Source: Algibacter sp. L1A34
GTDB taxonomy: Bacteria; Bacteroidota; Bacteroidia; Flavobacteriales; Flavobacteriaceae
Reading direction: 5' to 3'
DNA length: 64,000 nucleotides
Assembly: GCF_009796805.1 (NCBI RefSeq)
Contig: NZ_CP047029.1
Span: 3,362,001 to 3,426,000 of the forward strand
A program made the position numbers and the translations under genes. Under the pieces are notes generated by a model, which was given only the letters and a program-made list of their open reading frames with translations, was not told where the DNA came from and did not search any database. Below, piece by piece: positions 1-64,000 of the stretch; position 1 is the stretch's first letter; every line of letters starts with the position of its first letter.

Positions 1-414
1 GGAGGTGTAGCTTGTTTATGGCAAGTGTTTCCTGACTTAAGCAATTTAGAAATTATTAATTTGGTTAGAGAATCTGGATCGCAATACAATAACCCCGATT
101 ATTATTTAGGCTATGGAATTCCAGATTTAGAAGTTGCATTCAATAATATCAATGCTTTATATCTAATAGGTTCTAATACTGAATTCGATTTAAAACTTTA
201 TCCAAATCCTGTTACAGATAAATTATATATTAGTTTACCAACGGAAGGTGTGTTTACTTTAAATTTATTTGATATTTTAGGTAAAATAGTAAATACGTTT
301 CAAGTTTCTAATGAGTTTAATACAATAATTACCGCTAATTTAGCAAATGGTATTTATGTTGCGCGTATTCAAACGTCTACAGGTACGCATACATTTAGAT
401 TAATAAAGCAATAA
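1..414 (+). CDS. C-terminal end of a secreted subtilisin-like (S8) protease with T9SS type A sorting domain (5' truncated)
   Basis: The reading frame is open from base 1, so the gene starts outside the window. The first residues (GGVACLWQ) look like the segment that follows the catalytic-serine motif (GTSMASP) in S8 peptidases, which would lie just upstream. About 45 residues later the fold ends (GYGIPDLEVAF), and the last ~75 residues form a type A T9SS C-terminal domain: KLYPNPV, LFDILGK and GIYVARI, ending in RLIKQ. Such proteins cross the outer membrane through the T9SS and the sorting domain is then removed. The catalytic residues are not visible, so the protease call rests on the pre-CTD segment only; the sorting domain is clear. 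The stop overlaps the next start (TAATG), so the two genes are probably co-transcribed. Confidence 0.8.
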   Translation, partial: GGVACLWQVFPDLSNLEIINLVRESGSQYNNPDYYLGYGIPDLEVAFNNINALYLIGSNTEFDLKLYPNPVTDKLYISLPTEGVFTLNLFDILGKIVNTFQVSNEFNTIITANLANGIYVARIQTSTGTHTFRLIKQ

Positions 415-1355
415 TGAAAAATAGAATAACCGAACTTTTTGGAATAGAATATCCTATAATTCAAGCAGGGATGATTTGGAATAGTGGATGGCGATTGGCT
501 TCTGCAGCAAGTAATTCTGGTATTTTAGGTTTAATAGGAGCAGGATCGATGTATCCGGAAATACTACGTGATCACATTCAGAAATGTAAAAAAGCAACCA
601 ATAAACCTTTTGGTGTTAACGTTCCTATGTTGTACCCAAACATTGAGGAAATTATGAATATTATAGTTCAAGAAGGCGTGAAGATTGTTTTTACTTCAGC
701 TGGAAACCCAAAAACTTGGACGTCTTGGTTACAAGAAAAAGGTATAACGGTTGTACACGTCGTAAGCTCTGTTAAGTTTGCTTTAAAAGCGGAAGCTGCT
801 GGTGTTGATGCTATTGTTGCCGAAGGTTTTGAAGCTGGTGGGCATAATGGTAGAGATGAAACGACGACGTTAACATTAATCCCGATGGTGAAAGAGCAGG
901 TGAAAATTGCGTTAATAGCTGCAGGTGGAATAGCCACAGGTAAAGCTATGCTGGCGACTATGATTTTAGGAGCCGATGCAGTACAAATAGGAAGCCGGTT
1001 TGTTGCAAGTACAGAAAGTTCGGCACATGAAAGTTTTAAACAAGTTGTTGTAGATAGTAAAGAAGGTGACACACAATTAACTTTAAAAGAATTGGCACCT
1101 GTACGGTTGATAAAAAACTCATTTTATAATCAAGTTCAAGAATTATATAAATCATCACCAAGTATTGATGCTTTAAAGTCCTTATTAGGACGAGGACGAT
1201 CTAAAAAAGGAATGTTTGAAGGTGATTTAGAAGAAGGCGAACTAGAAATTGGTCAAATTGCGGGTTTAATTCATGATATAAAACCTGTAGATCAAATTGT
1301 TACCGAAATTATTGCTGAATTCGAGGAAGCAAAAGCTAGTATTTCTGCACTTTAA
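414..1355 (+). CDS. Nitronate monooxygenase / FabK-like FMN oxidoreductase
   Basis: A 313-residue TIM-barrel flavoprotein of the 2-nitropropane dioxygenase family. It opens with the family signature (IEYPIIQAGM), has GVDAIVAEGFEAGGHNG in the middle (the conserved His of nitronate monooxygenases lies in this glycine-rich loop) and an FMN-phosphate site (IAAGGIATG, then GADAVQIGSRF). Family members either oxidise alkyl nitronates or act as enoyl-ACP reductase II (FabK). The sequence alone does not separate the two, so no gene symbol is given. Its ATG overlaps the stop of the upstream protease by one base. No membrane segment or signal peptide is present; it should be cytosolic. Confidence 0.85.
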   Translation: MKNRITELFGIEYPIIQAGMIWNSGWRLASAASNSGILGLIGAGSMYPEILRDHIQKCKKATNKPFGVNVPMLYPNIEEIMNIIVQEGVKIVFTSAGNPKTWTSWLQEKGITVVHVVSSVKFALKAEAAGVDAIVAEGFEAGGHNGRDETTTLTLIPMVKEQVKIALIAAGGIATGKAMLATMILGADAVQIGSRFVASTESSAHESFKQVVVDSKEGDTQLTLKELAPVRLIKNSFYNQVQELYKSSPSIDALKSLLGRGRSKKGMFEGDLEEGELEIGQIAGLIHDIKPVDQIVTEIIAEFEEAKASISAL

Positions 1356-1437
1356 GAAGATACATTCCATTCAAATATAAGTTGAATATTTCCTTTTAAA
1401 TTAGGAATACAAAATTGCTTAAGAGAAAGCATAAGAT

Positions 1438-1445
1438 TACTTTTG
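1438..1445 (+). promoter_or_regulatory. Bacteroidetes-type -7 element of the MATE gene
   Basis: TACTTTTG matches the Bacteroidetes -7 consensus TAnnTTTG, and a TTG at 1415-1417 lies about 20 bp upstream as a candidate -33 element. The ATG of the MATE gene (1450) is only four bases past the element, so transcription would start on or next to the start codon. Confidence 0.45.
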
Positions 1446-1449
1446 CAAA

Positions 1450-2826
1450 ATGCAATTAACCGACTACACTAAAGAATTTAAATATAATTGGCAGCTAGCA
1501 GCACCAGTTATGTTAGGTATGCTCGGTCATACTTTTGTTAGTTTTATAGATAATATTATGGTTGGGCAGTTAGGAACCGCTCAACTTGCCGCTGTTTCTC
1601 TTGGTAATAGTTTTATGTTTATTGCAATGTCTCTTGGTATTGGATTTTCTACTGCCATTACCCCATTAGTTGCAGAGGCGGATGCCGAAGAAAACTTCAT
1701 AAAAGGTAAATCGTCTTTTAAGCATGGTTTATTTTTATGTACAGTTTTGGGGATTTTACTGTTTTTTTTAGTGTTTTTTGCAAAACCTTTGATGTATTTA
1801 ATGAAACAACCTATTGAGGTTGTAGAATTGGCTATTCCATATTTGGATTTAGTTGCGTTTTCACTTATTCCTCTAATTATTTTTCAAGGATTTAAGCAGT
1901 TTAGCGATGGTTTATCGCTAACCAAATTCCCTATGTATGCCACAATTTTAGGTAATGTAGTTAATGTGGTTTTGAATTATTTATTAATTTTCGGAAAGTT
2001 TGGTTTTCCAGAAATGGGTATAGTTGGTGCGGCTTATGGAACTTTGGCATCTAGATTTATAATGGTTTGGTATCTCTGGTTTTTATTAAAAGGAAAAGAG
2101 AAATCTAAGCGTTTTGTTACTAATATTAAGTTTTTTGTACTTGATAAATTAATGCTTAAAAAAATTATAAACCTTGGTACGCCAAGTGCTATGCAGATGT
2201 TTTTTGAGGGCGCCATTTTTACCGCTGCTATTTGGCTTAGTGGGTTGTTAGGTAAAAATCCGCAAGCTGCAAATCAAATTGCTTTAAATCTAGCTTCTAT
2301 GACATTTATGGTGGCTATGGGATTAAGTGTAGCTTGTATGGTTCGTGTTGGAAACCAAAAAGGCTTAAAGAACTTTGTTGATTTGCGCCGTATTGCATTT
2401 TCTATCTTTTTATTGGGAATTATTCTCGCCTTTGGTTTTGCGCTTATGTTTTTTGCGCTACACGATTATTTACCAAGGTTATATGTGGATTTAGATGATA
2501 TTAAAAATTTTGTCGATAATACGGAAGTGGTTAGTATTGCTTCTAAATTAATGATTGGAGCAGCCATTTTTCAAATAAGTGATAGCATACAAGTGGTCTT
2601 TTTGGGTGCTTTACGAGGTTTGCAGGATGTTAAAATACCAATGTTTTTAGTGTTTATAGCTTATTGGGTTATTGGTTTTCCTATTAGTTGGTTTTTTGGA
2701 AAAGAAGATGCCTATGGAAGTTTCGGAATCTGGCTAGGCTTAATAGCAGGATTAACAACGGCTTCTATTTTATTGTTTATAAGGTTCAATTATTTATCAA
2801 AAAGGTTAATTTTGTCTAACAAGTAA
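1450..2826 (+). CDS. MATE family multidrug/cation exporter
   Basis: A 458-residue integral inner-membrane protein with about 12 hydrophobic segments in two related halves, as in NorM/DinF transporters. The start (residues ~13-55) holds the family pattern for the first helices: APVMLGMLGHTFVSFIDNIMVGQLGTAQLAA. Length and hydropathy fit a complete MATE exporter, which moves cationic drugs or metabolites out against a Na+ or H+ gradient. Substrate cannot be told from sequence. It has its own promoter-like element directly upstream and is followed 15 bp later by a small acidic protein gene. Confidence 0.93.
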   Translation: MQLTDYTKEFKYNWQLAAPVMLGMLGHTFVSFIDNIMVGQLGTAQLAAVSLGNSFMFIAMSLGIGFSTAITPLVAEADAEENFIKGKSSFKHGLFLCTVLGILLFFLVFFAKPLMYLMKQPIEVVELAIPYLDLVAFSLIPLIIFQGFKQFSDGLSLTKFPMYATILGNVVNVVLNYLLIFGKFGFPEMGIVGAAYGTLASRFIMVWYLWFLLKGKEKSKRFVTNIKFFVLDKLMLKKIINLGTPSAMQMFFEGAIFTAAIWLSGLLGKNPQAANQIALNLASMTFMVAMGLSVACMVRVGNQKGLKNFVDLRRIAFSIFLLGIILAFGFALMFFALHDYLPRLYVDLDDIKNFVDNTEVVSIASKLMIGAAIFQISDSIQVVFLGALRGLQDVKIPMFLVFIAYWVIGFPISWFFGKEDAYGSFGIWLGLIAGLTTASILLFIRFNYLSKRLILSNK

Positions 2827-2841
2827 CAATTCAAAAATAAA

Positions 2842-3069
2842 ATGACACTACCAAAATTTATATTAGGCGATAATACGGAATATCCGAATGCTATATTTGT
2901 AATTCATACGGAGTTTCCAAGATTCATTATTAATCTTGAAGATGACGATGTAGAATGGTTTGAGGATTTTGATGCTGATGATCAAGAAGAATTAGAAACT
3001 GAAACTGAAAATGCTATTAAAGAAGCGACTGCTTTTTATGATGCTGAAATTTCTAAATACGACGAGTAA
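2842..3069 (+). CDS. Small acidic protein of unknown function
   Basis: A 75-residue, very acidic protein with no cysteine, signal peptide or membrane segment. It opens MTLPKFILGDNTEYPN and has a central run rich in Asp and Glu (residues ~33-56). It starts 15 bp after the MATE gene, so the two may share a transcript. I recognise it only as the kind of small conserved protein seen in Flavobacteriia and assign no function. The aspartate/glutamate stretch could suggest a nucleic-acid mimic or a metal- or partner-binding protein, but that is speculation. Confidence 0.6.
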   Translation: MTLPKFILGDNTEYPNAIFVIHTEFPRFIINLEDDDVEWFEDFDADDQEELETETENAIKEATAFYDAEISKYDE

Positions 3070-3071
3070 TT

Positions 3072-3170
3072 GCGTTAGGGATTGAGGCATTGTTGAAGCT
3101 CTTTTTGTGTTGTTGCACCTATGCAACACAAAAAAGCGACTGCCGAAAGCCCGACCCTTGTGGTAACGCC
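3072..3170 (+). repeat. Dispersed ~98-bp palindromic intergenic element, copy A
   Basis: Starts GCGTTAGGGATTG and ends GGTAACGCC, giving short terminal inverted repeats (GCGTTA/TAACGC). The centre is a perfect 11-bp inverted repeat, TTTTTGTGTTG / CAACACAAAAA. Nearly identical copies lie at 33488-33585 (same strand) and 42426-42523 (opposite strand). This copy ends 13 bp before the PAP2 start codon and so forms that gene's leader. The small open frame running through it is not credible as a gene. Confidence 0.85.
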
Positions 3171-3183
3171 AAAATAAAATACA

Positions 3184-3756
3184 ATGATAGATCAGCTTTT
3201 ACATTACGATACGGAATTATTTGTTTTCTTAAACAATTTAGGCTCGGAACCTTGGGATGGTTTATGGTTAGCAATAACAGATAAGCTCACTTTTATTCCT
3301 TTATATGCAATTCTGTTATATTTACTTTATAAGAAATTTGGTTTAAAATCGATGTTAGTTTTTGTTGTTGTTATAGCATTAATGGTAACATTTACAGACC
3401 AAATAACAAATGTTTTTAAGCGTGGATTTCAAAGACCAAGACCTTGTGGAGCGGAAGATTTGATTGGTAGAGTACGGTTTATTGCTGTGCGCTGTGGTAA
3501 GTATGGTTTCTTTTCTGGGCATGCATCTAACACGATGGGAGCGGCTGTTTTTGCTGGTTTAATGCTAAAACCTTTCTATAAAAATTTAATTTTTATTATG
3601 CTGTTTTGGAGTGGAGTTGTGGCTTTTAGTAGAATTTATGTTGGTGTCCATTACCCTCTAGATATTTTGTGTGGCTTAACTTTTGGTGCTTTTTCTGGGT
3701 TTATATTCTATAAATTAGCTAAATACTTATTGAATAGGTTTATTAAACCTGAGTAA
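3184..3756 (+). CDS. PAP2 superfamily lipid phosphatase (undecaprenyl-diphosphatase type)
   Basis: A 190-residue membrane protein with the three PAP2 phosphatase motifs: KRGFQRPRP (motif 1, ~residues 79-87), FSGHASN (motif 2, catalytic His) and SRIYVGVHYPLDI (motif 3, second His and Asp). About five to six hydrophobic helices surround them. Family members remove phosphate from lipid pyrophosphates such as undecaprenyl-PP, phosphatidate or phosphatidylglycerol phosphate on the outer face of the inner membrane. An UppP/PgpB-like role is most likely; the exact lipid is not determined. The ATG at 3184 lies just after the dispersed repeat copy A. Confidence 0.9.
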   Translation: MIDQLLHYDTELFVFLNNLGSEPWDGLWLAITDKLTFIPLYAILLYLLYKKFGLKSMLVFVVVIALMVTFTDQITNVFKRGFQRPRPCGAEDLIGRVRFIAVRCGKYGFFSGHASNTMGAAVFAGLMLKPFYKNLIFIMLFWSGVVAFSRIYVGVHYPLDILCGLTFGAFSGFIFYKLAKYLLNRFIKPE

Positions 3757-3928
3757 ATAAACGGCTGTGCAAAAAGGTTGGTTTTTCTTAGTTTTCGATT
3801 AGTTTCATGAACCTATATTATTTTCTGGTATATTGAAAAATAGGCGTTTTAATTTGTTCTCTTTTAAAACTTGATTTCCAAATTTAACCAATCGATAAGA
3901 TGTTTTTATAGTACAACCTACCGGAAAC

Positions 3929-4483
3929 TTATTTAAGAGGAACAGAAACTTTTACAGTATCCCAAGCCATTGTTAAAAATAAATCGTCTGTAGAATTATC
4001 GAAAGCAATGGTGAATTGTTCAACAGGCTTTTTTAATTTATGCACGGGAACTTCAATGGTTAAGGCATCATAATTAGGATCCCACATAGGTTTCATTTCT
4101 GAATCTACACCCCAAGAATATTGCTTCGAGTTGAAAATAACGGTCCAAACAGAATCTTTTGGAACAGTCCATAAAGTATATTCTCCAGCTGGTAACGGCA
4201 TGCCCGCAACTTCAAGAGCTTTATTAGTATCGAATGTGGTAGCCTCATTTGCACCAGTTCTCCAAACTTTATTAAAAGGTACCAATGCACCAAAGATTTC
4301 CCTGTTCTTTTTAGAAGGTCTATTATAAAAGACTCTTAATTTTAAATCATTTAATTCAAATTTAACGGTATCTTTTGGACTTAAGCGTTTTGCAAAGATA
4401 TTTTCAACGAAAGTTGAATATAAAAATAAGCCTAAAGCTATAACTGATAATAAGATTAAAAGGCGTTTTAAAAAGGTATTCAT
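3929..4483 (-). CDS. DUF2911 domain protein, membrane-anchored
   Basis: A 184-residue protein with one N-terminal hydrophobic helix (~residues 7-26) that could be a signal anchor, followed by a DUF2911 domain. Recognisable marks are VFYNRPSKKNREIFGALVPF, VWRTGANEAT, AGEYTLWTVP and a final beta-rich part. The family is common in Bacteroidetes and is often annotated as a periplasmic or extracytoplasmic beta-sandwich of unknown function. It is convergent to the PAP2 gene and divergent from the sigma factor gene. I know of no biochemical role. Confidence 0.8.
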   Translation of the reverse strand: MNTFLKRLLILLSVIALGLFLYSTFVENIFAKRLSPKDTVKFELNDLKLRVFYNRPSKKNREIFGALVPFNKVWRTGANEATTFDTNKALEVAGMPLPAGEYTLWTVPKDSVWTVIFNSKQYSWGVDSEMKPMWDPNYDALTIEVPVHKLKKPVEQFTIAFDNSTDDLFLTMAWDTVKVSVPLK

Positions 4484-4595
4484 TTATGGAGCAATTTATT
4501 AAGGGAATAAAGATACTTTAAAAAGTCAGGATTACTAAAAACCTAACGCACATTTCTTCAATTTTGGTATATTTTAAATAAAATTTAAGAGTTTT

Positions 4596-4622
4596 TGCAA
4601 CACTTTAGTTTTTTTGTCGTCT
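4596..4622 (+). promoter_or_regulatory. ECF-type promoter in front of the sigma factor gene
   Basis: TGCAACA at 4596-4602 is followed by CGTCT at 4618-4622, with 16 bp between AAC and CGTC. This AAC-N16-CGTC layout is typical of promoters read by ECF sigma factors and suggests that the sigma factor encoded just downstream drives its own operon. Transcription would start near 4628. Confidence 0.5.
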
Positions 4623-4627
4623 TTAGA

Positions 4628-4684
4628 ATGAACCAAAGCCAACATATTGATAAATTGGCTAAACCAAACCAAAAGCAAAATTAG
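4628..4684 (+). CDS. 18-codon upstream ORF coupled to the ECF sigma factor gene
   Basis: ATG at 4628 opens a frame encoding MNQSQHIDKLAKPNQKQN and stopping with TAG at 4682-4684. One base (T) separates this stop from the ATG of the sigma factor (4686). The predicted transcription start of the ECF-type promoter falls at about the same ATG, so the mRNA may be leaderless and the sigma factor translated by re-initiation. The peptide is Gln/Lys/Asn rich and has no recognisable function. It is a reading-frame observation, with no evidence of expression. Confidence 0.35.
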   Translation: MNQSQHIDKLAKPNQKQN

Positions 4685-4685
4685 T

Positions 4686-5237
4686 ATGTTTCAAGTTGAC
4701 ATTATTGAAAAATGTAAACAAAACAACCGAAAAGCACAATTGCAGTTATACAACCAGTACTGCGACGGGATGTATATTGTTGCCAAACGGTTTTTAAAGG
4801 ATGCTAACGATGCTGAAGATGTGGTACAGGAGGCTTTTATAAAAGCATTCTCTAGACTACACCAATATAAAGCGGAAGTGACTTTTGGAGCTTGGTTAAA
4901 ACGTATTGTTGTTAATAAAAGTATCGATTTCTTAAAATCTAAAAAACAAGAGCTTGTAGAATTAGAAGAGGTGCACCTGAAAGTGATTGATACAACAAAA
5001 GATGACAAATGGTTAGTAGATGATGGCGTAACGCTAAAAGATATAAAGCAGGCTATTAATGAATTATCACAGAAATATCAATATGTGGTCATGTTATATT
5101 TAATTGAAGGGTACGACCATCAAGAAATATCGGAGATTTTAAACATAACACAAGTAGCCTCGAGAACACAATTATCGCGTGGAAAAGTAAAATTACAAGA
5201 ACTGTTAATTCATAAAAATAATGGCACAAGATATTAG
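4686..5237 (+). CDS. ECF RNA polymerase sigma factor
   Basis: A 183-residue sigma-70 family protein of the ECF class. Region 2 shows the expected run (DAEDVVQEAFIKAFSRLHQYK, then FGAWLKRIVVNKSIDFLKSKK) and region 4 the helix-turn-helix (VVMLYLIEGYDHQEISEILNI). I choose ATG 4686 rather than the in-frame TTG at 4647, because the homology begins there and an upstream ORF ends at 4684. Its end overlaps the next gene by 17 bp, which fits a sigma/anti-sigma pair. An ECF-like promoter upstream suggests autoregulation. Confidence 0.92.
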   Translation: MFQVDIIEKCKQNNRKAQLQLYNQYCDGMYIVAKRFLKDANDAEDVVQEAFIKAFSRLHQYKAEVTFGAWLKRIVVNKSIDFLKSKKQELVELEEVHLKVIDTTKDDKWLVDDGVTLKDIKQAINELSQKYQYVVMLYLIEGYDHQEISEILNITQVASRTQLSRGKVKLQELLIHKNNGTRY

Positions 5238-5805
5238 AGACTTATTTAAGAATGAAAAAGTTGAGCAAGAAAGTATGCCAGCAAAGCATGAAGCACGTTT
5301 TCTTGATAAGTTAGATGAAGCATTACCTCAGGAATCGAAAAAAACAGGTTTAGGATGGATGCAAATTGCGGCTAGTGCTGTTGTGTTTTTAGGTTTAAGT
5401 TTTGGTGCTTATACCTTTTTTGAAGGCGATACTGAAACAACCAAAACTATAGAAAATGTTGCAACTACAAAGTTAACTGAAACAAAAACTTTGGGTGATG
5501 TATCTCCGGGACTTAAAAAAGTAGAAGACTATTATTTAGCGAGTATTAATTTAGAATTGTCTAAAATGAAATACACGCCAGAAACCAAAGAATTATTCGA
5601 TGGTTATTTGGCGCAGTTAGACGAGTTAGATAAGGAATACAAACGATTATCGTTAGATCTTACAGAGTCTGGGCCATCGGAATTAACAGTGAATGCATTA
5701 ATTGATAATTTAAAATTCAGATTAAATTTAATGTATCGATTACGCACACAATTAAAAGAATTAAAATCATCTGATGCTTTATCAGAAAAAGAACAATCAA
5801 TCTAA
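5221..5805 (+). CDS. Probable membrane anti-sigma factor
   Basis: A 194-residue protein with a short N-terminal cytoplasmic part (~45 residues, charged, with a phrase like RDLFKNEKVEQESMPAKHEARFLDKLDEALP), one membrane helix (~residues 46-66) and a periplasmic, helix-rich C-terminal part with many Glu/Lys/Leu. It overlaps the ECF sigma factor gene by 17 bp and this placement is the main argument for an anti-sigma role. There is no HxxxCxxC zinc motif, so it is not a ZAS-type anti-sigma factor. The call is inference from topology and context. Confidence 0.6.
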   Translation: MAQDIRDLFKNEKVEQESMPAKHEARFLDKLDEALPQESKKTGLGWMQIAASAVVFLGLSFGAYTFFEGDTETTKTIENVATTKLTETKTLGDVSPGLKKVEDYYLASINLELSKMKYTPETKELFDGYLAQLDELDKEYKRLSLDLTESGPSELTVNALIDNLKFRLNLMYRLRTQLKELKSSDALSEKEQSI

Positions 5806-5817
5806 ATCAATCAAAAA

Positions 5818-7311
5818 ATGAATGGTATAATCATAAAAATTAAATTATTAATGCTGAGTTTTGTTTTAACGGCAAGTGCTTTTGGGCAACAAAAGTTAAC
5901 AAAATTAGAGCAAAGTATTAAAGTGAATAAAGATGTGGTTATCGATTTAAACACAAGCCATTGTAATGTAGTTTTCGATACATGGAATAAAAATACTATT
6001 GAAATAGAAGCCTATGTTGAAGGTGAAAAAATATCGGGAGAAGCCCTTAAGAGCGTTTTAAAATCTTGGGATGTGGATATTGATGCGACTTATGATAAGG
6101 TTTCGATAAATACGAATAAAACAAATTCTAATGTCGTTTGGGTAGAAAAGAATGAGGATAACGATGGCGATCTATTAACAATAATTTTTGATGAATTGAA
6201 ATACGAGTTGGCCGATTTACCACAAGCTATTATGAATGGATTGGCTGTAGGTGTTCCTGAAATGCCTGCTATGCCCGAAATGCCACAATTGCCAGAGCTA
6301 CCGACGGACGCGCATGCTATGGAGTTTGATTATGAAGCTTATAAAAGGGATGGTGAGAAGTATTTAAAAAAGTATGAAGAGAAATTTGAATCCACTTACG
6401 GAAAAGATTTTGAAGCCAAAATGGAAGCTTGGGGTGAAAGATTTGGAGAGGAATGGGGTGAAAAGTTTGGAAAGCATATGGAAGTATGGGCAGAAGATTT
6501 TGAAAAACGATTTGATAGTGAAGAGTTTGAAGAAAAAATGGAAGCTTGGGGAGAACGTTTTGGAGCACAAATGGAAGCGCAAGCTGAGCGTATAGAGGCT
6601 CAAGCTAATCGCGTTGAAGCTCAAGGCAAACGTGTAGAGGCGAATAGAGAACGCCAGCAAGAACGTGCTATTTTATTAAAAAACCGACAGAAAGAGATTG
6701 AGAAATTAATGAAAGGGCATGGAGATTCTAATGTAAAGAAAACTATTAAGATAAAAATGCCAAACCATGCGAAGTTAAAAGTTAATATAAAATATGGTGA
6801 AGTAGAATTTGCTTCTAACATTAACGACTTAAAAGCCAATTTATCACATTCTAAATTTACAGCATATAGCATTAATGGAAGTTCTACTTCCATTAATGCT
6901 TCTTATTCACCAGTTAATGTAAGTATTTGGAATTTAGGTGAGCTTAATTTAAATTATGTAAAAGATGCTAAAATAAAAGAAGTGAAACAATTAGTTTTAA
7001 ATGCCACATCATCTAATATCGATATCGATAAACTTACGGGTAGTGCTATAATTGACGGTAATATTGGTGATTTAAATATTTCTAAAATAGAAGATAGTTT
7101 TAATAATTTAAATATTATTCTTCAAAACAGTAATGCCTTTATAAAATTACCAAATGTAGATACTAACGTGCAATACAAAGGGAGTTATTCTAAGTTTACT
7201 CACCCCAATCAATCGGATAAAAATCAATCGTCTTCTTCTTTTTCTAAAAGTGGTTCTAGCGGAAAAAGTATTATTATAAATGCTAAATATAGTAATGTTG
7301 AAATGGAGTAG
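5818..7311 (+). CDS. Exported protein with long charged coiled-coil insert, cotranscribed with sigma/anti-sigma
   Basis: A 497-residue protein with a cleavable signal peptide ending near residue 24 (ASAFGQQ). Residues ~25-130 and ~300-497 are beta-rich with short repeating Asn/Ser-rich strands, resembling the adhesin-like beta-solenoid proteins (DUF4097-like) that often follow sigma/anti-sigma pairs. Between them is a Pro/Met stretch (GVPEMPAMPEMPQLPELP) and a highly charged helical region (~residues 175-300) built from repeats such as MEAWGERFG, then AQAERIEAQANRVEAQGKR. It starts 12 bp after the anti-sigma gene. Envelope-stress sensing or output is plausible but unproven; I do not recognise a named family. 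Confidence 0.6.
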   Translation: MNGIIIKIKLLMLSFVLTASAFGQQKLTKLEQSIKVNKDVVIDLNTSHCNVVFDTWNKNTIEIEAYVEGEKISGEALKSVLKSWDVDIDATYDKVSINTNKTNSNVVWVEKNEDNDGDLLTIIFDELKYELADLPQAIMNGLAVGVPEMPAMPEMPQLPELPTDAHAMEFDYEAYKRDGEKYLKKYEEKFESTYGKDFEAKMEAWGERFGEEWGEKFGKHMEVWAEDFEKRFDSEEFEEKMEAWGERFGAQMEAQAERIEAQANRVEAQGKRVEANRERQQERAILLKNRQKEIEKLMKGHGDSNVKKTIKIKMPNHAKLKVNIKYGEVEFASNINDLKANLSHSKFTAYSINGSSTSINASYSPVNVSIWNLGELNLNYVKDAKIKEVKQLVLNATSSNIDIDKLTGSAIIDGNIGDLNISKIEDSFNNLNIILQNSNAFIKLPNVDTNVQYKGSYSKFTHPNQSDKNQSSSSFSKSGSSGKSIIINAKYSNVEME

Positions 7312-7347
7312 GTAATTAAATTTAACCTTAAATTTTCAGCATAAAAA

Positions 7348-7369
7348 AAGCGCCTTAAAAAAGACGCTT
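7348..7369. terminator. Bidirectional terminator between convergent genes
   Basis: AAGCG...CGCTT stem extended by CTT/AAG across one mismatch, with a T-run on the minus strand (seven T) and a weaker one on the plus strand. It lies between the convergent 497-residue protein gene and the beta-barrel gene. Confidence 0.55.
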
Positions 7370-7396
7370 AAATTTTATTATTGATATCAAAATGTG

Positions 7397-7876
7397 TTAG
7401 AATTGGTAACGCACTCCTAAAGCGATATCAAAAATGGTATTATCAGTAAAATCATTATTCCCAAACTCAGGTCTAAAATCAAGAGAAATTAAAAGAGGGA
7501 TATCAAAATTATATTCAATACCTATATCTCCAGCAACAAAAAATCCAAAATCATCCGTTCCGTCAAGTGATTTTTTTCCAGAAAAAGAAGATATTCCTGC
7601 ACCAGCACCAGCATACCAATTAAATCCACCTTCAATATTCCAAACCCATTGGTATAAGCCTGTTAATTTTATAGCGCTATAATTATTGTCGTTTCTCCAG
7701 CCTAAATCAGCTTCAAGACGATTAAAATCGCTTAATGCACGTTGATATGATATTTCTGCGCCGTAAGAGTTACTTCCGCCTAAGCGTAACCCAATTGCGT
7801 TATCTGAAATGTCTTGTGCGTTAGAAATTAATGATACCCCTAAAATGGCAAATGATAATAAAAATAATTTTTTCAT
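7397..7876 (-). CDS. Small outer-membrane beta-barrel protein
   Basis: A 159-residue protein with a signal peptide (MKKLFLLSFAILGVSLISNAQ, cut after Ala-20 or nearby) followed by alternating beta strands with aromatic ends: GLRLGGSNSYGAEISYQRAL, GLYQWVWNIEGGFNWYAGAGAGIS, and ending in LGVRYQF, with the terminal Phe typical of barrels. About eight strands would fit an OmpX/OmpW-size barrel. Function unknown. Its leader holds two palindromes (see regulatory entry). Confidence 0.8.
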   Translation of the reverse strand: MKKLFLLSFAILGVSLISNAQDISDNAIGLRLGGSNSYGAEISYQRALSDFNRLEADLGWRNDNNYSAIKLTGLYQWVWNIEGGFNWYAGAGAGISSFSGKKSLDGTDDFGFFVAGDIGIEYNFDIPLLISLDFRPEFGNNDFTDNTIFDIALGVRYQF

Positions 7877-7904
7877 AGTTTAATAGTATTTGTTGTTTAT
7901 ATAC

Positions 7905-7951
7905 GATCTTTTGCGTTGAAAAGATCTTTCTTAATATGCATTTGAAATGCA
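7905..7951 (-). promoter_or_regulatory. Two palindromes in the leader of the beta-barrel gene
   Basis: GATCTTTT (7905-7912) and AAAAGATC (7919-7926) form a perfect 8-bp hairpin with a six-base loop. Ten bases further upstream of the gene TGCATTTGAAATGCA (7937-7951) is a 7-bp perfect palindrome. Either could be an operator or an mRNA-stabilising stem; nothing more can be said from sequence. Confidence 0.35.
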
Positions 7952-8081
7952 CTGCAATAACGCAAAATATTTATTTATATTGAGTTAATTAAAGCGTTTG
8001 AAGTTGTTATTTATCTGTTTGTGTTAAAACAGATTTTTTCGAAATTATTTTAGTGATGGGTAGAATGACTAAAACTAAAAA

Positions 8082-8615
8082 TTATTTAATTCGCTTTGCT
8101 TGTGTTGTAAAAGATAATCCTTGTTGACCTACTGTAGAATTCATAATACCTTCAAAAAGTGGTTCGGGAGAGTTCTTTGGAATTTTCCATTCGAAAATAA
8201 AATTTGAACCTGTTCCTCCAGAATTATCAATTTCATCAATAATAATTTCACAGGTTTCCATTGGTGCTAAAAAAATAGGATGATCAAAATAAGTTCGAAC
8301 TAGCTTTCCATGAGTGTCGAAATATTTGGCATTCATTAGATAAATAGTATCAGCATCACTAGTGTTTCTCAAGCTAACCATAGAAGTTAAATTGTGTGTT
8401 TTGTGCTCCGACATACTATAAATTTGAGAATAAATAGATAGGTAAGATTTTCCATATTCCAAAGAATCCTTCAAACTTATGTTTGCTTTACGTTTTGTCC
8501 AGTTTTCTGTGCTTATTGAGCTTATTTGGGTTTCATTATTACAGCTTAAAAACAGAGAGATTGAAAAAAGGAAGAGTATGTATTTGGATGAATTAAGTTG
8601 AGATTTTATTGACAT
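8082..8615 (-). CDS. DUF3124 lipoprotein
   Basis: A 177-residue protein with an N-terminal hydrophobic segment ending in a lipobox-like Cys (SLFLSCNN, Cys ~25), so probably a lipoprotein. The rest matches DUF3124: YLSIYSQIYSMSEHK, VSLRNTSDADTIYLMNAKYFDTHGKLVR, FLAPMETCEIIIDE and a final GGTGSNFIFEW...GQQGLSFTT. The fold is thought to be beta-sandwich; function is not known. It stands alone between two divergent or separate transcription units. Confidence 0.8.
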   Translation of the reverse strand: MSIKSQLNSSKYILFLFSISLFLSCNNETQISSISTENWTKRKANISLKDSLEYGKSYLSIYSQIYSMSEHKTHNLTSMVSLRNTSDADTIYLMNAKYFDTHGKLVRTYFDHPIFLAPMETCEIIIDEIDNSGGTGSNFIFEWKIPKNSPEPLFEGIMNSTVGQQGLSFTTQAKRIK

Positions 8616-8781
8616 AAATTTGTGCTTTTAGGATAAGTTATTAAAATAAACCTTTTTTCCCATAAAGGAAATATAAAGCGAACTATTCTTAGTTGTTTTA
8701 TATAACAAAGATAACAAGTAATGCATTTATGATTAAATGAATTTAATTTTTTATGTAGATTATTTTAGTATTCTAAAAAGA

Positions 8782-8816
8782 AAAACCACCAAATTGATAT
8801 ACACTTTGGTGGTTTT
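8782..8816. terminator. Strong terminator after the OmpA operon
   Basis: AAAACCACCAAA (8782-8793) pairs perfectly with TTTGGTGGTTTT (8805-8816) over 12 bp, with an 11-base loop and T-runs on both strands. It ends the minus-strand adhesin/PorP/OmpA operon. Confidence 0.8.
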
Positions 8817-8842
8817 TTATTTTTTAATAATATAAAGTTACT

Positions 8843-10774
8843 CTATTCCATTTGAGAAACAATAAACTCTGTACGTCTGTTAAGCTGATGCTGCGCTTCA
8901 GTACATTTAATGCTACCATCACAATTATTGACAAGTCTTTCTTCTCCATAACCATCATATGAAATAATTCTATTTTTATCTACTCCATTTTTAATTAAAT
9001 AGTCGTAAGTAGATTTAGAACGTTTAATAGAAAGACCTTTGTTATATTTGGCAGGACCTCTAGAGTCGGTGAAAGATTCAATTCTAATAGCCATTTTAGG
9101 ATGTTTATTATTCATTAAATCGATAATTTCGTTTAATTCAGAAGTATCTTGATTTCTAATTGTAGCCTTATCGAAATCGAAATAAATAGGGGCTAATTTA
9201 ATAATTGGGGAAGGTTCTATCTTATCATCTTCAATTTTATTTAAAATAAAATCTTCAATTATTTTAGATGTTTTCTTATCTGTATTTGTAGATGTTGTAT
9301 TACGTGATTGTTCTGTATAACCATCTTTTATAACCTGCAATATATAATCGGTATCTCTATCAATGTTTATATCAAAATGACCATCGCTATCAGTTTCAAC
9401 AAATGCTATAATGTTGCCAACGGTGTCTAATAAATTGATTTTCGCATTTTGTAGGGGTAAATTAGTTTCACCATCTTTAACAGCTCCTTCTATTTTTAAT
9501 TGAGGCGTTTTATCAAAAGCATAAATATCATCACTACCAACGCCACCATCACGATTTGAAGCAAAATAGCCAGAAAGTCCATTTTCATTTAAAAAGAAAG
9601 AGAAATCATCTTTACTAGAATTTACAGGAACACCTAAGTTTATAACGTTATTAATGTTTTTATCCTTATCGGAAACTGTTGCAAAAATATCTAGTAATCC
9701 TAAGCCTTGGTGCCCATCGGATGAAAAGAAAAGGACATCCTCTTTATTTAAAAAAGGAAATTTTTCATTTTTATTAGTATTTACAATTTTACCCGCGTTT
9801 ATTGGCTCTCCTAAACTACTATCATTATTTATTGAAACATAATAAATATCCGATCCTCCAAAGCCTCCAGGCATATCCGAAGCGAAATATAATTTTGATT
9901 CATCACTATTTAAAGCAGGATGTCCAGTAGAGTAGGAGCTACTATTAATAGAAAGATCTTCTATGTTTTTCCATTTACCATCGATTAATGTTGCGCGATA
10001 GATTTTTAAATTAGTAATGCCTTCATCATTTTTTCCTAAAACATTTTTATTAAAATCGTTTCTAGAGAAATAAATAGTTTTTCCATCTTTCGTTATAGTA
10101 ATTGGTCCATCATGAAAAACAGAGTTAATGTTACCTTTTAATTTTGATTTGTAATCAATTAAACTGTCATTCGCATTTTTTTCAGTTACATAAATATCTA
10201 AAAACGGTTCTTCATTCCAACCATATCTATGTTTTGTTAATACTCCTTCATCTCTAGCTGAAGTAAAATAAATATTACCATCGTGTTCTATAGCGCCAAA
10301 ATCACTAAATTTTGAATTAAATTTTACATCTGTTAAAAAATATTGTTGTTTGGCGTTTAGTACAGATTTTAAGAAATCTTTATCATTGGTTAACTGGGCC
10401 TCATTAATAATTCCACCTTCATTTTTATATCGCTTCATCAAATTGCGATAACCTTTATAATCTTTTACACCACGTAATGCTTGTGCATAATTATAGTAAT
10501 ATTCAATTGGAATATTTTCTTGTTCTACGGCTTTTTGATAATATACAACTGCACTATCTGGGTTTCGCATAAAAGCATAACTATCGGCTAATTGTCTGGT
10601 AGCGTAATCGGCGTTAAAATCTTTATGGATTAGCTTAGTATATACCTCTTTTGCATCAGCAAAGGCAAATGAGTTGAATAATTTATCTGCTTTTTTTTGC
10701 ATGCCATACTGTGCGAACACAGTAATGGAAACAAGCAAGAGAATACTTGTTAAGTAGCAATTTTTTAATTTCAT
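8843..10774 (-). CDS. OmpA family protein with TPR and PD40 repeats (second paralogue)
   Basis: A 643-residue envelope protein with signal peptide (cut near residue 21, VFAQ). Domains in order: N-terminal TPR-like helices (~25-130), PD40/WD40-like beta-propeller (~150-420, phrases such as YFTSARDEG, LYFASDMPGGFGGSDIYY, GLGLLDIFAT), a carboxypeptidase-regulatory-like Ig domain (~428-500) and a C-terminal OmpA peptidoglycan-binding domain (~525-643; IYFDFDKATI, ESFTDSRGPAKYN, RRTEF). It closely resembles the 641-residue protein encoded just upstream and arose by tandem duplication. Such OmpA proteins sit with PorP/SprF and CHU_C adhesin genes and probably anchor the adhesin complex to the cell wall. 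Confidence 0.9.
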   Translation of the reverse strand: MKLKNCYLTSILLLVSITVFAQYGMQKKADKLFNSFAFADAKEVYTKLIHKDFNADYATRQLADSYAFMRNPDSAVVYYQKAVEQENIPIEYYYNYAQALRGVKDYKGYRNLMKRYKNEGGIINEAQLTNDKDFLKSVLNAKQQYFLTDVKFNSKFSDFGAIEHDGNIYFTSARDEGVLTKHRYGWNEEPFLDIYVTEKNANDSLIDYKSKLKGNINSVFHDGPITITKDGKTIYFSRNDFNKNVLGKNDEGITNLKIYRATLIDGKWKNIEDLSINSSSYSTGHPALNSDESKLYFASDMPGGFGGSDIYYVSINNDSSLGEPINAGKIVNTNKNEKFPFLNKEDVLFFSSDGHQGLGLLDIFATVSDKDKNINNVINLGVPVNSSKDDFSFFLNENGLSGYFASNRDGGVGSDDIYAFDKTPQLKIEGAVKDGETNLPLQNAKINLLDTVGNIIAFVETDSDGHFDINIDRDTDYILQVIKDGYTEQSRNTTSTNTDKKTSKIIEDFILNKIEDDKIEPSPIIKLAPIYFDFDKATIRNQDTSELNEIIDLMNNKHPKMAIRIESFTDSRGPAKYNKGLSIKRSKSTYDYLIKNGVDKNRIISYDGYGEERLVNNCDGSIKCTEAQHQLNRRTEFIVSQME

Positions 10775-10846
10775 GGGTCTTTATTTAATTAAAAAAATAT
10801 AAGTAGGTTTTATGTTAGGTAAAACACACATTATTATATGTATATA

Positions 10847-12772
10847 TTATTCCATTTTTATTACTATAAATTGTGTACGCCTGTTTAACTGATGATCTTT
10901 TTCTTCACATTTTTGTCCATCTTCACAACCATTGGTTAATCTGCGTTCTCCAAACCCTTGGTGCTCTGTAATTCTTTCTGCTTTTACACCATTAGAAACT
11001 AGATATTCGTAGGTGGAATTGGCCCTATCAATAGATAGTTTATCGTTGTAAGATAGAAGTCCTCGAGAATCTGTATGCGACTCAATTCGTATTACCATTT
11101 CCGGATACACGTTTAACATTAGATCTACAATTTTATCCAATTCTAAAGCGGCATCAGGACGAATATAATGCTTGTCGAAGTCGAAATAAATAGTATTTAA
11201 TTCCGCAAGCTTAATTACATTTGGTACTGGATTTAAAAGTAAATTGGCTGTAATTGATGTTAACTCAGTTTGTATATGTTTTGACGTAAATGTTCTATAG
11301 TCATCAATATATTTTTTTTGACTTGCGATAATTTTATAATCTTGATTTCTATCGATATTGATTTGATAGAAACCATTTTCATCAGTTGTCATGTATGCTA
11401 TCTTTTCTCCTTTAGAGTTCAGAAGTTGAATTACCGAATTAGGAATTGGCTTGGAGTTAATAGCATCGGTTACAACACCTTCTACTTGCAACACAGGTTT
11501 TCTATGATACGCATAAATATCATCGTCACCACGTCCTCCTGTTCGATTTGAAGCAAAATAACCTGTGATACCATTAGGATTCATACTAAATGAAAAATCA
11601 TCTTTATTTGAATTTATTGGAACTCCTAAATTTATTACATCTACAACTTCATCAGCTTTTTCATCTTCACCTTTAATAGTTGCAAAAATATCTAGTAAGC
11701 CAAGGCCTACGTGTCCAGCAGAGGAGAAGAATAAGGTGCCTTCATTATTTATGTACGGAAAACCATCGGCTTCTTCTGTATTGATTATAGAACCAACATT
11801 AACCGGTTCAGCTAAAGTACCATCGGTATTAATATCTACCACATAAATATCCGATCCACCATGACCTCCTGGTCTATCGGATGCAAAATATAACTTGTTG
11901 TCGTCTTTATTTAAAGCGGGATGCTGTGTTGAAAAATCGTCACTATTAATGGATAAATCTTCAACATCTGTCCAAACACTGTCGCGTAATGTGGCCCTAA
12001 ATATTTTCATATTGGTTAAACCCTTAGCATCTTTTACTTCAACTTGGTCTTTATAGTTGTTTCTAGAAAAATACATGGTTTGGCCATTTTTGGTTATAAC
12101 GGCTGGCCCATCATGATAAATAGAATTTACATCGCCTTTAAGCTTTGCTGTGTGGTTTACATTTCTTCTTGTGCCTGCTTTAGCAACGTAGATATCTAGA
12201 AAGGGCTGTTCATTCCAACCATATAATCTTTTAACAGCTACACCTTCATCTCTTGAAGAGGCAAAGTATACTTGTCCATCTTGTTCAAAAGCACCAAAAT
12301 CACTATACTTAGAGTTAAACCTTACTTTATCTAGGAAATATTGTTGTTTTGAATTAAAGACACTTGTAATAAAATTTAAGTCTTTTGAGAAATCGTTAGA
12401 ATTAACAACACCACCAGAATCTTTAAAGGTTTGTAACCATTTTCTAGATTCGTCATATTTTTTCATTCCTCTTAAAGATTGTGCGTATTTATAGTAATAC
12501 TCAACAGGCACATTATCTTGTTTTACCACACTTTTATAATATCTAGATGCATTTCTAGGATCGCGTAATAAGGCATAACAATCTGCTAATTGCCTAGTTG
12601 CATAATCTCTATTATAATCTTTTTGAATAAGTTCGCGATAAACATTAGCAGCTTTTACGAACGAAAATTTATTAAAAAGGGTATCCGCTCTTTTTTGTTT
12701 TCCTTGTTGAGCAAAAGCATTAATACTTAATATTAAGGCGATACAAACCAATATGTAATTTTTTAGTTTCAT
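10847..12772 (-). CDS. OmpA family protein with TPR and PD40 repeats (first paralogue)
   Basis: A 641-residue tandem paralogue of the following gene with the same order: signal peptide (cut after NAFAQ), TPR-like helices (~25-125), PD40 propeller (~150-420; LYFASDRPGGHGGSDIYVV, GLGLLDIFAT), carboxypeptidase-regulatory-like domain (~435-505) and OmpA C-terminal domain (~525-641; IYFDFDKHYI, ESHTDSRGLLSYND, NRRTQFI). The conserved Asp and Arg that bind diaminopimelate in peptidoglycan are present (the TDSRG region and the later Arg-rich helix). It lies 76 bp after the PorP gene. Probable role: periplasmic/outer-membrane anchor of the T9SS-exported adhesin encoded upstream. Confidence 0.9.
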   Translation of the reverse strand: MKLKNYILVCIALILSINAFAQQGKQKRADTLFNKFSFVKAANVYRELIQKDYNRDYATRQLADCYALLRDPRNASRYYKSVVKQDNVPVEYYYKYAQSLRGMKKYDESRKWLQTFKDSGGVVNSNDFSKDLNFITSVFNSKQQYFLDKVRFNSKYSDFGAFEQDGQVYFASSRDEGVAVKRLYGWNEQPFLDIYVAKAGTRRNVNHTAKLKGDVNSIYHDGPAVITKNGQTMYFSRNNYKDQVEVKDAKGLTNMKIFRATLRDSVWTDVEDLSINSDDFSTQHPALNKDDNKLYFASDRPGGHGGSDIYVVDINTDGTLAEPVNVGSIINTEEADGFPYINNEGTLFFSSAGHVGLGLLDIFATIKGEDEKADEVVDVINLGVPINSNKDDFSFSMNPNGITGYFASNRTGGRGDDDIYAYHRKPVLQVEGVVTDAINSKPIPNSVIQLLNSKGEKIAYMTTDENGFYQINIDRNQDYKIIASQKKYIDDYRTFTSKHIQTELTSITANLLLNPVPNVIKLAELNTIYFDFDKHYIRPDAALELDKIVDLMLNVYPEMVIRIESHTDSRGLLSYNDKLSIDRANSTYEYLVSNGVKAERITEHQGFGERRLTNGCEDGQKCEEKDHQLNRRTQFIVIKME

Positions 12773-12848
12773 ATATAAGGTTTTATTTCTTTTTGTTAGT
12801 TAAGCCTATTTAAATTAGTTATTTGATAATGCTGCAATAATATGATTT

Positions 12849-13775
12849 CTAGAAGTATCTAGGAGATTTTAATTTTGAACTCAAGAATTTGAATTCATAA
12901 ATTAATAACACCTCATGAGTTCCGGTAGTATAATCGGCAATTTCTGAAATTGGTTTTTCGTAAGCATACCCTAAACGCAATTGTCTCGATATTTGAAAAT
13001 CAACAATACCACCAATAGCGGCTGTTTGTTCGTTTATTCTATATGATCCACCAAGCCATACTTTTTCTTTATAAAGAAAATTAGCAGTTAAGTCATATGA
13101 AACAGGAGCACCGTTTGTTGCTTTTATTAAAGCAGCTGGTTTAAATTTAAAATCTTGACTGATATCTAATACTCCACCAACTGTAAAGTAATAACTGACT
13201 CTTTCAAGGGCTTCGAAATCGTTTTTATTATTAATATCGTTGTTCAATATTCTTGGTGCAGATAAACCAGCATATATACGATCTGTACTCCAGTAAACAC
13301 CTGCACCAATATTTGGTGTCCATCTATCTTCAGATCCAAAAATTAATGGATCCGTTAGATTAGAGGTTTCCAATCTGAAATCAGTATCAAAACTAAATTG
13401 TGTAAAACCTCCTTTTAAACCGAATGCTAGCTTCCCGTTTTTTCCTGTTGGAATAGAGTAGGAGAAATCTGCATACAAATATGAGAAGTTCTGAGGCCCT
13501 AAATCATCTTCAATAAAAGATAAGCCCACACCAATACGATCGTTTCTTAACGGTGTATGTATCGATAATGTTTGTGTAATTGGGCCGCCTTTAAAACCAA
13601 CCCATTGGCTTCTGTGCAATCCAACAATGCTTAATGCTTCTCGGCTACCAGCATATGCCGGGTTAATTGAGATTGTATTGTACATGTACTGCGTAAATTG
13701 AGGTAATTGTTGCGCAAATCCAACCGTACAAGTAAACAATGCAAGAGCAATTATGTTTTGTTTTAAAAATTTCAT
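12849..13775 (-). CDS. PorP/SprF family T9SS outer-membrane protein
   Basis: A 308-residue outer-membrane beta-barrel protein. The signal peptide ends at GFAQQ, followed by the family start LPQFTQYMYNTISINPAYAGSREALSIVGLHRSQWVGFKGGP (seen at residues ~24-63), and then alternating strands to the end. PorP/SprF proteins pair with a particular T9SS type B substrate and hold it at the cell surface; SprF serves SprB in Flavobacterium johnsoniae. Its position 11 bp downstream of the giant CHU_C protein gene is the usual arrangement, so that adhesin is its likely partner. Confidence 0.93.
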   Translation of the reverse strand: MKFLKQNIIALALFTCTVGFAQQLPQFTQYMYNTISINPAYAGSREALSIVGLHRSQWVGFKGGPITQTLSIHTPLRNDRIGVGLSFIEDDLGPQNFSYLYADFSYSIPTGKNGKLAFGLKGGFTQFSFDTDFRLETSNLTDPLIFGSEDRWTPNIGAGVYWSTDRIYAGLSAPRILNNDINNKNDFEALERVSYYFTVGGVLDISQDFKFKPAALIKATNGAPVSYDLTANFLYKEKVWLGGSYRINEQTAAIGGIVDFQISRQLRLGYAYEKPISEIADYTTGTHEVLLIYEFKFLSSKLKSPRYF

Positions 13776-13786
13776 AGGTTAATTTT

Positions 13787-16700
13787 TTATTTGGTTCCTA
13801 AATATACAGGGCCAGTTAAAGGTTGCAATCCACTATCTTTTAATTGAATAATATAATAATATGTTCCATTAGGTAATTTACCGTTGTTTCCAATGGCAGA
13901 TTTAGGAGAATACCCATCCCAATCTCCCTGACTACCAGAGGTAGACATGCTACCTAAAGTATAATTTGAAGATTCGTAAACTAGTGCTCCCCAACGGTTA
14001 AATAATTTTACGTTGGCAACAAAGCCGCATAAATCAATTCCTGAAATATCAAATGTATCGTTTATACCATCACCATTTGGGGTGATTGCTGTAGAAATAC
14101 TTATATCATTTTCTCCACATGGTAATACATCACAATCGGCATGAATATTCATGGTGATTTCGGTAATGCTTATACAGCCGTCATTTGTAGTTGAATATCT
14201 GAATACATAATCAATACCTCCATCGTTTGGTAAAAAATCAGCACTAAGTTCAAGTCCTGTTGGATCAAATAGGTTATTAGATAAGGTTGCTTTTAAATCG
14301 CCTTCTAGCATTTCCCAAGTGCCATCTGTATCTAAAGTTTCATCAATAAATTCATTTAAATCCACAACACCTTCTTTATAACACCAATCTGGTGCTACTA
14401 TATCTGTATAAATCTCGTCTAAAGCAACGTTTAAAGTTTGTGTGTAAGTTTCCGTATTATCACAAGCATCACTAACTTTCCAAAATCTTACTATTTGATA
14501 ATCTGCTAAAATTGTTTTATCAAATGAATTTGTTTCGCTGTATTCTATAGTAATATCAGCTGAACAATTATCAGTAAACTCAACAGTTGGAGCATCTGGA
14601 ATATCTGTACAACTAACGTCTAATACAGTTTCAAAAGTTGTAGACGGCGTTGGTGCAGTTGTATCTGTTATTGAAATTATTTGAGTATGTTCTACTTTAA
14701 GGTCACATTCATCTGTTGCAGTCCAAGTTCTAGTAATAGTGTAATTTGAAGGGCAGTCGCCATCCGTTCTTACGTCGTTAACTTCTACTGTTGCAGTTCC
14801 GCAATTATCGGTAGCTGTTAAAATTTCAGCATCAGGAATCGCATCGCATTCTACATTTAGAGTTGCAACTGGCAAGGTGTCATCAAATACAGGTAATGTC
14901 GTGTCTTGCACTGTAATAATTTGTGTATAAGATGCTTTGTTTTCACAGCTATCTTCTGCTGTCCAAACTCTTGTAATAGTATAATTAGATGGGCAATCAC
15001 CAAGTGTGATGATATCCTGAGATGTAACTGTCGCAGAGCCACAAGAATCTTCCGCCTCTATTATTTGAGCAGCAGGAACGTCATTACATTCAACTACTAA
15101 ATTAGGACTTGGTAAATCGCTACTAAATTCTGGAGGAGTAGTGTCTTGTACTGTAATAGTTTGTGTAAAACTAGTTGTTAAATTAGCAGCATCTGTTACT
15201 GTCCAGGTCCTTTCTAATATATAATTATTTGTACATGATCCATTTGTACGTTCTTCATTAAATGTAATAATTGCTGTATCGCAATTATCTGCGCCAGTTA
15301 ATGTTTCAGGGGTAGGAACAGCATTACATTCTATCGTTAAAGTTTCCATTGGTAAATCTTCAACGAAAGTTGGATTAATATTATCTACTACGGTTACTGT
15401 TTGTGTACAGCTACTTATATTGCCTTCAGAGTCTGTTACCTTCCAAGTTACTTCTGTATCTCCAATAGGAAAAGATTCAGGCGCATCGTTTTCTACTATA
15501 ACACTTGTACAATCTTCAATATCTAAAGTTCCTAGTTCAACATTTGTTGCGTTACAAGAATCTTCATCTACAAATATTGAAATATCTGCAGGACAAACCA
15601 CTTGAGGTATATTACCATCTGTAACGGTTATTGTCTGTAAGCAAGTTGTTTCATTTCCAGAAGTATCAGTTACTGTCCATGTTACAATTGTTTCACCTAA
15701 AGCAAATGGTTCTAAGGCGTTATTTAAAACAGATGTTATTTCACAATTATCATCGGTAGTAGGCAGTCCTAAATCGACGTTAGTTGCAGTACATTGACCT
15801 AAATCGGCGGTTACTTCAATATCCGAAGGACAAGTAATTGTAGGAAAAATGTTATCTTCTACAGTTACGTTCTGTGTACAGTTTGAAATATTATTAGCTT
15901 CGTCTGTCACAGTCCAAGTTACTACAGTTACTCCAAGAGGAAAAGAAAGAGGAGCGTCATTTACTATGGTGAAAGAAGTACAATCTATGGCATTAATTGA
16001 TCCAAGATCTACGTTTGTTGCTTCACAAGAATCGGCATCAACAAAAACATTGACATCGGCAGGACAAGTTATTTCAGGTGCATTACCATCTGTAATTGTT
16101 ACTATTTGTTCACATGGATCACTATTATTCGTGCCATCGTTAGCTATCCATGTTATAGTTGTTACACCAATAGGATAAGAAGCTGTAATTGCTAAGCCAT
16201 CAGAACGGGTTGCGGTATAAGTGAATGCAGTTGCACAGTTATCGGTTGCTGTTGGTTCTGTAATGTTAACATTAGTATATTCACAACTTTCTGCATCAAG
16301 CTCTAAATTAATAGGACTTGGGCAGGTGATTATAGGTTTTTGGGTATCTGTAATAGTTACTTTTTGCGAACAAGTTGTTTCGTTTCCTGAAGTATCAGTT
16401 ACGGTCCATATTACAATTGTTTCACCTAAAGCAAACGGCTCTAAGGCGTCATTTAAAACAGATTCTATTCCACAATTATCATTGGTAGTTGTAAGTCCTA
16501 AATCAACATTAGTTGCAGTACATTGTCCCGGATCGGCAGCTACTATAATATCCGCAGGACAAGTAATAGTAGGAGCTACATTATCTTCAACAGTAACAGT
16601 AGCATCACAGGTTCCTTCATTTCCATAAGCGTCTGTAACAGTTAAAGTAACTGTATTTGCACCAATATTTGTACAATCGAATATGGTTTGAGAAGCAGAA

Positions 16701-19700
16701 AGAGAAACGTCGCCACTACAATCTGAAGAGCCATTATCGATATCAATAGGTAAAATAGTTACAGAACCAGATTCATCTAAATAAACTGTAATGTTTTTGC
16801 AGGCAATAGTAGGAGCAATGTTATCTTCTACAGTTACAGTAGCATCACAGGATGATTCATTTCCATAGGTATCAACCGCGGTTAATGTTACTGTATTATC
16901 TCCTAAGTTTGAACAGTCAAAACTTGTATTAGAAATACTAAGTGTAACAGAGGAACAAGCATCGCTAGATCCATTATTAACATCCTCTGCTGTAATAGTT
17001 GCATTTCCAAAACTATTTAGTTGAACAATGATGTCTAGGCAAACAACATTAGGAGCAATATTATCTTCTACATTTACCGTGGTAGAACAAGTATCGGTAT
17101 TACCATTATTATCTGTAACTGTTAATTCTACAGTATTTGCACCAATATTATCACAGGTAAATGCTGTTTTATTTATGGATAACGTTTGTATTCCGCAAGC
17201 ATCATTAGAACCATTATCTATGTCATTAGCAGTAATTGTTACATTTCCTGTAGCATCTAATTGTGCTGTGTAAGATTGACATATAACTGTTGGCTTAACG
17301 TTATCTTGGACAGTAACAGTTGCTGTACATTGTTCAGAATTTCCACTGTTATCGCTAACAGTTAGTATAACTTCATTTGGTCCAATATTAGAACAGTCAA
17401 AATCAGATTTTGATATTGATAAAGAACTAAGTCCGCTACAATCTCCAGAACCATTGTCTACATCTCCGGGAACAATTGAGGCTGTACCAAATTCATCTAA
17501 TTGAATAGTTATATTTTGACAAATAATTTCGGGAGCTACATCATCTATAACATTTACTGTAGTAGTACAAGTATCAATGTTTCCAGCAGTATCAGTAACA
17601 GAAAGTGTTACTGTATTTGAACCAACATCACTACAATTAAAATCAGTTTTATCTAAAGTAACACTAGCTATGCTACAATTATCAGTAGAACCATTATTAA
17701 TATCTTCAGGAGTTATTGATGCATTTCCAGCACTGTCAATACTAATATCTATAGATGCAATACAATTAGCTTCTGGAGCGATATTGTCTTCTATTGTAAC
17801 TATAGTGGTACAAGTAGATTCGTTATTACTGCCATCTGTAACTGTTAGTGTTATTGAGTTATCTCCAAGGTTAGAACAATCAAAAATTGTTTGAGAAGCA
17901 GAAAGAGTAACTGTACTACAGTTATCACTAGAACCACCATCAATATCCGATAGATTTAAAGTAGCATTACCATCATCATCTAACTCGATAGTTGTTGTTT
18001 TACATAAAGCGGTAGGTAATAAATTGTCAGCTACTGTAACTTGAGCAGTACAAGTTGCTGTATTATCATTATTATCTGTTACAGTAAGTATTACTGTGTT
18101 AGTTCCTAAATCGGTACAAGTAAATGTTGTTTTATCTAGTTCTAGAGATTTAATTCCGCATATATCGTTTGAACCATTATCTACAGAGCTAGCTTCTAAT
18201 GTAGCTTCTCCATCGGCATCCAAGTAAATTGTAGCACTTTGGCAAATAGCTGTTGGGGCTATATTATCGGTTACGGTTACTGTAGATTCACACGTAGCAG
18301 TTGCTCCGTATTGATCTGTTACAGTTAGAGTTACTGTATTGGCTCCTATATTAGAACAATTAAAGGTTGAAGGTGCAGCAGATAATGTTACGTCACCACT
18401 ACAAGCAGATGATCCGTTGTCAATTTGTTCTCCCGTAATTGTTACATTTCCACTAGCATCTAAAAACACCTCGATATCTTGACAAATGGCGGTTGGTGCT
18501 GGAGATGGCATTTTTGTGATTTTTTGCGTTACATATGTAATATTTTCACAATCATCAGTTATACTATATGTTCTTGTAATTATTTCAGGTGACCCATTAT
18601 CAGATTTATCGTCAACAAATGCTACCACCGGTGTTATTCCAGAGTTATCTTTTAAATCTGTTACGGTTAAGATATCAACTACAGGAAGTTCTTCACCACA
18701 TATAATACTAACATCTTCAGGAGCCTTTCCTGTAGGAGGAGAGTTTTTATAATCTTGATAATTAATAGGTATTATAATTGGTGCAGCTATTGTTTCTCCA
18801 ATACAGTTGCCATCCATTTCGTAACCTTGAATTAAAGTAAGATTAAAAGGGGCGTCAGATATAGCGCCTACTCCACTAATTTTACCATTAACAGAAACAA
18901 TTTTATCTAAATTATCTGAAAAGAAAGTACAGTCTGTTGTTACCGTTAGCGAGAAACTAATGGTTGCTAAAACAAAATCTGGATCACTCGGAACAGGTAA
19001 GGTTCCAATATTCCAAACTATAGCTCCGTTTGTTCCAATTGTACTATCATATACATAATCTGTTGTATTAGAAACAGAACTATCAACATCAGTTGTTACT
19101 TTTAAGTTGTTCGGGTCTACAGAATCAGGAAGCGGTATTGTTAATTTTGTGTTATCCGTAGCTTCAGATCCTGCATTTTTAATTTCAATAACATAATCTG
19201 CACTTTCAGATGGTTCTAACTCTGTGTTGGTGTCACTAGGGTTAGTCCCATTTAATGATGCAACACTTAACAGACCTTGTGGTTCAGGAATATAGGCATC
19301 TACAGAAAAGGTAACATTAAAAATAATATATGTATCCTGAGTAGAATTATATCTAAACCTAGTGTAATCTTGGTTATTAGCAATTAGCGATTTACTTGAG
19401 TTTTCAATATTTAGTAAAGCAATATCTACTCCCGAATTATTTGCTAACTCTGGCGTTCGCTTTCCAGGAACTCCATTATGGGTATATATTGAAGAATTAA
19501 AGAAATTAGTTGCAGAGTTGCCTGTGTGACTTAAATCTTGATATGTGTTATCGTTTAAGGTTGCTAAATTATTTTTATCATCATTGCCATCTGGCACAAT
19601 TATAGAAAATTTGTCTCCACCAATAGTGACATCACCTTCACCGGCCATAACGCCTAATTTTACATTAACGTCCCCTTTTTGTACAGCCTTAAAACCATTT

Positions 19701-20476
19701 ACATCAATAAATTCCTCTCCACCTTGCGATGCAACATACGCATAACCATCAAAAACGGTAATATCACGCCATTTCATTTTAGAGTTTGAGTAAACAACAA
19801 CTAATCCCCAACCACCATAATAACCAACAGGGTAGCCATTACCTTCTACAGTAGCAATGTCTGCAATAGTATACTCTCCGGCACCACCATTATTACTAAC
19901 AATTTCGGTAACATCAGCATAAGCCGCATACATATTATTATAGTTTCCATCAGGGAATTGAATGTCGGTAGCGACTACTTCTTCATAGTTAGAGCTTGGT
20001 CCTTTTATTAATACTTTAGTTTTATCAAAATTTTTAGTTTCACCATCTTTTGTAACTGTAAAAGTATTTGGATTACCATCTCCATCGAAGTTATCATCAA
20101 CACCATCAACTCTAGCTCTTCCTGTCCAATATAAACCAGCAAAAACAATGCTAGAACATTCTGGGTCAGCTCCATTTTCGGTTGAAAAATCTAAAACTGC
20201 AGAAGAAGAATTGAATGTTTTGTCATCTCCATCAATATCGACATATCGCATGTCTTCACCGTTATTAGAGGTGTCATCATAATTTACTAACGTTAGGTTG
20301 GAGTTCCCTATCATAGAGAAATCACCTTTAATGTTATATGAAGACTCTCTAGGAGTGAAGTCGACCACTACTTGACTATTCCCTTTAAAAACTGATGAGA
20401 AAAGCAAAACAGCAAAACACATCAAACCAAATGATGTATTAAATTCTGAAAATTGTTTAGTGTAGAATTTTTTCAT
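13787..20476 (-). CDS. Giant cell-surface adhesin with Ig-like/HYR repeats and T9SS type B (CHU_C) sorting domain
   Basis: A 2229-residue exported protein. Order: signal peptide ending near residue 36 (KGNSQ); a ~560-residue unique N-terminal region with a DUF11-like beta domain near 400-520; eight tandem ~80-residue repeats (~655-1299) of the form DxDNGSSDxC ... FDCSNIGANTVTLTVTD ... TVTVEDN; five HYR-type repeats (~1299-1705, ITCPADI ... WTVTD); four further ~80-residue Ig-like repeats (~1705-2018); a linker; and a CHU_C domain (~2124-2229; TAITPNGDGINDTFDI, LFNRWGALVYES, NGTYYYII). Regular Cys pairs suggest disulfides. It is likely a SprB-like surface adhesin for gliding or attachment, partnered by the PorP/SprF downstream. 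Adjacent near-copies show recent repeat expansion. Confidence 0.92.
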   Translation of the reverse strand: MKKFYTKQFSEFNTSFGLMCFAVLLFSSVFKGNSQVVVDFTPRESSYNIKGDFSMIGNSNLTLVNYDDTSNNGEDMRYVDIDGDDKTFNSSSAVLDFSTENGADPECSSIVFAGLYWTGRARVDGVDDNFDGDGNPNTFTVTKDGETKNFDKTKVLIKGPSSNYEEVVATDIQFPDGNYNNMYAAYADVTEIVSNNGGAGEYTIADIATVEGNGYPVGYYGGWGLVVVYSNSKMKWRDITVFDGYAYVASQGGEEFIDVNGFKAVQKGDVNVKLGVMAGEGDVTIGGDKFSIIVPDGNDDKNNLATLNDNTYQDLSHTGNSATNFFNSSIYTHNGVPGKRTPELANNSGVDIALLNIENSSKSLIANNQDYTRFRYNSTQDTYIIFNVTFSVDAYIPEPQGLLSVASLNGTNPSDTNTELEPSESADYVIEIKNAGSEATDNTKLTIPLPDSVDPNNLKVTTDVDSSVSNTTDYVYDSTIGTNGAIVWNIGTLPVPSDPDFVLATISFSLTVTTDCTFFSDNLDKIVSVNGKISGVGAISDAPFNLTLIQGYEMDGNCIGETIAAPIIIPINYQDYKNSPPTGKAPEDVSIICGEELPVVDILTVTDLKDNSGITPVVAFVDDKSDNGSPEIITRTYSITDDCENITYVTQKITKMPSPAPTAICQDIEVFLDASGNVTITGEQIDNGSSACSGDVTLSAAPSTFNCSNIGANTVTLTVTDQYGATATCESTVTVTDNIAPTAICQSATIYLDADGEATLEASSVDNGSNDICGIKSLELDKTTFTCTDLGTNTVILTVTDNNDNTATCTAQVTVADNLLPTALCKTTTIELDDDGNATLNLSDIDGGSSDNCSTVTLSASQTIFDCSNLGDNSITLTVTDGSNNESTCTTIVTIEDNIAPEANCIASIDISIDSAGNASITPEDINNGSTDNCSIASVTLDKTDFNCSDVGSNTVTLSVTDTAGNIDTCTTTVNVIDDVAPEIICQNITIQLDEFGTASIVPGDVDNGSGDCSGLSSLSISKSDFDCSNIGPNEVILTVSDNSGNSEQCTATVTVQDNVKPTVICQSYTAQLDATGNVTITANDIDNGSNDACGIQTLSINKTAFTCDNIGANTVELTVTDNNGNTDTCSTTVNVEDNIAPNVVCLDIIVQLNSFGNATITAEDVNNGSSDACSSVTLSISNTSFDCSNLGDNTVTLTAVDTYGNESSCDATVTVEDNIAPTIACKNITVYLDESGSVTILPIDIDNGSSDCSGDVSLSASQTIFDCTNIGANTVTLTVTDAYGNEGTCDATVTVEDNVAPTITCPADIIVAADPGQCTATNVDLGLTTTNDNCGIESVLNDALEPFALGETIVIWTVTDTSGNETTCSQKVTITDTQKPIITCPSPINLELDAESCEYTNVNITEPTATDNCATAFTYTATRSDGLAITASYPIGVTTITWIANDGTNNSDPCEQIVTITDGNAPEITCPADVNVFVDADSCEATNVDLGSINAIDCTSFTIVNDAPLSFPLGVTVVTWTVTDEANNISNCTQNVTVEDNIFPTITCPSDIEVTADLGQCTATNVDLGLPTTDDNCEITSVLNNALEPFALGETIVTWTVTDTSGNETTCLQTITVTDGNIPQVVCPADISIFVDEDSCNATNVELGTLDIEDCTSVIVENDAPESFPIGDTEVTWKVTDSEGNISSCTQTVTVVDNINPTFVEDLPMETLTIECNAVPTPETLTGADNCDTAIITFNEERTNGSCTNNYILERTWTVTDAANLTTSFTQTITVQDTTPPEFSSDLPSPNLVVECNDVPAAQIIEAEDSCGSATVTSQDIITLGDCPSNYTITRVWTAEDSCENKASYTQIITVQDTTLPVFDDTLPVATLNVECDAIPDAEILTATDNCGTATVEVNDVRTDGDCPSNYTITRTWTATDECDLKVEHTQIISITDTTAPTPSTTFETVLDVSCTDIPDAPTVEFTDNCSADITIEYSETNSFDKTILADYQIVRFWKVSDACDNTETYTQTLNVALDEIYTDIVAPDWCYKEGVVDLNEFIDETLDTDGTWEMLEGDLKATLSNNLFDPTGLELSADFLPNDGGIDYVFRYSTTNDGCISITEITMNIHADCDVLPCGENDISISTAITPNGDGINDTFDISGIDLCGFVANVKLFNRWGALVYESSNYTLGSMSTSGSQGDWDGYSPKSAIGNNGKLPNGTYYYIIQLKDSGLQPLTGPVYLGTK

Positions 20477-20508
20477 TTCTTAATTTTATTAAATATCGAA
20501 ATATTATT

Positions 20509-21045
20509 TTATGATGGTTTTTCTGATGTGTAAAAAACACGAATTTTACTATTTGATATATTTTTTACAAAACCTTTAATTTGCTCATTGCTGCATTCAA
20601 AAAGGCATTTAATATATAAATATTTTAATTCTGTTAATCCATTTTCGCTTGGTAAGCTAATAGGGTCATATAAATCACTCAAGCTTTTTAAGGTTATTGT
20701 AATTAATTCAACATTATTATAATTCAATCTATCTTGTGTCACTAAATTTAAAGAAGAAATATCGTCAATATTTACTTTTACAATATTGCCATCACCATAT
20801 TTGTTTTTTAATCTGTTTTCTCCTAAATAAACCGTTGGATGTAGTTTTTGAGATAAATTATAAAATTCCGCTCTAGTATTTGTTCCTTTAGACTTTGCTG
20901 CAGATACTCTATAAAACTGATTAGAATTATTTAATTCATAAATCCCATTTTCTTGAGCATTACATTCATAGATGGACAAAAGTGATATACCGCAGAAAAG
21001 TATAAAGCTTTTTAATATATTAGATAAATTGTTTTTCATAGCCAT
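20509..21045 (-). CDS. Exported protein of unknown function upstream of the adhesin
   Basis: A 178-residue protein with a hydrophobic N-terminus and signal peptide ending near residue 30 (YECNAQE). The first codons are ATG GCT ATG, so Met-3 (21039) is an equally good start. The mature part is mixed polar with two Cys close together near the end (IKCLFECSNEQ). I do not recognise a family. It ends 32 bp before the adhesin gene on the same strand, so it may be the first gene of that operon, but no shared function is shown. Confidence 0.6.
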   Translation of the reverse strand: MAMKNNLSNILKSFILFCGISLLSIYECNAQENGIYELNNSNQFYRVSAAKSKGTNTRAEFYNLSQKLHPTVYLGENRLKNKYGDGNIVKVNIDDISSLNLVTQDRLNYNNVELITITLKSLSDLYDPISLPSENGLTELKYLYIKCLFECSNEQIKGFVKNISNSKIRVFYTSEKPS

Positions 21046-21490
21046 TCATTTTTACTATAACTTAATTTCTTTACACGCTTAATTACAAATTAGTTTTAAA
21101 CATGTACTATTTGCATCCTATAAATAAAATATCAAAACCTTTTTTGAAGAAAAAACAAAATGATAAAACAATGTGAAATAATGTTAATTTTGTCTCTAAA
21201 ATTAGATTTGGGATCATAATTTTCCTATGCTATTTGTTGATCAAAAGAAAGCATTGAAGGCTTGTTAATCAAATATAAATGGTAAATCACTAAAAAAATC
21301 GTTGTAAGGTTATTTATTCATCTATAAATAGTTTTTAACACATATTTAATGATATCAACTGTTTGCAAAAGTTTAATACATTAAAAAGATAATTGCTGAT
21401 TTTTTTTAATATTTTTACCATATAAATTAGTTGAATTTTATTGAATAGAATACTGTTTTGTCGATAAAAAACAACGCTTTGTCGATAATA
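21046..21490. other. AT-rich divergent intergenic region, no gene seen
   Basis: About 445 bp between the divergent unknown exported-protein gene and sixA. I see no open frame worth calling, no RNA gene and no strong hairpin. The region should hold the promoters of both transcription units; TAATTTTG at about 21184 fits the -7 consensus but has no clear -33 partner. Confidence 0.5.
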
Positions 21491-21976
21491 ATGAAGAAAT
21501 TAATTTTAGTCCGTCATGCCAAATCATCTTGGAAACATAATGTAATTGATCATGAACGACCATTAAATAATAGAGGGTTGGAAGACGCTCATCTTGTTTC
21601 TAAATACTTTTCTACCTTTAAAATCATGCCAGACTTACTTATTTCAAGTGATGCGAATAGGGCAAAAACAACAGCAGAAATTTTTATTTCTACTTTAAAT
21701 ATTTCTAACAAAATAGTACAGTATAACCACGAAGTTTATGATTTTTCAGGTGAAATGCTCACGCGAACTATAAAGTCTTGCTCAAAATCTATAGATTGCT
21801 TAATGGTTTTTGGCCATAACCATGCTGTTACAGATTTTGCAAATAGTTATGGGAATAAAATTATTGACAATATTCCTACTTGTGGTGTTGTTGTTATTGA
21901 TTTTGAGACCAGCGATTGGAATGATATAAAACCAGGTAATACCATTGAGATAATTTCACCAAAAGACTTGAAATAA
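21491..21976 (+). CDS. sixA: SixA-type histidine phosphatase
   Basis: A 161-residue branch-2 phosphoglycerate-mutase-fold phosphatase. It begins MKKLILVRHAKSSW, with Arg-8 and catalytic His-9 (RHAK), and has the second His motif later (MVFGHNHAV). SixA enzymes remove phosphate from phosphohistidine on regulatory proteins. I start it at ATG 21491 rather than the in-frame TTG at 21458, since the conserved N-terminus begins there and the extra residues are unrelated. It lies 160 bp upstream of ppk1; placement beside polyphosphate genes is frequent in Bacteroidetes. Confidence 0.85.
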   Translation: MKKLILVRHAKSSWKHNVIDHERPLNNRGLEDAHLVSKYFSTFKIMPDLLISSDANRAKTTAEIFISTLNISNKIVQYNHEVYDFSGEMLTRTIKSCSKSIDCLMVFGHNHAVTDFANSYGNKIIDNIPTCGVVVIDFETSDWNDIKPGNTIEIISPKDLK

Positions 21977-22073
21977 GTAACTTAAGTGTTGTTGAGTGCT
22001 TGATTTTATATAATTAATCGATAAAGTGGGTTTTTGAGGTTATTTTGAATTAAAAATTTGATAACTATAAATT

Positions 22074-22106
22074 TTTGTTTTTTTACATCGAAATAGAATA
22101 TATTTG
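22074..22106 (+). promoter_or_regulatory. Bacteroidetes-type promoter of ppk1
   Basis: TTTG at 22074-22077 and TATATTTG at 22099-22106 match the -33 and -7 consensus (TTTG, TAnnTTTG) with 21 bp between them. The element overlaps an in-frame TTG at 22104, which rules that codon out as the translation start and supports ATG 22137. Confidence 0.55.
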
Positions 22107-22136
22107 TTTCTTACATGTTTTCAACTTAAAAGTACA

Positions 22137-24203
22137 ATGACAAAATCCGAACTCGTCCATAATAATACTTATATCAATAGAGAAATAAGCTGGTTGCAAT
22201 TTAATGCAAGAGTATTGCAAGAAGCTTCATCTGCCAATGTACCATTAATAGAACGCCTTCGTTTTTTAGGTATTTTCTCTAATAATTTAGATGAATTTTT
22301 TAAAGTGCGTTATGCTACGGTTAAGCGAATTGTAGAAGCCGGAAAAGGTGGGAAAAACGAATTAGGTGGCATAAAAGCTAAAGAGTTACTAGAAATAATT
22401 ACTCAAATTGTAATTAAACAGCAAAGCGAAAGTTTAGATATTTTGAGTATTATAAAATCTGAATTAATAAAAGAAGATATTTATATTATTAATGAAACTC
22501 AAATAGATGCATCGCAGCATGAGTTTATTAATAATTATTTTATTAAAACAGTAAGTCCTGCTTTAGTTACCATTATTCTTAACGATTTGGTTGTACTTCC
22601 AAATTTAAAAGATAGTGCGGCCTATTTAGCTGTGCGCATGTTAATGGGTGATGATAAAAAACAATTTGCGCTAATAGAAATACCAAAAACTATAGATCGT
22701 TTTGTTGAGTTACCTAAACAAGGCAATAATAGTTACATTATATTAATAGACGATTTATTGCGCTATTGTTTAAGAGATATATTTAATATTTTTGATTATA
22801 AAACTATTTCGGCTCATATGATTAAAATTACCAGAGATGGTGAATTAGATTTTGATAGCGATTTAAGTAAAAGTTTTATTGATAAAATATCTGATAGTGT
22901 AAAACATAGGCAGCTTGGTGAACCGGTTCGTTTTGTATACGATAAAACAATACATAAGGAAACTTTAGAGTATTTAATGTCTAAAATGGGTATTGATGGT
23001 ACAGATAGCATTATTCCTGGTGGGCGTTATCATAATCGTCGAGATTACATGGGTTTCCCTAGTTTAGGAAGACAAGATTTACTTTATGATAAAATTGAAC
23101 CATTACCAATTAAAGGACTTAGTTTTCAGGAAAGTATTTTTAAAGCCATAACTAAAAAAGATTATTTGCTACATACGCCATATCAAACATTTTCGTATGT
23201 GGTTAAATTTTTGCGTGAAGCGGCCTTAGACCCAAAAGTTAAAACTATTAAAATAACTATTTATCGTTTAGCTGAAATTTCTCATGTTGCAAGTTCTCTT
23301 ATAAATGCAGCCATTAACGGAAAAACGGTTACGGTTTCCATTGAGTTGCGTGCCCGATTTGATGAGCAAGCAAACATTGATTATGCCGAGCAAATGCAAA
23401 GCGAAGGTATTAATATGATATTTGGGGTTGCTGGTCTAAAAGTGCATAGTAAAATGTGTGTTGTAGAGCGTGAAGAAGGTAAAAAACTAAAACGTTATGG
23501 ATTTATAAGTACGGGTAATTTTAACGAATCTACAGCAAAGATTTATACAGATTATACGTTGTTCACCGCCGATCAGCTTATACTAAAAGATGTCAATAAA
23601 ATATTCAGTTTTTTCCAAGCTAATTATAAAATTTACAGCTACAAACATTTAATTGTTTCTCCTCATTATACTCAAAAAACAATTTTCAAATTAATTAATA
23701 AGGAAATTGAACATGTTAAAAACGGAAAAAAAGGCTTAATTCGTTTAAAGATGAATAGCGTTTCGAGTTACACTATGGTAGATAAACTATATGAAGCTAG
23801 TCGTGCTGGTGTTAAAATACAAATGATTGTTCGTGGTATTTGTTGTTTAATTCCAGGTATTAAAGGGATGAGCGAAAATATTGAAGTAATTAGTGTTGTA
23901 GATAAATTTTTAGAACATTCTAGGATTTATATGTTCGGAAATAATGGCGATCTAAAACTATATATTTCATCTGCCGATTGGATGAGCAGAAATATTGAAA
24001 ATAGAGTAGAAGTTAGCTGCCCTATTTATGATAAAGATGTTCAGAATGAAATAGTAGATACTTTTAATATTAGTTGGAACGATAATGTTAAAGCTAGAAT
24101 ATTAAACAACTCACAAGAAAACCAATATAAAGTTAACACTAAAGAAAAAGTTCGATCTCAATTTGCGGTTTACGATTATTACCTTAAAAAATTAGAAAAC
24201 TAA
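22137..24203 (+). CDS. ppk1: Polyphosphate kinase 1
   Basis: A 688-residue PPK1. It opens with the family motif REISWLQFNARVLQEA (residues ~15-30), and carries two phospholipase-D-like halves: KVHSKMCVVE near residue 440, which includes the His that becomes phosphorylated, and LEHSRIYMFGNNGD near residue 600. RGRYHNRRDYMGFP-like residues contact polyphosphate. It reversibly makes polyphosphate from ATP. The start at 22137 is chosen because a promoter covers the upstream TTG start. It is followed after one base by the Ppx/GppA gene, so synthesis and breakdown of polyphosphate are co-expressed. Confidence 0.95.
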   Translation: MTKSELVHNNTYINREISWLQFNARVLQEASSANVPLIERLRFLGIFSNNLDEFFKVRYATVKRIVEAGKGGKNELGGIKAKELLEIITQIVIKQQSESLDILSIIKSELIKEDIYIINETQIDASQHEFINNYFIKTVSPALVTIILNDLVVLPNLKDSAAYLAVRMLMGDDKKQFALIEIPKTIDRFVELPKQGNNSYIILIDDLLRYCLRDIFNIFDYKTISAHMIKITRDGELDFDSDLSKSFIDKISDSVKHRQLGEPVRFVYDKTIHKETLEYLMSKMGIDGTDSIIPGGRYHNRRDYMGFPSLGRQDLLYDKIEPLPIKGLSFQESIFKAITKKDYLLHTPYQTFSYVVKFLREAALDPKVKTIKITIYRLAEISHVASSLINAAINGKTVTVSIELRARFDEQANIDYAEQMQSEGINMIFGVAGLKVHSKMCVVEREEGKKLKRYGFISTGNFNESTAKIYTDYTLFTADQLILKDVNKIFSFFQANYKIYSYKHLIVSPHYTQKTIFKLINKEIEHVKNGKKGLIRLKMNSVSSYTMVDKLYEASRAGVKIQMIVRGICCLIPGIKGMSENIEVISVVDKFLEHSRIYMFGNNGDLKLYISSADWMSRNIENRVEVSCPIYDKDVQNEIVDTFNISWNDNVKARILNNSQENQYKVNTKEKVRSQFAVYDYYLKKLEN

Positions 24204-24204
24204 T

Positions 24205-25110
24205 ATGCTTTCAATTAAAAAATATGCGGCCATAGATATTGGTTCAAATGCAGTCCGGTTATTAATATCTAATATTATTGAACAAAAGGGTAAGCCTGTT
24301 CAGTTTAAAAAAAACTCATTAGTTCGTGTACCTATTCGTTTGGGAGCCGATGTTTTTATTAAAAATAAAATTTCTAAAGAGAATACTATTCGCATTTTAG
24401 ACACTATGTTAGCTTTTAAATTACTTATGAAATCTCATAAGGTGGTTAAATATAAAGCTTGTGCAACTTCCGCAATGCGAGAATCTGCTAACGGAAATAA
24501 AGTAGTAGAAGCTGTGTTAGAACACGCTGGCATAAGCATAGATGTTATAGATGGAGAAGAGGAAGCTGCAATAATTGCGGCTACAGATTTAAATAAATTT
24601 ATAGATCCAAATAAAATATATTTATATGTTGATGTTGGTGGCGGAAGTACGGAGTTTACAGTTATTGACCACGGAAAGCACATCATTTCTCGTTCGTTTA
24701 AAATAGGTACGGTTAGGCTTTTAAATGATATGGTTGGTAAGGAAACATGGAAAGAGCTGGAGATGTGGATTGATATTAACACCAAACACTTTGAAAAAAT
24801 TGAAGTTATTGGTTCTGGTGGAAATATTAATAAAATTTTTAAAATATCTGGTAAAGCGATGGGGAAACCTCTAACTTACTTCTATATGACATCTTATTAC
24901 AACACGCTTCAAAGTTATTCTTACGAAGAACGTATTACCGAATTAGATTTAAATCAAGATAGAGCAGATGTAATAATACCAGCCATGAGAATATACATGT
25001 CTGCAATGAAGTGGAGTAGAGCAAAAAATATTTACGTTCCTAAAATAGGATTAGCCGATGGTATCATAAAAAGTATATACTACGATACGGTTTCGAGCAA
25101 TACACAGTAA
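24205..25110 (+). CDS. Ppx/GppA family exopolyphosphatase
   Basis: A 301-residue sugar-kinase-fold phosphatase with the two phosphate-binding loops: AIDIGSNAVRLLI (residues ~9-21) and YVDVGGGSTEF (~residues 140-150), plus VIGSGGNINKI. Short form: only the N-terminal ASKHA domains are present and the C-terminal HD-like domain of E. coli Ppx is lacking, as usual for short Ppx proteins. It begins one base after ppk1 and should degrade polyphosphate or pppGpp. The sequence does not tell these two apart. Confidence 0.85.
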   Translation: MLSIKKYAAIDIGSNAVRLLISNIIEQKGKPVQFKKNSLVRVPIRLGADVFIKNKISKENTIRILDTMLAFKLLMKSHKVVKYKACATSAMRESANGNKVVEAVLEHAGISIDVIDGEEEAAIIAATDLNKFIDPNKIYLYVDVGGGSTEFTVIDHGKHIISRSFKIGTVRLLNDMVGKETWKELEMWIDINTKHFEKIEVIGSGGNINKIFKISGKAMGKPLTYFYMTSYYNTLQSYSYEERITELDLNQDRADVIIPAMRIYMSAMKWSRAKNIYVPKIGLADGIIKSIYYDTVSSNTQ

Positions 25111-25196
25111 AATTTTGCACTTTACCCTCAATAATCGCGTGCTTTTAATTTTATAATATATATTCGTATAGATATTATAAACCCAAACTATTAGTT

Positions 25197-25724
25197 ATGA
25201 AAAAAATAGTCCTATTTACAGTTTTTATAAGCCTATCATTTTATGGTTTTTCGCAAGATGTAAAATATGGAGTGCGTGGTGGTTACAATATTTCGAACTT
25301 AGATTTCGATAATCCATACGCTATAGAAAACAAACATAGAAACAGTCTGTATTTCGGTGCATTTGCAACTATTGGTTTGAATAAAACAATATCATTAATG
25401 CCAGAATTTCAGTTTTCTGCAGAAGGTGCTAATGAAGAAAAAATTAATTTAGATTATCTACAAGTACCAATTTTAGTTAGATTTCGAATAAGCGAAAAAT
25501 TTCATGCAGGTATTGGTCCACAAGTGGGATTAAAGATTAATAAATTTGAAGATGGTATTCGAAATTTCGCCTATTCAGGAGTTGCTGCTGTTGAGTATAA
25601 AATAAATTTAATGCTCTTTGCAGATGTTAGATATACTTATGGTTTTTCTAATGTATTCGATGAGCCTTTAGGTATAACTGCAAGAAACAGAAACATTCAA
25701 CTTGGAGTTGGTTACAAGTTTTAA
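25197..25724 (+). CDS. Porin family outer-membrane beta-barrel protein
   Basis: A 175-residue protein with a signal peptide (MKKIVLFTVFISLSFYGFSQ, residues 1-20) and strands typical of the OMP_b-brl_2 family: VKYGVRGGYNISNL, YFGAFATIGLN, LQVPILVRFRIS, GIGPQVGLKI and NIQLGVGYKF with the terminal Phe. It probably forms an eight-stranded barrel. No substrate is known. It is a separate transcription unit 86 bp after the Ppx gene. Confidence 0.82.
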   Translation: MKKIVLFTVFISLSFYGFSQDVKYGVRGGYNISNLDFDNPYAIENKHRNSLYFGAFATIGLNKTISLMPEFQFSAEGANEEKINLDYLQVPILVRFRISEKFHAGIGPQVGLKINKFEDGIRNFAYSGVAAVEYKINLMLFADVRYTYGFSNVFDEPLGITARNRNIQLGVGYKF

Positions 25725-25771
25725 AGATAAAATTATTAAGCTTGGTTAAGTTGTAAAACGAACTTGGTAAT

Positions 25772-26353
25772 TTAACCATGTATAGTTTCCGACTTGCTTA
25801 AGTTTAGCATAATTTTAGCCTCATATTCAAGAAGTTCTTGCCATTTGGCATCAACTTCTTTTTTTTCGCCGTATTGTCTCGCAAAGCCTAAAAACATGGT
25901 GTAGTGATTAGCTTCACTTACCATTAAATTTCTATAAAACTCGGCAAGTTCTTTATCTTCTAATTCTTCCGAAAGCAATCTGAAACGTTCACAACTTCTA
26001 GCTTCAATTAAAGCCGCATAAAGTAATCTATGCACTAATTGTGTTGTTCTGCTTCCTCCTTTAGGGAAAAACTTTAAAAGCTCGATAACATAGTCGTCAC
26101 GACGATCTCTACCTAAAACCCAGCCATGTTCAATAATTTTATCGTGTACCATTTTAAAATGGCTAATTTCTTCTTTAACTAAAGCAACCATTTCTTGCAC
26201 TAACTCGGTATATTCAGGAAAACTAACAATTAGTGAAATTGCCGTACTCGTTGCTTTTTGCTCGCAAAAGGCATGGTCGGTTAATATTTCTTTAATGTTT
26301 TTTTCTACAATATTTACCCAGCGAGGGTCGGTTGGTAATTTTAAGCCTAACAT
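25772..26353 (-). CDS. miaE: tRNA-(ms2io6A)-hydroxylase MiaE
   Basis: A 193-residue diiron hydroxylase of the MiaE family. It shows AFCEQKATSTAISLI, EEISHFKMVHD and AARSCERFRLL-like helix (written EARSCERF here), then MVSEANHYTMF, which together provide the ExxH carboxylate/histidine ligands of the two irons in a ferritin-like four-helix bundle. The enzyme hydroxylates 2-methylthio-N6-isopentenyladenosine at position 37 of tRNAs reading UNN codons, using O2. It starts one base before the end of the upstream gene (26355), so both are co-transcribed. Confidence 0.92.
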   Translation of the reverse strand: MLGLKLPTDPRWVNIVEKNIKEILTDHAFCEQKATSTAISLIVSFPEYTELVQEMVALVKEEISHFKMVHDKIIEHGWVLGRDRRDDYVIELLKFFPKGGSRTTQLVHRLLYAALIEARSCERFRLLSEELEDKELAEFYRNLMVSEANHYTMFLGFARQYGEKKEVDAKWQELLEYEAKIMLNLSKSETIHG

Positions 26354-26354
26354 A

Positions 26355-26924
26355 TTAAATGGTATTTGAGAGCAAATTTATTTCTTTAATTTCAATTGAT
26401 CCTAACGAATTAATTAAAATACTAAAGTCTTTGTAAGTTTCGGTTTCTAGAACTCGAAAAGACGTATTTAATTGTACGTATTGTTCTGTAGAATGTTCAT
26501 GGTCTATCCAAACATGTTGCATAATAGCATGCTTCCAAAATTCCGTATTAGCATAGTTTTTAAACAGACCTTTATTTATTAAACCTTCAGTAATTAATTC
26601 ACCATGTATTAAAACCTTTAATTCGGCTTCAAAATCTTTATAAAGTGTTTCTTGAGCGCTTTGGTCTTCCGCTGCGATAATATTCGAAATAAAATTGTTT
26701 TCAATAGAATTGTATTTCAATTTTACTTCAAATCCTGAACTTAAAATGGTATCGGTTACAATAACAACAGGTTCTTCAGGTGTAAACTTTACTTTTTTAG
26801 AAAAAGATTCTAATAAATTTGTGCTTTGTAAAACATCACGGCTATTACTATACTTACGGTCTTGTCCATCGAAGTGCGCAAAAACAATTGAAATAATAAG
26901 TATTAAAAATATAAGTTTCTTCAT
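26355..26924 (-). CDS. Exported protein of unknown function next to miaE
   Basis: A 189-residue protein with an N-terminal hydrophobic segment (MKKLIFLILIISIVFAHFDGQ), probably a signal peptide. The rest is mixed alpha/beta without Cys-rich or repeated motifs, with an even spread of acidic residues and a phrase HVWIDHEHSTEQYVQL near the end. It lies one base upstream of miaE on the same strand. I do not recognise a family. Confidence 0.6.
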   Translation of the reverse strand: MKKLIFLILIISIVFAHFDGQDRKYSNSRDVLQSTNLLESFSKKVKFTPEEPVVIVTDTILSSGFEVKLKYNSIENNFISNIIAAEDQSAQETLYKDFEAELKVLIHGELITEGLINKGLFKNYANTEFWKHAIMQHVWIDHEHSTEQYVQLNTSFRVLETETYKDFSILINSLGSIEIKEINLLSNTI

Positions 26925-27107
26925 GTTTTTTATTGAAATTAATACGACTAAAGACTTTCAAAGATACCAAAATTCAGGCTAATGCTCTAATGGATAAAAG
27001 AGTGATTAATAGAAAAGCTTGTAATAAAGACAGGTTTTAAATTCTGGTGTTTTTATTCATTGATAAGTATTACCTTTAAATCCATATATTAGATACCCTC
27101 GATTAGT

Positions 27108-28286
27108 TTGAACAAGAAAAGTAATTTAAATTTCTATAAAAACATTTCTAAAAGCAGCTTGCCATTGGCTGAGCTTTTAAAAGATGAAAGTTTGTTTTTT
27201 AATGTTCCAAAGAATTGGTCTATCGTGGTGACAGATATTGAAAACTCTACAGGTGCTGTAGCTAGAGGATTTCACAACGATGTAAATTTAAGTGCAACAG
27301 GAAGTATTATTACCGTTTTAAATACTTTAAAATCTGTGAATAGTAAAATAAAAATCCCTTATTTTTTTGGTGGCGATGGATCTACGTTTATTGTTCCCAA
27401 TAAAGTTTTAAAACCCATTCTGTTGGCTTTAAATAATTACAGCCAGCATATTAAAAAATCTACAGAGCTAAATTTAAGAGTTGGTTATTTAGAAGTAGAA
27501 AAAGTGTATGCAAATAACGTGACTTTAAGAATCACAAAACTTAGGCATAATAAATATTTAACCACACCGGTGGTTTTAGGAAATGGTCTTAAATATGCCG
27601 AGCAAATTATTAAAGAAAGTTTTAAAACATCAGATATTTATAGCGAAAAAGTAACCAAGCTTAATTTAAAAGGGATGGAATGTCGTTGGGACGAAATATA
27701 CCCTAATAAAACTGATAAAAAAGTAATTTGTCTACTTGTGGATTGTGATGACGAAAACATACAAGCAGAAGTATACAGTGAGATTATGACCGAAATTGAT
27801 TTAGTTTTTGGAACTTTAATTAACCGAAACCCCATTTCTAGCGATAAGTTAAAACTAGATCCATCTTTAGAAAAAATCAGAAAAGAGATGTATGCTAGAA
27901 TCGGCAAATACCGCCTCAGTTATTTAATAAGCAATTGGTTTATTACTTTAATTGGTGTGGTTTATTTTAAATTTTTTAAAGCAGGAAAACTTCAGAAAAA
28001 GCGTATCGCTCAATTAACCGATACCATTATGCTAGATGGTTTCCTAAACACTGTAATTTCAGGAACCGAAGCGCAGGTTGAAAACTTAAAAAACTTCTTA
28101 AATAGACTAGAAGCCGAACATAAAATAATTTACGGTATACACATTACTCATGCCTCTATAATGTCTTGTTATATAGAAGATCGTGAGGAAAAACACATTC
28201 ATTTTGTAGATGGTACAGAAGGTGGTTACACCAGTGCAGCTGTTATGTTTAAAGAAAAGCTTAAAAAGCTAGAGTTAAGACGATAA
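27108..28286 (+). CDS. DUF3095 protein with class III cyclase-like motifs
   Basis: A 392-residue protein of the DUF3095 family, starting with TTG. Near residue 42 is VVTDIENSTGAVARG, like the metal-binding DI..ST start of class III nucleotide cyclases, and near residue 88 FFGGDGSTFIVP resembles their FGGDxxxF region. A second block lies at GMECRWDE and the end shows IHFVDGTEGGYTSAAVMFKEKL. No membrane segment is strong except a short hydrophobic stretch ~270-290 (LIGVVYFKFF). A cyclase-derived nucleotide-binding role is plausible, but the family has no assigned function and key transition-state residues were not identified by me. Confidence 0.75.
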   Translation: MNKKSNLNFYKNISKSSLPLAELLKDESLFFNVPKNWSIVVTDIENSTGAVARGFHNDVNLSATGSIITVLNTLKSVNSKIKIPYFFGGDGSTFIVPNKVLKPILLALNNYSQHIKKSTELNLRVGYLEVEKVYANNVTLRITKLRHNKYLTTPVVLGNGLKYAEQIIKESFKTSDIYSEKVTKLNLKGMECRWDEIYPNKTDKKVICLLVDCDDENIQAEVYSEIMTEIDLVFGTLINRNPISSDKLKLDPSLEKIRKEMYARIGKYRLSYLISNWFITLIGVVYFKFFKAGKLQKKRIAQLTDTIMLDGFLNTVISGTEAQVENLKNFLNRLEAEHKIIYGIHITHASIMSCYIEDREEKHIHFVDGTEGGYTSAAVMFKEKLKKLELRR

Positions 28287-28343
28287 AACCGACTAAATTT
28301 CTTCTTGTTTGAAATTGAATACACGATTTTGGTGGTATTCAAA

Positions 28344-28399
28344 TGTCATCATGTCAATGTTTTATATGAATTTATGACAGTTATTCTGAAAAAATGACA
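28344..28399 (+). promoter_or_regulatory. Cluster of four TGACA/TGTCA half-sites upstream of hsp20
   Basis: TGTCAT (28344-28349), TGTCA (28352-28356), TGACA (28375-28379) and TGACA (28395-28399) lie 35 to 90 bp upstream of a sigma-54-like promoter. The opposite orientations (TGTCA versus TGACA) give inverted half-sites. They are good candidates for binding sites of an enhancer-binding activator. Confidence 0.4.
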
Positions 28400-28432
28400 G
28401 AAATATTTAACTAAAATTTAAAAAAATGTGTT

Positions 28433-28447
28433 TGGTATTTTTTTTGT
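28433..28447 (+). promoter_or_regulatory. Sigma-54-like (-24/-12) promoter of hsp20
   Basis: TGGTAT followed by TTTG with exactly the sigma-54 spacing: first G of the GG at 28434 and G of the -12 part at 28446, 12 bases apart (consensus TGGCACG-N4-TTGCW). The C of the -12 GC is a T here, so the match is imperfect. The T-rich middle makes chance matches easier. Confidence 0.4.
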
Positions 28448-28514
28448 TTTATACGGCATGAAATCATAAAGGTTTCAAGTTTGAAAAACATGTTTAATTT
28501 AAAATTTTGTAATT

Positions 28515-28991
28515 ATGAGCAATTTAGTAAATGTTCCTAAAGGCGGAAGTTTAGCAAAAACAAATTCAAATATAAGCTTCCCAAGTACCTCTAATTGGTT
28601 GGATGATATTTTTAACAGAGATTTCCCTTCCGTTTTTACTTCTAATTTTAATACAGATGTCTCGTTGCCAAAAGTAAATATTAAGGAAACTGCCGATGCC
28701 TATGAAGTCGAAATGGCTGCACCAGGTTTAAAAAAATCAGACTTCAAATTAGATCTAAACAATCAAGTGCTATCTATTTCTACAGAAAAAAAAGAAGAGC
28801 ATGAAGAAAAAGAAGAAAACTACACCCGTAAAGAGTTTGGTTATACTTCTTTTAAAAGAACCTTTACCTTACCTGATACGGTAAATGATGAAAAGATTAC
28901 AGCCAATTATCAAGATGGTGTGTTAAATATTCTTTTACCTAAAAAGGAAGAAGCAAAACAAAAACCAGCTAGAAGTATCGAGATTTCTTAG
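28515..28991 (+). CDS. Hsp20/alpha-crystallin small heat-shock protein
   Basis: A 158-residue sHSP. An N-terminal arm (residues 1-45) precedes the alpha-crystallin domain (~46-145): VNIKETADAYEVEMAAPGLKKSDFKL, ISTEKKEEHEEKEENY, FKRTFTLPDTV and NYQDGVLNILLPKKE. The C-terminal anchor AR-SIEIS carries the I-x-I/V-like motif. It binds unfolding proteins and prevents aggregation without ATP. The 228-bp upstream region holds a sigma-54-like promoter and half-sites, which would make it a stress-inducible unit. A strong hairpin follows. Confidence 0.95.
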   Translation: MSNLVNVPKGGSLAKTNSNISFPSTSNWLDDIFNRDFPSVFTSNFNTDVSLPKVNIKETADAYEVEMAAPGLKKSDFKLDLNNQVLSISTEKKEEHEEKEENYTRKEFGYTSFKRTFTLPDTVNDEKITANYQDGVLNILLPKKEEAKQKPARSIEIS

Positions 28992-29034
28992 CGGTTAGTT
29001 AAACTATAGGGCAAAAGGGATATTAGATTATTTA

Positions 29035-29059
29035 GTGAGGCTGATTTTTTCAGCCTCAC
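29035..29059 (+). terminator. Terminator after hsp20
   Basis: Perfect 10-bp stem, GTGAGGCTGA (29035-29044) and TCAGCCTCAC (29050-29059), with a five-T loop. The following run is only TATATTT, so it may act as an RNA-stabilising hairpin instead. Confidence 0.6.
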
Positions 29060-29137
29060 TATATTTAACACCCTGTATTGTGAAAATAAATTATGGTTTA
29101 ATGCATAAAACAAGTGTTTAACTTAAAATTTAAACTA

Positions 29138-29614
29138 ATGAAAAAGTGTATTTTAATATTAGCAGTTGCATTATTAAGTGTGAATTGCAGCGGCCAAAAA
29201 AATGAAAATAAAAAAGCTGAAATAACAAGTACAGAACAACCTAAAGGTTCATGGAAAGTAGATAAGGAATTTGATGAAAATGGTAATTTAATAAAATACG
29301 ATAGTATTTATTCTTGGTCTTCTAGCAACAATATAGACGCGTTATCGGCTATGGATAGAGATAGTTTAATGCAAAGTTTTAAGTCGAAGTTTTTTAATAA
29401 TTACTCAAGATTTGAACATCAAGGATTTGAAAACCTTTTTTCTGAAGATTCCCTTTTTAGTAATCATTTCTTTAATGATGATTTCTTCGGAAGTGATTTC
29501 GGGACAGATTTTATGGATATAGATAATATCACTCAAGACCTACTTTCGAAACAAAAACAGTTTTTAGAAAAGTATCAGTCTGAGTTTGTTTTACCAGAAG
29601 AAGATAAGGAATAG
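29138..29614 (+). CDS. Putative lipoprotein of unknown function
   Basis: A 158-residue protein starting at ATG 29138 (MKKCILILAVALLSVNCSGQK) with a hydrophobic signal and a Cys after LSVN that is a plausible but non-ideal lipobox. A longer frame starting at 29114 adds eight residues without signal character. The mature part contains GSWKVDKEFDENGNLIKYDSI and an acidic, Phe- and Asp-rich C-terminal half (FFNDDFFGSDFGTDFMDI). It lies ~150 bp after hsp20, beyond the terminator hairpin. No family recognised; a membrane or envelope-stress role would be speculation. Confidence 0.6.
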   Translation: MKKCILILAVALLSVNCSGQKNENKKAEITSTEQPKGSWKVDKEFDENGNLIKYDSIYSWSSSNNIDALSAMDRDSLMQSFKSKFFNNYSRFEHQGFENLFSEDSLFSNHFFNDDFFGSDFGTDFMDIDNITQDLLSKQKQFLEKYQSEFVLPEEDKE

Positions 29615-29627
29615 CGAAAGCTATTCT

Positions 29628-29765
29628 TTAGGTGTTAGTTGTTATTTCATCCTATTCTTCGGCATAGTAAGTAATCCAGTTAATTGTATAATGCCTTTCC
29701 ATGGCAATACTCGGATTAAATGGAATGTTCTCTTCATTGTTTAATCCTGCATTTCGTGTTGTAAC
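29628..29765 (-). pseudogene. Remnant of a DUF4272 gene (C-terminal tail)
   Basis: The minus strand encodes a DUF4272-like C-terminal signature: RNAGLNNEENIPFNP and then AMERHYTINWITYYAEE, followed by TAG and DEITTNT, then TAA. The family usually reads ...WLTGYxxEWDEITTDT, so the TAG occupies the conserved Trp codon (TGG to TAG). Upstream the frame is broken. This is a decayed gene fragment. Confidence 0.5.
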
Positions 29766-29775
29766 CTAATGTATT

Positions 29776-30178
29776 CTATACATTATGATAACCTCGAAGC
29801 TCTTGATGAATATTAGAACGTTCCTTATTTAATTGATCTATATATTCTGTACAAGTATGAAAATATAGATTTTTTTTTCTCTTCTAGATTCTGATAAATT
29901 TGACTTAAATTTCTTAAACCCTATAACTTTTCCTATTTCAATACCTAATTCAGTTAGCTCACATCTTAGTTCGAATAACGGTTTTGATAAATCATACGTT
30001 TCTAAATTATATACTATTCTTTTTGTGTCAAAAGGAATATCGGATGTGTGTTCCGTCTTCTAAAGCGAAGTATAGATATAAGTCATAATAATCTCTTTGA
30101 TTTGGTTATCTTTCTCAATACTATTTCTGTCAAGTCGTCTAAACTGTATTTATTCTCTTTCCTATCTATTCCTATATT
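29776..30178 (-). pseudogene. Decayed open reading frame remnants, minus strand
   Basis: Several long codon-like blocks on the minus strand switch frame. A 70-residue block (KRIVYNLETYDLSKPLFELR, then CELTELGIEIGKVIGFKKF) ends in a run of nine A; one extra A would continue it into EYIDQLNKERSNIHQELRGY before a TAG at 29776-29778. Upstream, ALEDGTHIRYSF and IEKDNQIKEIIMTY sit in other frames. Reading-frame breaks inside otherwise protein-like sequence indicate a dead gene, perhaps the same as or next to the DUF4272 remnant. Function unknown. Confidence 0.45.
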
Positions 30179-30214
30179 TTCATTGGGTGGTTTTTAATTG
30201 GGTACAACGTTTAG

Positions 30215-30385
30215 CTATTGTTAATACGGGATTTAGAAGCACTGAACTTTCGGTTAATTACCTAGCCAGATCTTTTTATTTTGTTTTACCTTTTTCAATA
30301 TTAAAACTAAAATAAAAGATTTGACGGACTTAGTTAAAAAAGTACTAAACTTGATTTTAAGCACCAAAACCCGCATTAATTATAG
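30215..30385. repeat. Intergenic element bounded by imperfect inverted repeats
   Basis: CTATTGTTAATACGGG (30215-30230) and CCCGCATTAATTATAG (30370-30385) are inverted with 13 of 16 matches, and enclose ~140 bp. Inside, ATTTAGAAGCAC and ATTTTAAGCAC give a short direct repeat. It ends just past the stop of the following 349-residue protein gene. It contains no gene; the short open frame over it is not credible. Confidence 0.45.
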
Positions 30386-30389
30386 TTTT

Positions 30390-31439
30390 TTATTTACATT
30401 TTTGATTATATAAACGTTCCCCTTCTTTTTGTCCCATTTTTTTTAAGTATTCCCAATCTATACAAGATTTTTTATTGTTATTTATAATAAGGTTGGTATA
30501 AGCTCGGTTATAATAGGCGTCAAAATATAAGGAATCAATTTTAGTAACTTCATTAAATTTATCTATAGCCTCGATATAATTTTTTTTGGTGAAATCAAAA
30601 ATTCCCTCATTATATAGTTTTAGCGACTTATCTTTAATGGACAAGTTTTTTCCTTTTCTTGAGCTTATTTCATTGGTATTCGTATTTATGCTAATTCCAT
30701 ACATTCCACTAAACCTAGTAAAAGAAGCAACAAAATCCACAACATGATTATACTTTTTTCCAATTTCAACTGGAATAAAATCTATTTTTTTTAATTCTTT
30801 GATTGATCTATTTTCTATGATTTTGAAAATTTCTATATTTTGTTTTATTTCAACACTATCAATTTTGCCTAAGGTATTTATATGAAATTCACCAATTAAA
30901 TAGCCTTGTTTAAATTTTTTGTCTTTTGATGTACTAAAATTCTTTTTTTTTAATGATCTAGAAATAATGGTACTTAAGTCTTTATTTTCTTTTAATTTGG
31001 GTTCTAAATATTTCTTAGCTTTTATAGTACTATCATTCAGAAAAGTAAGTAAGTTGTTTTTTATTAAATAATTAATTAACTTTTTAGACTCTATAAAATA
31101 AAGTCTGTTTTTTTTGTCATCTGTAATGTTAATATCTCCTTTTTCACAAATTATTAATTCTGTATCGGTTAATTTTTCAATAGTATATTTTTGATTTCCA
31201 ACAGTCAATTCAGAGTCTTTAATTTTATAATTTGCGGCAGGTTTAATTGAGTTTATTGTAATTTTATCTATTGATTTAAAATGGTATTCGGTGAATGAAT
31301 TTTTCGTATTGAGTCGATCATGTATAACACTCCCATCTTTTCTTTCTGCATTAATTTTCAACCATTTTGTACCTATTAAATTTTGACTAGAAAGATTAAG
31401 ACTAAAAATTAAGATAATTAGAAATATTTCATTTTTCAT
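30390..31439 (-). CDS. Exported protein with TonB-C-like and TPR segments
   Basis: A 349-residue protein if started at ATG 31439, giving the signal peptide MKNEIFLIILIFSLNLSSQ; an in-frame ATG at 31454 adds MCNKK. Residues ~185-245 (GYLIGEFHINTLGKIDSVEI and then IKELKKIDFIPVEIGKKYN) look like a TonB C-terminal domain, which in this phylum is often found in energy-transducer-like proteins. The last ~70 residues (LYNEGIFDFTKKNYIEAIDK then FDAYYNRAYTNLI) form two TPR units. No transmembrane TonB anchor other than the signal is seen. Lys- and Asn-rich, with very low GC, like recent accessory genes. Role unknown. Confidence 0.6.
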   Translation of the reverse strand: MKNEIFLIILIFSLNLSSQNLIGTKWLKINAERKDGSVIHDRLNTKNSFTEYHFKSIDKITINSIKPAANYKIKDSELTVGNQKYTIEKLTDTELIICEKGDINITDDKKNRLYFIESKKLINYLIKNNLLTFLNDSTIKAKKYLEPKLKENKDLSTIISRSLKKKNFSTSKDKKFKQGYLIGEFHINTLGKIDSVEIKQNIEIFKIIENRSIKELKKIDFIPVEIGKKYNHVVDFVASFTRFSGMYGISINTNTNEISSRKGKNLSIKDKSLKLYNEGIFDFTKKNYIEAIDKFNEVTKIDSLYFDAYYNRAYTNLIINNNKKSCIDWEYLKKMGQKEGERLYNQKCK

Positions 31440-31579
31440 TTTTTTATTACACATAACAAATAAATAAACTCATTTAAACCATAAAATTAACAAATAAAAG
31501 CAAGAAACCTCTTATTCAATAGCTTAGTTTTAAACAAAATAATTAACAATAAAGGGTATAAGTAATTGGGAGGTAAGGT

Positions 31580-33313
31580 TTAAACATCTAAATCGAAAAC
31601 ACGGCGTAAAATCTCAATGTTTGGATTGGCCTCTATCAATTTTTCATATTTATCTTGAGGAGTAAAAACGTATTTTTTATTCATGACTTCGTTAACCGAA
31701 ATCACCAAACTAATATCGAAATTTTTCAAGGTTGTTCTAATGTAAGTCATTAGGTCGTACTGGCCTTGCATCACTTCACGTTTATTAGTTTCGGTTGGAA
31801 ACTGTAAATGAATATCTGTACCTTTAATTTTAGGCGTATCCATATTTAAAATAGAAGCCAAATTATGTTTACCGTCTTTTTCTAATTTGTTTAAAAAGAA
31901 GGTCCATTCCTTCATAAAAGCTTCATCTGTAAAAGGCTCGGTCGGTAAGTTCTCTTCATCGACAACTACTTCCAGTTGTTTTATTTGATGTTCTTTTTTT
32001 GCTCGAATACTACTTAGAGAAAGTCCAGATCTACGCCTGCTGCCTTGAGATAAATCTAACTTTATATGTGGCTTTTCTGGAGGTTTAGGAGTTGCTACTA
32101 CTTTTTGGGAAGCAACAGTAGCATTTACGGTATTCGCTTTCGCGGAAGGTTCTATGCTCGGTTTAGTCGTTGGAACTTTTACCGGAATAGGCGTAATACC
32201 TTTCTTTTTAAAGTAAGATGCTGGAATTATGTAATGTTTGCTATTTTTTTTTTCTCCATCGAAAGTGATAGAGGCAAGTTGCATGAGACATAATTCAACG
32301 AGAAGCCGTTGATTTTTACTGGTTTTATACTTGAGATCGCAGTCGTTTGCGAGATTTATACCTTGCATTAAAAACTCTTGCGAGGCCTTTTTAGATTGTT
32401 CTAAATATTTTATCTGCGTTTGTTCTCCTACTTCTAGCAATTCTATTGTTGCTGGTGTTTTACTTACTAGTAGATCTCTAAAATGCGAGGCTAAACCAGC
32501 AATATAATGATGACCATCGAATCCTTTTGATAAGGTATGGTTAAACTGAATGAGTAAATCTGGTATTTTATTTTCGAGAATTAAATCTGTACTTTCAAAA
32601 TAAGTTTCGTAATCAAGAACGTTTAAGTTTTCGGTTACGGCTTGCCTGGTTAAATCTTTTCCCGAGAAACTTACTACACGATCAAAAATGGAAAGTGCAT
32701 CACGCATAGCGCCATCTGCTTTTTGAGCAATAATGTGCAATGCATCGTCATCGGCAGTTATACCTTGTTCATCAGCAATATATTTTAAATAATTTTTAGC
32801 GTCTTTTACCGTAATACGTTTAAAATCGAATATTTGACAACGTGATAAAATTGTTGGAATTATTTTATGCTTTTCGGTGGTTGCAAGAATAAAAATACAG
32901 TGTTTTGGTGGCTCTTCTAATGTTTTTAAAAAGGCATTAAAGGCTGCCTGAGATAACATATGGACTTCATCAATAATATAAACCTTGTATTTACCAACTT
33001 GTGGTGGGATGCGAACTTGATCGGTTAGACTTCTAATATCGTCTACCGAGTTGTTCGAGGCGGCATCGAGTTCAAAGATATTGAAAGCGAAATCTTCATC
33101 GCCCGTTTCTTTACCATCACTGTTAATCATTTTAGCCAAAATACGCGCGCAAGTGGTTTTACCAACACCACGCGGACCTGTAAATAGAAGGGCTTGTGCT
33201 AAATGGTTGTTTTCTATAGCGTTTAACAAAGTATTGGTAATGGCTTGCTGCCCAACTACATCTTTAAATGTTTGGGGTCTGTATTTTCGAGCCGATACTA
33301 TAAAATGTTCCAA
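31580..33313 (-). CDS. dnaX: DNA polymerase III subunit gamma/tau
   Basis: A 577-residue clamp-loader ATPase. It begins MEHFIVSARKYRPQTFKDVV from a TTG codon, with no in-frame ATG nearby. Walker A is GPRGVGKT (residues 46-53), Walker B IIDEVHML, and the sensor region TTILSRCQ carries the Arg finger. The middle and C-terminal parts (~365-577) are lower-complexity tau-like with Pro/Lys runs and a conserved end. The four-Cys zinc module normally inserted after Walker A is absent here: the chain goes from RILAKMINSDGKETGDE straight to FAFNIFELDAASNN. It loads the beta clamp on DNA in the polymerase III holoenzyme. Confidence 0.95.
   Translation of the reverse strand: MEHFIVSARKYRPQTFKDVVGQQAITNTLLNAIENNHLAQALLFTGPRGVGKTTCARILAKMINSDGKETGDEDFAFNIFELDAASNNSVDDIRSLTDQVRIPPQVGKYKVYIIDEVHMLSQAAFNAFLKTLEEPPKHCIFILATTEKHKIIPTILSRCQIFDFKRITVKDAKNYLKYIADEQGITADDDALHIIAQKADGAMRDALSIFDRVVSFSGKDLTRQAVTENLNVLDYETYFESTDLILENKIPDLLIQFNHTLSKGFDGHHYIAGLASHFRDLLVSKTPATIELLEVGEQTQIKYLEQSKKASQEFLMQGINLANDCDLKYKTSKNQRLLVELCLMQLASITFDGEKKNSKHYIIPASYFKKKGITPIPVKVPTTKPSIEPSAKANTVNATVASQKVVATPKPPEKPHIKLDLSQGSRRRSGLSLSSIRAKKEHQIKQLEVVVDEENLPTEPFTDEAFMKEWTFFLNKLEKDGKHNLASILNMDTPKIKGTDIHLQFPTETNKREVMQGQYDLMTYIRTTLKNFDISLVISVNEVMNKKYVFTPQDKYEKLIEANPNIEILRRVFDLDV
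32133..32147 (-). repeat. Dispersed 15-bp word, copy 1 (inside dnaX)
   Basis: TTCGCTTTCGCGGAA on the plus strand, i.e. TTCCGCGAAAGCGAA on the coding strand of dnaX, where it is read Ser-Ala-Lys-Ala-Asn within the tau-like linker. Same word at 37315, 45220 and 53237. Confidence 0.75.
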
Positions 33314-33487
33314 ATTTATTTCGCTATTGAGTAAGTAACAAAGTTAAAAATTCAATTTGGATAATTAAATTGTAAAGACGAAAATAAAAGGGAGTTATTA
33401 ACAAAGTTTGGTGCTTTGCTTTTTCGATATGTTTTTATGGGTTTGCTTGAGTTAACGTATTTGAAATTATCCTTTACAGATTAACCC

Positions 33488-33585
33488 GCGTTAGGGATTG
33501 CAGCATTGTTGGAGCTCTTTTTGTGTTGTTGCACTTATGCAACACAAAAAAGCGACTGCGGAAAGCCCGACCCTTGGGTAACGCC
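33488..33585 (+). repeat. Dispersed ~98-bp palindromic intergenic element, copy B
   Basis: GCGTTAGGGATTG at the left and GGGTAACGCC at the right, with the same central 11-bp inverted repeat TTTTTGTGTTG/CAACACAAAAA as copies A and C; the few differences are single bases. It lies between the divergent dnaX and rnpB genes, about 70 bp from the rnpB start. Confidence 0.85.
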
Positions 33586-33644
33586 CAAACTTATATTTTA
33601 ATGTTTTTAAGTTTATAATGTGGTATTTTATTATTTGTTTGTTG

Positions 33645-33652
33645 TAATTTTG
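33645..33652 (+). promoter_or_regulatory. -7 element of the rnpB promoter
   Basis: TAATTTTG matches TAnnTTTG exactly. The predicted start (~33656) fits the 5' end of RNase P RNA judged from its P1 helix. No good -33 element is visible. Confidence 0.5.
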
Positions 33653-33653
33653 A

Positions 33654-33998
33654 CGGCTAGTAGATCGCCTTATCGCTGTCTTAAATTTATTTAGGATGGA
33701 GGAAAGTCCGGACACCATAGTTCAATATAGTGGCTAACGGCCACCAGCCGAGAGGTTAGGACCAGTGCAACAGAAAGAATGTACAGGTAATGCTGTAGTG
33801 AAACCAGGTAAACTCTATGTGGTGCAATGTTATGTAAACCAGTGCTTGAGGGTTGAACGCCCGATGCTGGAGGGTAAGCAGCTAAAGTGTTTTGGTAACA
33901 AAATGCGTAGATAAATGATAAGGGCTTTTTTTGCTTGTTTTGGGTTTTCTTGAAACGGGTTTGAAGGGTACAGAATCCGGCTTATAGATTTACTTACT
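33654..33998 (+). ncRNA. rnpB: RNase P RNA
   Basis: The hallmark sequence GAGGAAAGTCCGGACACC occurs at ~33699-33716, and the later P4/P10 marks ACAGAAAGAATGTACAGG, GTGAAACCAGGTAAACTCT and the 3' block CAGAATCCGGCTTATAG follow in order. The ends were set with helix P1: AGTAGATC (33659-33666) pairs along its full length, allowing one G-U, with GATTTACT (33987-33994). Type A RNase P RNA; it cleaves tRNA 5' leaders together with RnpA. A terminator follows. Confidence 0.93.
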
Positions 33999-34005
33999 TA
34001 TAAAA

Positions 34006-34037
34006 AAAACCTTCTTAGCTTGCGCTTTGAAGGTTTT
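34006..34037 (+). terminator. Terminator of rnpB
   Basis: AAAACCTTC (34006-34014) and GAAGGTTTT (34029-34037) form a 9-bp stem with T-run. It probably also ends the convergent rsmD transcript. Confidence 0.7.
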
Positions 34038-34073
34038 TCTGGTTTAGAATGGTTTAGTTTAGTTGTGGTATTT

Positions 34074-34613
34074 TTATGCATTTTCGAAAAAGCTAAACAT
34101 ATTACCTCCGTAACTTTTGGAGTAGCTGTAGTTGCTTAGTTTAGATAAATCTGTATGTTTTGAGTGTTCTACAATTAATACACCTTCTGGCAATAACATA
34201 TTGTTTTTAAATATTAGTTCGGGTATTTTTCCAAATTTATCTTCGTCGAAATTGTATGGTGGATCGGCAAATATAATATTGGCTTGTAAAGTCGATTTTT
34301 CTAAAAACTTAAACACATCACTTTTAATGGTGTTTATTGGCATATCGAATTGCTCTGCCGTTTTGTTTATAAATTTTACACATCCAAAATCTTGGTCTAC
34401 ACAGGTAATTTGTTCGGTACCGCGTGAGGCAAATTCGTAGCTTATATTCCCGGTGCCTGCAAATAAATCTAGTACAGAAACATCTTCAAAATAAAACGTA
34501 TTGTTTAAAATATTGAATAGCGATTCCTTTGCCATATCTGTCGTTGGACGAACGGGTAGGTTTTTAGGTGCTGATATTCTTCTACTTTTGTATTGTCCTG
34601 ATATTATGCGCAT
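34074..34613 (-). CDS. rsmD: 16S rRNA (guanine966-N2)-methyltransferase
   Basis: A 179-residue class I SAM-dependent methyltransferase. The start MRIISGQYKSRRISAP is the RsmD signature, the SAM-binding loop is VLDLFAGTGNISYEFASRG, and the catalytic N-methyl motif DPPYN is present (ADPPYNFDE). It methylates G966 of 16S rRNA in the small-subunit head. Its start codon shares one base with the stop of the preceding DUF3822 gene, indicating translational coupling. Confidence 0.93.
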   Translation of the reverse strand: MRIISGQYKSRRISAPKNLPVRPTTDMAKESLFNILNNTFYFEDVSVLDLFAGTGNISYEFASRGTEQITCVDQDFGCVKFINKTAEQFDMPINTIKSDVFKFLEKSTLQANIIFADPPYNFDEDKFGKIPELIFKNNMLLPEGVLIVEHSKHTDLSKLSNYSYSKSYGGNMFSFFENA

Positions 34614-35449
34614 TAAAAGCTATTTATTAAAGTGAAATTAGAATATTGTGTTTCTGGTTCTTCATTAAATACATAGTTGTTTTTTTGATTACCTAAACTT
34701 ACATTACGTATGTATTTATATGCTATGTTGTATAGCGCATCGTCTTTATTTATATCACCAATTAAAATAAGATTTAATGTTTCTGGATCTAGTTTTAATT
34801 GTTCGGCAGTAAAGAGGATGTAATATATAAAATCTTCTTTTGTGGTGTACTCAAAACTGTTGTAAAATTGAAGCTCACCTTTGTTTGTAATTACAATTTC
34901 GAAACGATTATGATTAATGTGTGCGTAAAATTGAGAGTTTCCGGATTCTTTTTCAGATTCCAAAATAGTTTCAATTAAAACAGTAGAGGCGTGCTTGTAT
35001 GTGAAATCTCCGAATAAATCGTAAATGTAATTATTCACGTTTACATACGGGATATATACGTTTACGCTTTGGTTACTGTCTATGGTATCGAAGGTTATAA
35101 AATCGGACTTTAAAATTTTAGAATTGAATTTTAAATAGTCGGCTATAGCTCCTTCATTAAAAATAGATTTTGGAACTAAGGTTGATAGCTCATTATCATG
35201 AATGATGTTTATAGCTTCAAATTTGTTTTGTAATATGGCTTCTGTATCAAAGCAATGTTTTAGCTTTTCTAATACTTCTAATGGGTTTAATTGCTTTTTA
35301 AACTTTATTTCTTTTAAATTAGAAATGGAATTATTATCCCGATTTAGAGTACAAAAAGAAAGTCCACTCAAGCTTATTTGAATGGACAGTTCTATATTTA
35401 TTAATTTGCTAATACTAGCAGTATTATTTTTATTATTCGCTATCGCCAT
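34613..35449 (-). CDS. DUF3822 family protein
   Basis: A 278-residue cytosolic protein with a DUF3822 layout: an early LSIQISLSGLSFCTLNRD block, a mid-part VNNYIYDLFGDFTYKHASTVL, and a late HINHNRFEIVITNKGELQFYN. The family resembles an actin/ASKHA-like fold in distant searches, though no catalytic residues are obvious to me. It sits between a membrane protein gene (17-bp overlap upstream) and rsmD (one base shared downstream); this gene order is common in Flavobacteriia. Function unknown. Confidence 0.78.
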   Translation of the reverse strand: MAIANNKNNTASISKLINIELSIQISLSGLSFCTLNRDNNSISNLKEIKFKKQLNPLEVLEKLKHCFDTEAILQNKFEAINIIHDNELSTLVPKSIFNEGAIADYLKFNSKILKSDFITFDTIDSNQSVNVYIPYVNVNNYIYDLFGDFTYKHASTVLIETILESEKESGNSQFYAHINHNRFEIVITNKGELQFYNSFEYTTKEDFIYYILFTAEQLKLDPETLNLILIGDINKDDALYNIAYKYIRNVSLGNQKNNYVFNEEPETQYSNFTLINSF

Positions 35450-36170
35450 AAGTTTTTGGCCAGTTTCCAGTTGTATTAACTTCGTTCATTGATCCTACTT
35501 TTAAAGCGTCTCCATTAACTCCATCAACCGCTATTACTTGATTTTCTTGTGCTACTAAATCTGGGTTTTGATCGAATAAAATAACATCTTTCTTTACTTT
35601 AGTTTCGAAAACAGGAATGTTAATGTCGTTTTGGTTAATAAAACCAGCTTTTAAATCAAACTTAGTGCCTTCTTTTCCAACAGGAACATTCATCATTTTT
35701 TTGTAACGATCAGAATTTTTGAATAAAGAATCTTTTACAGGTACAGTGCCCAGAGTATCAATAATCATAATATCTTTTGTGGTATCAACACCGTAACGTT
35801 TTGTTAATACTTCATCAATTATACTAGAGTCACGACGTTGTGTAATAGTATATTCTGCTGTATCAATAAACTTTATTAAGTTATCAAAGCTGTCTGTAAA
35901 TCTACCAGTTACTTGTCTGTGAGCTAATTCAGCATCTCTAATATCTTTTAAACTTTCTATAACTACTAAATAACGTTCGTTTTTTAGTTTGTTAAATTGA
36001 ATAGGCTCATAAATTGACAAATAGGTTTGGTAACCAAAAAACACAATTAATGCCCAAAGCGCAATATTTAAAACCGGCTTTAATTTATTAGGAACAAATT
36101 TATCAACTAACTTCACCAAGCCAATTGTTGCCAAAATCACCGCAACCACAATAAGAATAAATGTCAACAT
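35433..36170 (-). CDS. Membrane protein of unknown function
   Basis: A 245-residue protein with two N-terminal membrane helices (residues ~2-22 and ~32-50), then a long soluble, charged domain. It contains a repeated ERYLVVIESLKDIRDAELAHRQVTGRFTD-like helix (residues ~65-93) and an Asp/Lys/Val-rich C-terminus. First gene of the operon with DUF3822 and rsmD, overlapping the next gene by 17 bp. No family recognised. Confidence 0.65.
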   Translation of the reverse strand: MLTFILIVVAVILATIGLVKLVDKFVPNKLKPVLNIALWALIVFFGYQTYLSIYEPIQFNKLKNERYLVVIESLKDIRDAELAHRQVTGRFTDSFDNLIKFIDTAEYTITQRRDSSIIDEVLTKRYGVDTTKDIMIIDTLGTVPVKDSLFKNSDRYKKMMNVPVGKEGTKFDLKAGFINQNDINIPVFETKVKKDVILFDQNPDLVAQENQVIAVDGVNGDALKVGSMNEVNTTGNWPKTYGDSE

Positions 36171-36299
36171 AATACGTTATTTAATTTAAAAGTTTATTAA
36201 TCGTTATTTAGCAAATCTACAATTTTTTTTTAATCGTAAAAACCAAAGCGAATAAAAATCATCCTATATTTGAATAATTTTTAAAATTATTTTTAATTA

Positions 36300-37736
36300 A
36301 TGACCGCATCCGAATTCTATTCCCTTATAAAACAGCAGTTTCCGTTTAATCCAACAGTTAAACAAAATATTGTACTTCAGCAACTTTCTGAATTTATTTT
36401 TAAAAGTGAGAAAAACGCTCTTTATTTACTTAAAGGCTACGCTGGTACTGGGAAAACTACCATTGTAGGGGCTATTGTAAACAATTTATGGAAGGCAAAA
36501 AAGAGTGCTGTTCTTATGGCTCCAACTGGCAGAGCGGCTAAAGTAATCGCTAATTATTCCGGAAAAGAGGCTTTTACTATTCATAAAAAAATATATTTTC
36601 CGAAAAAAGATTCTGGTGGTGGTGTTAAATTTGTTTTACAGCCAAATAAGCATAAAAACACTATTTTTATTGTAGATGAAGCTTCTATGATACCAGATAC
36701 ACCTAGCGACTCTAAATTGATAGAAAACGGTTCCCTTCTCGACGATTTAATGCAATATGTATATTCTGGACTTAATTGTAAATTATTACTAATTGGTGAT
36801 ACGGCCCAACTGCCACCTGTGAAATTAGATATTAGCCCAGCTTTAGATGAAAATACTTTAGCATTAAATTATAATAAAGAAGTTACCAGAATGGAACTCG
36901 ACGAGGTTGTTAGGCAAGGTCAAGATTCTGGTATTTTGGTTAATGCAACTATTCTGCGTGATGTATTGGCACGTGAGGTTTACGATTATTTTAAGTTCGA
37001 TTTAAATGGGTTTAAAGATATTATTAGGCTTGTTGATGGTTATGAAATTATGGACGCTATAAACGATGCGTACAGCGATTTAGGGAATGAAGAAACTGCT
37101 ATTATAGTAAGAAGTAATAAACGTGCCAATGCTTATAATCAACAGATTAGAAGTCGTATTTTATATAATGAAAACGAATTATCTGCCGGAGATTATTTAA
37201 TGGTGGTTAAGAATAATTATTTTTGGCTGAAACCGACCACAGAAGCTGGTTTTATTGCTAATGGTGATATTATAGAAGTTTTAGAAATTTTTAGTATTCA
37301 GGAATTATATGGTTTTCGCTTCGCGGAAGTAAAGGTTAGAATGGTAGATTATCCCAAAATGATACCTTTTGAAACCGTGTTGCTTTTAGATACTATTGAA
37401 GCAGAAACACCATCGCTACCTTATGAAGAATCTAACAGGCTCTACCAGGAAGTGATGAAGGATTTTGAAAACGAAACATCAAAGTATAAAAAGTTTTTAA
37501 AGGTAAAAGGAAATAAACATTTTAATGCGTTACAGGTTAAGTTCTCTTATGCTATTACTTGTCATAAATCTCAAGGTGGGCAGTGGAACACCGTTTTTGT
37601 GGAGCAACCTTATTTGCCAAACGGGATTGATAAAGATTATCTACGTTGGCTATATACTGCTGCAACTAGAGCAAAAGAAAAATTATATCTAATAGGTTTT
37701 AAAGATGAATTTTTCGAGGAAGACATCAATTCTTAA
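36300..37736 (+). CDS. RecD-like superfamily 1 DNA helicase
   Basis: A 478-residue ATPase. Walker A (LLKGYAGTGKTTIV, residues ~42-55), Walker B (IVDEASM, ~121) and a later motif set with RQGQDSGIL and the UvrD_C_2 region ITCHKSQGGQWNTVFVE (~421-437), closing with LYTAATRAKEKLYLIG. It is shorter than RecD and lacks an N-terminal nuclease-interaction domain, resembling the stand-alone RecD2/Pif1-like ATPases of Bacteroidetes. Probable 5'-3' DNA helicase in repair. It contains one copy of a dispersed 15-bp word near its 3' part (37315). Confidence 0.85.
   Translation: MTASEFYSLIKQQFPFNPTVKQNIVLQQLSEFIFKSEKNALYLLKGYAGTGKTTIVGAIVNNLWKAKKSAVLMAPTGRAAKVIANYSGKEAFTIHKKIYFPKKDSGGGVKFVLQPNKHKNTIFIVDEASMIPDTPSDSKLIENGSLLDDLMQYVYSGLNCKLLLIGDTAQLPPVKLDISPALDENTLALNYNKEVTRMELDEVVRQGQDSGILVNATILRDVLAREVYDYFKFDLNGFKDIIRLVDGYEIMDAINDAYSDLGNEETAIIVRSNKRANAYNQQIRSRILYNENELSAGDYLMVVKNNYFWLKPTTEAGFIANGDIIEVLEIFSIQELYGFRFAEVKVRMVDYPKMIPFETVLLLDTIEAETPSLPYEESNRLYQEVMKDFENETSKYKKFLKVKGNKHFNALQVKFSYAITCHKSQGGQWNTVFVEQPYLPNGIDKDYLRWLYTAATRAKEKLYLIGFKDEFFEEDINS
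37315..37328 (+). repeat. Dispersed 15-bp word, copy 2 (one base shorter, inside helicase gene)
   Basis: TTCGCTTCGCGGAA, one T fewer than the other copies. Read in the helicase frame as Phe-Arg-Phe-Ala-Glu. Same family as 32133, 45220 and 53237. Confidence 0.55.
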
Positions 37737-37839
37737 ATAACTATAAGTTTTTTATTTTGAAATAAATATTGCATTCATAAAATTATATATATGTTTTGTA
37801 ACTTTGAAATATACTTAAGATAAGAGATTTTAATAATTT

Positions 37840-38406
37840 ATGACTGGAGAAACAATAATTAGTATTTTTTTAGGTATCGGACTTTCCGCTTCGGTGGGTT
37901 TTCGTGTGTTTATGCCTTTATTCGCTTTGAGTTTAGCGGCTTACTTTGATGTTTGGGAACTTAACGAATCTTGGCAATGGATTGGTAGTACAGCAGCTAT
38001 TATCACTTTAGGAGTGGCTACAATAGTAGAAATTTGTGCTTATTTTATTCCTTATGTCGATAATTTATTAGATACGGCAGCAGTACCATTAGCAGCATTA
38101 GCAGGTACTGCCGTAATGCTTTCTACAGTAGCAGATTTAAGTCCTGTTGTTACTTGGGCATTAGCTATTATAGCCGGTGGAGGTACAGCAGCTGCAGTTG
38201 CTGGAACATCTAGTACTACACGTTTAGCTTCTACGGCAACAACTGGAGGTTTAGCGAATCCAATTGTGGCTACTTTAGAAACAGGTACATCAATAGTAAT
38301 GACGGTTGTCTCTATTTTTATGCCAATTTTGGCCATATTTTTGGTTCTTCTAATATTATTCATAATTTTCAAATTATATAAAAAGTTTAAACCAACTAAG
38401 ACCTAA
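37840..38406 (+). CDS. DUF4126 domain membrane protein
   Basis: A 188-residue multi-pass protein with the DUF4126 beginnings: GETIISIFLGIGLSASVGFRVFMPLFALSLAAY, then YIPYVDNLLDTAAVPLAALAGT with conserved Asp/Pro and repeated Ala/Gly-rich helices (GGGTAAAVAGTSSTTR). Four to five membrane helices. The family is widespread but uncharacterised. Separate unit. Confidence 0.8.
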   Translation: MTGETIISIFLGIGLSASVGFRVFMPLFALSLAAYFDVWELNESWQWIGSTAAIITLGVATIVEICAYFIPYVDNLLDTAAVPLAALAGTAVMLSTVADLSPVVTWALAIIAGGGTAAAVAGTSSTTRLASTATTGGLANPIVATLETGTSIVMTVVSIFMPILAIFLVLLILFIIFKLYKKFKPTKT

Positions 38407-38512
38407 AACATTTATTATTTATCTTATTTTTGAAGAAGATTTAAGTTTTAATTGAAGAATTGCTTCAACCATGGCATAAATAGAAAAGGTATTAATAACA
38501 GTAATATTTCAA

Positions 38513-39241
38513 ATGAAAATAATTTCAATGATCCCTGCACGTTACAGTGCATCGCGCTTCCCGGCTAAACTTATGCAAGACTTAGGAGGTAAAACCGTTA
38601 TCCTTAGAACTTACGAAGCTACCCTAGCTACTAAATTATTTGATGATGTAATTGTAGTTACCGATAGTGATATTATTTATAACGAGATTGTAAATCACGG
38701 AGGAAAAGCCATGATGAGCAAAAAGGAACACGATTGCGGAAGTGATAGAATTGCCGAAGCTGTGGAATCTTTAGATGTAGATATTGTCATTAACGTTCAA
38801 GGTGATGAGCCTTTTACCGATAAAGAGTCTTTAACAAAACTTATTGAAGTTTTTAAAAATGATCCGAATAAAGAAGTAGACCTAGCATCATTAATGGTAC
38901 ATATAACCGATGAGGAGGAAATAAAAAATCCGAATACGGTTAAAGTTATTGTAGATCAATCCAATTTTGCTCTTTATTTTTCTAGAAGCCCTATTCCATA
39001 TCCACGTGATAAAAATGCCGGTGTTAGATACTTTAAACACAAAGGTGTTTATGCTTTTAGAAAACAGGCCATTATGGATTTTTATAAGTTACCTATGTTG
39101 TCTTTAGAAGCTTCAGAAAAAATAGAATGTATTCGTTATTTGGAATATGGGAAACGTATAAAAATGGTTGAAACCGATGTGCAAGGTGTTGAGATTGATA
39201 CGCCTGAGGATTTAGAACGAGCCAAAAAATTATGGAAATAA
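38513..39241 (+). CDS. kdsB: 3-deoxy-manno-octulosonate cytidylyltransferase
   Basis: A 242-residue nucleotidyltransferase. Family start [20 protein letters not shown]-type loop (ARYxSxRxPxK binds the CTP phosphates), [27 protein letters not shown] and the end [15 protein letters not shown]. It activates Kdo (or a modified Kdo) as the CMP-sugar for lipopolysaccharide synthesis. First gene of a tight five-gene operon; the next gene overlaps its 3' end by 10 bp. Because kdnB lies three genes on, the substrate may be Kdo8N rather than Kdo. Confidence 0.93.
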
Positions 39242-39936
39242 ATTATAAAGACATAAAAGTTATTGGTTTTGATGCCGATGATACACTTTGGGTAAACGAA
39301 ACTTATTTTAGAGAGGCAGAAGATGAAATTGGCAGATTATTATCAAAATATGAAACTCCCAATAAAATAGATCAGGAGCTTTTTAAAAAGGAAATAAGCA
39401 ATTTACCTTTATATGGTTATGGTATAAAAGCCTTTACACTATCTATGGTGGAAGTGGCTTTGGAATTATCAAATTATACAGTAACAAATAAAACTATTGA
39501 AGCTATTTTAAATATTGGAAAAGATATGCTCAATAAGCCTGTGGAACTTTTAGATGGTGTAGAAGAGGTACTAGAAAATCTTTCAAAAAAGTATAAAATT
39601 ATTTTAGCGACTAAAGGCGATTTGTTAGACCAAGAACGTAAATTGGAAAAATCCGGATTAACTAATTATTTCCATCATATTGAAGTTTTAAGTGATAAGC
39701 AAGAAGATAATTATTCCAAATTATTAACACGTTTGGACGTTAAGCCTTCAGAGTTTTTAATGATTGGAAATTCTCTAAAATCAGATGTTTTGCCTTTAGT
39801 AAATTTAAACGCTCAGGCTATTCACGTTCCATTTCACACCACTTGGGCGCATGAGCAAGTTACAGAAAAAGAGACAAACGGTAAGGCTTATAAAACAATA
39901 AACTCATTAAAAGACCTTTTAAAACTAATAAATTAA
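39232..39936 (+). CDS. HAD family hydrolase
   Basis: A 234-residue Haloacid dehalogenase-like protein: motif I FDADDTLW (nucleophile Asp first in DxD), a helical cap, KGDLLDQ in the middle, and motif [12 protein letters not shown]. Similar to haloacid-dehalogenase/phosphoglycolate-phosphatase forms with C1 cap. It overlaps kdsB by 10 bp. It is larger than KdsC (~170 residues) and not a clear KdsC. It may remove a phosphate from a sugar in the same pathway, but the substrate is not known. Confidence 0.8.
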
Positions 39937-39937
39937 T

Positions 39938-40555
39938 TTGAAAGTAATCGATATAAATACCTGGAGTAGAAAACAGCATTTCGAACATTTTTCGGCCTTA
40001 ACCGATCCATCGTTTGCAGTTACTATTCCGTTTAATGTTACAAATGCATATCAAGCATCAAAAGCAACACGTACTAGCTTTTTTACTCGGTATTTGCATG
40101 ATTGCATGCGTGCTATTAACGAAATTGAAAATTTTAGATATAGAATTGAAGATGATAAAATAGTGGAGTATGATGTAATCCATGCATCTCCAACTATTTT
40201 AAGAGAAGATAATACTTTCGGATTTTCATTTGTTAATTATAATGAAGATTTAGTGAAGTTTTCTAATAATCTAGAAACCGAGAAAACACGTATTAAAAAC
40301 TCAAAAGAGTTGTTTCCACCTGTTAACGGGCTAGATTGTATTCATTGTTCCGCAATGCCATGGGTTAATTTTATAGGCCATAAAGAACCAAGTTCTGGGC
40401 TTGTGGATAGCGTTCCTAAACTATCATTTGGGAAGGCAACTTCCATAAATAACGAATTAATCATGAATGTTTCCATACACGTTAATCATGCTTTAGTTGA
40501 TGGATACCACGTTGGACTTTTTTCTAAGAAATTTCAACACTTTTTAAACCAGTAG
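39938..40555 (+). CDS. CatA-fold acyltransferase (chloramphenicol acetyltransferase-like)
   Basis: A 205-residue protein with the CAT fold signature HVNHALVDGYHVGLF: catalytic His in HxxxDG. N-terminal WSRKQHFEHF and SALTDPSFAVTI also match CAT type A. It starts with TTG, one base after the HAD gene stop, since no ATG lies nearby. The operon context (lipopolysaccharide sugar genes) suggests an acetyl donor to a sugar or related small molecule rather than drug resistance. Family members can also be neutral orphan acetyltransferases, so the acceptor is open. Confidence 0.82.
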   Translation: MKVIDINTWSRKQHFEHFSALTDPSFAVTIPFNVTNAYQASKATRTSFFTRYLHDCMRAINEIENFRYRIEDDKIVEYDVIHASPTILREDNTFGFSFVNYNEDLVKFSNNLETEKTRIKNSKELFPPVNGLDCIHCSAMPWVNFIGHKEPSSGLVDSVPKLSFGKATSINNELIMNVSIHVNHALVDGYHVGLFSKKFQHFLNQ

Positions 40556-40603
40556 AATTTAAATTAGTACTATTTTTACATTTCGAAAAAGAAAACCGAA
40601 CAA

Positions 40604-41686
40604 ATGACTTACAAAAACTTTCCAATGGTGCCTAGAGTTATATTTGGCAGAGGTAGTTTCAATCAAATAAATGATATTTTAGCCCCAAAGCGTTCAAGTA
40701 TTCATGCGCCTTTTATTTTTTTAATAGACGATGTTTTTAAAAGCAACGCTTGGTTAACATCAAGAATAAAGCTTTCATATGATGATCGAATTATATTCGT
40801 TTCAGCAAAAGAAGAACCTAAAACCACACAAGTAGACGACCTTGTAGAAGATATCATATTGAAATCTAAAGAACGTCCGTCTGGAATTATTGGTATTGGT
40901 GGCGGTAGCTTACTCGATTTATCGAAAGCTGTTGCTCTTTTAATAACCAATGAAGGGGAAGCACAGGATTATCAAGGATGGGATTTAATAAAAAACGCGG
41001 CCATATACCACGTTGGTATTCCAACAATTTCAGGAACAGGAGCCGAAGTATCTAGAACAGCAATACTTACAGGTCCAAAACTTAAATTAGGAATCAATAG
41101 TGATTTCACTCCATTCGATCAAGTTCTTTTAGATCCAGAACTTACAAAAGAAGTACCTAAACAGCAATGGTTTTATACAGGAATGGACTGTTATATTCAT
41201 TGTGTAGAGTCTTTAAACGGGACGTATTTAAACGAATTCAGTAAAACTTACGGAGAGAAATCTTTCGATTTATGTAAAGAAATATTCTTAAACGGTAATT
41301 TATCAGTAGAGGAAACTCAAGATAAATTAATGATGGCTAGCTGGCATGGCGGTATGAGTATTGCTTATTCGCAAGTAGGTGTTGCTCATGCTATGAGCTA
41401 CGGATTATCGTTTTTACTAGGTATAAAACATGGTATAGGGAATTGCTTAGTTTTCGATCATTTAGAAGAGTTTTATCCAGAAGGTGTTGTTCTTTTTAAG
41501 CAAATGAAAGAAAAGCACGGTATCGAACTACCAACAGGTGTTTGTGATAAGTTAACCGATGAGCAATTCGATATTATGATTGGTGTAGCATTAAGTTTAG
41601 AGCCACTTTGGGAAAATGCCGTGGGTAAAAACTGGAAGGATACCATAACACCAGAAAAATTAAAAGGAATTTATAAAAAAATATAA
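40604..41686 (+). CDS. kdnB: 3-deoxy-manno-octulosonate 8-oxidase (iron-containing alcohol dehydrogenase family)
   Basis: A 360-residue iron-containing alcohol dehydrogenase with the KdnB pattern: FGRGSFNQINDILAPKR at the start, IIGIGGGSLLDLSKAVALL (cofactor loop), TISGTGAEVSRTAILTGP, GMDCYIHCVESLNGTYLNEF and SYGLSFLLGIKHGIGNC (metal His). In Shewanella KdnB oxidises the C8 alcohol of Kdo to an aldehyde, which KdnA then transaminates to 8-amino-Kdo. It lies three genes after kdsB in the same operon. No KdnA aminotransferase is seen in the window, so the next step is open. I base the name on remembered similarity to KdnB; the family is certain, the exact step less so. Confidence 0.75.
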   Translation: MTYKNFPMVPRVIFGRGSFNQINDILAPKRSSIHAPFIFLIDDVFKSNAWLTSRIKLSYDDRIIFVSAKEEPKTTQVDDLVEDIILKSKERPSGIIGIGGGSLLDLSKAVALLITNEGEAQDYQGWDLIKNAAIYHVGIPTISGTGAEVSRTAILTGPKLKLGINSDFTPFDQVLLDPELTKEVPKQQWFYTGMDCYIHCVESLNGTYLNEFSKTYGEKSFDLCKEIFLNGNLSVEETQDKLMMASWHGGMSIAYSQVGVAHAMSYGLSFLLGIKHGIGNCLVFDHLEEFYPEGVVLFKQMKEKHGIELPTGVCDKLTDEQFDIMIGVALSLEPLWENAVGKNWKDTITPEKLKGIYKKI

Positions 41687-41687
41687 T

Positions 41688-42236
41688 ATGTATTGGCTTG
41701 CCAAAATTATATACTTTAAAATATTAGGCTGGCAAGTTGTTGGTAATACTAATTTTTCTAAAAACTCAGTAAAAAAAGCAATAATAATAGCAGCGCCACA
41801 TACTAGCTGGCACGATTTTTATATTGGCGTTTTATTGCGTGCTGTTGCTAAGTTAAAAACCAATTTTGTTGGCAAAAAAGAGTTGTTTGTATTTCCTGTG
41901 GGTTGGTTTTTTAGAGCTTTAGGAGGTGCACCTATTAATCGCCAATCTAACGAGAATAAAGTAGATGCTATTGCTAAACTTTTTGACGAAAAGGAAGAGT
42001 TTAGAATGACTTTAGCTCCAGAAGGTACTCGTAAAAAAGTTACCGAATGGCGTACAGGATTTTATTATATAGCCAAAAAAGCTAATGTTCCAATAATTAT
42101 GTTTACTCTGGATTTTGAAAATAAGCAAAATCGAATTTCAGAACCATTTTATACAACAGATGACACCGAGGCAGACTTTAAATTTATAAAGGATTTCTAT
42201 AAAGGAGTAAAAGGGAAAGTGTCAGAATATTCATAA
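41688..42236 (+). CDS. PlsC-like 1-acyl-glycerol-phosphate acyltransferase
   Basis: A 182-residue acyltransferase with the HxxxxD motif (PHTSWHDF) and the EGTR motif (APEGTRKKV), plus FRALGGAPIN (motif II-like). About two hydrophobic helices near the N-terminus. It starts one base after kdnB. It could acylate a lipid precursor or a lipid A-type intermediate; glycerophosphate is the default for this family. Confidence 0.85.
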   Translation: MYWLAKIIYFKILGWQVVGNTNFSKNSVKKAIIIAAPHTSWHDFYIGVLLRAVAKLKTNFVGKKELFVFPVGWFFRALGGAPINRQSNENKVDAIAKLFDEKEEFRMTLAPEGTRKKVTEWRTGFYYIAKKANVPIIMFTLDFENKQNRISEPFYTTDDTEADFKFIKDFYKGVKGKVSEYS

Positions 42237-42345
42237 AAACAAATTTGGCACAGTATTTGGCATTAACATAGTAGTTGCAGTTAATGAAACATAAAGTAAA
42301 CAATTGTTTGTCCCTAAAAAGAAACATATCTTCAACTAAAACCCC

Positions 42346-42376
42346 AAAAGCTATTTCTCTCAAGGTTATAGCTTTT
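42346..42376 (+). terminator. Terminator of the kds/kdn operon
   Basis: AAAAGCTAT (42346-42354) pairs with ATAGCTTTT (42368-42376) followed by four to five T. It ends the kdsB-kdnB-acyltransferase operon, 110 bp after the last stop. Confidence 0.65.
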
Positions 42377-42425
42377 TTTATTACTAATTTCTAGTAGAAA
42401 AAACTTTCAAATAAACATAATTTTG

Positions 42426-42523
42426 GGCGTTCCCGAAGGGTCGGGCTTTCCGCAGTCGCTTTTTTGTGTTGCATAGGTGCAACAACACAAAAAGAGCTTC
42501 AACAATGCTACAATCCCTAACGC
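42426..42523 (-). repeat. Dispersed ~98-bp palindromic intergenic element, copy C
   Basis: Reverse-strand copy: starts GGCGTT...GGGTCGGGC on the plus strand and ends CCCTAACGC. Central inverted repeat TTTTTGTGTTG/CAACACAAAAA intact. It lies between the PlsC-like gene and the NYN gene, after the operon terminator. Confidence 0.85.
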
Positions 42524-42640
42524 GGGTAATCTTCAATTTATGTCACCAAGAAGATATTAATTACTTATTTGCTAATTAATCTCAAAAAAATAACTCAAAG
42601 AAAATATAGAATCTATTATATTTTTTTATCTTTAATAATT

Positions 42641-43387
42641 ATGATAAAAGACACAAAAATTGCCGTTTTAATCGATGGCGACAACATACCATCTAGATAT
42701 ATTTCTGAAATGATGGAAGAAATAGCCAAATACGGCACACCAACAATAAAACGAATTTATGGCGATTGGACCAAACCGCATCTTTCCAAATGGAAAAATG
42801 TATTGCTCGAAAATGCTATAACACCAATCCAGCAGTACGGCTATACTACAGGTAAAAATGCTACAGATTCAGCGATGATTATCGATGCCATGGATATTCT
42901 ATATTCCGAAAAGGTAAACGGTTTTTGCTTAGTATCATCAGATAGTGATTTTACAAAATTAGCAACCCGATTACGCGAAGCCGCTATGGTTGTTTACGGT
43001 ATGGGAGAAAAGAAAACGCCAAACCCTTTTATTGTGGCTTGCGATAAATTTATCTATCTAGAAATCCTTGCAAAGGATAGCGACGAAGATGAAGACGCTA
43101 ATAAGGATAAGAAAGGAGTGAAGCCTAAAAAAGAGAATTTATATAACATAACACCAAAAATTATTAAATTGTTAAAGAACTCTGTAGAAGATGCCGCAGA
43201 CGATGATGGTTGGGCATTTTTAGGCGATGTAGGTTCTTTAATTCTTAAAAAGCAACCTAACTTCGATTCTCGAAATTTTGGTTTCCAGAAGTTAACACCG
43301 CTGTTTAAATCACTACCACAATTTGAAATGGAGCAACGCGACCAAACTAACGGACGTTTTAAATTGATATACGTGAAAAATAAATAA
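42641..43387 (+). CDS. NYN domain nuclease with C-terminal OST-HTH/LOTUS domain
   Basis: A 248-residue protein starting at ATG 42641 (MIKDTKIAVLIDGDNIP); an upstream TTG start adds 24 residues without homology. The NYN (PIN-like) domain shows VLIDGDNIP, TDSAMIIDAMDIL and VSSDSDFTKLA with the acidic metal ligands. Residues ~170-245 (YNITPKIIKLLKNSVEDAADDDGWAFLGDVG and PNFDSRNFGFQKLTPLFKS) are an OST-HTH (LOTUS) domain that binds RNA. Together they suggest an RNA-degrading or RNA-guided processing enzyme. Stand-alone gene. Confidence 0.88.
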   Translation: MIKDTKIAVLIDGDNIPSRYISEMMEEIAKYGTPTIKRIYGDWTKPHLSKWKNVLLENAITPIQQYGYTTGKNATDSAMIIDAMDILYSEKVNGFCLVSSDSDFTKLATRLREAAMVVYGMGEKKTPNPFIVACDKFIYLEILAKDSDEDEDANKDKKGVKPKKENLYNITPKIIKLLKNSVEDAADDDGWAFLGDVGSLILKKQPNFDSRNFGFQKLTPLFKSLPQFEMEQRDQTNGRFKLIYVKNK

Positions 43388-43398
43388 TAAAAATCTAT

Positions 43399-44373
43399 TT
43401 AGAGCTTATCTAAAATTTTATCCATTATCCAACTGGTATGAAGTGCTGTTTTTCCTGTAGAAGGATGTGTAGCTATTTCATTAAACAAAACCTGCTTCAT
43501 ATTTTCTACATGAGGTGTTTGTATGTGTTTAGGGTTTTCGATAAACAGGCTTTCATTTTTAGATTCGCTTTTTAGTACAATTGGGTTTTCATGAAATACA
43601 GAAAATTCAATTGTGCCTTTACTACCATAAATAGTAACATGGTCTAAGTGTTTACTACATCCAAAATTCCAAGTTCCTGAGCCTGTAATGCCACTTTTAT
43701 GTAACCAAGATGCGGTAACTGCATCTTTAGCAGAATATAAATTTTGCTGATTTAAACTAAAACCTTTAGCATCTTCTATATCACCTAGCAAGAAGGTTAA
43801 TAAATCTAATCCGTGACTCGCTAAATCATCAAAATAACCTGCTGGTGCAATTTTAGAATCTGTTCGCCAATTATCCTTTTTCAATAAATCGATTTGGTTT
43901 GCAGGTTTGCTTAAATGTGCCGTTATATGTCTAACATCGCCAATATAATTATGGACTAGCCATTCTTTAACCTTTAAAAACCGAGGTAAAGATCTACGGT
44001 AATAGGCTACAAACAAAGGAGTATCTTTTTCGCTAAAAGCGTTATAAATTCCTAAACTATCAGCATAACTTGGGCTTAATGGCTTTTCAATACAACATGG
44101 TTTTCCGGCGGCAGCTACTTTTAATGCATAAAGTTTATGGCTATCGGGTGGGGTTGCTATATAAACAGCATCAATGCTACTATCATTAATTAGTGCATCG
44201 GCATCTGTATATATTTTATTGATATTATGGCGTTGGGCGTAATCTTTCAACTTTTCAACATCACGACGCATCACGGCTTCAATATTAAAACCATCTGTAA
44301 GTTTGTAAGCAGGTCCGCTTTTAACTTCGGTTACATTACCACAACCAATTATTCCCCAGTTAATTGTTTTCAT
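43399..44373 (-). CDS. Gfo/Idh/MocA family oxidoreductase
   Basis: A 324-residue NAD(P)-dependent dehydrogenase. Rossmann loop GIIGCGNVTEVKSGPA near the N-terminus, then the catalytic EKPLSPS motif and the family C-terminal beta-sheet domain. Substrate not known: the family covers sugars, inositol and related compounds. It is followed convergently by the NYN gene and has its own terminator-separated neighbour. Confidence 0.85.
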   Translation of the reverse strand: MKTINWGIIGCGNVTEVKSGPAYKLTDGFNIEAVMRRDVEKLKDYAQRHNINKIYTDADALINDSSIDAVYIATPPDSHKLYALKVAAAGKPCCIEKPLSPSYADSLGIYNAFSEKDTPLFVAYYRRSLPRFLKVKEWLVHNYIGDVRHITAHLSKPANQIDLLKKDNWRTDSKIAPAGYFDDLASHGLDLLTFLLGDIEDAKGFSLNQQNLYSAKDAVTASWLHKSGITGSGTWNFGCSKHLDHVTIYGSKGTIEFSVFHENPIVLKSESKNESLFIENPKHIQTPHVENMKQVLFNEIATHPSTGKTALHTSWIMDKILDKL

Positions 44374-44390
44374 ATAAAAAGTATAAAAAA

Positions 44391-44416
44391 AAAAGAGAAC
44401 CGCTAAGTTCTCTTTT
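44391..44416 (-). terminator. Terminator after yebC
   Basis: Stem AAAAGAGAAC (44391-44400) with GTTCTCTTTT (44407-44416) and a six-base loop. On the minus strand it is followed by a long T-run (ten T), so it ends the yebC transcript. Confidence 0.8.
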
Positions 44417-44421
44417 AGATA

Positions 44422-45141
44422 TTAATCTGTAGTTTCTTCCATAGTGTGATATACGTTTTGTACATCATCATCTTCTTCAAGTTTTTCTAAAAGTTTTTCT
44501 ACGTCGGCTGCTTCTTCTGCAGATAACGGTTTTGTTACTTGTGGAATACGTTCAAATCCTGAAGATAAAATTTCAATTTCACGAGATTCTAATTCTGCTT
44601 GGATAGCTCCAAAACTTTCAAAGGGTGCGTAAATTAAAATACCATCATCGTCGGCAAAAACTTCTTCGGCTCCAAAATCAATAAATTCTAGTTCTAATTC
44701 TTCAGGGTCTAATCCTTCAGCATCAATTCTAAAATTACAAGTATGATCGAACATGAATACTACCGACCCCGATGTGCCTAAACTACCATCGCATTTATTA
44801 AAAAAGCTACGTACATTAGCTACTGTTCGGGTATTATTATCGGTTGCTGTTTCTACTAATACGGCAATGCCATGCGGTGCATAACCTTCAAAAATGACTT
44901 CTTTATAATCGCCCTGACCTTTTTCACTCGCTTTTTTAATAGCACGCTCTACATTATCCTTTGGCATATTTACAGCCTTAGCATTTTGTATTACGGCACG
45001 CAAACGCGAATTGCTTGCAGGATCGGGACCACCTTCTTTTACAGCCATAACAATATCTTTACCAATACGTGTAAAGGCTTTGCTCATAGCAGACCAACGT
45101 TTCATTTTTCTTGCTTTTCTAAATTCAAAAGCTCTTCCCAT
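44422..45141 (-). CDS. YebC/PmpR family transcriptional or translation regulator
   Basis: A 239-residue YebC-family protein. Start MGRAFEFRKARKMKRWSAMSK, then FTRIGKDIVMAVKEGGPDPASNSRL and VFMFDHTC, with the family end LEKLEEDDDVQNVYHTM. YebC proteins help ribosomes through polyproline tracts and have also been described as DNA-binding. Its 3' end lies next to a strong terminator. The upstream intergenic region holds one copy of the 15-bp dispersed word (45220). Confidence 0.92.
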   Translation of the reverse strand: MGRAFEFRKARKMKRWSAMSKAFTRIGKDIVMAVKEGGPDPASNSRLRAVIQNAKAVNMPKDNVERAIKKASEKGQGDYKEVIFEGYAPHGIAVLVETATDNNTRTVANVRSFFNKCDGSLGTSGSVVFMFDHTCNFRIDAEGLDPEELELEFIDFGAEEVFADDDGILIYAPFESFGAIQAELESREIEILSSGFERIPQVTKPLSAEEAADVEKLLEKLEEDDDVQNVYHTMEETTD

Positions 45142-45219
45142 AATTACATTCTTTTAGTTGTTGTGGCTTCAATTAATCTGGTTATTTGAGATAAATAGAC
45201 CACTTTATTATTGTTACAT

Positions 45220-45234
45220 TTCCGCGAAAGCGAA
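45220..45234 (-). repeat. Dispersed 15-bp word, copy 3 (intergenic)
   Basis: TTCCGCGAAAGCGAA on the plus strand in the gap between yebC and the pterin dehydratase gene. The only intergenic copy of the four. Confidence 0.75.
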
Positions 45235-45289
45235 AACATATTTATTCATTTAATATCACAAAGTTAAAAACCTTAGGCAGAAATACAAA

Positions 45290-45589
45290 TTATTCCTCGT
45301 CTTCAGGTACTACAATGCTATCTATTGCTTTTGCTAATTTAAAATCTTTTGCAGTAACACCATCTGAATCGTGCGTAGAAAGCGTGATATTTAGAACATT
45401 ATACACATTACTCCAATCTGGATGATGGTTTAATGCTTCGCACTCAAAGGCAATACGGCTCATGGCACTAAAGCAATCTTTAAAATTATCGAATTCAAAT
45501 TCGGCGTGAAGTGCGTTTTCATAATAGTCCCAATCTGGGTATTGAAGTAATCTTTTTTCTATATCGTCTTCCGAGAGTTTAAGCATCAT
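45290..45589 (-). CDS. phhB: 4a-hydroxytetrahydrobiopterin dehydratase
   Basis: A 99-residue PCD/DCoH protein. The active site is EALNHHPDW (the family motif H-[HN]-P plus Trp), with a preceding FDNFKDCFSAMSRIAFECE helix. It dehydrates 4a-carbinolamine pterins from aromatic amino acid hydroxylation, or acts in molybdopterin-related steps. No hydroxylase gene is in the window. Second to last gene of a minus-strand run with the SDR gene upstream (52 bp). Confidence 0.9.
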   Translation of the reverse strand: MMLKLSEDDIEKRLLQYPDWDYYENALHAEFEFDNFKDCFSAMSRIAFECEALNHHPDWSNVYNVLNITLSTHDSDGVTAKDFKLAKAIDSIVVPEDEE

Positions 45590-45641
45590 TTATATCTTAT
45601 TTTAAGAGACTAAATTAGTGTTTTATTTACTGATAAAGGGC

Positions 45642-46475
45642 TCATTTTTGTAATTCTGATAAAATATCTTGACTCACCAATTGTAAGTGTTTTGGTAATT
45701 TGTTGAATTTTGGTAAAACAGCAAGATAGCGCTCGTCGTTAGTCGTGAAAACTTGTTTGTATATTACTTTGTTTTCTAGTTGAAGTGTTTCAATAATTTC
45801 CTTTACAAAATCGTCATGATGTACTAAATCATTGCTTCCTAAATGAAAAACACCCGATTTATTTCTATTGATGATGTAATGAATTTGTTGTGTTAATTTA
45901 TTAGAAGAAGTAACGTTCATAATTAAATTAGGGAATACCTCTATAGGTTCATTAAGATCTATAAGCTGAAGTATTTCGTCTATGCGAGGAGATTGTGGCC
46001 CAAAAACCATTGGTAATCTAATAATAGCTACTTTCTTTTTGGGTAGACGTAATAGCATATTTTCAATTTTAATTTTGAAATGCCCATAAATACTATTGCT
46101 TAAGGTTTTGTCTTGCTCGTAACTAGGGTATTTGCTATAGGCATCAAAAACGTTTGCTGACGATAAAAATATAAGTTTAGAATTTTCTATTAATAGATAT
46201 TCTGCTATATGCCGATGCATCATAACTTGTTTAGAGAAATCGCCGCGAAGTGCCGAAATAATAATGGTTGGTTTTACAATCTCTAAAATTTCGTAAATAT
46301 CATCTTCTTCATAGTTATATTGAAAAAATTGATGATTTTTTTCTAAAGTTTTGTTTGATGTATTGTAGGTACCATAGGTTCTAAAATAGGGGAAGAGCTC
46401 CCTGTAAATGGCGCTTCCTAAAAAACCACTTACTCCTAAAACTAGAATTCTATGTTTACTTTCTCGCTTTATCAT
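45642..46475 (-). CDS. NAD(P)-dependent sugar-nucleotide-binding SDR (RmlD-like)
   Basis: A 277-residue SDR. N-terminal LVLGVSGFLGSAIYREL (GxxGxxG), catalytic YGHFK as in YxxxK (residues ~131-135), with Ser in the upstream SSANVFDAYSKY. Resembles RmlD/NAD-dependent epimerases on nucleotide sugars. Order: glsA upstream (40 bp), PCD downstream (52 bp). Substrate unknown. Confidence 0.8.
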   Translation of the reverse strand: MIKRESKHRILVLGVSGFLGSAIYRELFPYFRTYGTYNTSNKTLEKNHQFFQYNYEEDDIYEILEIVKPTIIISALRGDFSKQVMMHRHIAEYLLIENSKLIFLSSANVFDAYSKYPSYEQDKTLSNSIYGHFKIKIENMLLRLPKKKVAIIRLPMVFGPQSPRIDEILQLIDLNEPIEVFPNLIMNVTSSNKLTQQIHYIINRNKSGVFHLGSNDLVHHDDFVKEIIETLQLENKVIYKQVFTTNDERYLAVLPKFNKLPKHLQLVSQDILSELQK

Positions 46476-46515
46476 ACATCAAACATCTTAAGTCATTTGG
46501 TAAGTTGAAATTAAC

Positions 46516-47430
46516 TTAGAAAATGGATAACTTTGTTTTAGTCGTAAAAGCCTCTAAAGCCAACATACCTAATTTGGAATTTCCTTTTTTATTAAGTCCT
46601 GGCGACCATGTTGCAATGGTGAAATTATCTGGTAAAAGCGCTACAATACCGCCGCCTACACCAGATTTACCTGGTAAACCAACCTCGAAAGCAAACTCTC
46701 CAGCTTCATCATAAAAACCACATGTAAGCATTACGGCATTTATACGTTTTGCCTGAGTTTCGGTAAGCCGAACTTTATCTAACATACATGTGCCTTTGTT
46801 TGCCAAAAATGAAAATGTTTTGGTGAGTTGGCTACACGTCATCTCTAGTGAACATTGTTGAAAATAGAAATCTAAAACATCGTTTACTGGATTGTCTAAA
46901 TTTTTAAATGATTTTAGAAGATTTGCCGCCGCGTAATTTTTGAAACCTGTTCGCTTTTCGGAATCTGCAACTGCTTGGTTATATTCAATAGTTTTATCGT
47001 TAGTTAAATCGCGTACGTAATTTAAAAAATCCTGTTTCGGGTTTTCTAAATTTGAAAGTAGAATATCTGCAATTACGATGGCTCCTGAATTAATAAATGG
47101 GTTTCGAGGAATACCATTTTCAATTTCTAACAACGCTAATTGATTAAATGGGTGACCAGAAGGCTCTACATCCATGCGCTTCCATATGTTTTCGCCAATT
47201 AGTGACATAGCTTTAGAAAGTGCTAAAACTTTAGAAATACTTTGTATTGAAAAATGCTTATTAAAATCACCAACACCGTAACTTTTTCCGTCGGAAGTGC
47301 GTAGATGAATTCCGAAATTATCCTTACTAATATGGGCTAATTCCGGAATATAAGTTGCTACGGTTCCTTTATCGGCCGCTTGTATGGCATTTTGATGAAT
47401 GCTTTCTAAAATAGCTTGAAAATCTGGCAT
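46516..47430 (-). CDS. glsA: Glutaminase A
   Basis: A 304-residue glutaminase of the beta-lactamase-like fold. Active-site S-x-x-K at residues 64-67 (QSISKVLALS) and further motifs EPSGHPFNQLALLE, NSGAIVIAD and GVGGGIVALLPDNFTIATWSPGLNKKGNS. It hydrolyses glutamine to glutamate and ammonia. It begins three bases after gcvT on the minus strand (gap 3), so both are cotranscribed. The operon links glutamine, glycine and one-carbon metabolism. Confidence 0.93.
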   Translation of the reverse strand: MPDFQAILESIHQNAIQAADKGTVATYIPELAHISKDNFGIHLRTSDGKSYGVGDFNKHFSIQSISKVLALSKAMSLIGENIWKRMDVEPSGHPFNQLALLEIENGIPRNPFINSGAIVIADILLSNLENPKQDFLNYVRDLTNDKTIEYNQAVADSEKRTGFKNYAAANLLKSFKNLDNPVNDVLDFYFQQCSLEMTCSQLTKTFSFLANKGTCMLDKVRLTETQAKRINAVMLTCGFYDEAGEFAFEVGLPGKSGVGGGIVALLPDNFTIATWSPGLNKKGNSKLGMLALEAFTTKTKLSIF

Positions 47431-47433
47431 AAA

Positions 47434-48513
47434 TTATTTGTAAAACGGTAACTTAACTACTGTTGCAGGTATCGCTTTTTTTCTAATTTGAATATTTAAC
47501 TTACTATTTACATCGGTAAAAATGGTTGATACATAACCTAAACCAATACCTTTTCCTAAACTTGGTGACATAGTTCCTGAAGTTACTACGCCTATCTTGT
47601 TTCCGTTGCCATCCACGATATCATAGCCATGACGAGGAATACCACGTTCATCCAATTCAAAAGCAATTAGTTTTCTTTGTGGTCCACGTTCTTTTTCAGC
47701 CTTTAAAGCCTCAGAATTTGTAAAATCTTTATTGAATTTTGTAATCCAACTTAAACCAGCCTCGATAGGAGAGGTAGTATCATCAATATCATTTCCGTAA
47801 AGGCAATACCCCATTTCTAAACGTAATGTGTCACGAGCGGCTAAACCAATAGGTTTTATACCGAAATTGGCACCAGCTTTAAAAACATTATCCCAAACTT
47901 GTTTTACTTCACTGTTTTTGCAATAGATTTCAAACCCGCCGCTACCTGTGTAACCTGTTGCAGATATAATTACGTTTTCTACACCTGCAAAATCTCCGAC
48001 TACAAAATTGTAAAATTTAATAGCAGCTAAATCGTGACTTGTAATAGATTGCATAGCCTCAATAGCTTTTGGGCCTTGAATAGCTAATAAAGAATAGCCT
48101 TCGCTTAAATTTTTCATGTCTGCTCCAGCATCATTTTTAGACTGGATCCAATTCCAATCTTTTTCAATATTGCTAGCGTTTACTACTAAAAGGTAGGTTT
48201 CTTCTTTTATTTTATAGATAATTAAATCGTCAACAATACCACCATTATCATTTGGTAAACAGCTGTATTGCGCTTTTCCGATGGTTAATTTATTAGCATC
48301 ATTACTCGATACTTTTTGAATTAAATCGAGAGCATGTTCACCTTCAATTAAAAATTCTCCCATGTGCGAAACATCAAAAACACCAACGCTAGTGCGCACC
48401 GTTTCGTGTTCAGCATTTACACCTTCATATTGCACAGGCATGTTATATCCTGCAAAAGGAACCATTTTTGCTCCAAGAGCCTTGTGAGTTTCTGTTAAAG
48501 CCGTATTTTTCAT
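47434..48513 (-). CDS. gcvT: Glycine cleavage system aminomethyltransferase (T protein)
   Basis: A 359-residue T-protein. Start [40 protein letters not shown] (residues 1-40) with the next [12 protein letters not shown], the folate-binding [14 protein letters not shown] and the late [24 protein letters not shown]. It moves the methylene group from the aminomethyl-lipoyl H protein to tetrahydrofolate. No riboswitch for glycine was seen in the ~245-bp region upstream. First gene of the operon gcvT-glsA-SDR-PCD. Confidence 0.95.
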
Positions 48514-48758
48514 TGAGATAATTTTATATAATTAATAGAGATTTCTGATTTTTTGAGAAAACAAATGTATAGAAAAAATATAGATTTACTTTTTAAAGTC
48601 TTTAAGTTTTCGTTTTCTTTTGAATTGATATTATAGAGTTTGTTCTTTGTGAATAAACTCACAAAAGATAGCATAAAACACAAAATAAATGCAAAAATCT
48701 TACACATATCTTGCTTTTAATCGTTAAAAAGACTTCTTTTGTCTGTAATTAATTCTAC

Positions 48759-50495
48759 ATGGAGCAAAGTATACATACTCTTAAATTCTCAGATTTAAAA
48801 CGTAAGACTTTTTTTAAGCTCGCGATGCGTATTTATTTTGCAGCACTTATTTTTACCACATATTATGCATTTATTAGTTTTTATAATGGTTTTACGGCTT
48901 CTGGAATTCTTACTTTATTTCCTTTTGTTGGTTTTGCTGTAAGTGTTTACCTTTTTATTGTTAAACGTAATTATTTAGTGGGGCCTTATATTGTTTATAT
49001 TCTTTTAGGAATAGCAACTTTAGGATTATCATATTTAGAAGGTTTAATGTCTGGTTATTATTGGTTTCAATTGGCTTTAATTTTTTCTTTGCCATATGTT
49101 ATTCGTAGAGAAATCTATTTTCAGAAACACACTAATATTCTTTATTTTATAGTTATTATATTTTTAATTACGTCTTTTTTAATCTCTCCTATGTATTCTG
49201 AGTATTATAAAGAATTAACTAAAGAAGATATACATTATAGATTCATTTTAAATTCATTGGTAAATTTTGTGCTCATTATGGTATTTTCATTACAAGCACT
49301 TAGTCGTAGTAAATATTTTATAAAAAAAATATATAGCGATAAAGAATTTGCTGAAACTGAAAAGGATAGAAGGACAAAAGTTTTGTCTAATCTAGGACAT
49401 GAATTACGTACACAAATTAACAGTATTAATGGGGTCACACAATTAATTCTTGGTAGGGAGATAGATGAAGTACCAAACAAAAAGTATTTTGAAATATTAG
49501 ATTATTGCAATAATAATATGTTGCTATTAGTAAATGACATGTTAGATATTCATAAAATTGAATCGGGCCGTTTTGAATTGTTTAACGAGCCAAAAGTACT
49601 TTACGATTTTTTAACTAAAATTACAATTCCCTTTATTGGTAAGGCAGAAGAGAAGAATTTAGAACTTAGCTCTTTTATTGATTCTAAATTGAAAGGTGTA
49701 GTAGTTAATATCGATGAAAAGCGTTTTGCTCAAGTTATATATAATTTAATATCTAATGCTATAAAATTTACAGAGCAAGGAAGAATTACCTTTTCTGCAG
49801 AAGTAATTGACCTAGATAAAGAGCGTGCGGTAGTTTTATTTAATGTTCATGACACTGGAATAGGGATTGCTCCTAAAAATTTAAAGAAAGTATTTGATAG
49901 TTTCCACCAAATTCAAAATGAAAATAATCCAGTTTATGGTGGGACAGGGTTGGGTTTAGCTATTTCTCAATCGATAATAGCGGCAATGGATTCTGAAATA
50001 AAAATAGAAAGCAGATTGAATGAAGGGACTCGTTTTCAGTTTCCTTTAAAATTAAAACGTGTTGCATCAATACCAAATAAATTTAAAAATAAAGAAACTT
50101 TCAATGATAATTTTTCATTGAACTCTAATATATTGTTGGTAGAAGATAATATGGTAAGCATGATGTATGCTAAAAAGCTATTGGAAAAACATGTTAATAA
50201 AGTTTATGAAGGTACAAATGGACTAGAGGCTATAGATCAAATAAAAGCTCATAATGATATTGATTTAGTGCTTTTAGATTTAGAAATGCCTAAAATGAAT
50301 GGTTTTAAAGCCATTGAGCATATTAAAATAGCAAGACCAGACGTTATAGTTATTGCATTTACTGCAAATATACCTAGTACTGAAATTATTGATAAATTGG
50401 ATAATTTAGGGTTTGATGATATACTCTCGAAACCTTTTAATAAGCAAGAACTTTTTTCTATTTTGAAACAATATACTCCAGAAGTGATAGCTTAG
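48759..50495 (+). CDS. Hybrid sensor histidine kinase/response regulator
   Basis: A 578-residue membrane sensor. Residues ~20-190 contain five to six transmembrane helices and no large periplasmic domain, so it senses within or at the membrane. HisKA follows (NLGHELRTQINSING, phospho-acceptor His-214), then HATPase_c (NLISNAIKFTEQG, DTGIGIAP, GTGLGLAIS, GTRFQFPL) and a C-terminal receiver domain (NILLVEDNMVSMMYA, VLLDLEMPKMNGF with phospho-acceptor Asp-507, and FTANIP, then SKPF). No output domain, so it needs a separate phosphotransfer partner, none of which is in the window. Substrate or signal unknown. Confidence 0.92.
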   Translation: MEQSIHTLKFSDLKRKTFFKLAMRIYFAALIFTTYYAFISFYNGFTASGILTLFPFVGFAVSVYLFIVKRNYLVGPYIVYILLGIATLGLSYLEGLMSGYYWFQLALIFSLPYVIRREIYFQKHTNILYFIVIIFLITSFLISPMYSEYYKELTKEDIHYRFILNSLVNFVLIMVFSLQALSRSKYFIKKIYSDKEFAETEKDRRTKVLSNLGHELRTQINSINGVTQLILGREIDEVPNKKYFEILDYCNNNMLLLVNDMLDIHKIESGRFELFNEPKVLYDFLTKITIPFIGKAEEKNLELSSFIDSKLKGVVVNIDEKRFAQVIYNLISNAIKFTEQGRITFSAEVIDLDKERAVVLFNVHDTGIGIAPKNLKKVFDSFHQIQNENNPVYGGTGLGLAISQSIIAAMDSEIKIESRLNEGTRFQFPLKLKRVASIPNKFKNKETFNDNFSLNSNILLVEDNMVSMMYAKKLLEKHVNKVYEGTNGLEAIDQIKAHNDIDLVLLDLEMPKMNGFKAIEHIKIARPDVIVIAFTANIPSTEIIDKLDNLGFDDILSKPFNKQELFSILKQYTPEVIA

Positions 50496-50563
50496 AATTA
50501 TATTGGTAACTATTTTATTTTTTAATAAAGAGTAAATATCGCTACTTCTGTTTGAAGTAAAAA

Positions 50564-50612
50564 AAGCGATTTTATAGCTTGAAATTAATAAGCTTATAAA
50601 ACCGCAGTCTTT
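50564..50612 (-). terminator. Terminator between the histidine kinase and thrC
   Basis: GCGATTTTATAGCTT and AAGCTTATAAAACCGC form an imperfect long stem (around 15 bp with mismatches), located just after thrC on the minus strand and the kinase on the plus strand. It probably ends both convergent transcripts. Confidence 0.6.
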
Positions 50613-50631
50613 ATATTAAATTTGTAATGAA

Positions 50632-51924
50632 TTACTTAAGTAAGAAGCTTTTCAAATCGTTATAAGTTGAAATTTTTACTGCTACTTTTTCTCCACCCAT
50701 AACAGCTTGTATTTGCTCAGGCAAAGGTTGTTTTTCTTTAATAACTTCTTCCACCACATCTAGAAATTTAGTTGGATGAGCCGTTTCTAAAAACACACAA
50801 TGCGCATTAGGATTTTCTTTTAAATAAGCTTTAGAACCTAAATATCCAACAGCACCATGTGGATCTGCGACATACTTACAATCGTTAAAGATTTCTAGCA
50901 TCGCTTCACGTGTTTCTTTATCAGAAAAACTGTAAGATGATAAGTTTTCTTTTAAGCCTTCAAAGTTGTTTTTATAAATTTCTTGAATTCTTATAAAGTT
51001 ACTAGGCGCTCCAACATCCATAGCATTACTAATAGTTTGCACAGATGGTTTTGGCTCGTATTTTTTAGAATCTAAATAACGTGTTACCACATTATTTTCG
51101 TTATTAGAAGCTATGAAATGCTTAATAGGTAAACCTAATTGCTGAGCCATCATTCCAGCACAAACGTTTCCAAAATTTCCACTTGGAACGGAAAACACAA
51201 TGTTTTCATGTTTGTTATGAAGTTGTTTATAAGCAAAGATGAAGTAAAATAACTGTGGCAACCAACGAGCTACATTAATAGAATTAGCAGATGTTAATTG
51301 CATTTTACTCGTTAGTGTTTCATCTAAAAAAGCAGTTTTTACCATGGCTTGGCAATCATCAAAAGTACCGTTTACTTCTAGTGCTTTTATGTTATGTCCA
51401 AGTGTAGTAAGTTGCATTTCTTGAATGTCACTCACTTTACCACTAGGATAAAGAATAACTACATTTACACCCTTAACACCTAAAAAACCATTAGCAACAG
51501 CTCCTCCGGTATCTCCAGAAGTTGCTACTAATACAGTTACTTCATTTGTGTTGTTTTGGTTAAAATAGCCTAAACAACGCGCCATAAAGCGTGCACCAAC
51601 ATCTTTAAATGCCATAGTTGGTCCATGAAACAATTCCAAGGTAGAAATATGCTCATTAATTTGCACTACAGGAAAATCGAAAGACAAAGTTTCTTCAACG
51701 ATCGTTTTTAAAACAGCTTCTGGAATTTCTGGTGAAACAAATTGTTTTATAGCTTCAAAAGCAATTTCGGTATGCGATAAACTATCAATATTATCGAAAA
51801 ACGATTTTGGTAAAGGTGTAATGCTTTCTGGAAAGTATAAACCTTTATCTGGTGCCAATCCTTTTATAACAGCATCTTTAAAAGAGGTGTTTGGTGCTTG
51901 TTTGTTTAATGAGTAGTAGTTCAT
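50632..51924 (-). CDS. thrC: Threonine synthase
   Basis: A 430-residue PLP enzyme: MNYYSLNKQAPNTSFKDAVIKGLAPDKGLYFPE at the start, TMAFKDVGARF with the PLP-Lys, ATSGDTGGAVANGFLG and VSFVPSGNFGNVCAGMMA-type loop (SVPSGNFGN here). It converts phosphohomoserine to threonine, the last step. Last gene of thrA-thrB-thrC, 100 bp after thrB. Operon expression would be controlled by the thr leader upstream of thrA. Confidence 0.95.
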   Translation of the reverse strand: MNYYSLNKQAPNTSFKDAVIKGLAPDKGLYFPESITPLPKSFFDNIDSLSHTEIAFEAIKQFVSPEIPEAVLKTIVEETLSFDFPVVQINEHISTLELFHGPTMAFKDVGARFMARCLGYFNQNNTNEVTVLVATSGDTGGAVANGFLGVKGVNVVILYPSGKVSDIQEMQLTTLGHNIKALEVNGTFDDCQAMVKTAFLDETLTSKMQLTSANSINVARWLPQLFYFIFAYKQLHNKHENIVFSVPSGNFGNVCAGMMAQQLGLPIKHFIASNNENNVVTRYLDSKKYEPKPSVQTISNAMDVGAPSNFIRIQEIYKNNFEGLKENLSSYSFSDKETREAMLEIFNDCKYVADPHGAVGYLGSKAYLKENPNAHCVFLETAHPTKFLDVVEEVIKEKQPLPEQIQAVMGGEKVAVKISTYNDLKSFLLK

Positions 51925-52024
51925 GATGTATGAAAACCTGTAAATACAGGAAACTATTTATTATTAATTCGTAATTGTTATATATGATTTCTTATAATGT
52001 CGAAATGCCGACCTAAATCAAAAT

Positions 52025-52948
52025 CTAAACTATTTTAACGCCTTCTGTATTAATTTTAGAAACATGAATATCAAATTCAATTCCTGTTTCTGCATATACT
52101 TTATTAATGGCTTCTTTTACTTTGTTAGCCGTTTCTACCCCTTTACTTAATGAGAAAATTGAAGGTCCAGAACCCGAAATACCACAACCTAAAGATCCCG
52201 CTTCTAATGATGCTTTTTTTACTTCATTGTAATGTGGGATTAATTTACTTCTATGGGGTTCTACAATTACATCTTGCAGTGAATTTTGAATTAAATCGTA
52301 ATCACTAGTATGCAATGCGTGAACCAAACTACCCACATTAGCCCATTGTGTAATGGCATCTGCAAGTGCAACTTCTTTTGGAAGTACAGCACGAGATTCA
52401 GATGTTTTTATTTCTATCTGTGGATGAATAATAGTAGCGTATAAATCTGTTGGCGATGGGATTTCTAAAATACGAACGGGATTTATACTTTTAACTAAAG
52501 TAAATCCACCAAAAAGAGCAGGAGCTAGGTTATCTGCATGTTCACATTTGCTAGCAATGGCTTCACCTTTTATGGCGAATTCAGTCAGTTGTGTTTTATT
52601 AAACGGACGCCCTAAAAGTTCATTCATTCCAAAAACACTACCAACGGCGCTTGCTGCACTACTTCCAATACCACTGCCTGGTTTTATATTTTTATAGATT
52701 TCAATTTCAAAACCAAAATCTACATCAATAGCATTATACATCGCTAATGCCGAAACACCTGCCACATTTAATTCAGATTCATATGGCAAATCGAAACCTA
52801 TAATTTTGGTAATATAAATTCCTTTTTTATCGGTTTTTCTAATCACCATATCGTCGCCAACACTATCTAAGCAAAACCCTAAAACGTCGAATCCGCACGA
52901 TACATTGGCAACGGTTGCCGGTGAAAAAATTTTTATTTCGTTCATCAA
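52025..52948 (-). CDS. thrB: Homoserine kinase
   Basis: A 307-residue GHMP kinase. Start IKIFSPATVANVSCGFDVLG, ATP-loop PGSGIGSSAASAVG, and the C-terminal GCGISGSGPSIFSL. It phosphorylates homoserine with ATP. Middle gene of the threonine operon, 56 bp after thrA. Confidence 0.95.
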   Translation of the reverse strand: MMNEIKIFSPATVANVSCGFDVLGFCLDSVGDDMVIRKTDKKGIYITKIIGFDLPYESELNVAGVSALAMYNAIDVDFGFEIEIYKNIKPGSGIGSSAASAVGSVFGMNELLGRPFNKTQLTEFAIKGEAIASKCEHADNLAPALFGGFTLVKSINPVRILEIPSPTDLYATIIHPQIEIKTSESRAVLPKEVALADAITQWANVGSLVHALHTSDYDLIQNSLQDVIVEPHRSKLIPHYNEVKKASLEAGSLGCGISGSGPSIFSLSKGVETANKVKEAINKVYAETGIEFDIHVSKINTEGVKIV

Positions 52949-53004
52949 TTATTAATTTTTTTATTTCCTTCTTCAAGAAAATCTAAATTTAATTAATTTG
53001 AGTT

Positions 53005-55449
53005 TTAATCATTTCCTATTCTAATAATATCGGCAAATAAACCAGATGCTGTAACATCGGCACCAGCTCCGGCACCTTTAATTATCATAGGTTGTTTTGG
53101 GTAGCGTTGTGTGTAAAACATCACAATATTGTCGCTGCCTTCTAAATTATAAAAAGGGTGCCCTTCTGGAATTTCTTGTAAGCCTACACTGGCTTTTCCA
53201 TCATTAAACTGCGCTACATATTTTAACTGACAGTTGTTCGCTTTCGCGGAAGCATATAAACTTTGGTAATGCGCTTCGTCTTCAACTAAAGTTTGATAGA
53301 AATCATCAACAGTATCACTTTTTAATCCTGCTTCCGATAGGAAAGGTGCGTTTTTAATATCTTCTAAATTCATTTCAACACCACTCTCTCGGGCAAGAAT
53401 TAAAATTTTTCTAGCAACATCTACGCCACTTAAGTCTATTCTTGGATCTGGCTCAGTATATCCTTCAGCTCCAGCTTGTTTTACAACATCATAAAATTTT
53501 GTTTTATCTGTAAAATTATTAAAAACAAAGTTTAAACTTCCCGATAAAACGGCTTGAATAGAATTTACTTTATCTCCAGAAGCCATTAAATTATTAAGTG
53601 TATCTATTATAGGTAAACCTGCACCAACATTGGTTTCAAATAAATACGGTGCATTATATTTTAAAGATAATTCTTTTAATAATTTATAGTTTTTAAAATC
53701 ACTAGAACAGGCAATTTTATTGCACGCTACTACACCTATACTTTGGCGTAAGTACTTAGCATATAAGTCTGCAACATCTGCATTAGCCGTAACGTCTACA
53801 AAAATACTATTCCGTAAATTTAATGCTTTTGTGTTTTCAAAGAAACCTTGTAAAGTTGCTTTTTCACCATCTTCTAATTGGTCTTTCCAGTTTTTTAAAT
53901 CGATACCATCTTCATTAAAAATCATTTTTCTAGAATTAGATAATCCAGCAACACGAAGATTAATTTTAAGGTTATCTTTTAAATATTTTTTTTGTTGTTT
54001 TATTTGCTCAACTAAGCGCTCACCAACATTTCCAACGCCAGTAATAAATACATTTAGCTGTTTTGTTTTAGATTCAAAAAACTGTTCGTGTAATGTATTC
54101 AAGGCTTTTTTAACATCACTTTCTGCAATTACAGCAGAGATATTTTTTTCCGAAGCTCCTTGAGCAATAGCACGAATGTTAATATTATTCTTTCCTAAAG
54201 TACTAAACATTTTTCCGCTAATACCTTGGTGGTTTTTCATGTTATCACCAACAAGAGCAATAATAGAAAGTCCAGTTTCAACTATAATCGGATCAATTTT
54301 TTGTAAAGCAATTTCATTCTCAAAAGCAGTATCAATAGCTATTTGAGCAACTTCGGCTTCCTTGTCATCAATACCTAAACAGATAGAATGCTCAGAAGAT
54401 GCTTGAGTAATCATGATGATATTAATTTTTTCCTGTGAAAGCGTTTCAAACAAACGTCTAGAAAAACCTGGGATACCAACCATTCCACTACCTTGTAAAG
54501 TTAATAAAGCAATATTACTAATATTGCTAATTCCTTTAACAGGAGTCATTTCTTGAGTATTCTCATTAGAAATTACAGTACCTACATCATTAGGTGCCAT
54601 AGTATTTTTTATATGAATAGGAATTCCTAAACTCAAAACCGGTTGTACCGTTGGTGGGTATAATACTTTGGCTCCAAAATGCGATAATTCCATCGCCTCT
54701 TGATAGGATATTTTAGAAATAGGGTAGGCTTGTTTTACCATTCTTGGGTTGGTAGTATACATGCCACTAACATCTGTCCAAATTTCTAATTGATCTACTT
54801 TTAATGCTGCAGCAACAATAGCAGCTGTAAAATCTGATCCTCCACGACCAAGTGTAGTTTGTTCTCCTAGTTTAGATTTTGAAACAAAACCAGGTAAAAT
54901 TGTAATATTTTGAGATGCCGATTTAAAGTAGTCTTGAATATTAGCATTGGTTACTTTAAAATCAACTTCTGCTTTTGTGAAGTTAGAGTTAGTAACAACA
55001 AGCTCTTGAGAATTTTTTCTATCCGCCGATAACCCACGATTTTTCATCGTTTCAGCAATAATAAAAGAAGATAGTTTTTCACCAAAACTTACTAATTTAT
55101 CCGATGTTTTTGGAGATAATTCATTTATTAAGTAAATACCGCTAAGTAAATCTTCTAATTCTTGAAATTCATTATCAACCACTTGCGTAATTTTTTCACC
55201 ATTGCCTAAATTCAATTCATTTATAATATTGAAATGAATATCCTTTATCAAATTTAGCGTGTCTTTATAGCGAATATCTTTGTTTTGAGCTTGTTTACCA
55301 GTTAATAGTAATTTATCTGTAATACCACCAACAGCAGAAACTACACAAACTACAGCATCTGTTTTGCCATAATTTTCTAAAATATCGATAACTTTATTTA
55401 TGTTTTTTGAAGAACCTACAGAAGTTCCTCCAAATTTTAAAACTTTCAT
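53005..55449 (-). CDS. thrA: Bifunctional aspartate kinase / homoserine dehydrogenase
   Basis: An 814-residue fusion. N-terminal aspartokinase: KFGGTSVGSSKNI (residues 4-16), RGGSDFTAAIVA, followed by two ACT domains (~310-460). The C-terminal homoserine dehydrogenase begins ~465 with FITGVGNVGERL (NAD-binding loop), CNKIACSSDF, and ends GAGAGADVTASGLFADII. It catalyses the first and third steps of threonine/isoleucine synthesis, and feedback inhibition by threonine through the ACT domains is usual. Its start is 84 bp after a Thr/Ile-rich leader peptide frame on the same strand. It contains copy 4 of the 15-bp dispersed word near the 3' end. Confidence 0.95.
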   Translation of the reverse strand: MKVLKFGGTSVGSSKNINKVIDILENYGKTDAVVCVVSAVGGITDKLLLTGKQAQNKDIRYKDTLNLIKDIHFNIINELNLGNGEKITQVVDNEFQELEDLLSGIYLINELSPKTSDKLVSFGEKLSSFIIAETMKNRGLSADRKNSQELVVTNSNFTKAEVDFKVTNANIQDYFKSASQNITILPGFVSKSKLGEQTTLGRGGSDFTAAIVAAALKVDQLEIWTDVSGMYTTNPRMVKQAYPISKISYQEAMELSHFGAKVLYPPTVQPVLSLGIPIHIKNTMAPNDVGTVISNENTQEMTPVKGISNISNIALLTLQGSGMVGIPGFSRRLFETLSQEKINIIMITQASSEHSICLGIDDKEAEVAQIAIDTAFENEIALQKIDPIIVETGLSIIALVGDNMKNHQGISGKMFSTLGKNNINIRAIAQGASEKNISAVIAESDVKKALNTLHEQFFESKTKQLNVFITGVGNVGERLVEQIKQQKKYLKDNLKINLRVAGLSNSRKMIFNEDGIDLKNWKDQLEDGEKATLQGFFENTKALNLRNSIFVDVTANADVADLYAKYLRQSIGVVACNKIACSSDFKNYKLLKELSLKYNAPYLFETNVGAGLPIIDTLNNLMASGDKVNSIQAVLSGSLNFVFNNFTDKTKFYDVVKQAGAEGYTEPDPRIDLSGVDVARKILILARESGVEMNLEDIKNAPFLSEAGLKSDTVDDFYQTLVEDEAHYQSLYASAKANNCQLKYVAQFNDGKASVGLQEIPEGHPFYNLEGSDNIVMFYTQRYPKQPMIIKGAGAGADVTASGLFADIIRIGND
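53237..53251 (-). repeat. Dispersed 15-bp word, copy 4 (inside thrA)
   Basis: TTCGCTTTCGCGGAA on the plus strand; on the coding strand TTCCGCGAAAGCGAA, read Ser-Ala-Lys-Ala-Asn in YASAKANNCQ. Same reading frame and same peptide as the copy in dnaX. Confidence 0.75.
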
Positions 55450-55470
55450 GTTTTAATGAATTGAAAAATT

Positions 55471-55551
55471 AAAAAAAAATATTGTGATTATGCGATTTTT
55501 AAAATCGCAAATATTGTCCGAAGAATATATAATTAGTAACCCCAAAGGGTT
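55471..55551 (-). promoter_or_regulatory. Candidate threonine attenuator (stems and T-run) before thrA
   Basis: Downstream of the leader peptide on the minus strand: AACCC/GGGTT stem over the end of the leader (55538-55551), an AATAT/ATATT stem around CTTCGG (~55512-55530), a GCGATTTT/AAAATCGC stem (55492-55508), then a T9 run (minus strand, 55471-55479). The last stem lies 12 bases from the T-run, so its terminator quality is moderate. Mutually exclusive pairing is likely, as expected for ribosome-stalling attenuation, but I have not folded it. Confidence 0.5.
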
Positions 55552-55640
55552 GTAATGTTTGTAGTTGTAGCCAAAATAATAGCCGTTCCTTTTGTAGAAA
55601 AAGAAATAGTAGCGTTTGTATTTTGGTTGAAATGATTCAT
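55533..55640 (-). CDS. Thr/Ile-rich leader peptide of the thrABC operon
   Basis: A 35-residue frame (36 codons with stop) on the minus strand just before thrA, too short to be seen by usual gene finders. Nine of 35 residues are Thr and four are Ile. The second half reads AIILATTTNITTLWGY, with five Thr and an Ile in residues 25-31 (TTTNITT). Thr and Ile are the products of the pathway, so low charged tRNA would stall the ribosome here. A -7 element TACTTTTG lies upstream (55668 to 55661), leaving a 16-base leader. Bacteroidetes have few described amino-acid attenuators, so this is a notable find. Confidence 0.7.
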   Translation of the reverse strand: MNHFNQNTNATISFSTKGTAIILATTTNITTLWGY

Positions 55641-55660
55641 TATTGTTATATAATACACTT

Positions 55661-55668
55661 CAAAAGTA
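55661..55668 (-). promoter_or_regulatory. -7 element of the threonine operon promoter
   Basis: On the minus strand TACTTTTG (55668 to 55661) matches TAnnTTTG exactly. Predicted start ~55656, 16 bases before the leader peptide ATG. No clear -33 TTTG (TTTT at the right distance). Confidence 0.5.
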
Positions 55669-55792
55669 TTACTTTTAGCCTTATAAAAAAACTAAAATAA
55701 ATTTTTTATAGAATTCTTATATAGATTGAGTTTTCATAGAAAAAAAACGACAAACTTTAATAAGAATTGAAAATTCAATAATAAAAAGATTA

Positions 55793-57346
55793 ATGAAAAT
55801 ATTTTCAAAAGAACAAATTTACGAAGGCGATAAAATTACTGCGGAAAAACAAGAAATCTCGTCAACAGATTTAATGGAACGAGCGGGAAGTCAGATTTTT
55901 AATTGGATCGATTTACGCATGCAAGGTGCACAAGTACCAATACATGTTTTTTGCGGTATAGGAAACAATGGTGGCGATGGATTAGTATTGGCAAGACATT
56001 TGATACTTGCTGGTTATAATGTAAATACCTTTGTAGTGAATTGTAGTGATAAACGATCTAAAGATTTTTTAATTAATTACGATCGCGTTAAAAATGTTAC
56101 CAAAAATTGGCCTACACTCTTAAGTTGCACTGAAGATTTTCCTGAAATAAAGGCAGAAGACATTATTGTTGATTGTGTTTTTGGAATAGGATTAAACAGG
56201 CCTGTTGATGAATGGGTTAAGAATTTATTTATTCACTTTAGAGCTTCGAAAGCATTTACATTATCTGTCGATATTCCTTCTGGATTATACACAGATAAAG
56301 CCATCACAGATGAAGATGCTGTTGTTTATGCAGGTTATACCCTTAGTTTTGCTTCGCCTAAATTGGTGTTCTTTTTACCGGAAACAGCTAAGTTTACAGT
56401 ACAATGGGAAGTTTTAGATATTGGTTTAGATCCAGAGTTTTTATCTGCAACACAAACCGATGTTCAGTTAATTGGTAAAAATGAAATATTACCTAATTAC
56501 ATTCCGCGAGATAAATATTCACATAAAGGTCAATTTGGACATGCATTAATTATTGGTGGAAGTTACGGCAAAATAGGAGCGGTAACTTTAGCGAGTCGTT
56601 CAGCACTTTCAGCAGGGTCAGGATTAGTTACTGCTTATATTCCTAAATGTGGATATACCATTTTGCAGACCGCATTGCCAGAAGCGATGGTTTTAACCGA
56701 TGTTGATGATGAAAACATAACCAACATTAACTTTACCATTAAACCTACAGTTATTGGTATAGGAATTGGTATTGGTACCGATTCTAAGACGAAAAAAGCA
56801 TTTAAAGTCTTTTTGAAAGCAAATAAAACGCCTTTAGTTGTAGATGCCGATGCGATTAATATTTTGGCTAAAAGGAAAAGTTTACTAAAATTATTACCTC
56901 CAGAAAGTATTTTAACGCCACATCCAAAAGAGTTAAAACGATTAATTGGACCATGGGAAAATGATTTTGATAAGTTAGAAAAGGTAAAAGCATTTTCTAA
57001 TTTATACAAGGTAATTGTTGTAATAAAAGGAGCAAATACTATAACGGTATTCGATGATACACTGTATGTGAATACTACAGGGAACCCTGGATTATCTACC
57101 GCAGGAAGTGGCGATGTTTTAACGGGTATTATTACTGGATTAATCGCTCAAAGTTACCATCCTGTAGTTGCATCAATTTTTGGTGTTTATTTACATGGAA
57201 AATCTGCCGATATTGCTGTTGAAAACTATGGCTATCAGAGTTTAATTGCTAGCCACGTTATAGATTATTTAGGCGAAGCGTTTATAGATCTATTTACGCA
57301 GCCTGAGCAACCTGAACAAGTTGAAGCAGAGCAACCAAAACCTTAA
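55793..57346 (+). CDS. nnrD: Bifunctional NAD(P)HX epimerase / ADP-dependent NAD(P)HX dehydratase
   Basis: A 517-residue fusion. Residues ~1-215 are the YjeF_N epimerase domain (MERAGSQIFNWI, GIGNNGGDGLVLARHL, VDCVFGIGLNRPV). Residues ~230-500 are the ribokinase-like dehydratase (GHALIIGGSYGKIGAVTLAS, DADAINILA, TPHPKELKRLIG, STAGSGDVLTGIITGLIAQ). It repairs hydrated NAD(P)H by epimerising and dehydrating it. The C-terminus has a short EQPEQVEAEQPKP tail. Stand-alone gene, divergent from thrA, with its own terminator downstream. Confidence 0.95.
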   Translation: MKIFSKEQIYEGDKITAEKQEISSTDLMERAGSQIFNWIDLRMQGAQVPIHVFCGIGNNGGDGLVLARHLILAGYNVNTFVVNCSDKRSKDFLINYDRVKNVTKNWPTLLSCTEDFPEIKAEDIIVDCVFGIGLNRPVDEWVKNLFIHFRASKAFTLSVDIPSGLYTDKAITDEDAVVYAGYTLSFASPKLVFFLPETAKFTVQWEVLDIGLDPEFLSATQTDVQLIGKNEILPNYIPRDKYSHKGQFGHALIIGGSYGKIGAVTLASRSALSAGSGLVTAYIPKCGYTILQTALPEAMVLTDVDDENITNINFTIKPTVIGIGIGIGTDSKTKKAFKVFLKANKTPLVVDADAINILAKRKSLLKLLPPESILTPHPKELKRLIGPWENDFDKLEKVKAFSNLYKVIVVIKGANTITVFDDTLYVNTTGNPGLSTAGSGDVLTGIITGLIAQSYHPVVASIFGVYLHGKSADIAVENYGYQSLIASHVIDYLGEAFIDLFTQPEQPEQVEAEQPKP

Positions 57347-57372
57347 ATTAATTTCAATAGTATAAAAAATAG

Positions 57373-57402
57373 TGCCCATTACAACAATTGTTATAATGGG
57401 CA
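57373..57402. terminator. Bidirectional terminator after nnrD
   Basis: TGCCCATT (57373-57380) pairs perfectly with AATGGGCA (57395-57402), extended by a short AT stem, and followed by T8 (57412-57419). It separates nnrD from the convergent TlpA-like operon. Confidence 0.8.
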
Positions 57403-57446
57403 TTATTTATGTTTTTTTTGAAAATAGGTATACCTATAGCAAATTT

Positions 57447-58823
57447 TTAAATATTCAATGAATTAAACAAGGTAATCAACCTAGAATCCGAAGGTCTAGG
57501 AGCGTTTGTTTCTACAATGTTTCCTTCTGGATCAATTAATATAAACCTTGGAATACCTTTAATTTGATAATCCTTAACAAAATTTGAATCCCAATTATTA
57601 TCCGCAAATAATTGTACACCTTTTAAGTCTTTATCTGTTACTGTTTTTTTCCATTTGTTAAAGTCTGATGCTTTATCAATTGAAATACTTACAAATTCTA
57701 TGTTTTTACCGTGATATTGCTCTTCAACTTTTTTCAAAGAAGGAATTTCTTTAACACAAGGGCCACACCATGTTGCCCAAACATCGATATAAACAAATTT
57801 ACCTTTTAGATCATCTAAAGAGGTTGTTCCTCCTTCGTGATTTTTATAATCGATAAATTTTGGAGAAGCATTTCCCGCAACTAAGCCGGCTATCCTTTTG
57901 TATTTTTTATCTATTATTTCGTTGTTTTCTTCATTTGTAGAATTTTCAGAATACAATGTGTAGAGTATTTTTGCATTCGAACTTGATTCTAAAAATTTAT
58001 TAGTGAAATCGAATAAAAGTTTATTCTTTATAGTTTCATTTTCTATAGCGCTTACGGTCTCTATAAAAGCAACATCGTTTGCAATAACATCTTGTTTTGC
58101 CTTTTTTTCAGATTTATCAGTGTAATGTAATGCAACAATGTCTTTATAACTATTAGAAAAGTTAAAATCATTTTCATTATTATAATCTAGATCATTCATT
58201 TCATTTAGAAAATCTTCCGAAACCTTAAAATCTTGTTCTTTTGTAAAGTAAATATGTGCACGCTCGTAACGTAAAAGCCAATTGTAATAGTCGTAATTAA
58301 TATTGCGTTTTTCATTAGAAACATAATCAGCAGGAATTCCTTCTGTATTTACTAATTCGAGTTCTTGATCTTTTATTATTCTCTGCAATAGAGCTTTGTA
58401 ATCAGCTTCATTTTTTGAAAACGTTTCATTCGGGCTACCTAAATGTTTTGCGAATATCTGTTTTTTACCGAACAAATAATTACTTATTTCCGAACCTTTT
58501 CCAGAAATTTTAACGGTATTAAAAATATCTTTTGCATCGTAATTAATATTTATGCTATCACCTGGTTTTACATTTAATTGTAAAGGTTGTCTATCAATAT
58601 ATAGCGAGTAATTTGCATTATCAGTAGTTAACGTATCAATAAAATGCCCGTCGCTAGAAATGTTTATGCTATGCTTAGAATTAAAACTATCACCAGAAAC
58701 TATGGTAAGCGCGCTTGCTGTATTATTAGAAATTTCACCGGTAATAATGGCGTAATCTCGGTTAGTGTTTTTATTACACGCCGTTATCGCTAAAGCAAGT
58801 AGGAGGTAAGTTCCTTTATTCAT
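57447..58823 (-). CDS. TlpA-like thioredoxin-fold lipoprotein
   Basis: A 458-residue protein. The N-terminal hydrophobic MNKGTYLLLALAITACNKN ends in a lipobox Cys (TAC|N), so it is a probable outer- or inner-membrane lipoprotein. A DUF4369-type beta domain (~25-115) is followed by a helical middle and a C-terminal thioredoxin domain (~320-458; VYIDVWATWCGPCVKEIPSL with redox CxxC, KGIPRFILIDPEGN with cis-Pro). This architecture is common in Bacteroidetes for periplasmic thiol-disulfide reductases. Last gene of a five-gene minus-strand operon. Confidence 0.85.
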   Translation of the reverse strand: MNKGTYLLLALAITACNKNTNRDYAIITGEISNNTASALTIVSGDSFNSKHSINISSDGHFIDTLTTDNANYSLYIDRQPLQLNVKPGDSININYDAKDIFNTVKISGKGSEISNYLFGKKQIFAKHLGSPNETFSKNEADYKALLQRIIKDQELELVNTEGIPADYVSNEKRNINYDYYNWLLRYERAHIYFTKEQDFKVSEDFLNEMNDLDYNNENDFNFSNSYKDIVALHYTDKSEKKAKQDVIANDVAFIETVSAIENETIKNKLLFDFTNKFLESSSNAKILYTLYSENSTNEENNEIIDKKYKRIAGLVAGNASPKFIDYKNHEGGTTSLDDLKGKFVYIDVWATWCGPCVKEIPSLKKVEEQYHGKNIEFVSISIDKASDFNKWKKTVTDKDLKGVQLFADNNWDSNFVKDYQIKGIPRFILIDPEGNIVETNAPRPSDSRLITLFNSLNI

Positions 58824-58838
58824 TTTTCTTTTAAGATT

Positions 58839-59693
58839 TTATAATTTATGAGTTAACGTTTCATACGTTACAATTTCTGGAATAATATTTAATGCAAACA
58901 ATTCTTTTTGCACATGGTTTAGTGTTTCTTTATCTATTAGTTCTTGAGACCATTCGGTAATACTTAACCATTCTTGAACATCTTCTAATTGCTGTTCATA
59001 ACGATTTGCAATGGTTTTATCAATACTAGGAATCTCTTTAAATTCTTCGGTAGTATTGTTAATTATTTTAAGTATTGTTTTTAATTCAGCTTCATTGTTT
59101 TTAATAAAATCTTCGCGAACTGCAATAACAAAGCAAGGCCATGGCGACGGACAATTATCTATACGTCTAAAAACACCACTATCAACCAATGGCTTTGTGG
59201 TAAATTTTTCCCATAAAAAATAATCACCTTTTCCTTTAGTTAAACCTTCTACAGCGCCATCAAGATTTTTTATAACTTCAAAATCAAGATCTTTTTCTAA
59301 ATCCCAATTATTATTTTGGGCATTTATATATGCCATTAAATGAGATCCAGAACCATAACGACTAATAGCAGCTTTTGTTCCTTTTAAATCTTCTACCGTT
59401 TTATATGTTGAATTTTGAGCTACATGAACGCCCCAATTTAAAGGTGTTTGTACAAATGTTTGTACAATTTTACTTGGGTTTCCCGCAATAATATCTTTTA
59501 CAATACCTTCGGTAAGTATAACGGCAATATCGATATCACCATCTCTTAAAGCCTTACACATGGCTCCAGTACCTCCATAATAATCATGCCAACGCAAATT
59601 GATGTTTTCGTCTTTGTATTCACCATTTTTAAGGGTTAAATACCAGGCTAAATTAAAATGCTCTGGCACACCGCCTATATTTACTTTTTTCAT
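58839..59693 (-). CDS. Periplasmic-binding-protein-like protein without signal peptide (NMT1/THI5-like)
   Basis: A 284-residue type II solute-binding fold. It starts MKKVNIGGVPEHFNLAWYLTLKNGEYKDE, then GGTGAMCKALRDGDIDIAV, AISRYGSGSHLMAYIN and a hinge with GKGDYFLWEKFTTKPLVDSG. There is no signal peptide, lipobox or transmembrane segment, and no ABC permease or ATPase gene is nearby. So it is either a cytosolic ligand-binding or enzymatic protein (as in THI5-type) or an exported protein with a misread start; no upstream in-frame start adds a signal. It is 12 bp from the nucleoside phosphorylase. Confidence 0.75.
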   Translation of the reverse strand: MKKVNIGGVPEHFNLAWYLTLKNGEYKDENINLRWHDYYGGTGAMCKALRDGDIDIAVILTEGIVKDIIAGNPSKIVQTFVQTPLNWGVHVAQNSTYKTVEDLKGTKAAISRYGSGSHLMAYINAQNNNWDLEKDLDFEVIKNLDGAVEGLTKGKGDYFLWEKFTTKPLVDSGVFRRIDNCPSPWPCFVIAVREDFIKNNEAELKTILKIINNTTEEFKEIPSIDKTIANRYEQQLEDVQEWLSITEWSQELIDKETLNHVQKELFALNIIPEIVTYETLTHKL

Positions 59694-59705
59694 GTTTATG
59701 AATTA

Positions 59706-60581
59706 CTATTCAACAATCTTATTAAGTGAAAATTGAATTAAATTGTTAATTACTTGTTTAGGATCTTTACTGAAAGTACCATTTGCACGATTGGCAATAA
59801 TGGCGTTTAGTGAAACCGCACGATGGCCTAATAGTTTAGATAAACCATATATAGCCGATGTTTCCATTTCTAGATTTGTAAAACGGTAATCTTTAAATTT
59901 GAAAGAATCTATTTTTTTGTTTAAGCCTGAGTCTTGAAGCTCTAAACGAAGTACGCGACCCTGTGGACCATAAAAACCGTTTGCCGTAACTGTTATGCCT
60001 TTAAAAACTTTTTGATTTGCATCTTGAAATTTCTCTGCTAAACTATTACTATTTTCTACAATAATTGGTCTTGCTTTATTCTTACTCCAATCACTTTGCT
60101 CAATAAAAGCATCTTCAATTTCCGGATGCGAAATACTTTCTGTTTTATATGAATGCAGCGTGCCATTAATATCCAAACCATGAGAACTCAACACAATTGA
60201 ATCTACAGGAATATCGCTTTGTAAAGATCCAGAAGTACCAACCCTTATAATATCAAGACTTACTAGTTCTTTATTAACTTCTCTGGTTTCAAGATTTATG
60301 TTTACAAGAGCATCCAATTCATTTAGAACAATATCTATATTATCAGGACCAATTCCTGTTGAAATTACTGATAAACGTTTGCCTTTATAAAGACCTGTTT
60401 GGGTTTTAAACTCACGCTTATGCGTTGTAAATTCTATAGAATCGAAGTGTTGTGTTATTTTAGAAACACGATCGGGATCACCAACAAGTATAATAGTTCT
60501 TGCTATGTTTTCTGGTTTCAGATTTAGATGATAAACGCTACCATCAGGATTTAATATAAGTTCAGATTCTTTAATTGGCAT
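59706..60581 (-). CDS. Nucleoside phosphorylase (uridine phosphorylase-like)
   Basis: A 291-residue PNP_UDP_1 protein: AIILVGDPDRVSKI-type start (TIILVGDPDRVSKITQHF), STGIGPDNIDIVLNEL, RVGTSGSLQSDIPVDSIVLS and NLEMETSAIYGLSKLLGHR. It cleaves nucleosides with phosphate to a free base and sugar-1-phosphate. Substrate (uridine versus other) is not set. It is directly joined (no gap) to the DUF1835 gene. Confidence 0.88.
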   Translation of the reverse strand: MPIKESELILNPDGSVYHLNLKPENIARTIILVGDPDRVSKITQHFDSIEFTTHKREFKTQTGLYKGKRLSVISTGIGPDNIDIVLNELDALVNINLETREVNKELVSLDIIRVGTSGSLQSDIPVDSIVLSSHGLDINGTLHSYKTESISHPEIEDAFIEQSDWSKNKARPIIVENSNSLAEKFQDANQKVFKGITVTANGFYGPQGRVLRLELQDSGLNKKIDSFKFKDYRFTNLEMETSAIYGLSKLLGHRAVSLNAIIANRANGTFSKDPKQVINNLIQFSLNKIVE

Positions 60582-61514
60582 CTATACGGTTTTTATTAGT
60601 TTGTTTAATTTTTTATCAAACTCAAAATCATGCTTTTTAATACCACCATAAATCATTTGATTATTTAGTTCGGCAGAAAAATTATGTTTGCCCAAAAGCG
60701 CTTCATGACCTTTTGTATTTAATGTAAGACTATTTTCTTCTTCCGTAAAGAAAATATTTAATTTTTCTATAATCCTGGTTAGTTGAAGTTCTGCATATCC
60801 ATAATATCCTTGATAGTTTAAGGCATAACCTAATAAATGATGTTTGGATTTTATGGTGTTATTATTTACAATTAATAATATATTGCGCTCTAAAATATTA
60901 AGGCCATCTACGGAATCAGGAAAGCGCTCTAAATGCGCTTTTAAACAATTACTTAAATAGGCGAAATTAGAGGGTTTTACTATATAAGGTTTTAATAAAT
61001 TATGATCTTTACCACAATAAATTCCCCAAACGCTAGTAACAAAATCGATGTCCTCAGGTTTTAAAAGCACTTTGTTTTCATAATGACTTAAAAACTGTTC
61101 TTTACTTATCTCTGCTAAGTTTTGTAGATTTTTACTGCCTTTAATACGTCCGCTACAAACTAAATATATGGGGAGTTTAATTTTTTCTTGATGTAAAAGA
61201 TTAATTGCAGTTATCATGTTAATATGGCAAAATAGATCGTACCCAAACCATAAAACAATATGGGAATACTTGTCATTGGCATCATTAAGCTTTTTTATTT
61301 CAGTATTAACCTTCTTTAAGTCTAAATCAATATCGTAAAAATCGTTAAAAAATTTAGATCTTAGATCTATAAATTCTTGATTTCTTATTTGCTCTACAGT
61401 TGGCCCTTCGCAAAACATTTCTTGTAATGTAAAACGTTCACCCTCTATTTTTAATTCATTTAACCTAGAAGTTACTCGACCTCCATTGGTGATATGTAAT
61501 ATTTTTTTGCTCAT
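60582..61514 (-). CDS. DUF1835 domain protein
   Basis: A 310-residue cytosolic protein of the DUF1835 family: MSKKILHITNGGRVTSRLNEL-like start and EGERFTLQEMFCEGPTVEQIR. A second conserved part (~165-235) is probably DUF3658-like. The family has no described activity. It shares an operon with a SUI1-like factor (gap 3 bp upstream), so a nucleic acid or translation link is possible. Confidence 0.8.
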   Translation of the reverse strand: MSKKILHITNGGRVTSRLNELKIEGERFTLQEMFCEGPTVEQIRNQEFIDLRSKFFNDFYDIDLDLKKVNTEIKKLNDANDKYSHIVLWFGYDLFCHINMITAINLLHQEKIKLPIYLVCSGRIKGSKNLQNLAEISKEQFLSHYENKVLLKPEDIDFVTSVWGIYCGKDHNLLKPYIVKPSNFAYLSNCLKAHLERFPDSVDGLNILERNILLIVNNNTIKSKHHLLGYALNYQGYYGYAELQLTRIIEKLNIFFTEEENSLTLNTKGHEALLGKHNFSAELNNQMIYGGIKKHDFEFDKKLNKLIKTV

Positions 61515-61517
61515 AAG

Positions 61518-61847
61518 TTATCCTCCAACGCGTTTTACATTAAATCCTTTTTCTTTTAACATAGCCATAATTTTATCTCTGTAATCGCCTTGAATAATTA
61601 TTTTATCGTCCTTAAAACTTCCACCAACACTAAGTTTTGTTTTAATTTCTTTAGCTAAAATTTTAAAATCTTCTGTAGCTCCAGTATAGCCTTCTAAAAT
61701 GGTTATTGGCTTACCTTTTCGCTTTTCGTATTTGCAAAGAATAGGATCATCTTGCATCCAAATATCAGAAGTTTTCTGCTCACTTTCGGGAGTTTCTTCT
61801 TCAATATGTTCTGGAAAGAGGTTTTTTAATTGGTCTTGTAAATCCAT
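61518..61847 (-). CDS. SUI1/eIF1-like translation factor (YciH family)
   Basis: A 109-residue protein. Residues ~35-109 show the SUI1 domain: LCKYEKRKGKPITILEGYTG, IKTKLSVGGSFKDDKIIIQGDYRDKIMAML and the end GFNVKRVGG. Bacterial YciH/SUI1 proteins discriminate start codons in vitro and are otherwise of unclear use. First gene of the five-gene operon that runs to the TlpA-like protein. Confidence 0.9.
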   Translation of the reverse strand: MDLQDQLKNLFPEHIEEETPESEQKTSDIWMQDDPILCKYEKRKGKPITILEGYTGATEDFKILAKEIKTKLSVGGSFKDDKIIIQGDYRDKIMAMLKEKGFNVKRVGG

Positions 61848-61917
61848 ATTTTATTTTTGGGTGGCAGTATAAGTCGCATTCATTTGTTTTTCAACTAAAA
61901 ACTACAACTAAGGTCTT

Positions 61918-62868
61918 TTACTTTTTCTTCAGTCCTAATTCAATTAAGCGTTCGTTTAAAAATTCTCCGGCTGTAATATCATCAAATTGTTTAGGATTGT
62001 TTTTATCTATGCAACCTTCTAAAACATCTAATTTCATGGCACTTACAGGGTGCATAAAAAACGGAATAGAATAACGTGATGTACCCCAAAGTTCTTTTGG
62101 AGGGTTTACAACACGGTGTATTGTTGATTTTAATTTATTATTTGTGTGTCGCGATAGCATATCACCAACATTAATCATTAATTCATCATCTTCTGCAATG
62201 GCATCAATCCATTCACCTTCGTGATTTTGTACTTGTAAACCGCGACCTTGTGCTCCCATTAACAGTGTGATTAAATTAATGTCACCATGTGCAGCGGCAC
62301 GAACAGCTTCTTTAGGCTCTTCATTAATTGGAGGATAATGTATTGGGCGTAAAATAGAATTTCCGTTGTGTATATAATCATCAAAATAAGTCTCTTCTAG
62401 GTTAAGGTGTAAAGCTAATGCACGTAGCACATATTTAGCCGTTTTCTCTAACATTCTATAGGTTTCTTCGCCTATCTTATTAAAATTAGGCAGCTCTTTA
62501 ACGGTAACGTTTTCTGGATATTCAGCTTTGAGCTCGTCATTATCATCTACATATTGTCCAAAATGCCAAAATTCTTTTAAATCACCTTCTTTTTTACCTT
62601 TAGCACTTTCTTTTCCAAAAGAAACATAACCACGTTGACCACCAATTCCAGGGATTTCGTATTTCCGTTTAGTTTCAGTTGGTAACTCAAAAAAGTTCTT
62701 TACTTCTTGATATAAATTTTCGACTAGAGCATCATTTAGAAAGTGACCTTTCAATGCTACAAATCCAATCTCTTCATATGCTTTACCAATGGCATCAACA
62801 AATTGTTGTTTTTTGGTGCTATCGCCCGAAGTAAAATCTTTTAAATTAACGCTAGGTATAATATTCAT
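61918..62868 (-). CDS. Isopenicillin N synthase family 2-oxoglutarate/Fe(II) oxygenase
   Basis: A 316-residue oxygenase. The Fe-binding triad is His-194, Asp-196 (HGDINLITLL) and His-251 (STIHRVVNP), followed by RYSIPFF with the Arg that binds 2-oxoglutarate. N-terminal DIOX_N: LKGHFLNDALVENLYQEVKNFFELP. Such enzymes in bacteria include hydroxylases and clavaminate-like proteins; substrate unknown. Divergent from the E1 gene. Confidence 0.9.
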   Translation of the reverse strand: MNIIPSVNLKDFTSGDSTKKQQFVDAIGKAYEEIGFVALKGHFLNDALVENLYQEVKNFFELPTETKRKYEIPGIGGQRGYVSFGKESAKGKKEGDLKEFWHFGQYVDDNDELKAEYPENVTVKELPNFNKIGEETYRMLEKTAKYVLRALALHLNLEETYFDDYIHNGNSILRPIHYPPINEEPKEAVRAAAHGDINLITLLMGAQGRGLQVQNHEGEWIDAIAEDDELMINVGDMLSRHTNNKLKSTIHRVVNPPKELWGTSRYSIPFFMHPVSAMKLDVLEGCIDKNNPKQFDDITAGEFLNERLIELGLKKK

Positions 62869-62991
62869 TATTAAGTAATTTTAATCTATGTAATACAAAT
62901 GTACAAAAACATTGGGGAGTTTTGTAATCTCTATTTCATATTCATAATTTGGCTAATTAGACTATATTTGATAGACTAAACGGATTCTTTT

Positions 62992-64000
62992 ATGACTTCT
63001 AGCCACATCAATTATCAAGAACACAATCTGGATCATTCTCTTTTGCTAGCATTATATAAAAACATGCTGAAAACTAGACTTATAGAAGAGAAGATGCTCG
63101 TTTTATTACGCCAAGGTAAAATTAGTAAATGGTTTTCGGGTATTGGCCAAGAAGCCATATCGGTAGGTGTAACAATGGCATTAAAGCCAAATGAATATAT
63201 ACTACCAATGCACCGAAACTTAGGGGTTTTTACTACGAGGAATATTCCGTTAAGGCGTTTATTTGCGCAATGGCAAGGCAAATTATCTGGTTTTACTAAA
63301 GGTCGAGACCGCTCTTTTCATTTTGGCACACAGGAGTATAAAATAATTGGAATGATTTCGCATTTAGGTCCGCAATTAGGTGTTGCCGATGGTATTGCAT
63401 TAGCTTCTAAACTAAAAGATAAAAAAGAAGTTACAGTTGTTTTTACTGGTGAAGGTGGTACAAGCGAAGGTGATTTTCATGAAGCTTTAAATGTGGCCTC
63501 CGTTTGGCAGTTACCCGTTTTATTTTGTGTTGAAAATAACGGGTATGGTTTATCTACGCCAACAAATGAACAATATAATTGTGTTAATATTGCCGATCGC
63601 GGACAAGGTTATGGCATAGAATCGCATATTATTGATGGGAATAATATAGTTGAAGTTTATACTAAAGTGAATGAAATTGCTGAAAGCGTTCGGAATAATC
63701 CTCGACCTATTTTAATAGAATTTAAAACCTTTAGAGTACGCGGTCATGAAGAGGCAAGTGGTACTAAATATGTTCCTAATAAACTTCTAGAATCTTGGTC
63801 GAAAAAAGACCCTATCCATAATTTTGAATCGTTTTTAAAAGAAAATAATATTTTAGATGAAGAAGAAAACAAACGATTAAAAGATGAAATTTTAAATGAA
63901 ATTAATGAACATTTAGATATTGCTTTTAATGAAGATAAAATTATTCCAAGTGTAGATAATGAAATAAATGATGTTTTTCAAATAGTTAAAAATGAGTCAA
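62992..64000 (+). CDS. Thiamine-pyrophosphate 2-oxoacid dehydrogenase E1 (3' truncated)
   Basis: An ATG at 62992 opens a frame that stays open to the window end (336 codons shown). It matches the E1-alpha part of branched-chain/2-oxoisovalerate dehydrogenases, with IGQEAISVGVTMALKPNEYILP, FTGEGGTSEGDFHEALNVASVWQLPVLF (TPP GDG-like region with the Mg ligand) and VENNGYGLSTP. In Bacteroidetes this is often one protein of ~660-690 residues with alpha and beta parts fused, so a beta part is expected past the window edge. A -7 element TATATTTG (62963-62970) lies just upstream. The opposite-strand frame here is a shadow. Confidence 0.88.
   Translation, partial: MTSSHINYQEHNLDHSLLLALYKNMLKTRLIEEKMLVLLRQGKISKWFSGIGQEAISVGVTMALKPNEYILPMHRNLGVFTTRNIPLRRLFAQWQGKLSGFTKGRDRSFHFGTQEYKIIGMISHLGPQLGVADGIALASKLKDKKEVTVVFTGEGGTSEGDFHEALNVASVWQLPVLFCVENNGYGLSTPTNEQYNCVNIADRGQGYGIESHIIDGNNIVEVYTKVNEIAESVRNNPRPILIEFKTFRVRGHEEASGTKYVPNKLLESWSKKDPIHNFESFLKENNILDEEENKRLKDEILNEINEHLDIAFNEDKIIPSVDNEINDVFQIVKNES

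Follow-up and report, generated by a model that had tools for sequence, protein, structure and literature searches.

A Thr/Ile-rich leader upstream of thrABC in Algibacter sp. L1A34 as a probable, widespread variant of the leader-peptide attenuator

The thrABC locus

The window, a 64,000-nt stretch of DNA from the single-contig, 4.64 Mb genome of Algibacter sp. L1A34, carries the genes thrA, thrB and thrC on its minus strand, in that order. The bifunctional aspartate kinase/homoserine dehydrogenase I gene thrA (53005..55449) scores 1045 bits against model NF006959, whose cut-off is 726. The homoserine kinase gene thrB (52025..52948, the coordinates of the listed open reading frame) lies above the cut-offs of NF002288 and TIGR00191, and the threonine synthase gene thrC (50632..51924) exceeds that of TIGR00260. 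An NAD(P)H-hydrate repair gene, divergent from thrA, begins at 55793. The nearest named relatives of this ThrA come from Algibacter pacificus (95%), A. lectus (94%) and A. miyuki (93%).

Another aspartokinase/homoserine dehydrogenase copy, L002 (1486-4884, minus strand), lies in a frame of 1132 amino acids. Its front domain, named by eye, resembles homoserine O-acetyltransferase, with the ThrA-like part behind it; the four remaining genomes of the genus also have open frames of this length. Directly upstream of this second ThrA-like gene there is no Thr/Ile leader, the gene being fused to the upstream frame instead. The window also contains an RNase P RNA of bacterial class A (33657-34000, plus strand; RF00010, 193 bits).

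The leader frame and its control codons

The original prediction, made from the sequence of this region, placed a Thr/Ile-rich frame of 35 residues just upstream of thrABC. Translation of 55640-55533 on the minus strand confirms it: the 35 codons (55533..55640) encode MNHFNQNTNATISFSTKGTAIILATTTNITTLWGY, followed by a stop codon, with nine Thr, four Ile and the run TTTNITT near the C-terminal end. The stop lies 83 nt before the ATG of thrA, and thrB and thrC follow. The putative control codons, ACA ACT ACA AAC ATT ACA ACC (55548..55568, minus strand), encode TTTNITT. The matching codons were counted in 131 relatives that share a hairpin, P2, which starts in the last of them. In these relatives the last seven codons include a mean of 5.15 Thr or Ile codons, a count with a mild bias in that the script retained, where several P2 hairpins were possible, the one with the most such codons. 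The same count is 0.33 and 0.15 in the other two frames, and 2.2 once the 18 nt before ACC are shuffled. At least four Thr or Ile codons occur in 119/131 relatives; the remaining 12 have fewer, three of them only two. Among the first 113 loci read, for which CCC...GGG alone was required, 97 were positive, and in these the preceding base is A (97/97), the final control codon is ACC (97/97) and an in-frame ATG is present (96/97). Their stop codons fall 5 to 29 nt past the first C of P2, most commonly 14 nt (57/97) or 11 nt (22/97).

A coding test was run on the 39 of 44 near-group rows with exactly 35 codons. The leader frame is free of stops in 39/39, and the other two frames contain stops in 39/39 and 16/39. 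The pN/pS ratio is 0.83 in the leader frame, 0.85 in frame 1 and 0.48 in frame 2; being about equal to the first of these alternatives and above the second, the in-frame value led us to drop peptide conservation as an argument. The peptide drifts while the frame is kept, as a ratio of 0.83 in a frame open throughout indicates. Judged from these comparisons of sequence, the Thr/Ile-rich frame of 35 codons is genuine and selection acts on it, conserving codons and RNA and not the protein sequence. A drifting peptide with retained Thr/Ile codons fits a leader in which the codons matter, and speaks against a conserved arrest peptide. The arrangement shares two traits with ribosome-mediated amino-acid attenuators: a short frame full of codons for the product of the biosynthetic operon that follows, and conservation through codons instead of peptide sequence.

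A -7 promoter box, TACTTTTG (55661..55668, minus strand), precedes the frame and is of the TAnnTTTG type, the flavobacterial sigma-A consensus according to PMC9723704. This motif is conserved 60-190 nt upstream of P2 in 118/131 relatives, and a fixed 90-nt window contains it in 90%, as compared with 7% after shuffling. The leader ATG lies 8-45 nt past the box in 106/131 relatives (median 19). Judged from the box, transcription in the window would probably start about 15 nt upstream of the leader.

RNA elements between the leader and thrA

The 213-nt leader folds more stably than its shuffles (z -3.24), and four conserved elements can be distinguished, all on the minus strand. Hairpin P1b, TTTCTTTT : AAAAGGAA (55586..55606), lies inside the open reading frame and has two-sided changes in 7/8 pairs among 41 sequences. 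Hairpin P2, AACCC-TTTG-GGGTT (55538..55551), begins within the last Thr codon and ends 2 nt short of the stop codon; it is almost fixed, with 4/6 pairs invariant and two-sided changes in 1/6 (41 sequences). Element E, TTATATATTCTTC (55520..55532), is an unpaired conserved stretch between P2 and P3, defined on alignment A2 of 126 sequences, and A[TC]AT stands at the expected place in 109/131 relatives. Hairpin P3, TGCGATTT-TAA-AAATCGCA (55491..55509), is A/T-rich, has no adjoining U tract, and has two-sided changes in 7/9 pairs (41 sequences). In alignment A3, for which L014, L023 and L052 were omitted from the 44 near-group rows with P2 to leave 41, P1b, P2 and P3, taken together in the control and not singly, beat all 500 shuffles on all five measures. 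Further out, a downstream hairpin of at least four pairs is found in 127/131 relatives, with a median start 40 nt past P2. This hairpin beats plain shuffles at the 5% level in 47% of the 131 relatives, which makes P3 certain for the near group but less so for more distant relatives.

The original prediction had also described alternative stems and a T9 run before thrA. The two stems, P2 at 55551-55538 and P3 at 55509-55491, share no bases and are predicted to form together, and two candidate antiterminators, discussed below, show no covariation; the description of the stems as alternatives is not supported. The T9 run exists (55471..55479, minus strand), but it starts 11 nt past P3, and T's are not enriched directly after the hairpin in relatives, where the next 8 nt contain a mean of 3.1, no more than expected from base composition, and at least five in 25/127. 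An intrinsic terminator with an adjoining U tract is not seen before thrA in the window.

Occurrence in relatives

Matches to ThrA were found in 5/5 genomes of the genus, 203/249 of the family (E <= 1e-150) and 40/198 of the class. From the family, 154 regions upstream of thrA were read (33 near loci, 80 and 39 further stretches, and 2 from the class draw). These cover part of the matching genomes and were drawn mainly from those with the highest identity, which weights the counts toward close relatives. Hairpin P2, as CCC...GGG preceded by the A of an ACC codon, is present in 131/154. The leader is found at 33/33 near loci; L014 has an insert between leader and thrA, and L023 an early stop inside P2. 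Alignment across the Flavobacteriaceae had been suggested as a check, and it gave what the original prediction anticipated, namely a Thr-rich frame that persists as its bases change, along with conserved stems, and there was no loss of the frame of the kind that would have spoken against it. P2 is absent at 23/154 family loci. At six of these 23 (L098, L102, L103, L122, L189 and L190) no leader was seen in the upstream region; another coding frame appears to reach to about 20-30 nt before thrA there. In a set of named relatives, which partly overlaps the main family set, the core with at least three Thr or Ile codons among the last seven is found at 70/79 loci with enough flank.

A covariance model of the core, R1, was built from 126 of the 131 rows, leaving aside L052, L082 and L100 (two Thr or Ile codons each) as well as L155 and L159. 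In the Algibacter genome R1 finds one clear site, at 65 bits, with a runner-up at 23 bits (E 1.2). Within the family it matches (E <= 0.1) in 34/60 genomes, many of the matched loci having served to train it; all 34 are among the 45 genomes with a full ThrA match, as against 0/15 among those without. Of the 36 listed R1 matches, 28 are no more than 130 nt from the ThrA start, six are without shown ThrA coordinates, and two weak ones lie elsewhere. The idea that P2 and E form a general attenuator module is unsupported in this genome, given the single clear R1 site. Two further genomic matches of the short P2-E pattern are at control level and look unrelated.

Relatives with intrinsic terminators

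In three family members, L109, L110 and L168, the Thr/Ile leader lacks P2 and is accompanied by a strong hairpin leading into T's. When the transcript is cut before the 3' arm, the 5' arm of the terminator is paired upstream with a probability of 0.98 for a stalled ribosome and 0.02 for one at the stop in L110, and 0.96 and 0.07 in L168, a contrast that is partly an effect of length. It is matched by 0/30 shuffles in these two, and L109 shows no such switch. In shuffled controls of eight intrinsic-type leaders, L110 and L168 stand out, L151 (0.07) and L153 (0.10) are borderline, and the other four do not; the script chose the wrong hairpin for L130. For the full-length terminator, most intrinsic-type leaders give a predicted probability close to 1.0 whether the ribosome is stalled or at the stop; L110 and L168 are the exceptions.

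The class sample comprised 30 of the 40 matches, four of them from the family itself, leaving 26 non-family loci. By eye, 13/26 have Thr/Ile-rich leaders; L145 and L152-L154 have clear terminators, the strong hairpin of L151 is followed by a poorer U tract, and P2 is present in L131, L138 and L140. An intrinsic terminator with a U tract is thus found in L110, L168, L145 and L152-L154, and in L109 if T's of the stem are counted. Since Thr/Ile leaders precede intrinsic terminators in relatives, termination probably serves as the read-out of this operon elsewhere. Three loci from another family of the class, L141, L142 and L149, have at the leader end, by eye, a reversed hairpin, ACGGG...CCCGT, whose loop contains or adjoins the stop codon; a stop-codon hairpin thus recurs with other letters.

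On a ThrA tree of 51 rows, with type labels assigned by eye, the three intrinsic-type family members form one clade (100/100). This clade joins 11 P2-type rows at a starred fork (97/94), and 11 more P2-type rows lie outside. Nested in this way among P2-type rows, the intrinsic clade implies, in this sample, that the family had the P2 type first.

How the leader may be read out

Beyond the frame, codons, box, stems and conservation, which are observed, we infer ribosome stalling and, as its read-out, premature termination. A ribosome would translate the leader from the upstream-started transcript. When charged Thr-tRNA (or Ile-tRNA) is scarce it would halt in TTTNITT, just before P2; with ample supply it would pass P2, reach the stop and depart. 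Its position would set the number of polymerases that cross the 83 nt from the leader stop to thrA. In the favored version, a Rho-like factor would assist termination in the G-poor, C-over-G stretch past P2, a ribosome waiting on the AC-rich codons would keep Rho from loading, and P3 would act as a pausing or protecting hairpin. The stalled ribosome would sit 30-50 nt upstream of element E.

We put the probability that a Thr/Ile codon-sensing leader peptide controls thrABC at about 0.72. Against it weigh the 23 family loci that lack P2, the 12 P2-bearing relatives with fewer than four Thr or Ile codons, and the weak near-group excess of antiterminator-like pairing described below. Its parts differ in strength. 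That the leader senses Thr/Ile is highly probable on the comparative evidence, and ribosome stalling at these codons, which the original prediction had advanced as the means of control, is very likely. Premature termination is a probable read-out. That it would be Rho-like rather than intrinsic is a tentative choice, to which we give somewhat less than even odds.

This choice is guided by base composition, since a G-poor stretch with C over G past P2 hints at factor-dependent termination. In E. coli, Rho prefers RNA of this kind. The (C-G)/(C+G) skew over the 70 nt past P2 is +0.36 across the 131 relatives and positive in 125/131; it is +0.27 in the near group and +0.38 in the window. For comparison, 31 upstream regions of the window give +0.02 (per-gene sd 0.27), and the spacers of the eight intrinsic-type leaders, at 34 nt each and 272 nt in all, give -0.18. 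The stretch thus has the composition expected of a Rho-dependent leader, and the genome has a rho gene. As a sign of Rho the skew is indirect and suggestive; low G may alternatively keep the RNA unstructured.

The strongest rival is a classical attenuator of the E. coli thr or trp kind, in which stalling forms an antiterminator that breaks an intrinsic terminator made of P3 and the T9 run. Folding of the window leader offers no sign of this. P3 has a probability of 0.99 with the ribosome at several control codons or at the stop, and with the transcript cut before its 3' arm, the 5' arm is paired upstream at 0.35 when stalled and 0.39 at the stop, with no excess over shuffles (0.38-0.47). In the near group (43 members, L052 omitted, as were 29 of the rows outside the group, for want of a usable hairpin), a weak excess of antiterminator-like pairing does speak for the classical model: the 5' arm is paired at 0.51 when stalled at codon -5, compared with 0.36 in shuffles, and at 0.48 compared with 0.34 at codon -2, with 7/43 and 12/43 members individually unusual. 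From this excess, some relatives may have a partial switch. The folding test has low power, as the Bacteroid-trp leader of the same genome, which is expected to switch, comes out flat (0.49-0.51 stalled, 0.47 at the stop), and we have given the classical attenuator more weight because this control is missed. It further gains from the textbook switch in L110 and L168.

Two candidate antiterminators were considered and rejected. The first, ATTACAA of the control codons with the P3 5' arm, can pair in 83.5% of cells, a point in favor of a classical switch, and seems by eye to covary in L020 and L027; among 41 sequences, however, 40 to 108 of 500 shuffles score as high. The second, AATTATA around the stop with the same arm, shows zero two-sided changes. 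A long-range pairing of ACGGACATA, from the 5' codons of some leaders, with CGTCCGT in E was noticed by eye in several distant leaders and also set aside, E being kept elsewhere without ACGGACATA. It is the missing covariation, together with the A/T-rich P3 that has no adjoining U tract and is not followed by excess T's in relatives, that makes us doubt a classical switch, and these grounds are firmer than the folding test. Competing stems with an intrinsic terminator are thus not supported for the window, and we consider the classical attenuator unlikely here; the leader may work without a stop-signal switch of the E. coli style.

A second rival holds that the leader ribosome opens the start region of thrA, or couples to it, so that control would be translational. 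The leader does adjoin thrA, and in PMC12121999 the E. coli uORF toiL is proposed to act on translation first and on Rho termination second. Against this, the 83 nt from the stop to the thrA ATG are far for simple coupling, and no conserved stem is seen over the thrA start, which is unpaired at a mean of 0.53 in 131 relatives and at 0.76-0.93 for the AUG of the window; we regard translational control as improbable. Still less credible is a nascent peptide that arrests the ribosome by its own sequence in place of codon sensing. Its appeal lies in an LWGC/LWGY end that is seemingly constant in close relatives, a constancy that comes along with the RNA hairpin P2; other relatives read the same hairpin as LWG, PWG, PLG, RLG, PFGV or R-stop, and the near-group peptide drifts as noted (pN/pS 0.83). 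Short frames are abundant in A/T-rich DNA, yet a chance frame, or one kept for another reason, can practically be dismissed in view of the in-frame Thr/Ile enrichment in 131 relatives and stops in 0/39 near ones.

Returning to codon sensing with a Rho-like read-out, a bolder version extends it to most Flavobacteriaceae with this thrA and to some other Bacteroidia: a Thr/Ile-stalled ribosome beside a stop-codon hairpin would govern Rho termination in a conserved G-poor element, with neither intrinsic terminator nor stem switch, and one clade would have swapped in an intrinsic attenuator while keeping the Thr/Ile leader. We hold this version to be doubtful as it stands. If true, Rho-based codon-sensing attenuation would be how the Flavobacteriaceae ancestrally controlled a core biosynthetic operon. 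Codon-sensing leaders are in any case indicated for threonine synthesis across a large family of the phylum, in which translation, as the original prediction stated for context, largely starts without Shine-Dalgarno pairing. In the sample studied, the sensing part is conserved, and the read-out part seems to depart from the textbook here and has been exchanged at least once. The question this raises, whether a ribosome stalled at hungry codons can be read by something besides an intrinsic terminator switch, is testable in culturable marine bacteria such as Algibacter.

Comparison with known systems

In E. coli, the promoter of the thr operon is followed by the Thr/Ile-rich leader peptide thrL, then by stems and thrA, the leader lying just before thrABC. 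The window shares the Thr/Ile-rich leader directly ahead of thrABC but differs in having a hairpin at the stop codon, then element E, then an A/T-rich hairpin; competing stems find no support there, and no hairpin adjoins a U tract. The likeness to the gamma-proteobacterial layout, as originally drawn, therefore holds for the leader and not for competing stems and an intrinsic terminator, neither of which is supported in the window. At gathering scores over the window, Rfam gives no match to the thr leader region, Thr_leader (RF00506) included; at E up to 10 over the leader region there are just two unrelated chance matches, neither of them Thr_leader or Bacteroid-trp.

The logic of the read-out favored for the window, a stalled ribosome blocking Rho, is that of E. 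coli tnaC, where a ribosome stalled on the leader peptide prevents Rho from reaching the RNA. In tnaC the signal is excess Trp, acting through arrest at the stop codon, whereas on the window leader a ribosome would stall at codons under Thr/Ile shortage.

Searches of the open-licence literature found neither a thr leader in Bacteroidota nor the P2-E-P3 layout. Vitreschak 2004 reportedly names, in its abstract, Bacteroidetes/Chlorobi among the groups with candidate attenuators, and a claim that the thr leader is unpublished would for this reason be too strong. For Flavobacterium psychrophilum, PMC9723704 gives clues for attenuation by leader peptides before amino-acid operons; in its main text the words threonine and thrA do not occur, and its attenuation section has no P2-E-P3 layout. 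In Bacteroides thetaiotaomicron, short frames lie within long 5' UTRs (PMC7366714); the text does not mention threonine or thrA, and the example it names is another gene.

Bacteroid-trp (RF01692), an element named in a table of PMC2864571, is like the thrA leader in being a leader-peptide element, in the same phylum and present in this genome. It differs in its Trp codons and in a strong hairpin with a U tract. RF01692 has no match at the window leader, its two hits in the genome lying elsewhere, and the single W of the leader peptide falls within P2. One of the two hits, L124 (contig 2049086-2049210, minus strand, 58 bits), has the leader MNIFLNNTWWWSFRN and a strong intrinsic terminator, and the gene that follows looks by eye like trpE. 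The other, L125 (contig 3338213-3338312), scores 46 bits with a cut-off of 49, overlaps the start of an oxidoreductase-like gene and is probably a false match.

With Bacteroid-trp, the clues in PMC9723704 and a His-rich leader before hisG, leader-peptide attenuation in the phylum is not new. The original prediction is fair in stating that few such attenuators are described in Bacteroidetes, although the statement does not hold absolutely, given Bacteroid-trp and the F. psychrophilum clues. The His-rich leader, L227, lies upstream of contig position 3673492 and encodes MTFIQIHHHFHICFQAN; a hairpin and a T run, seen by eye, follow before hisG, and it is probably a conventional His attenuator of this genome.
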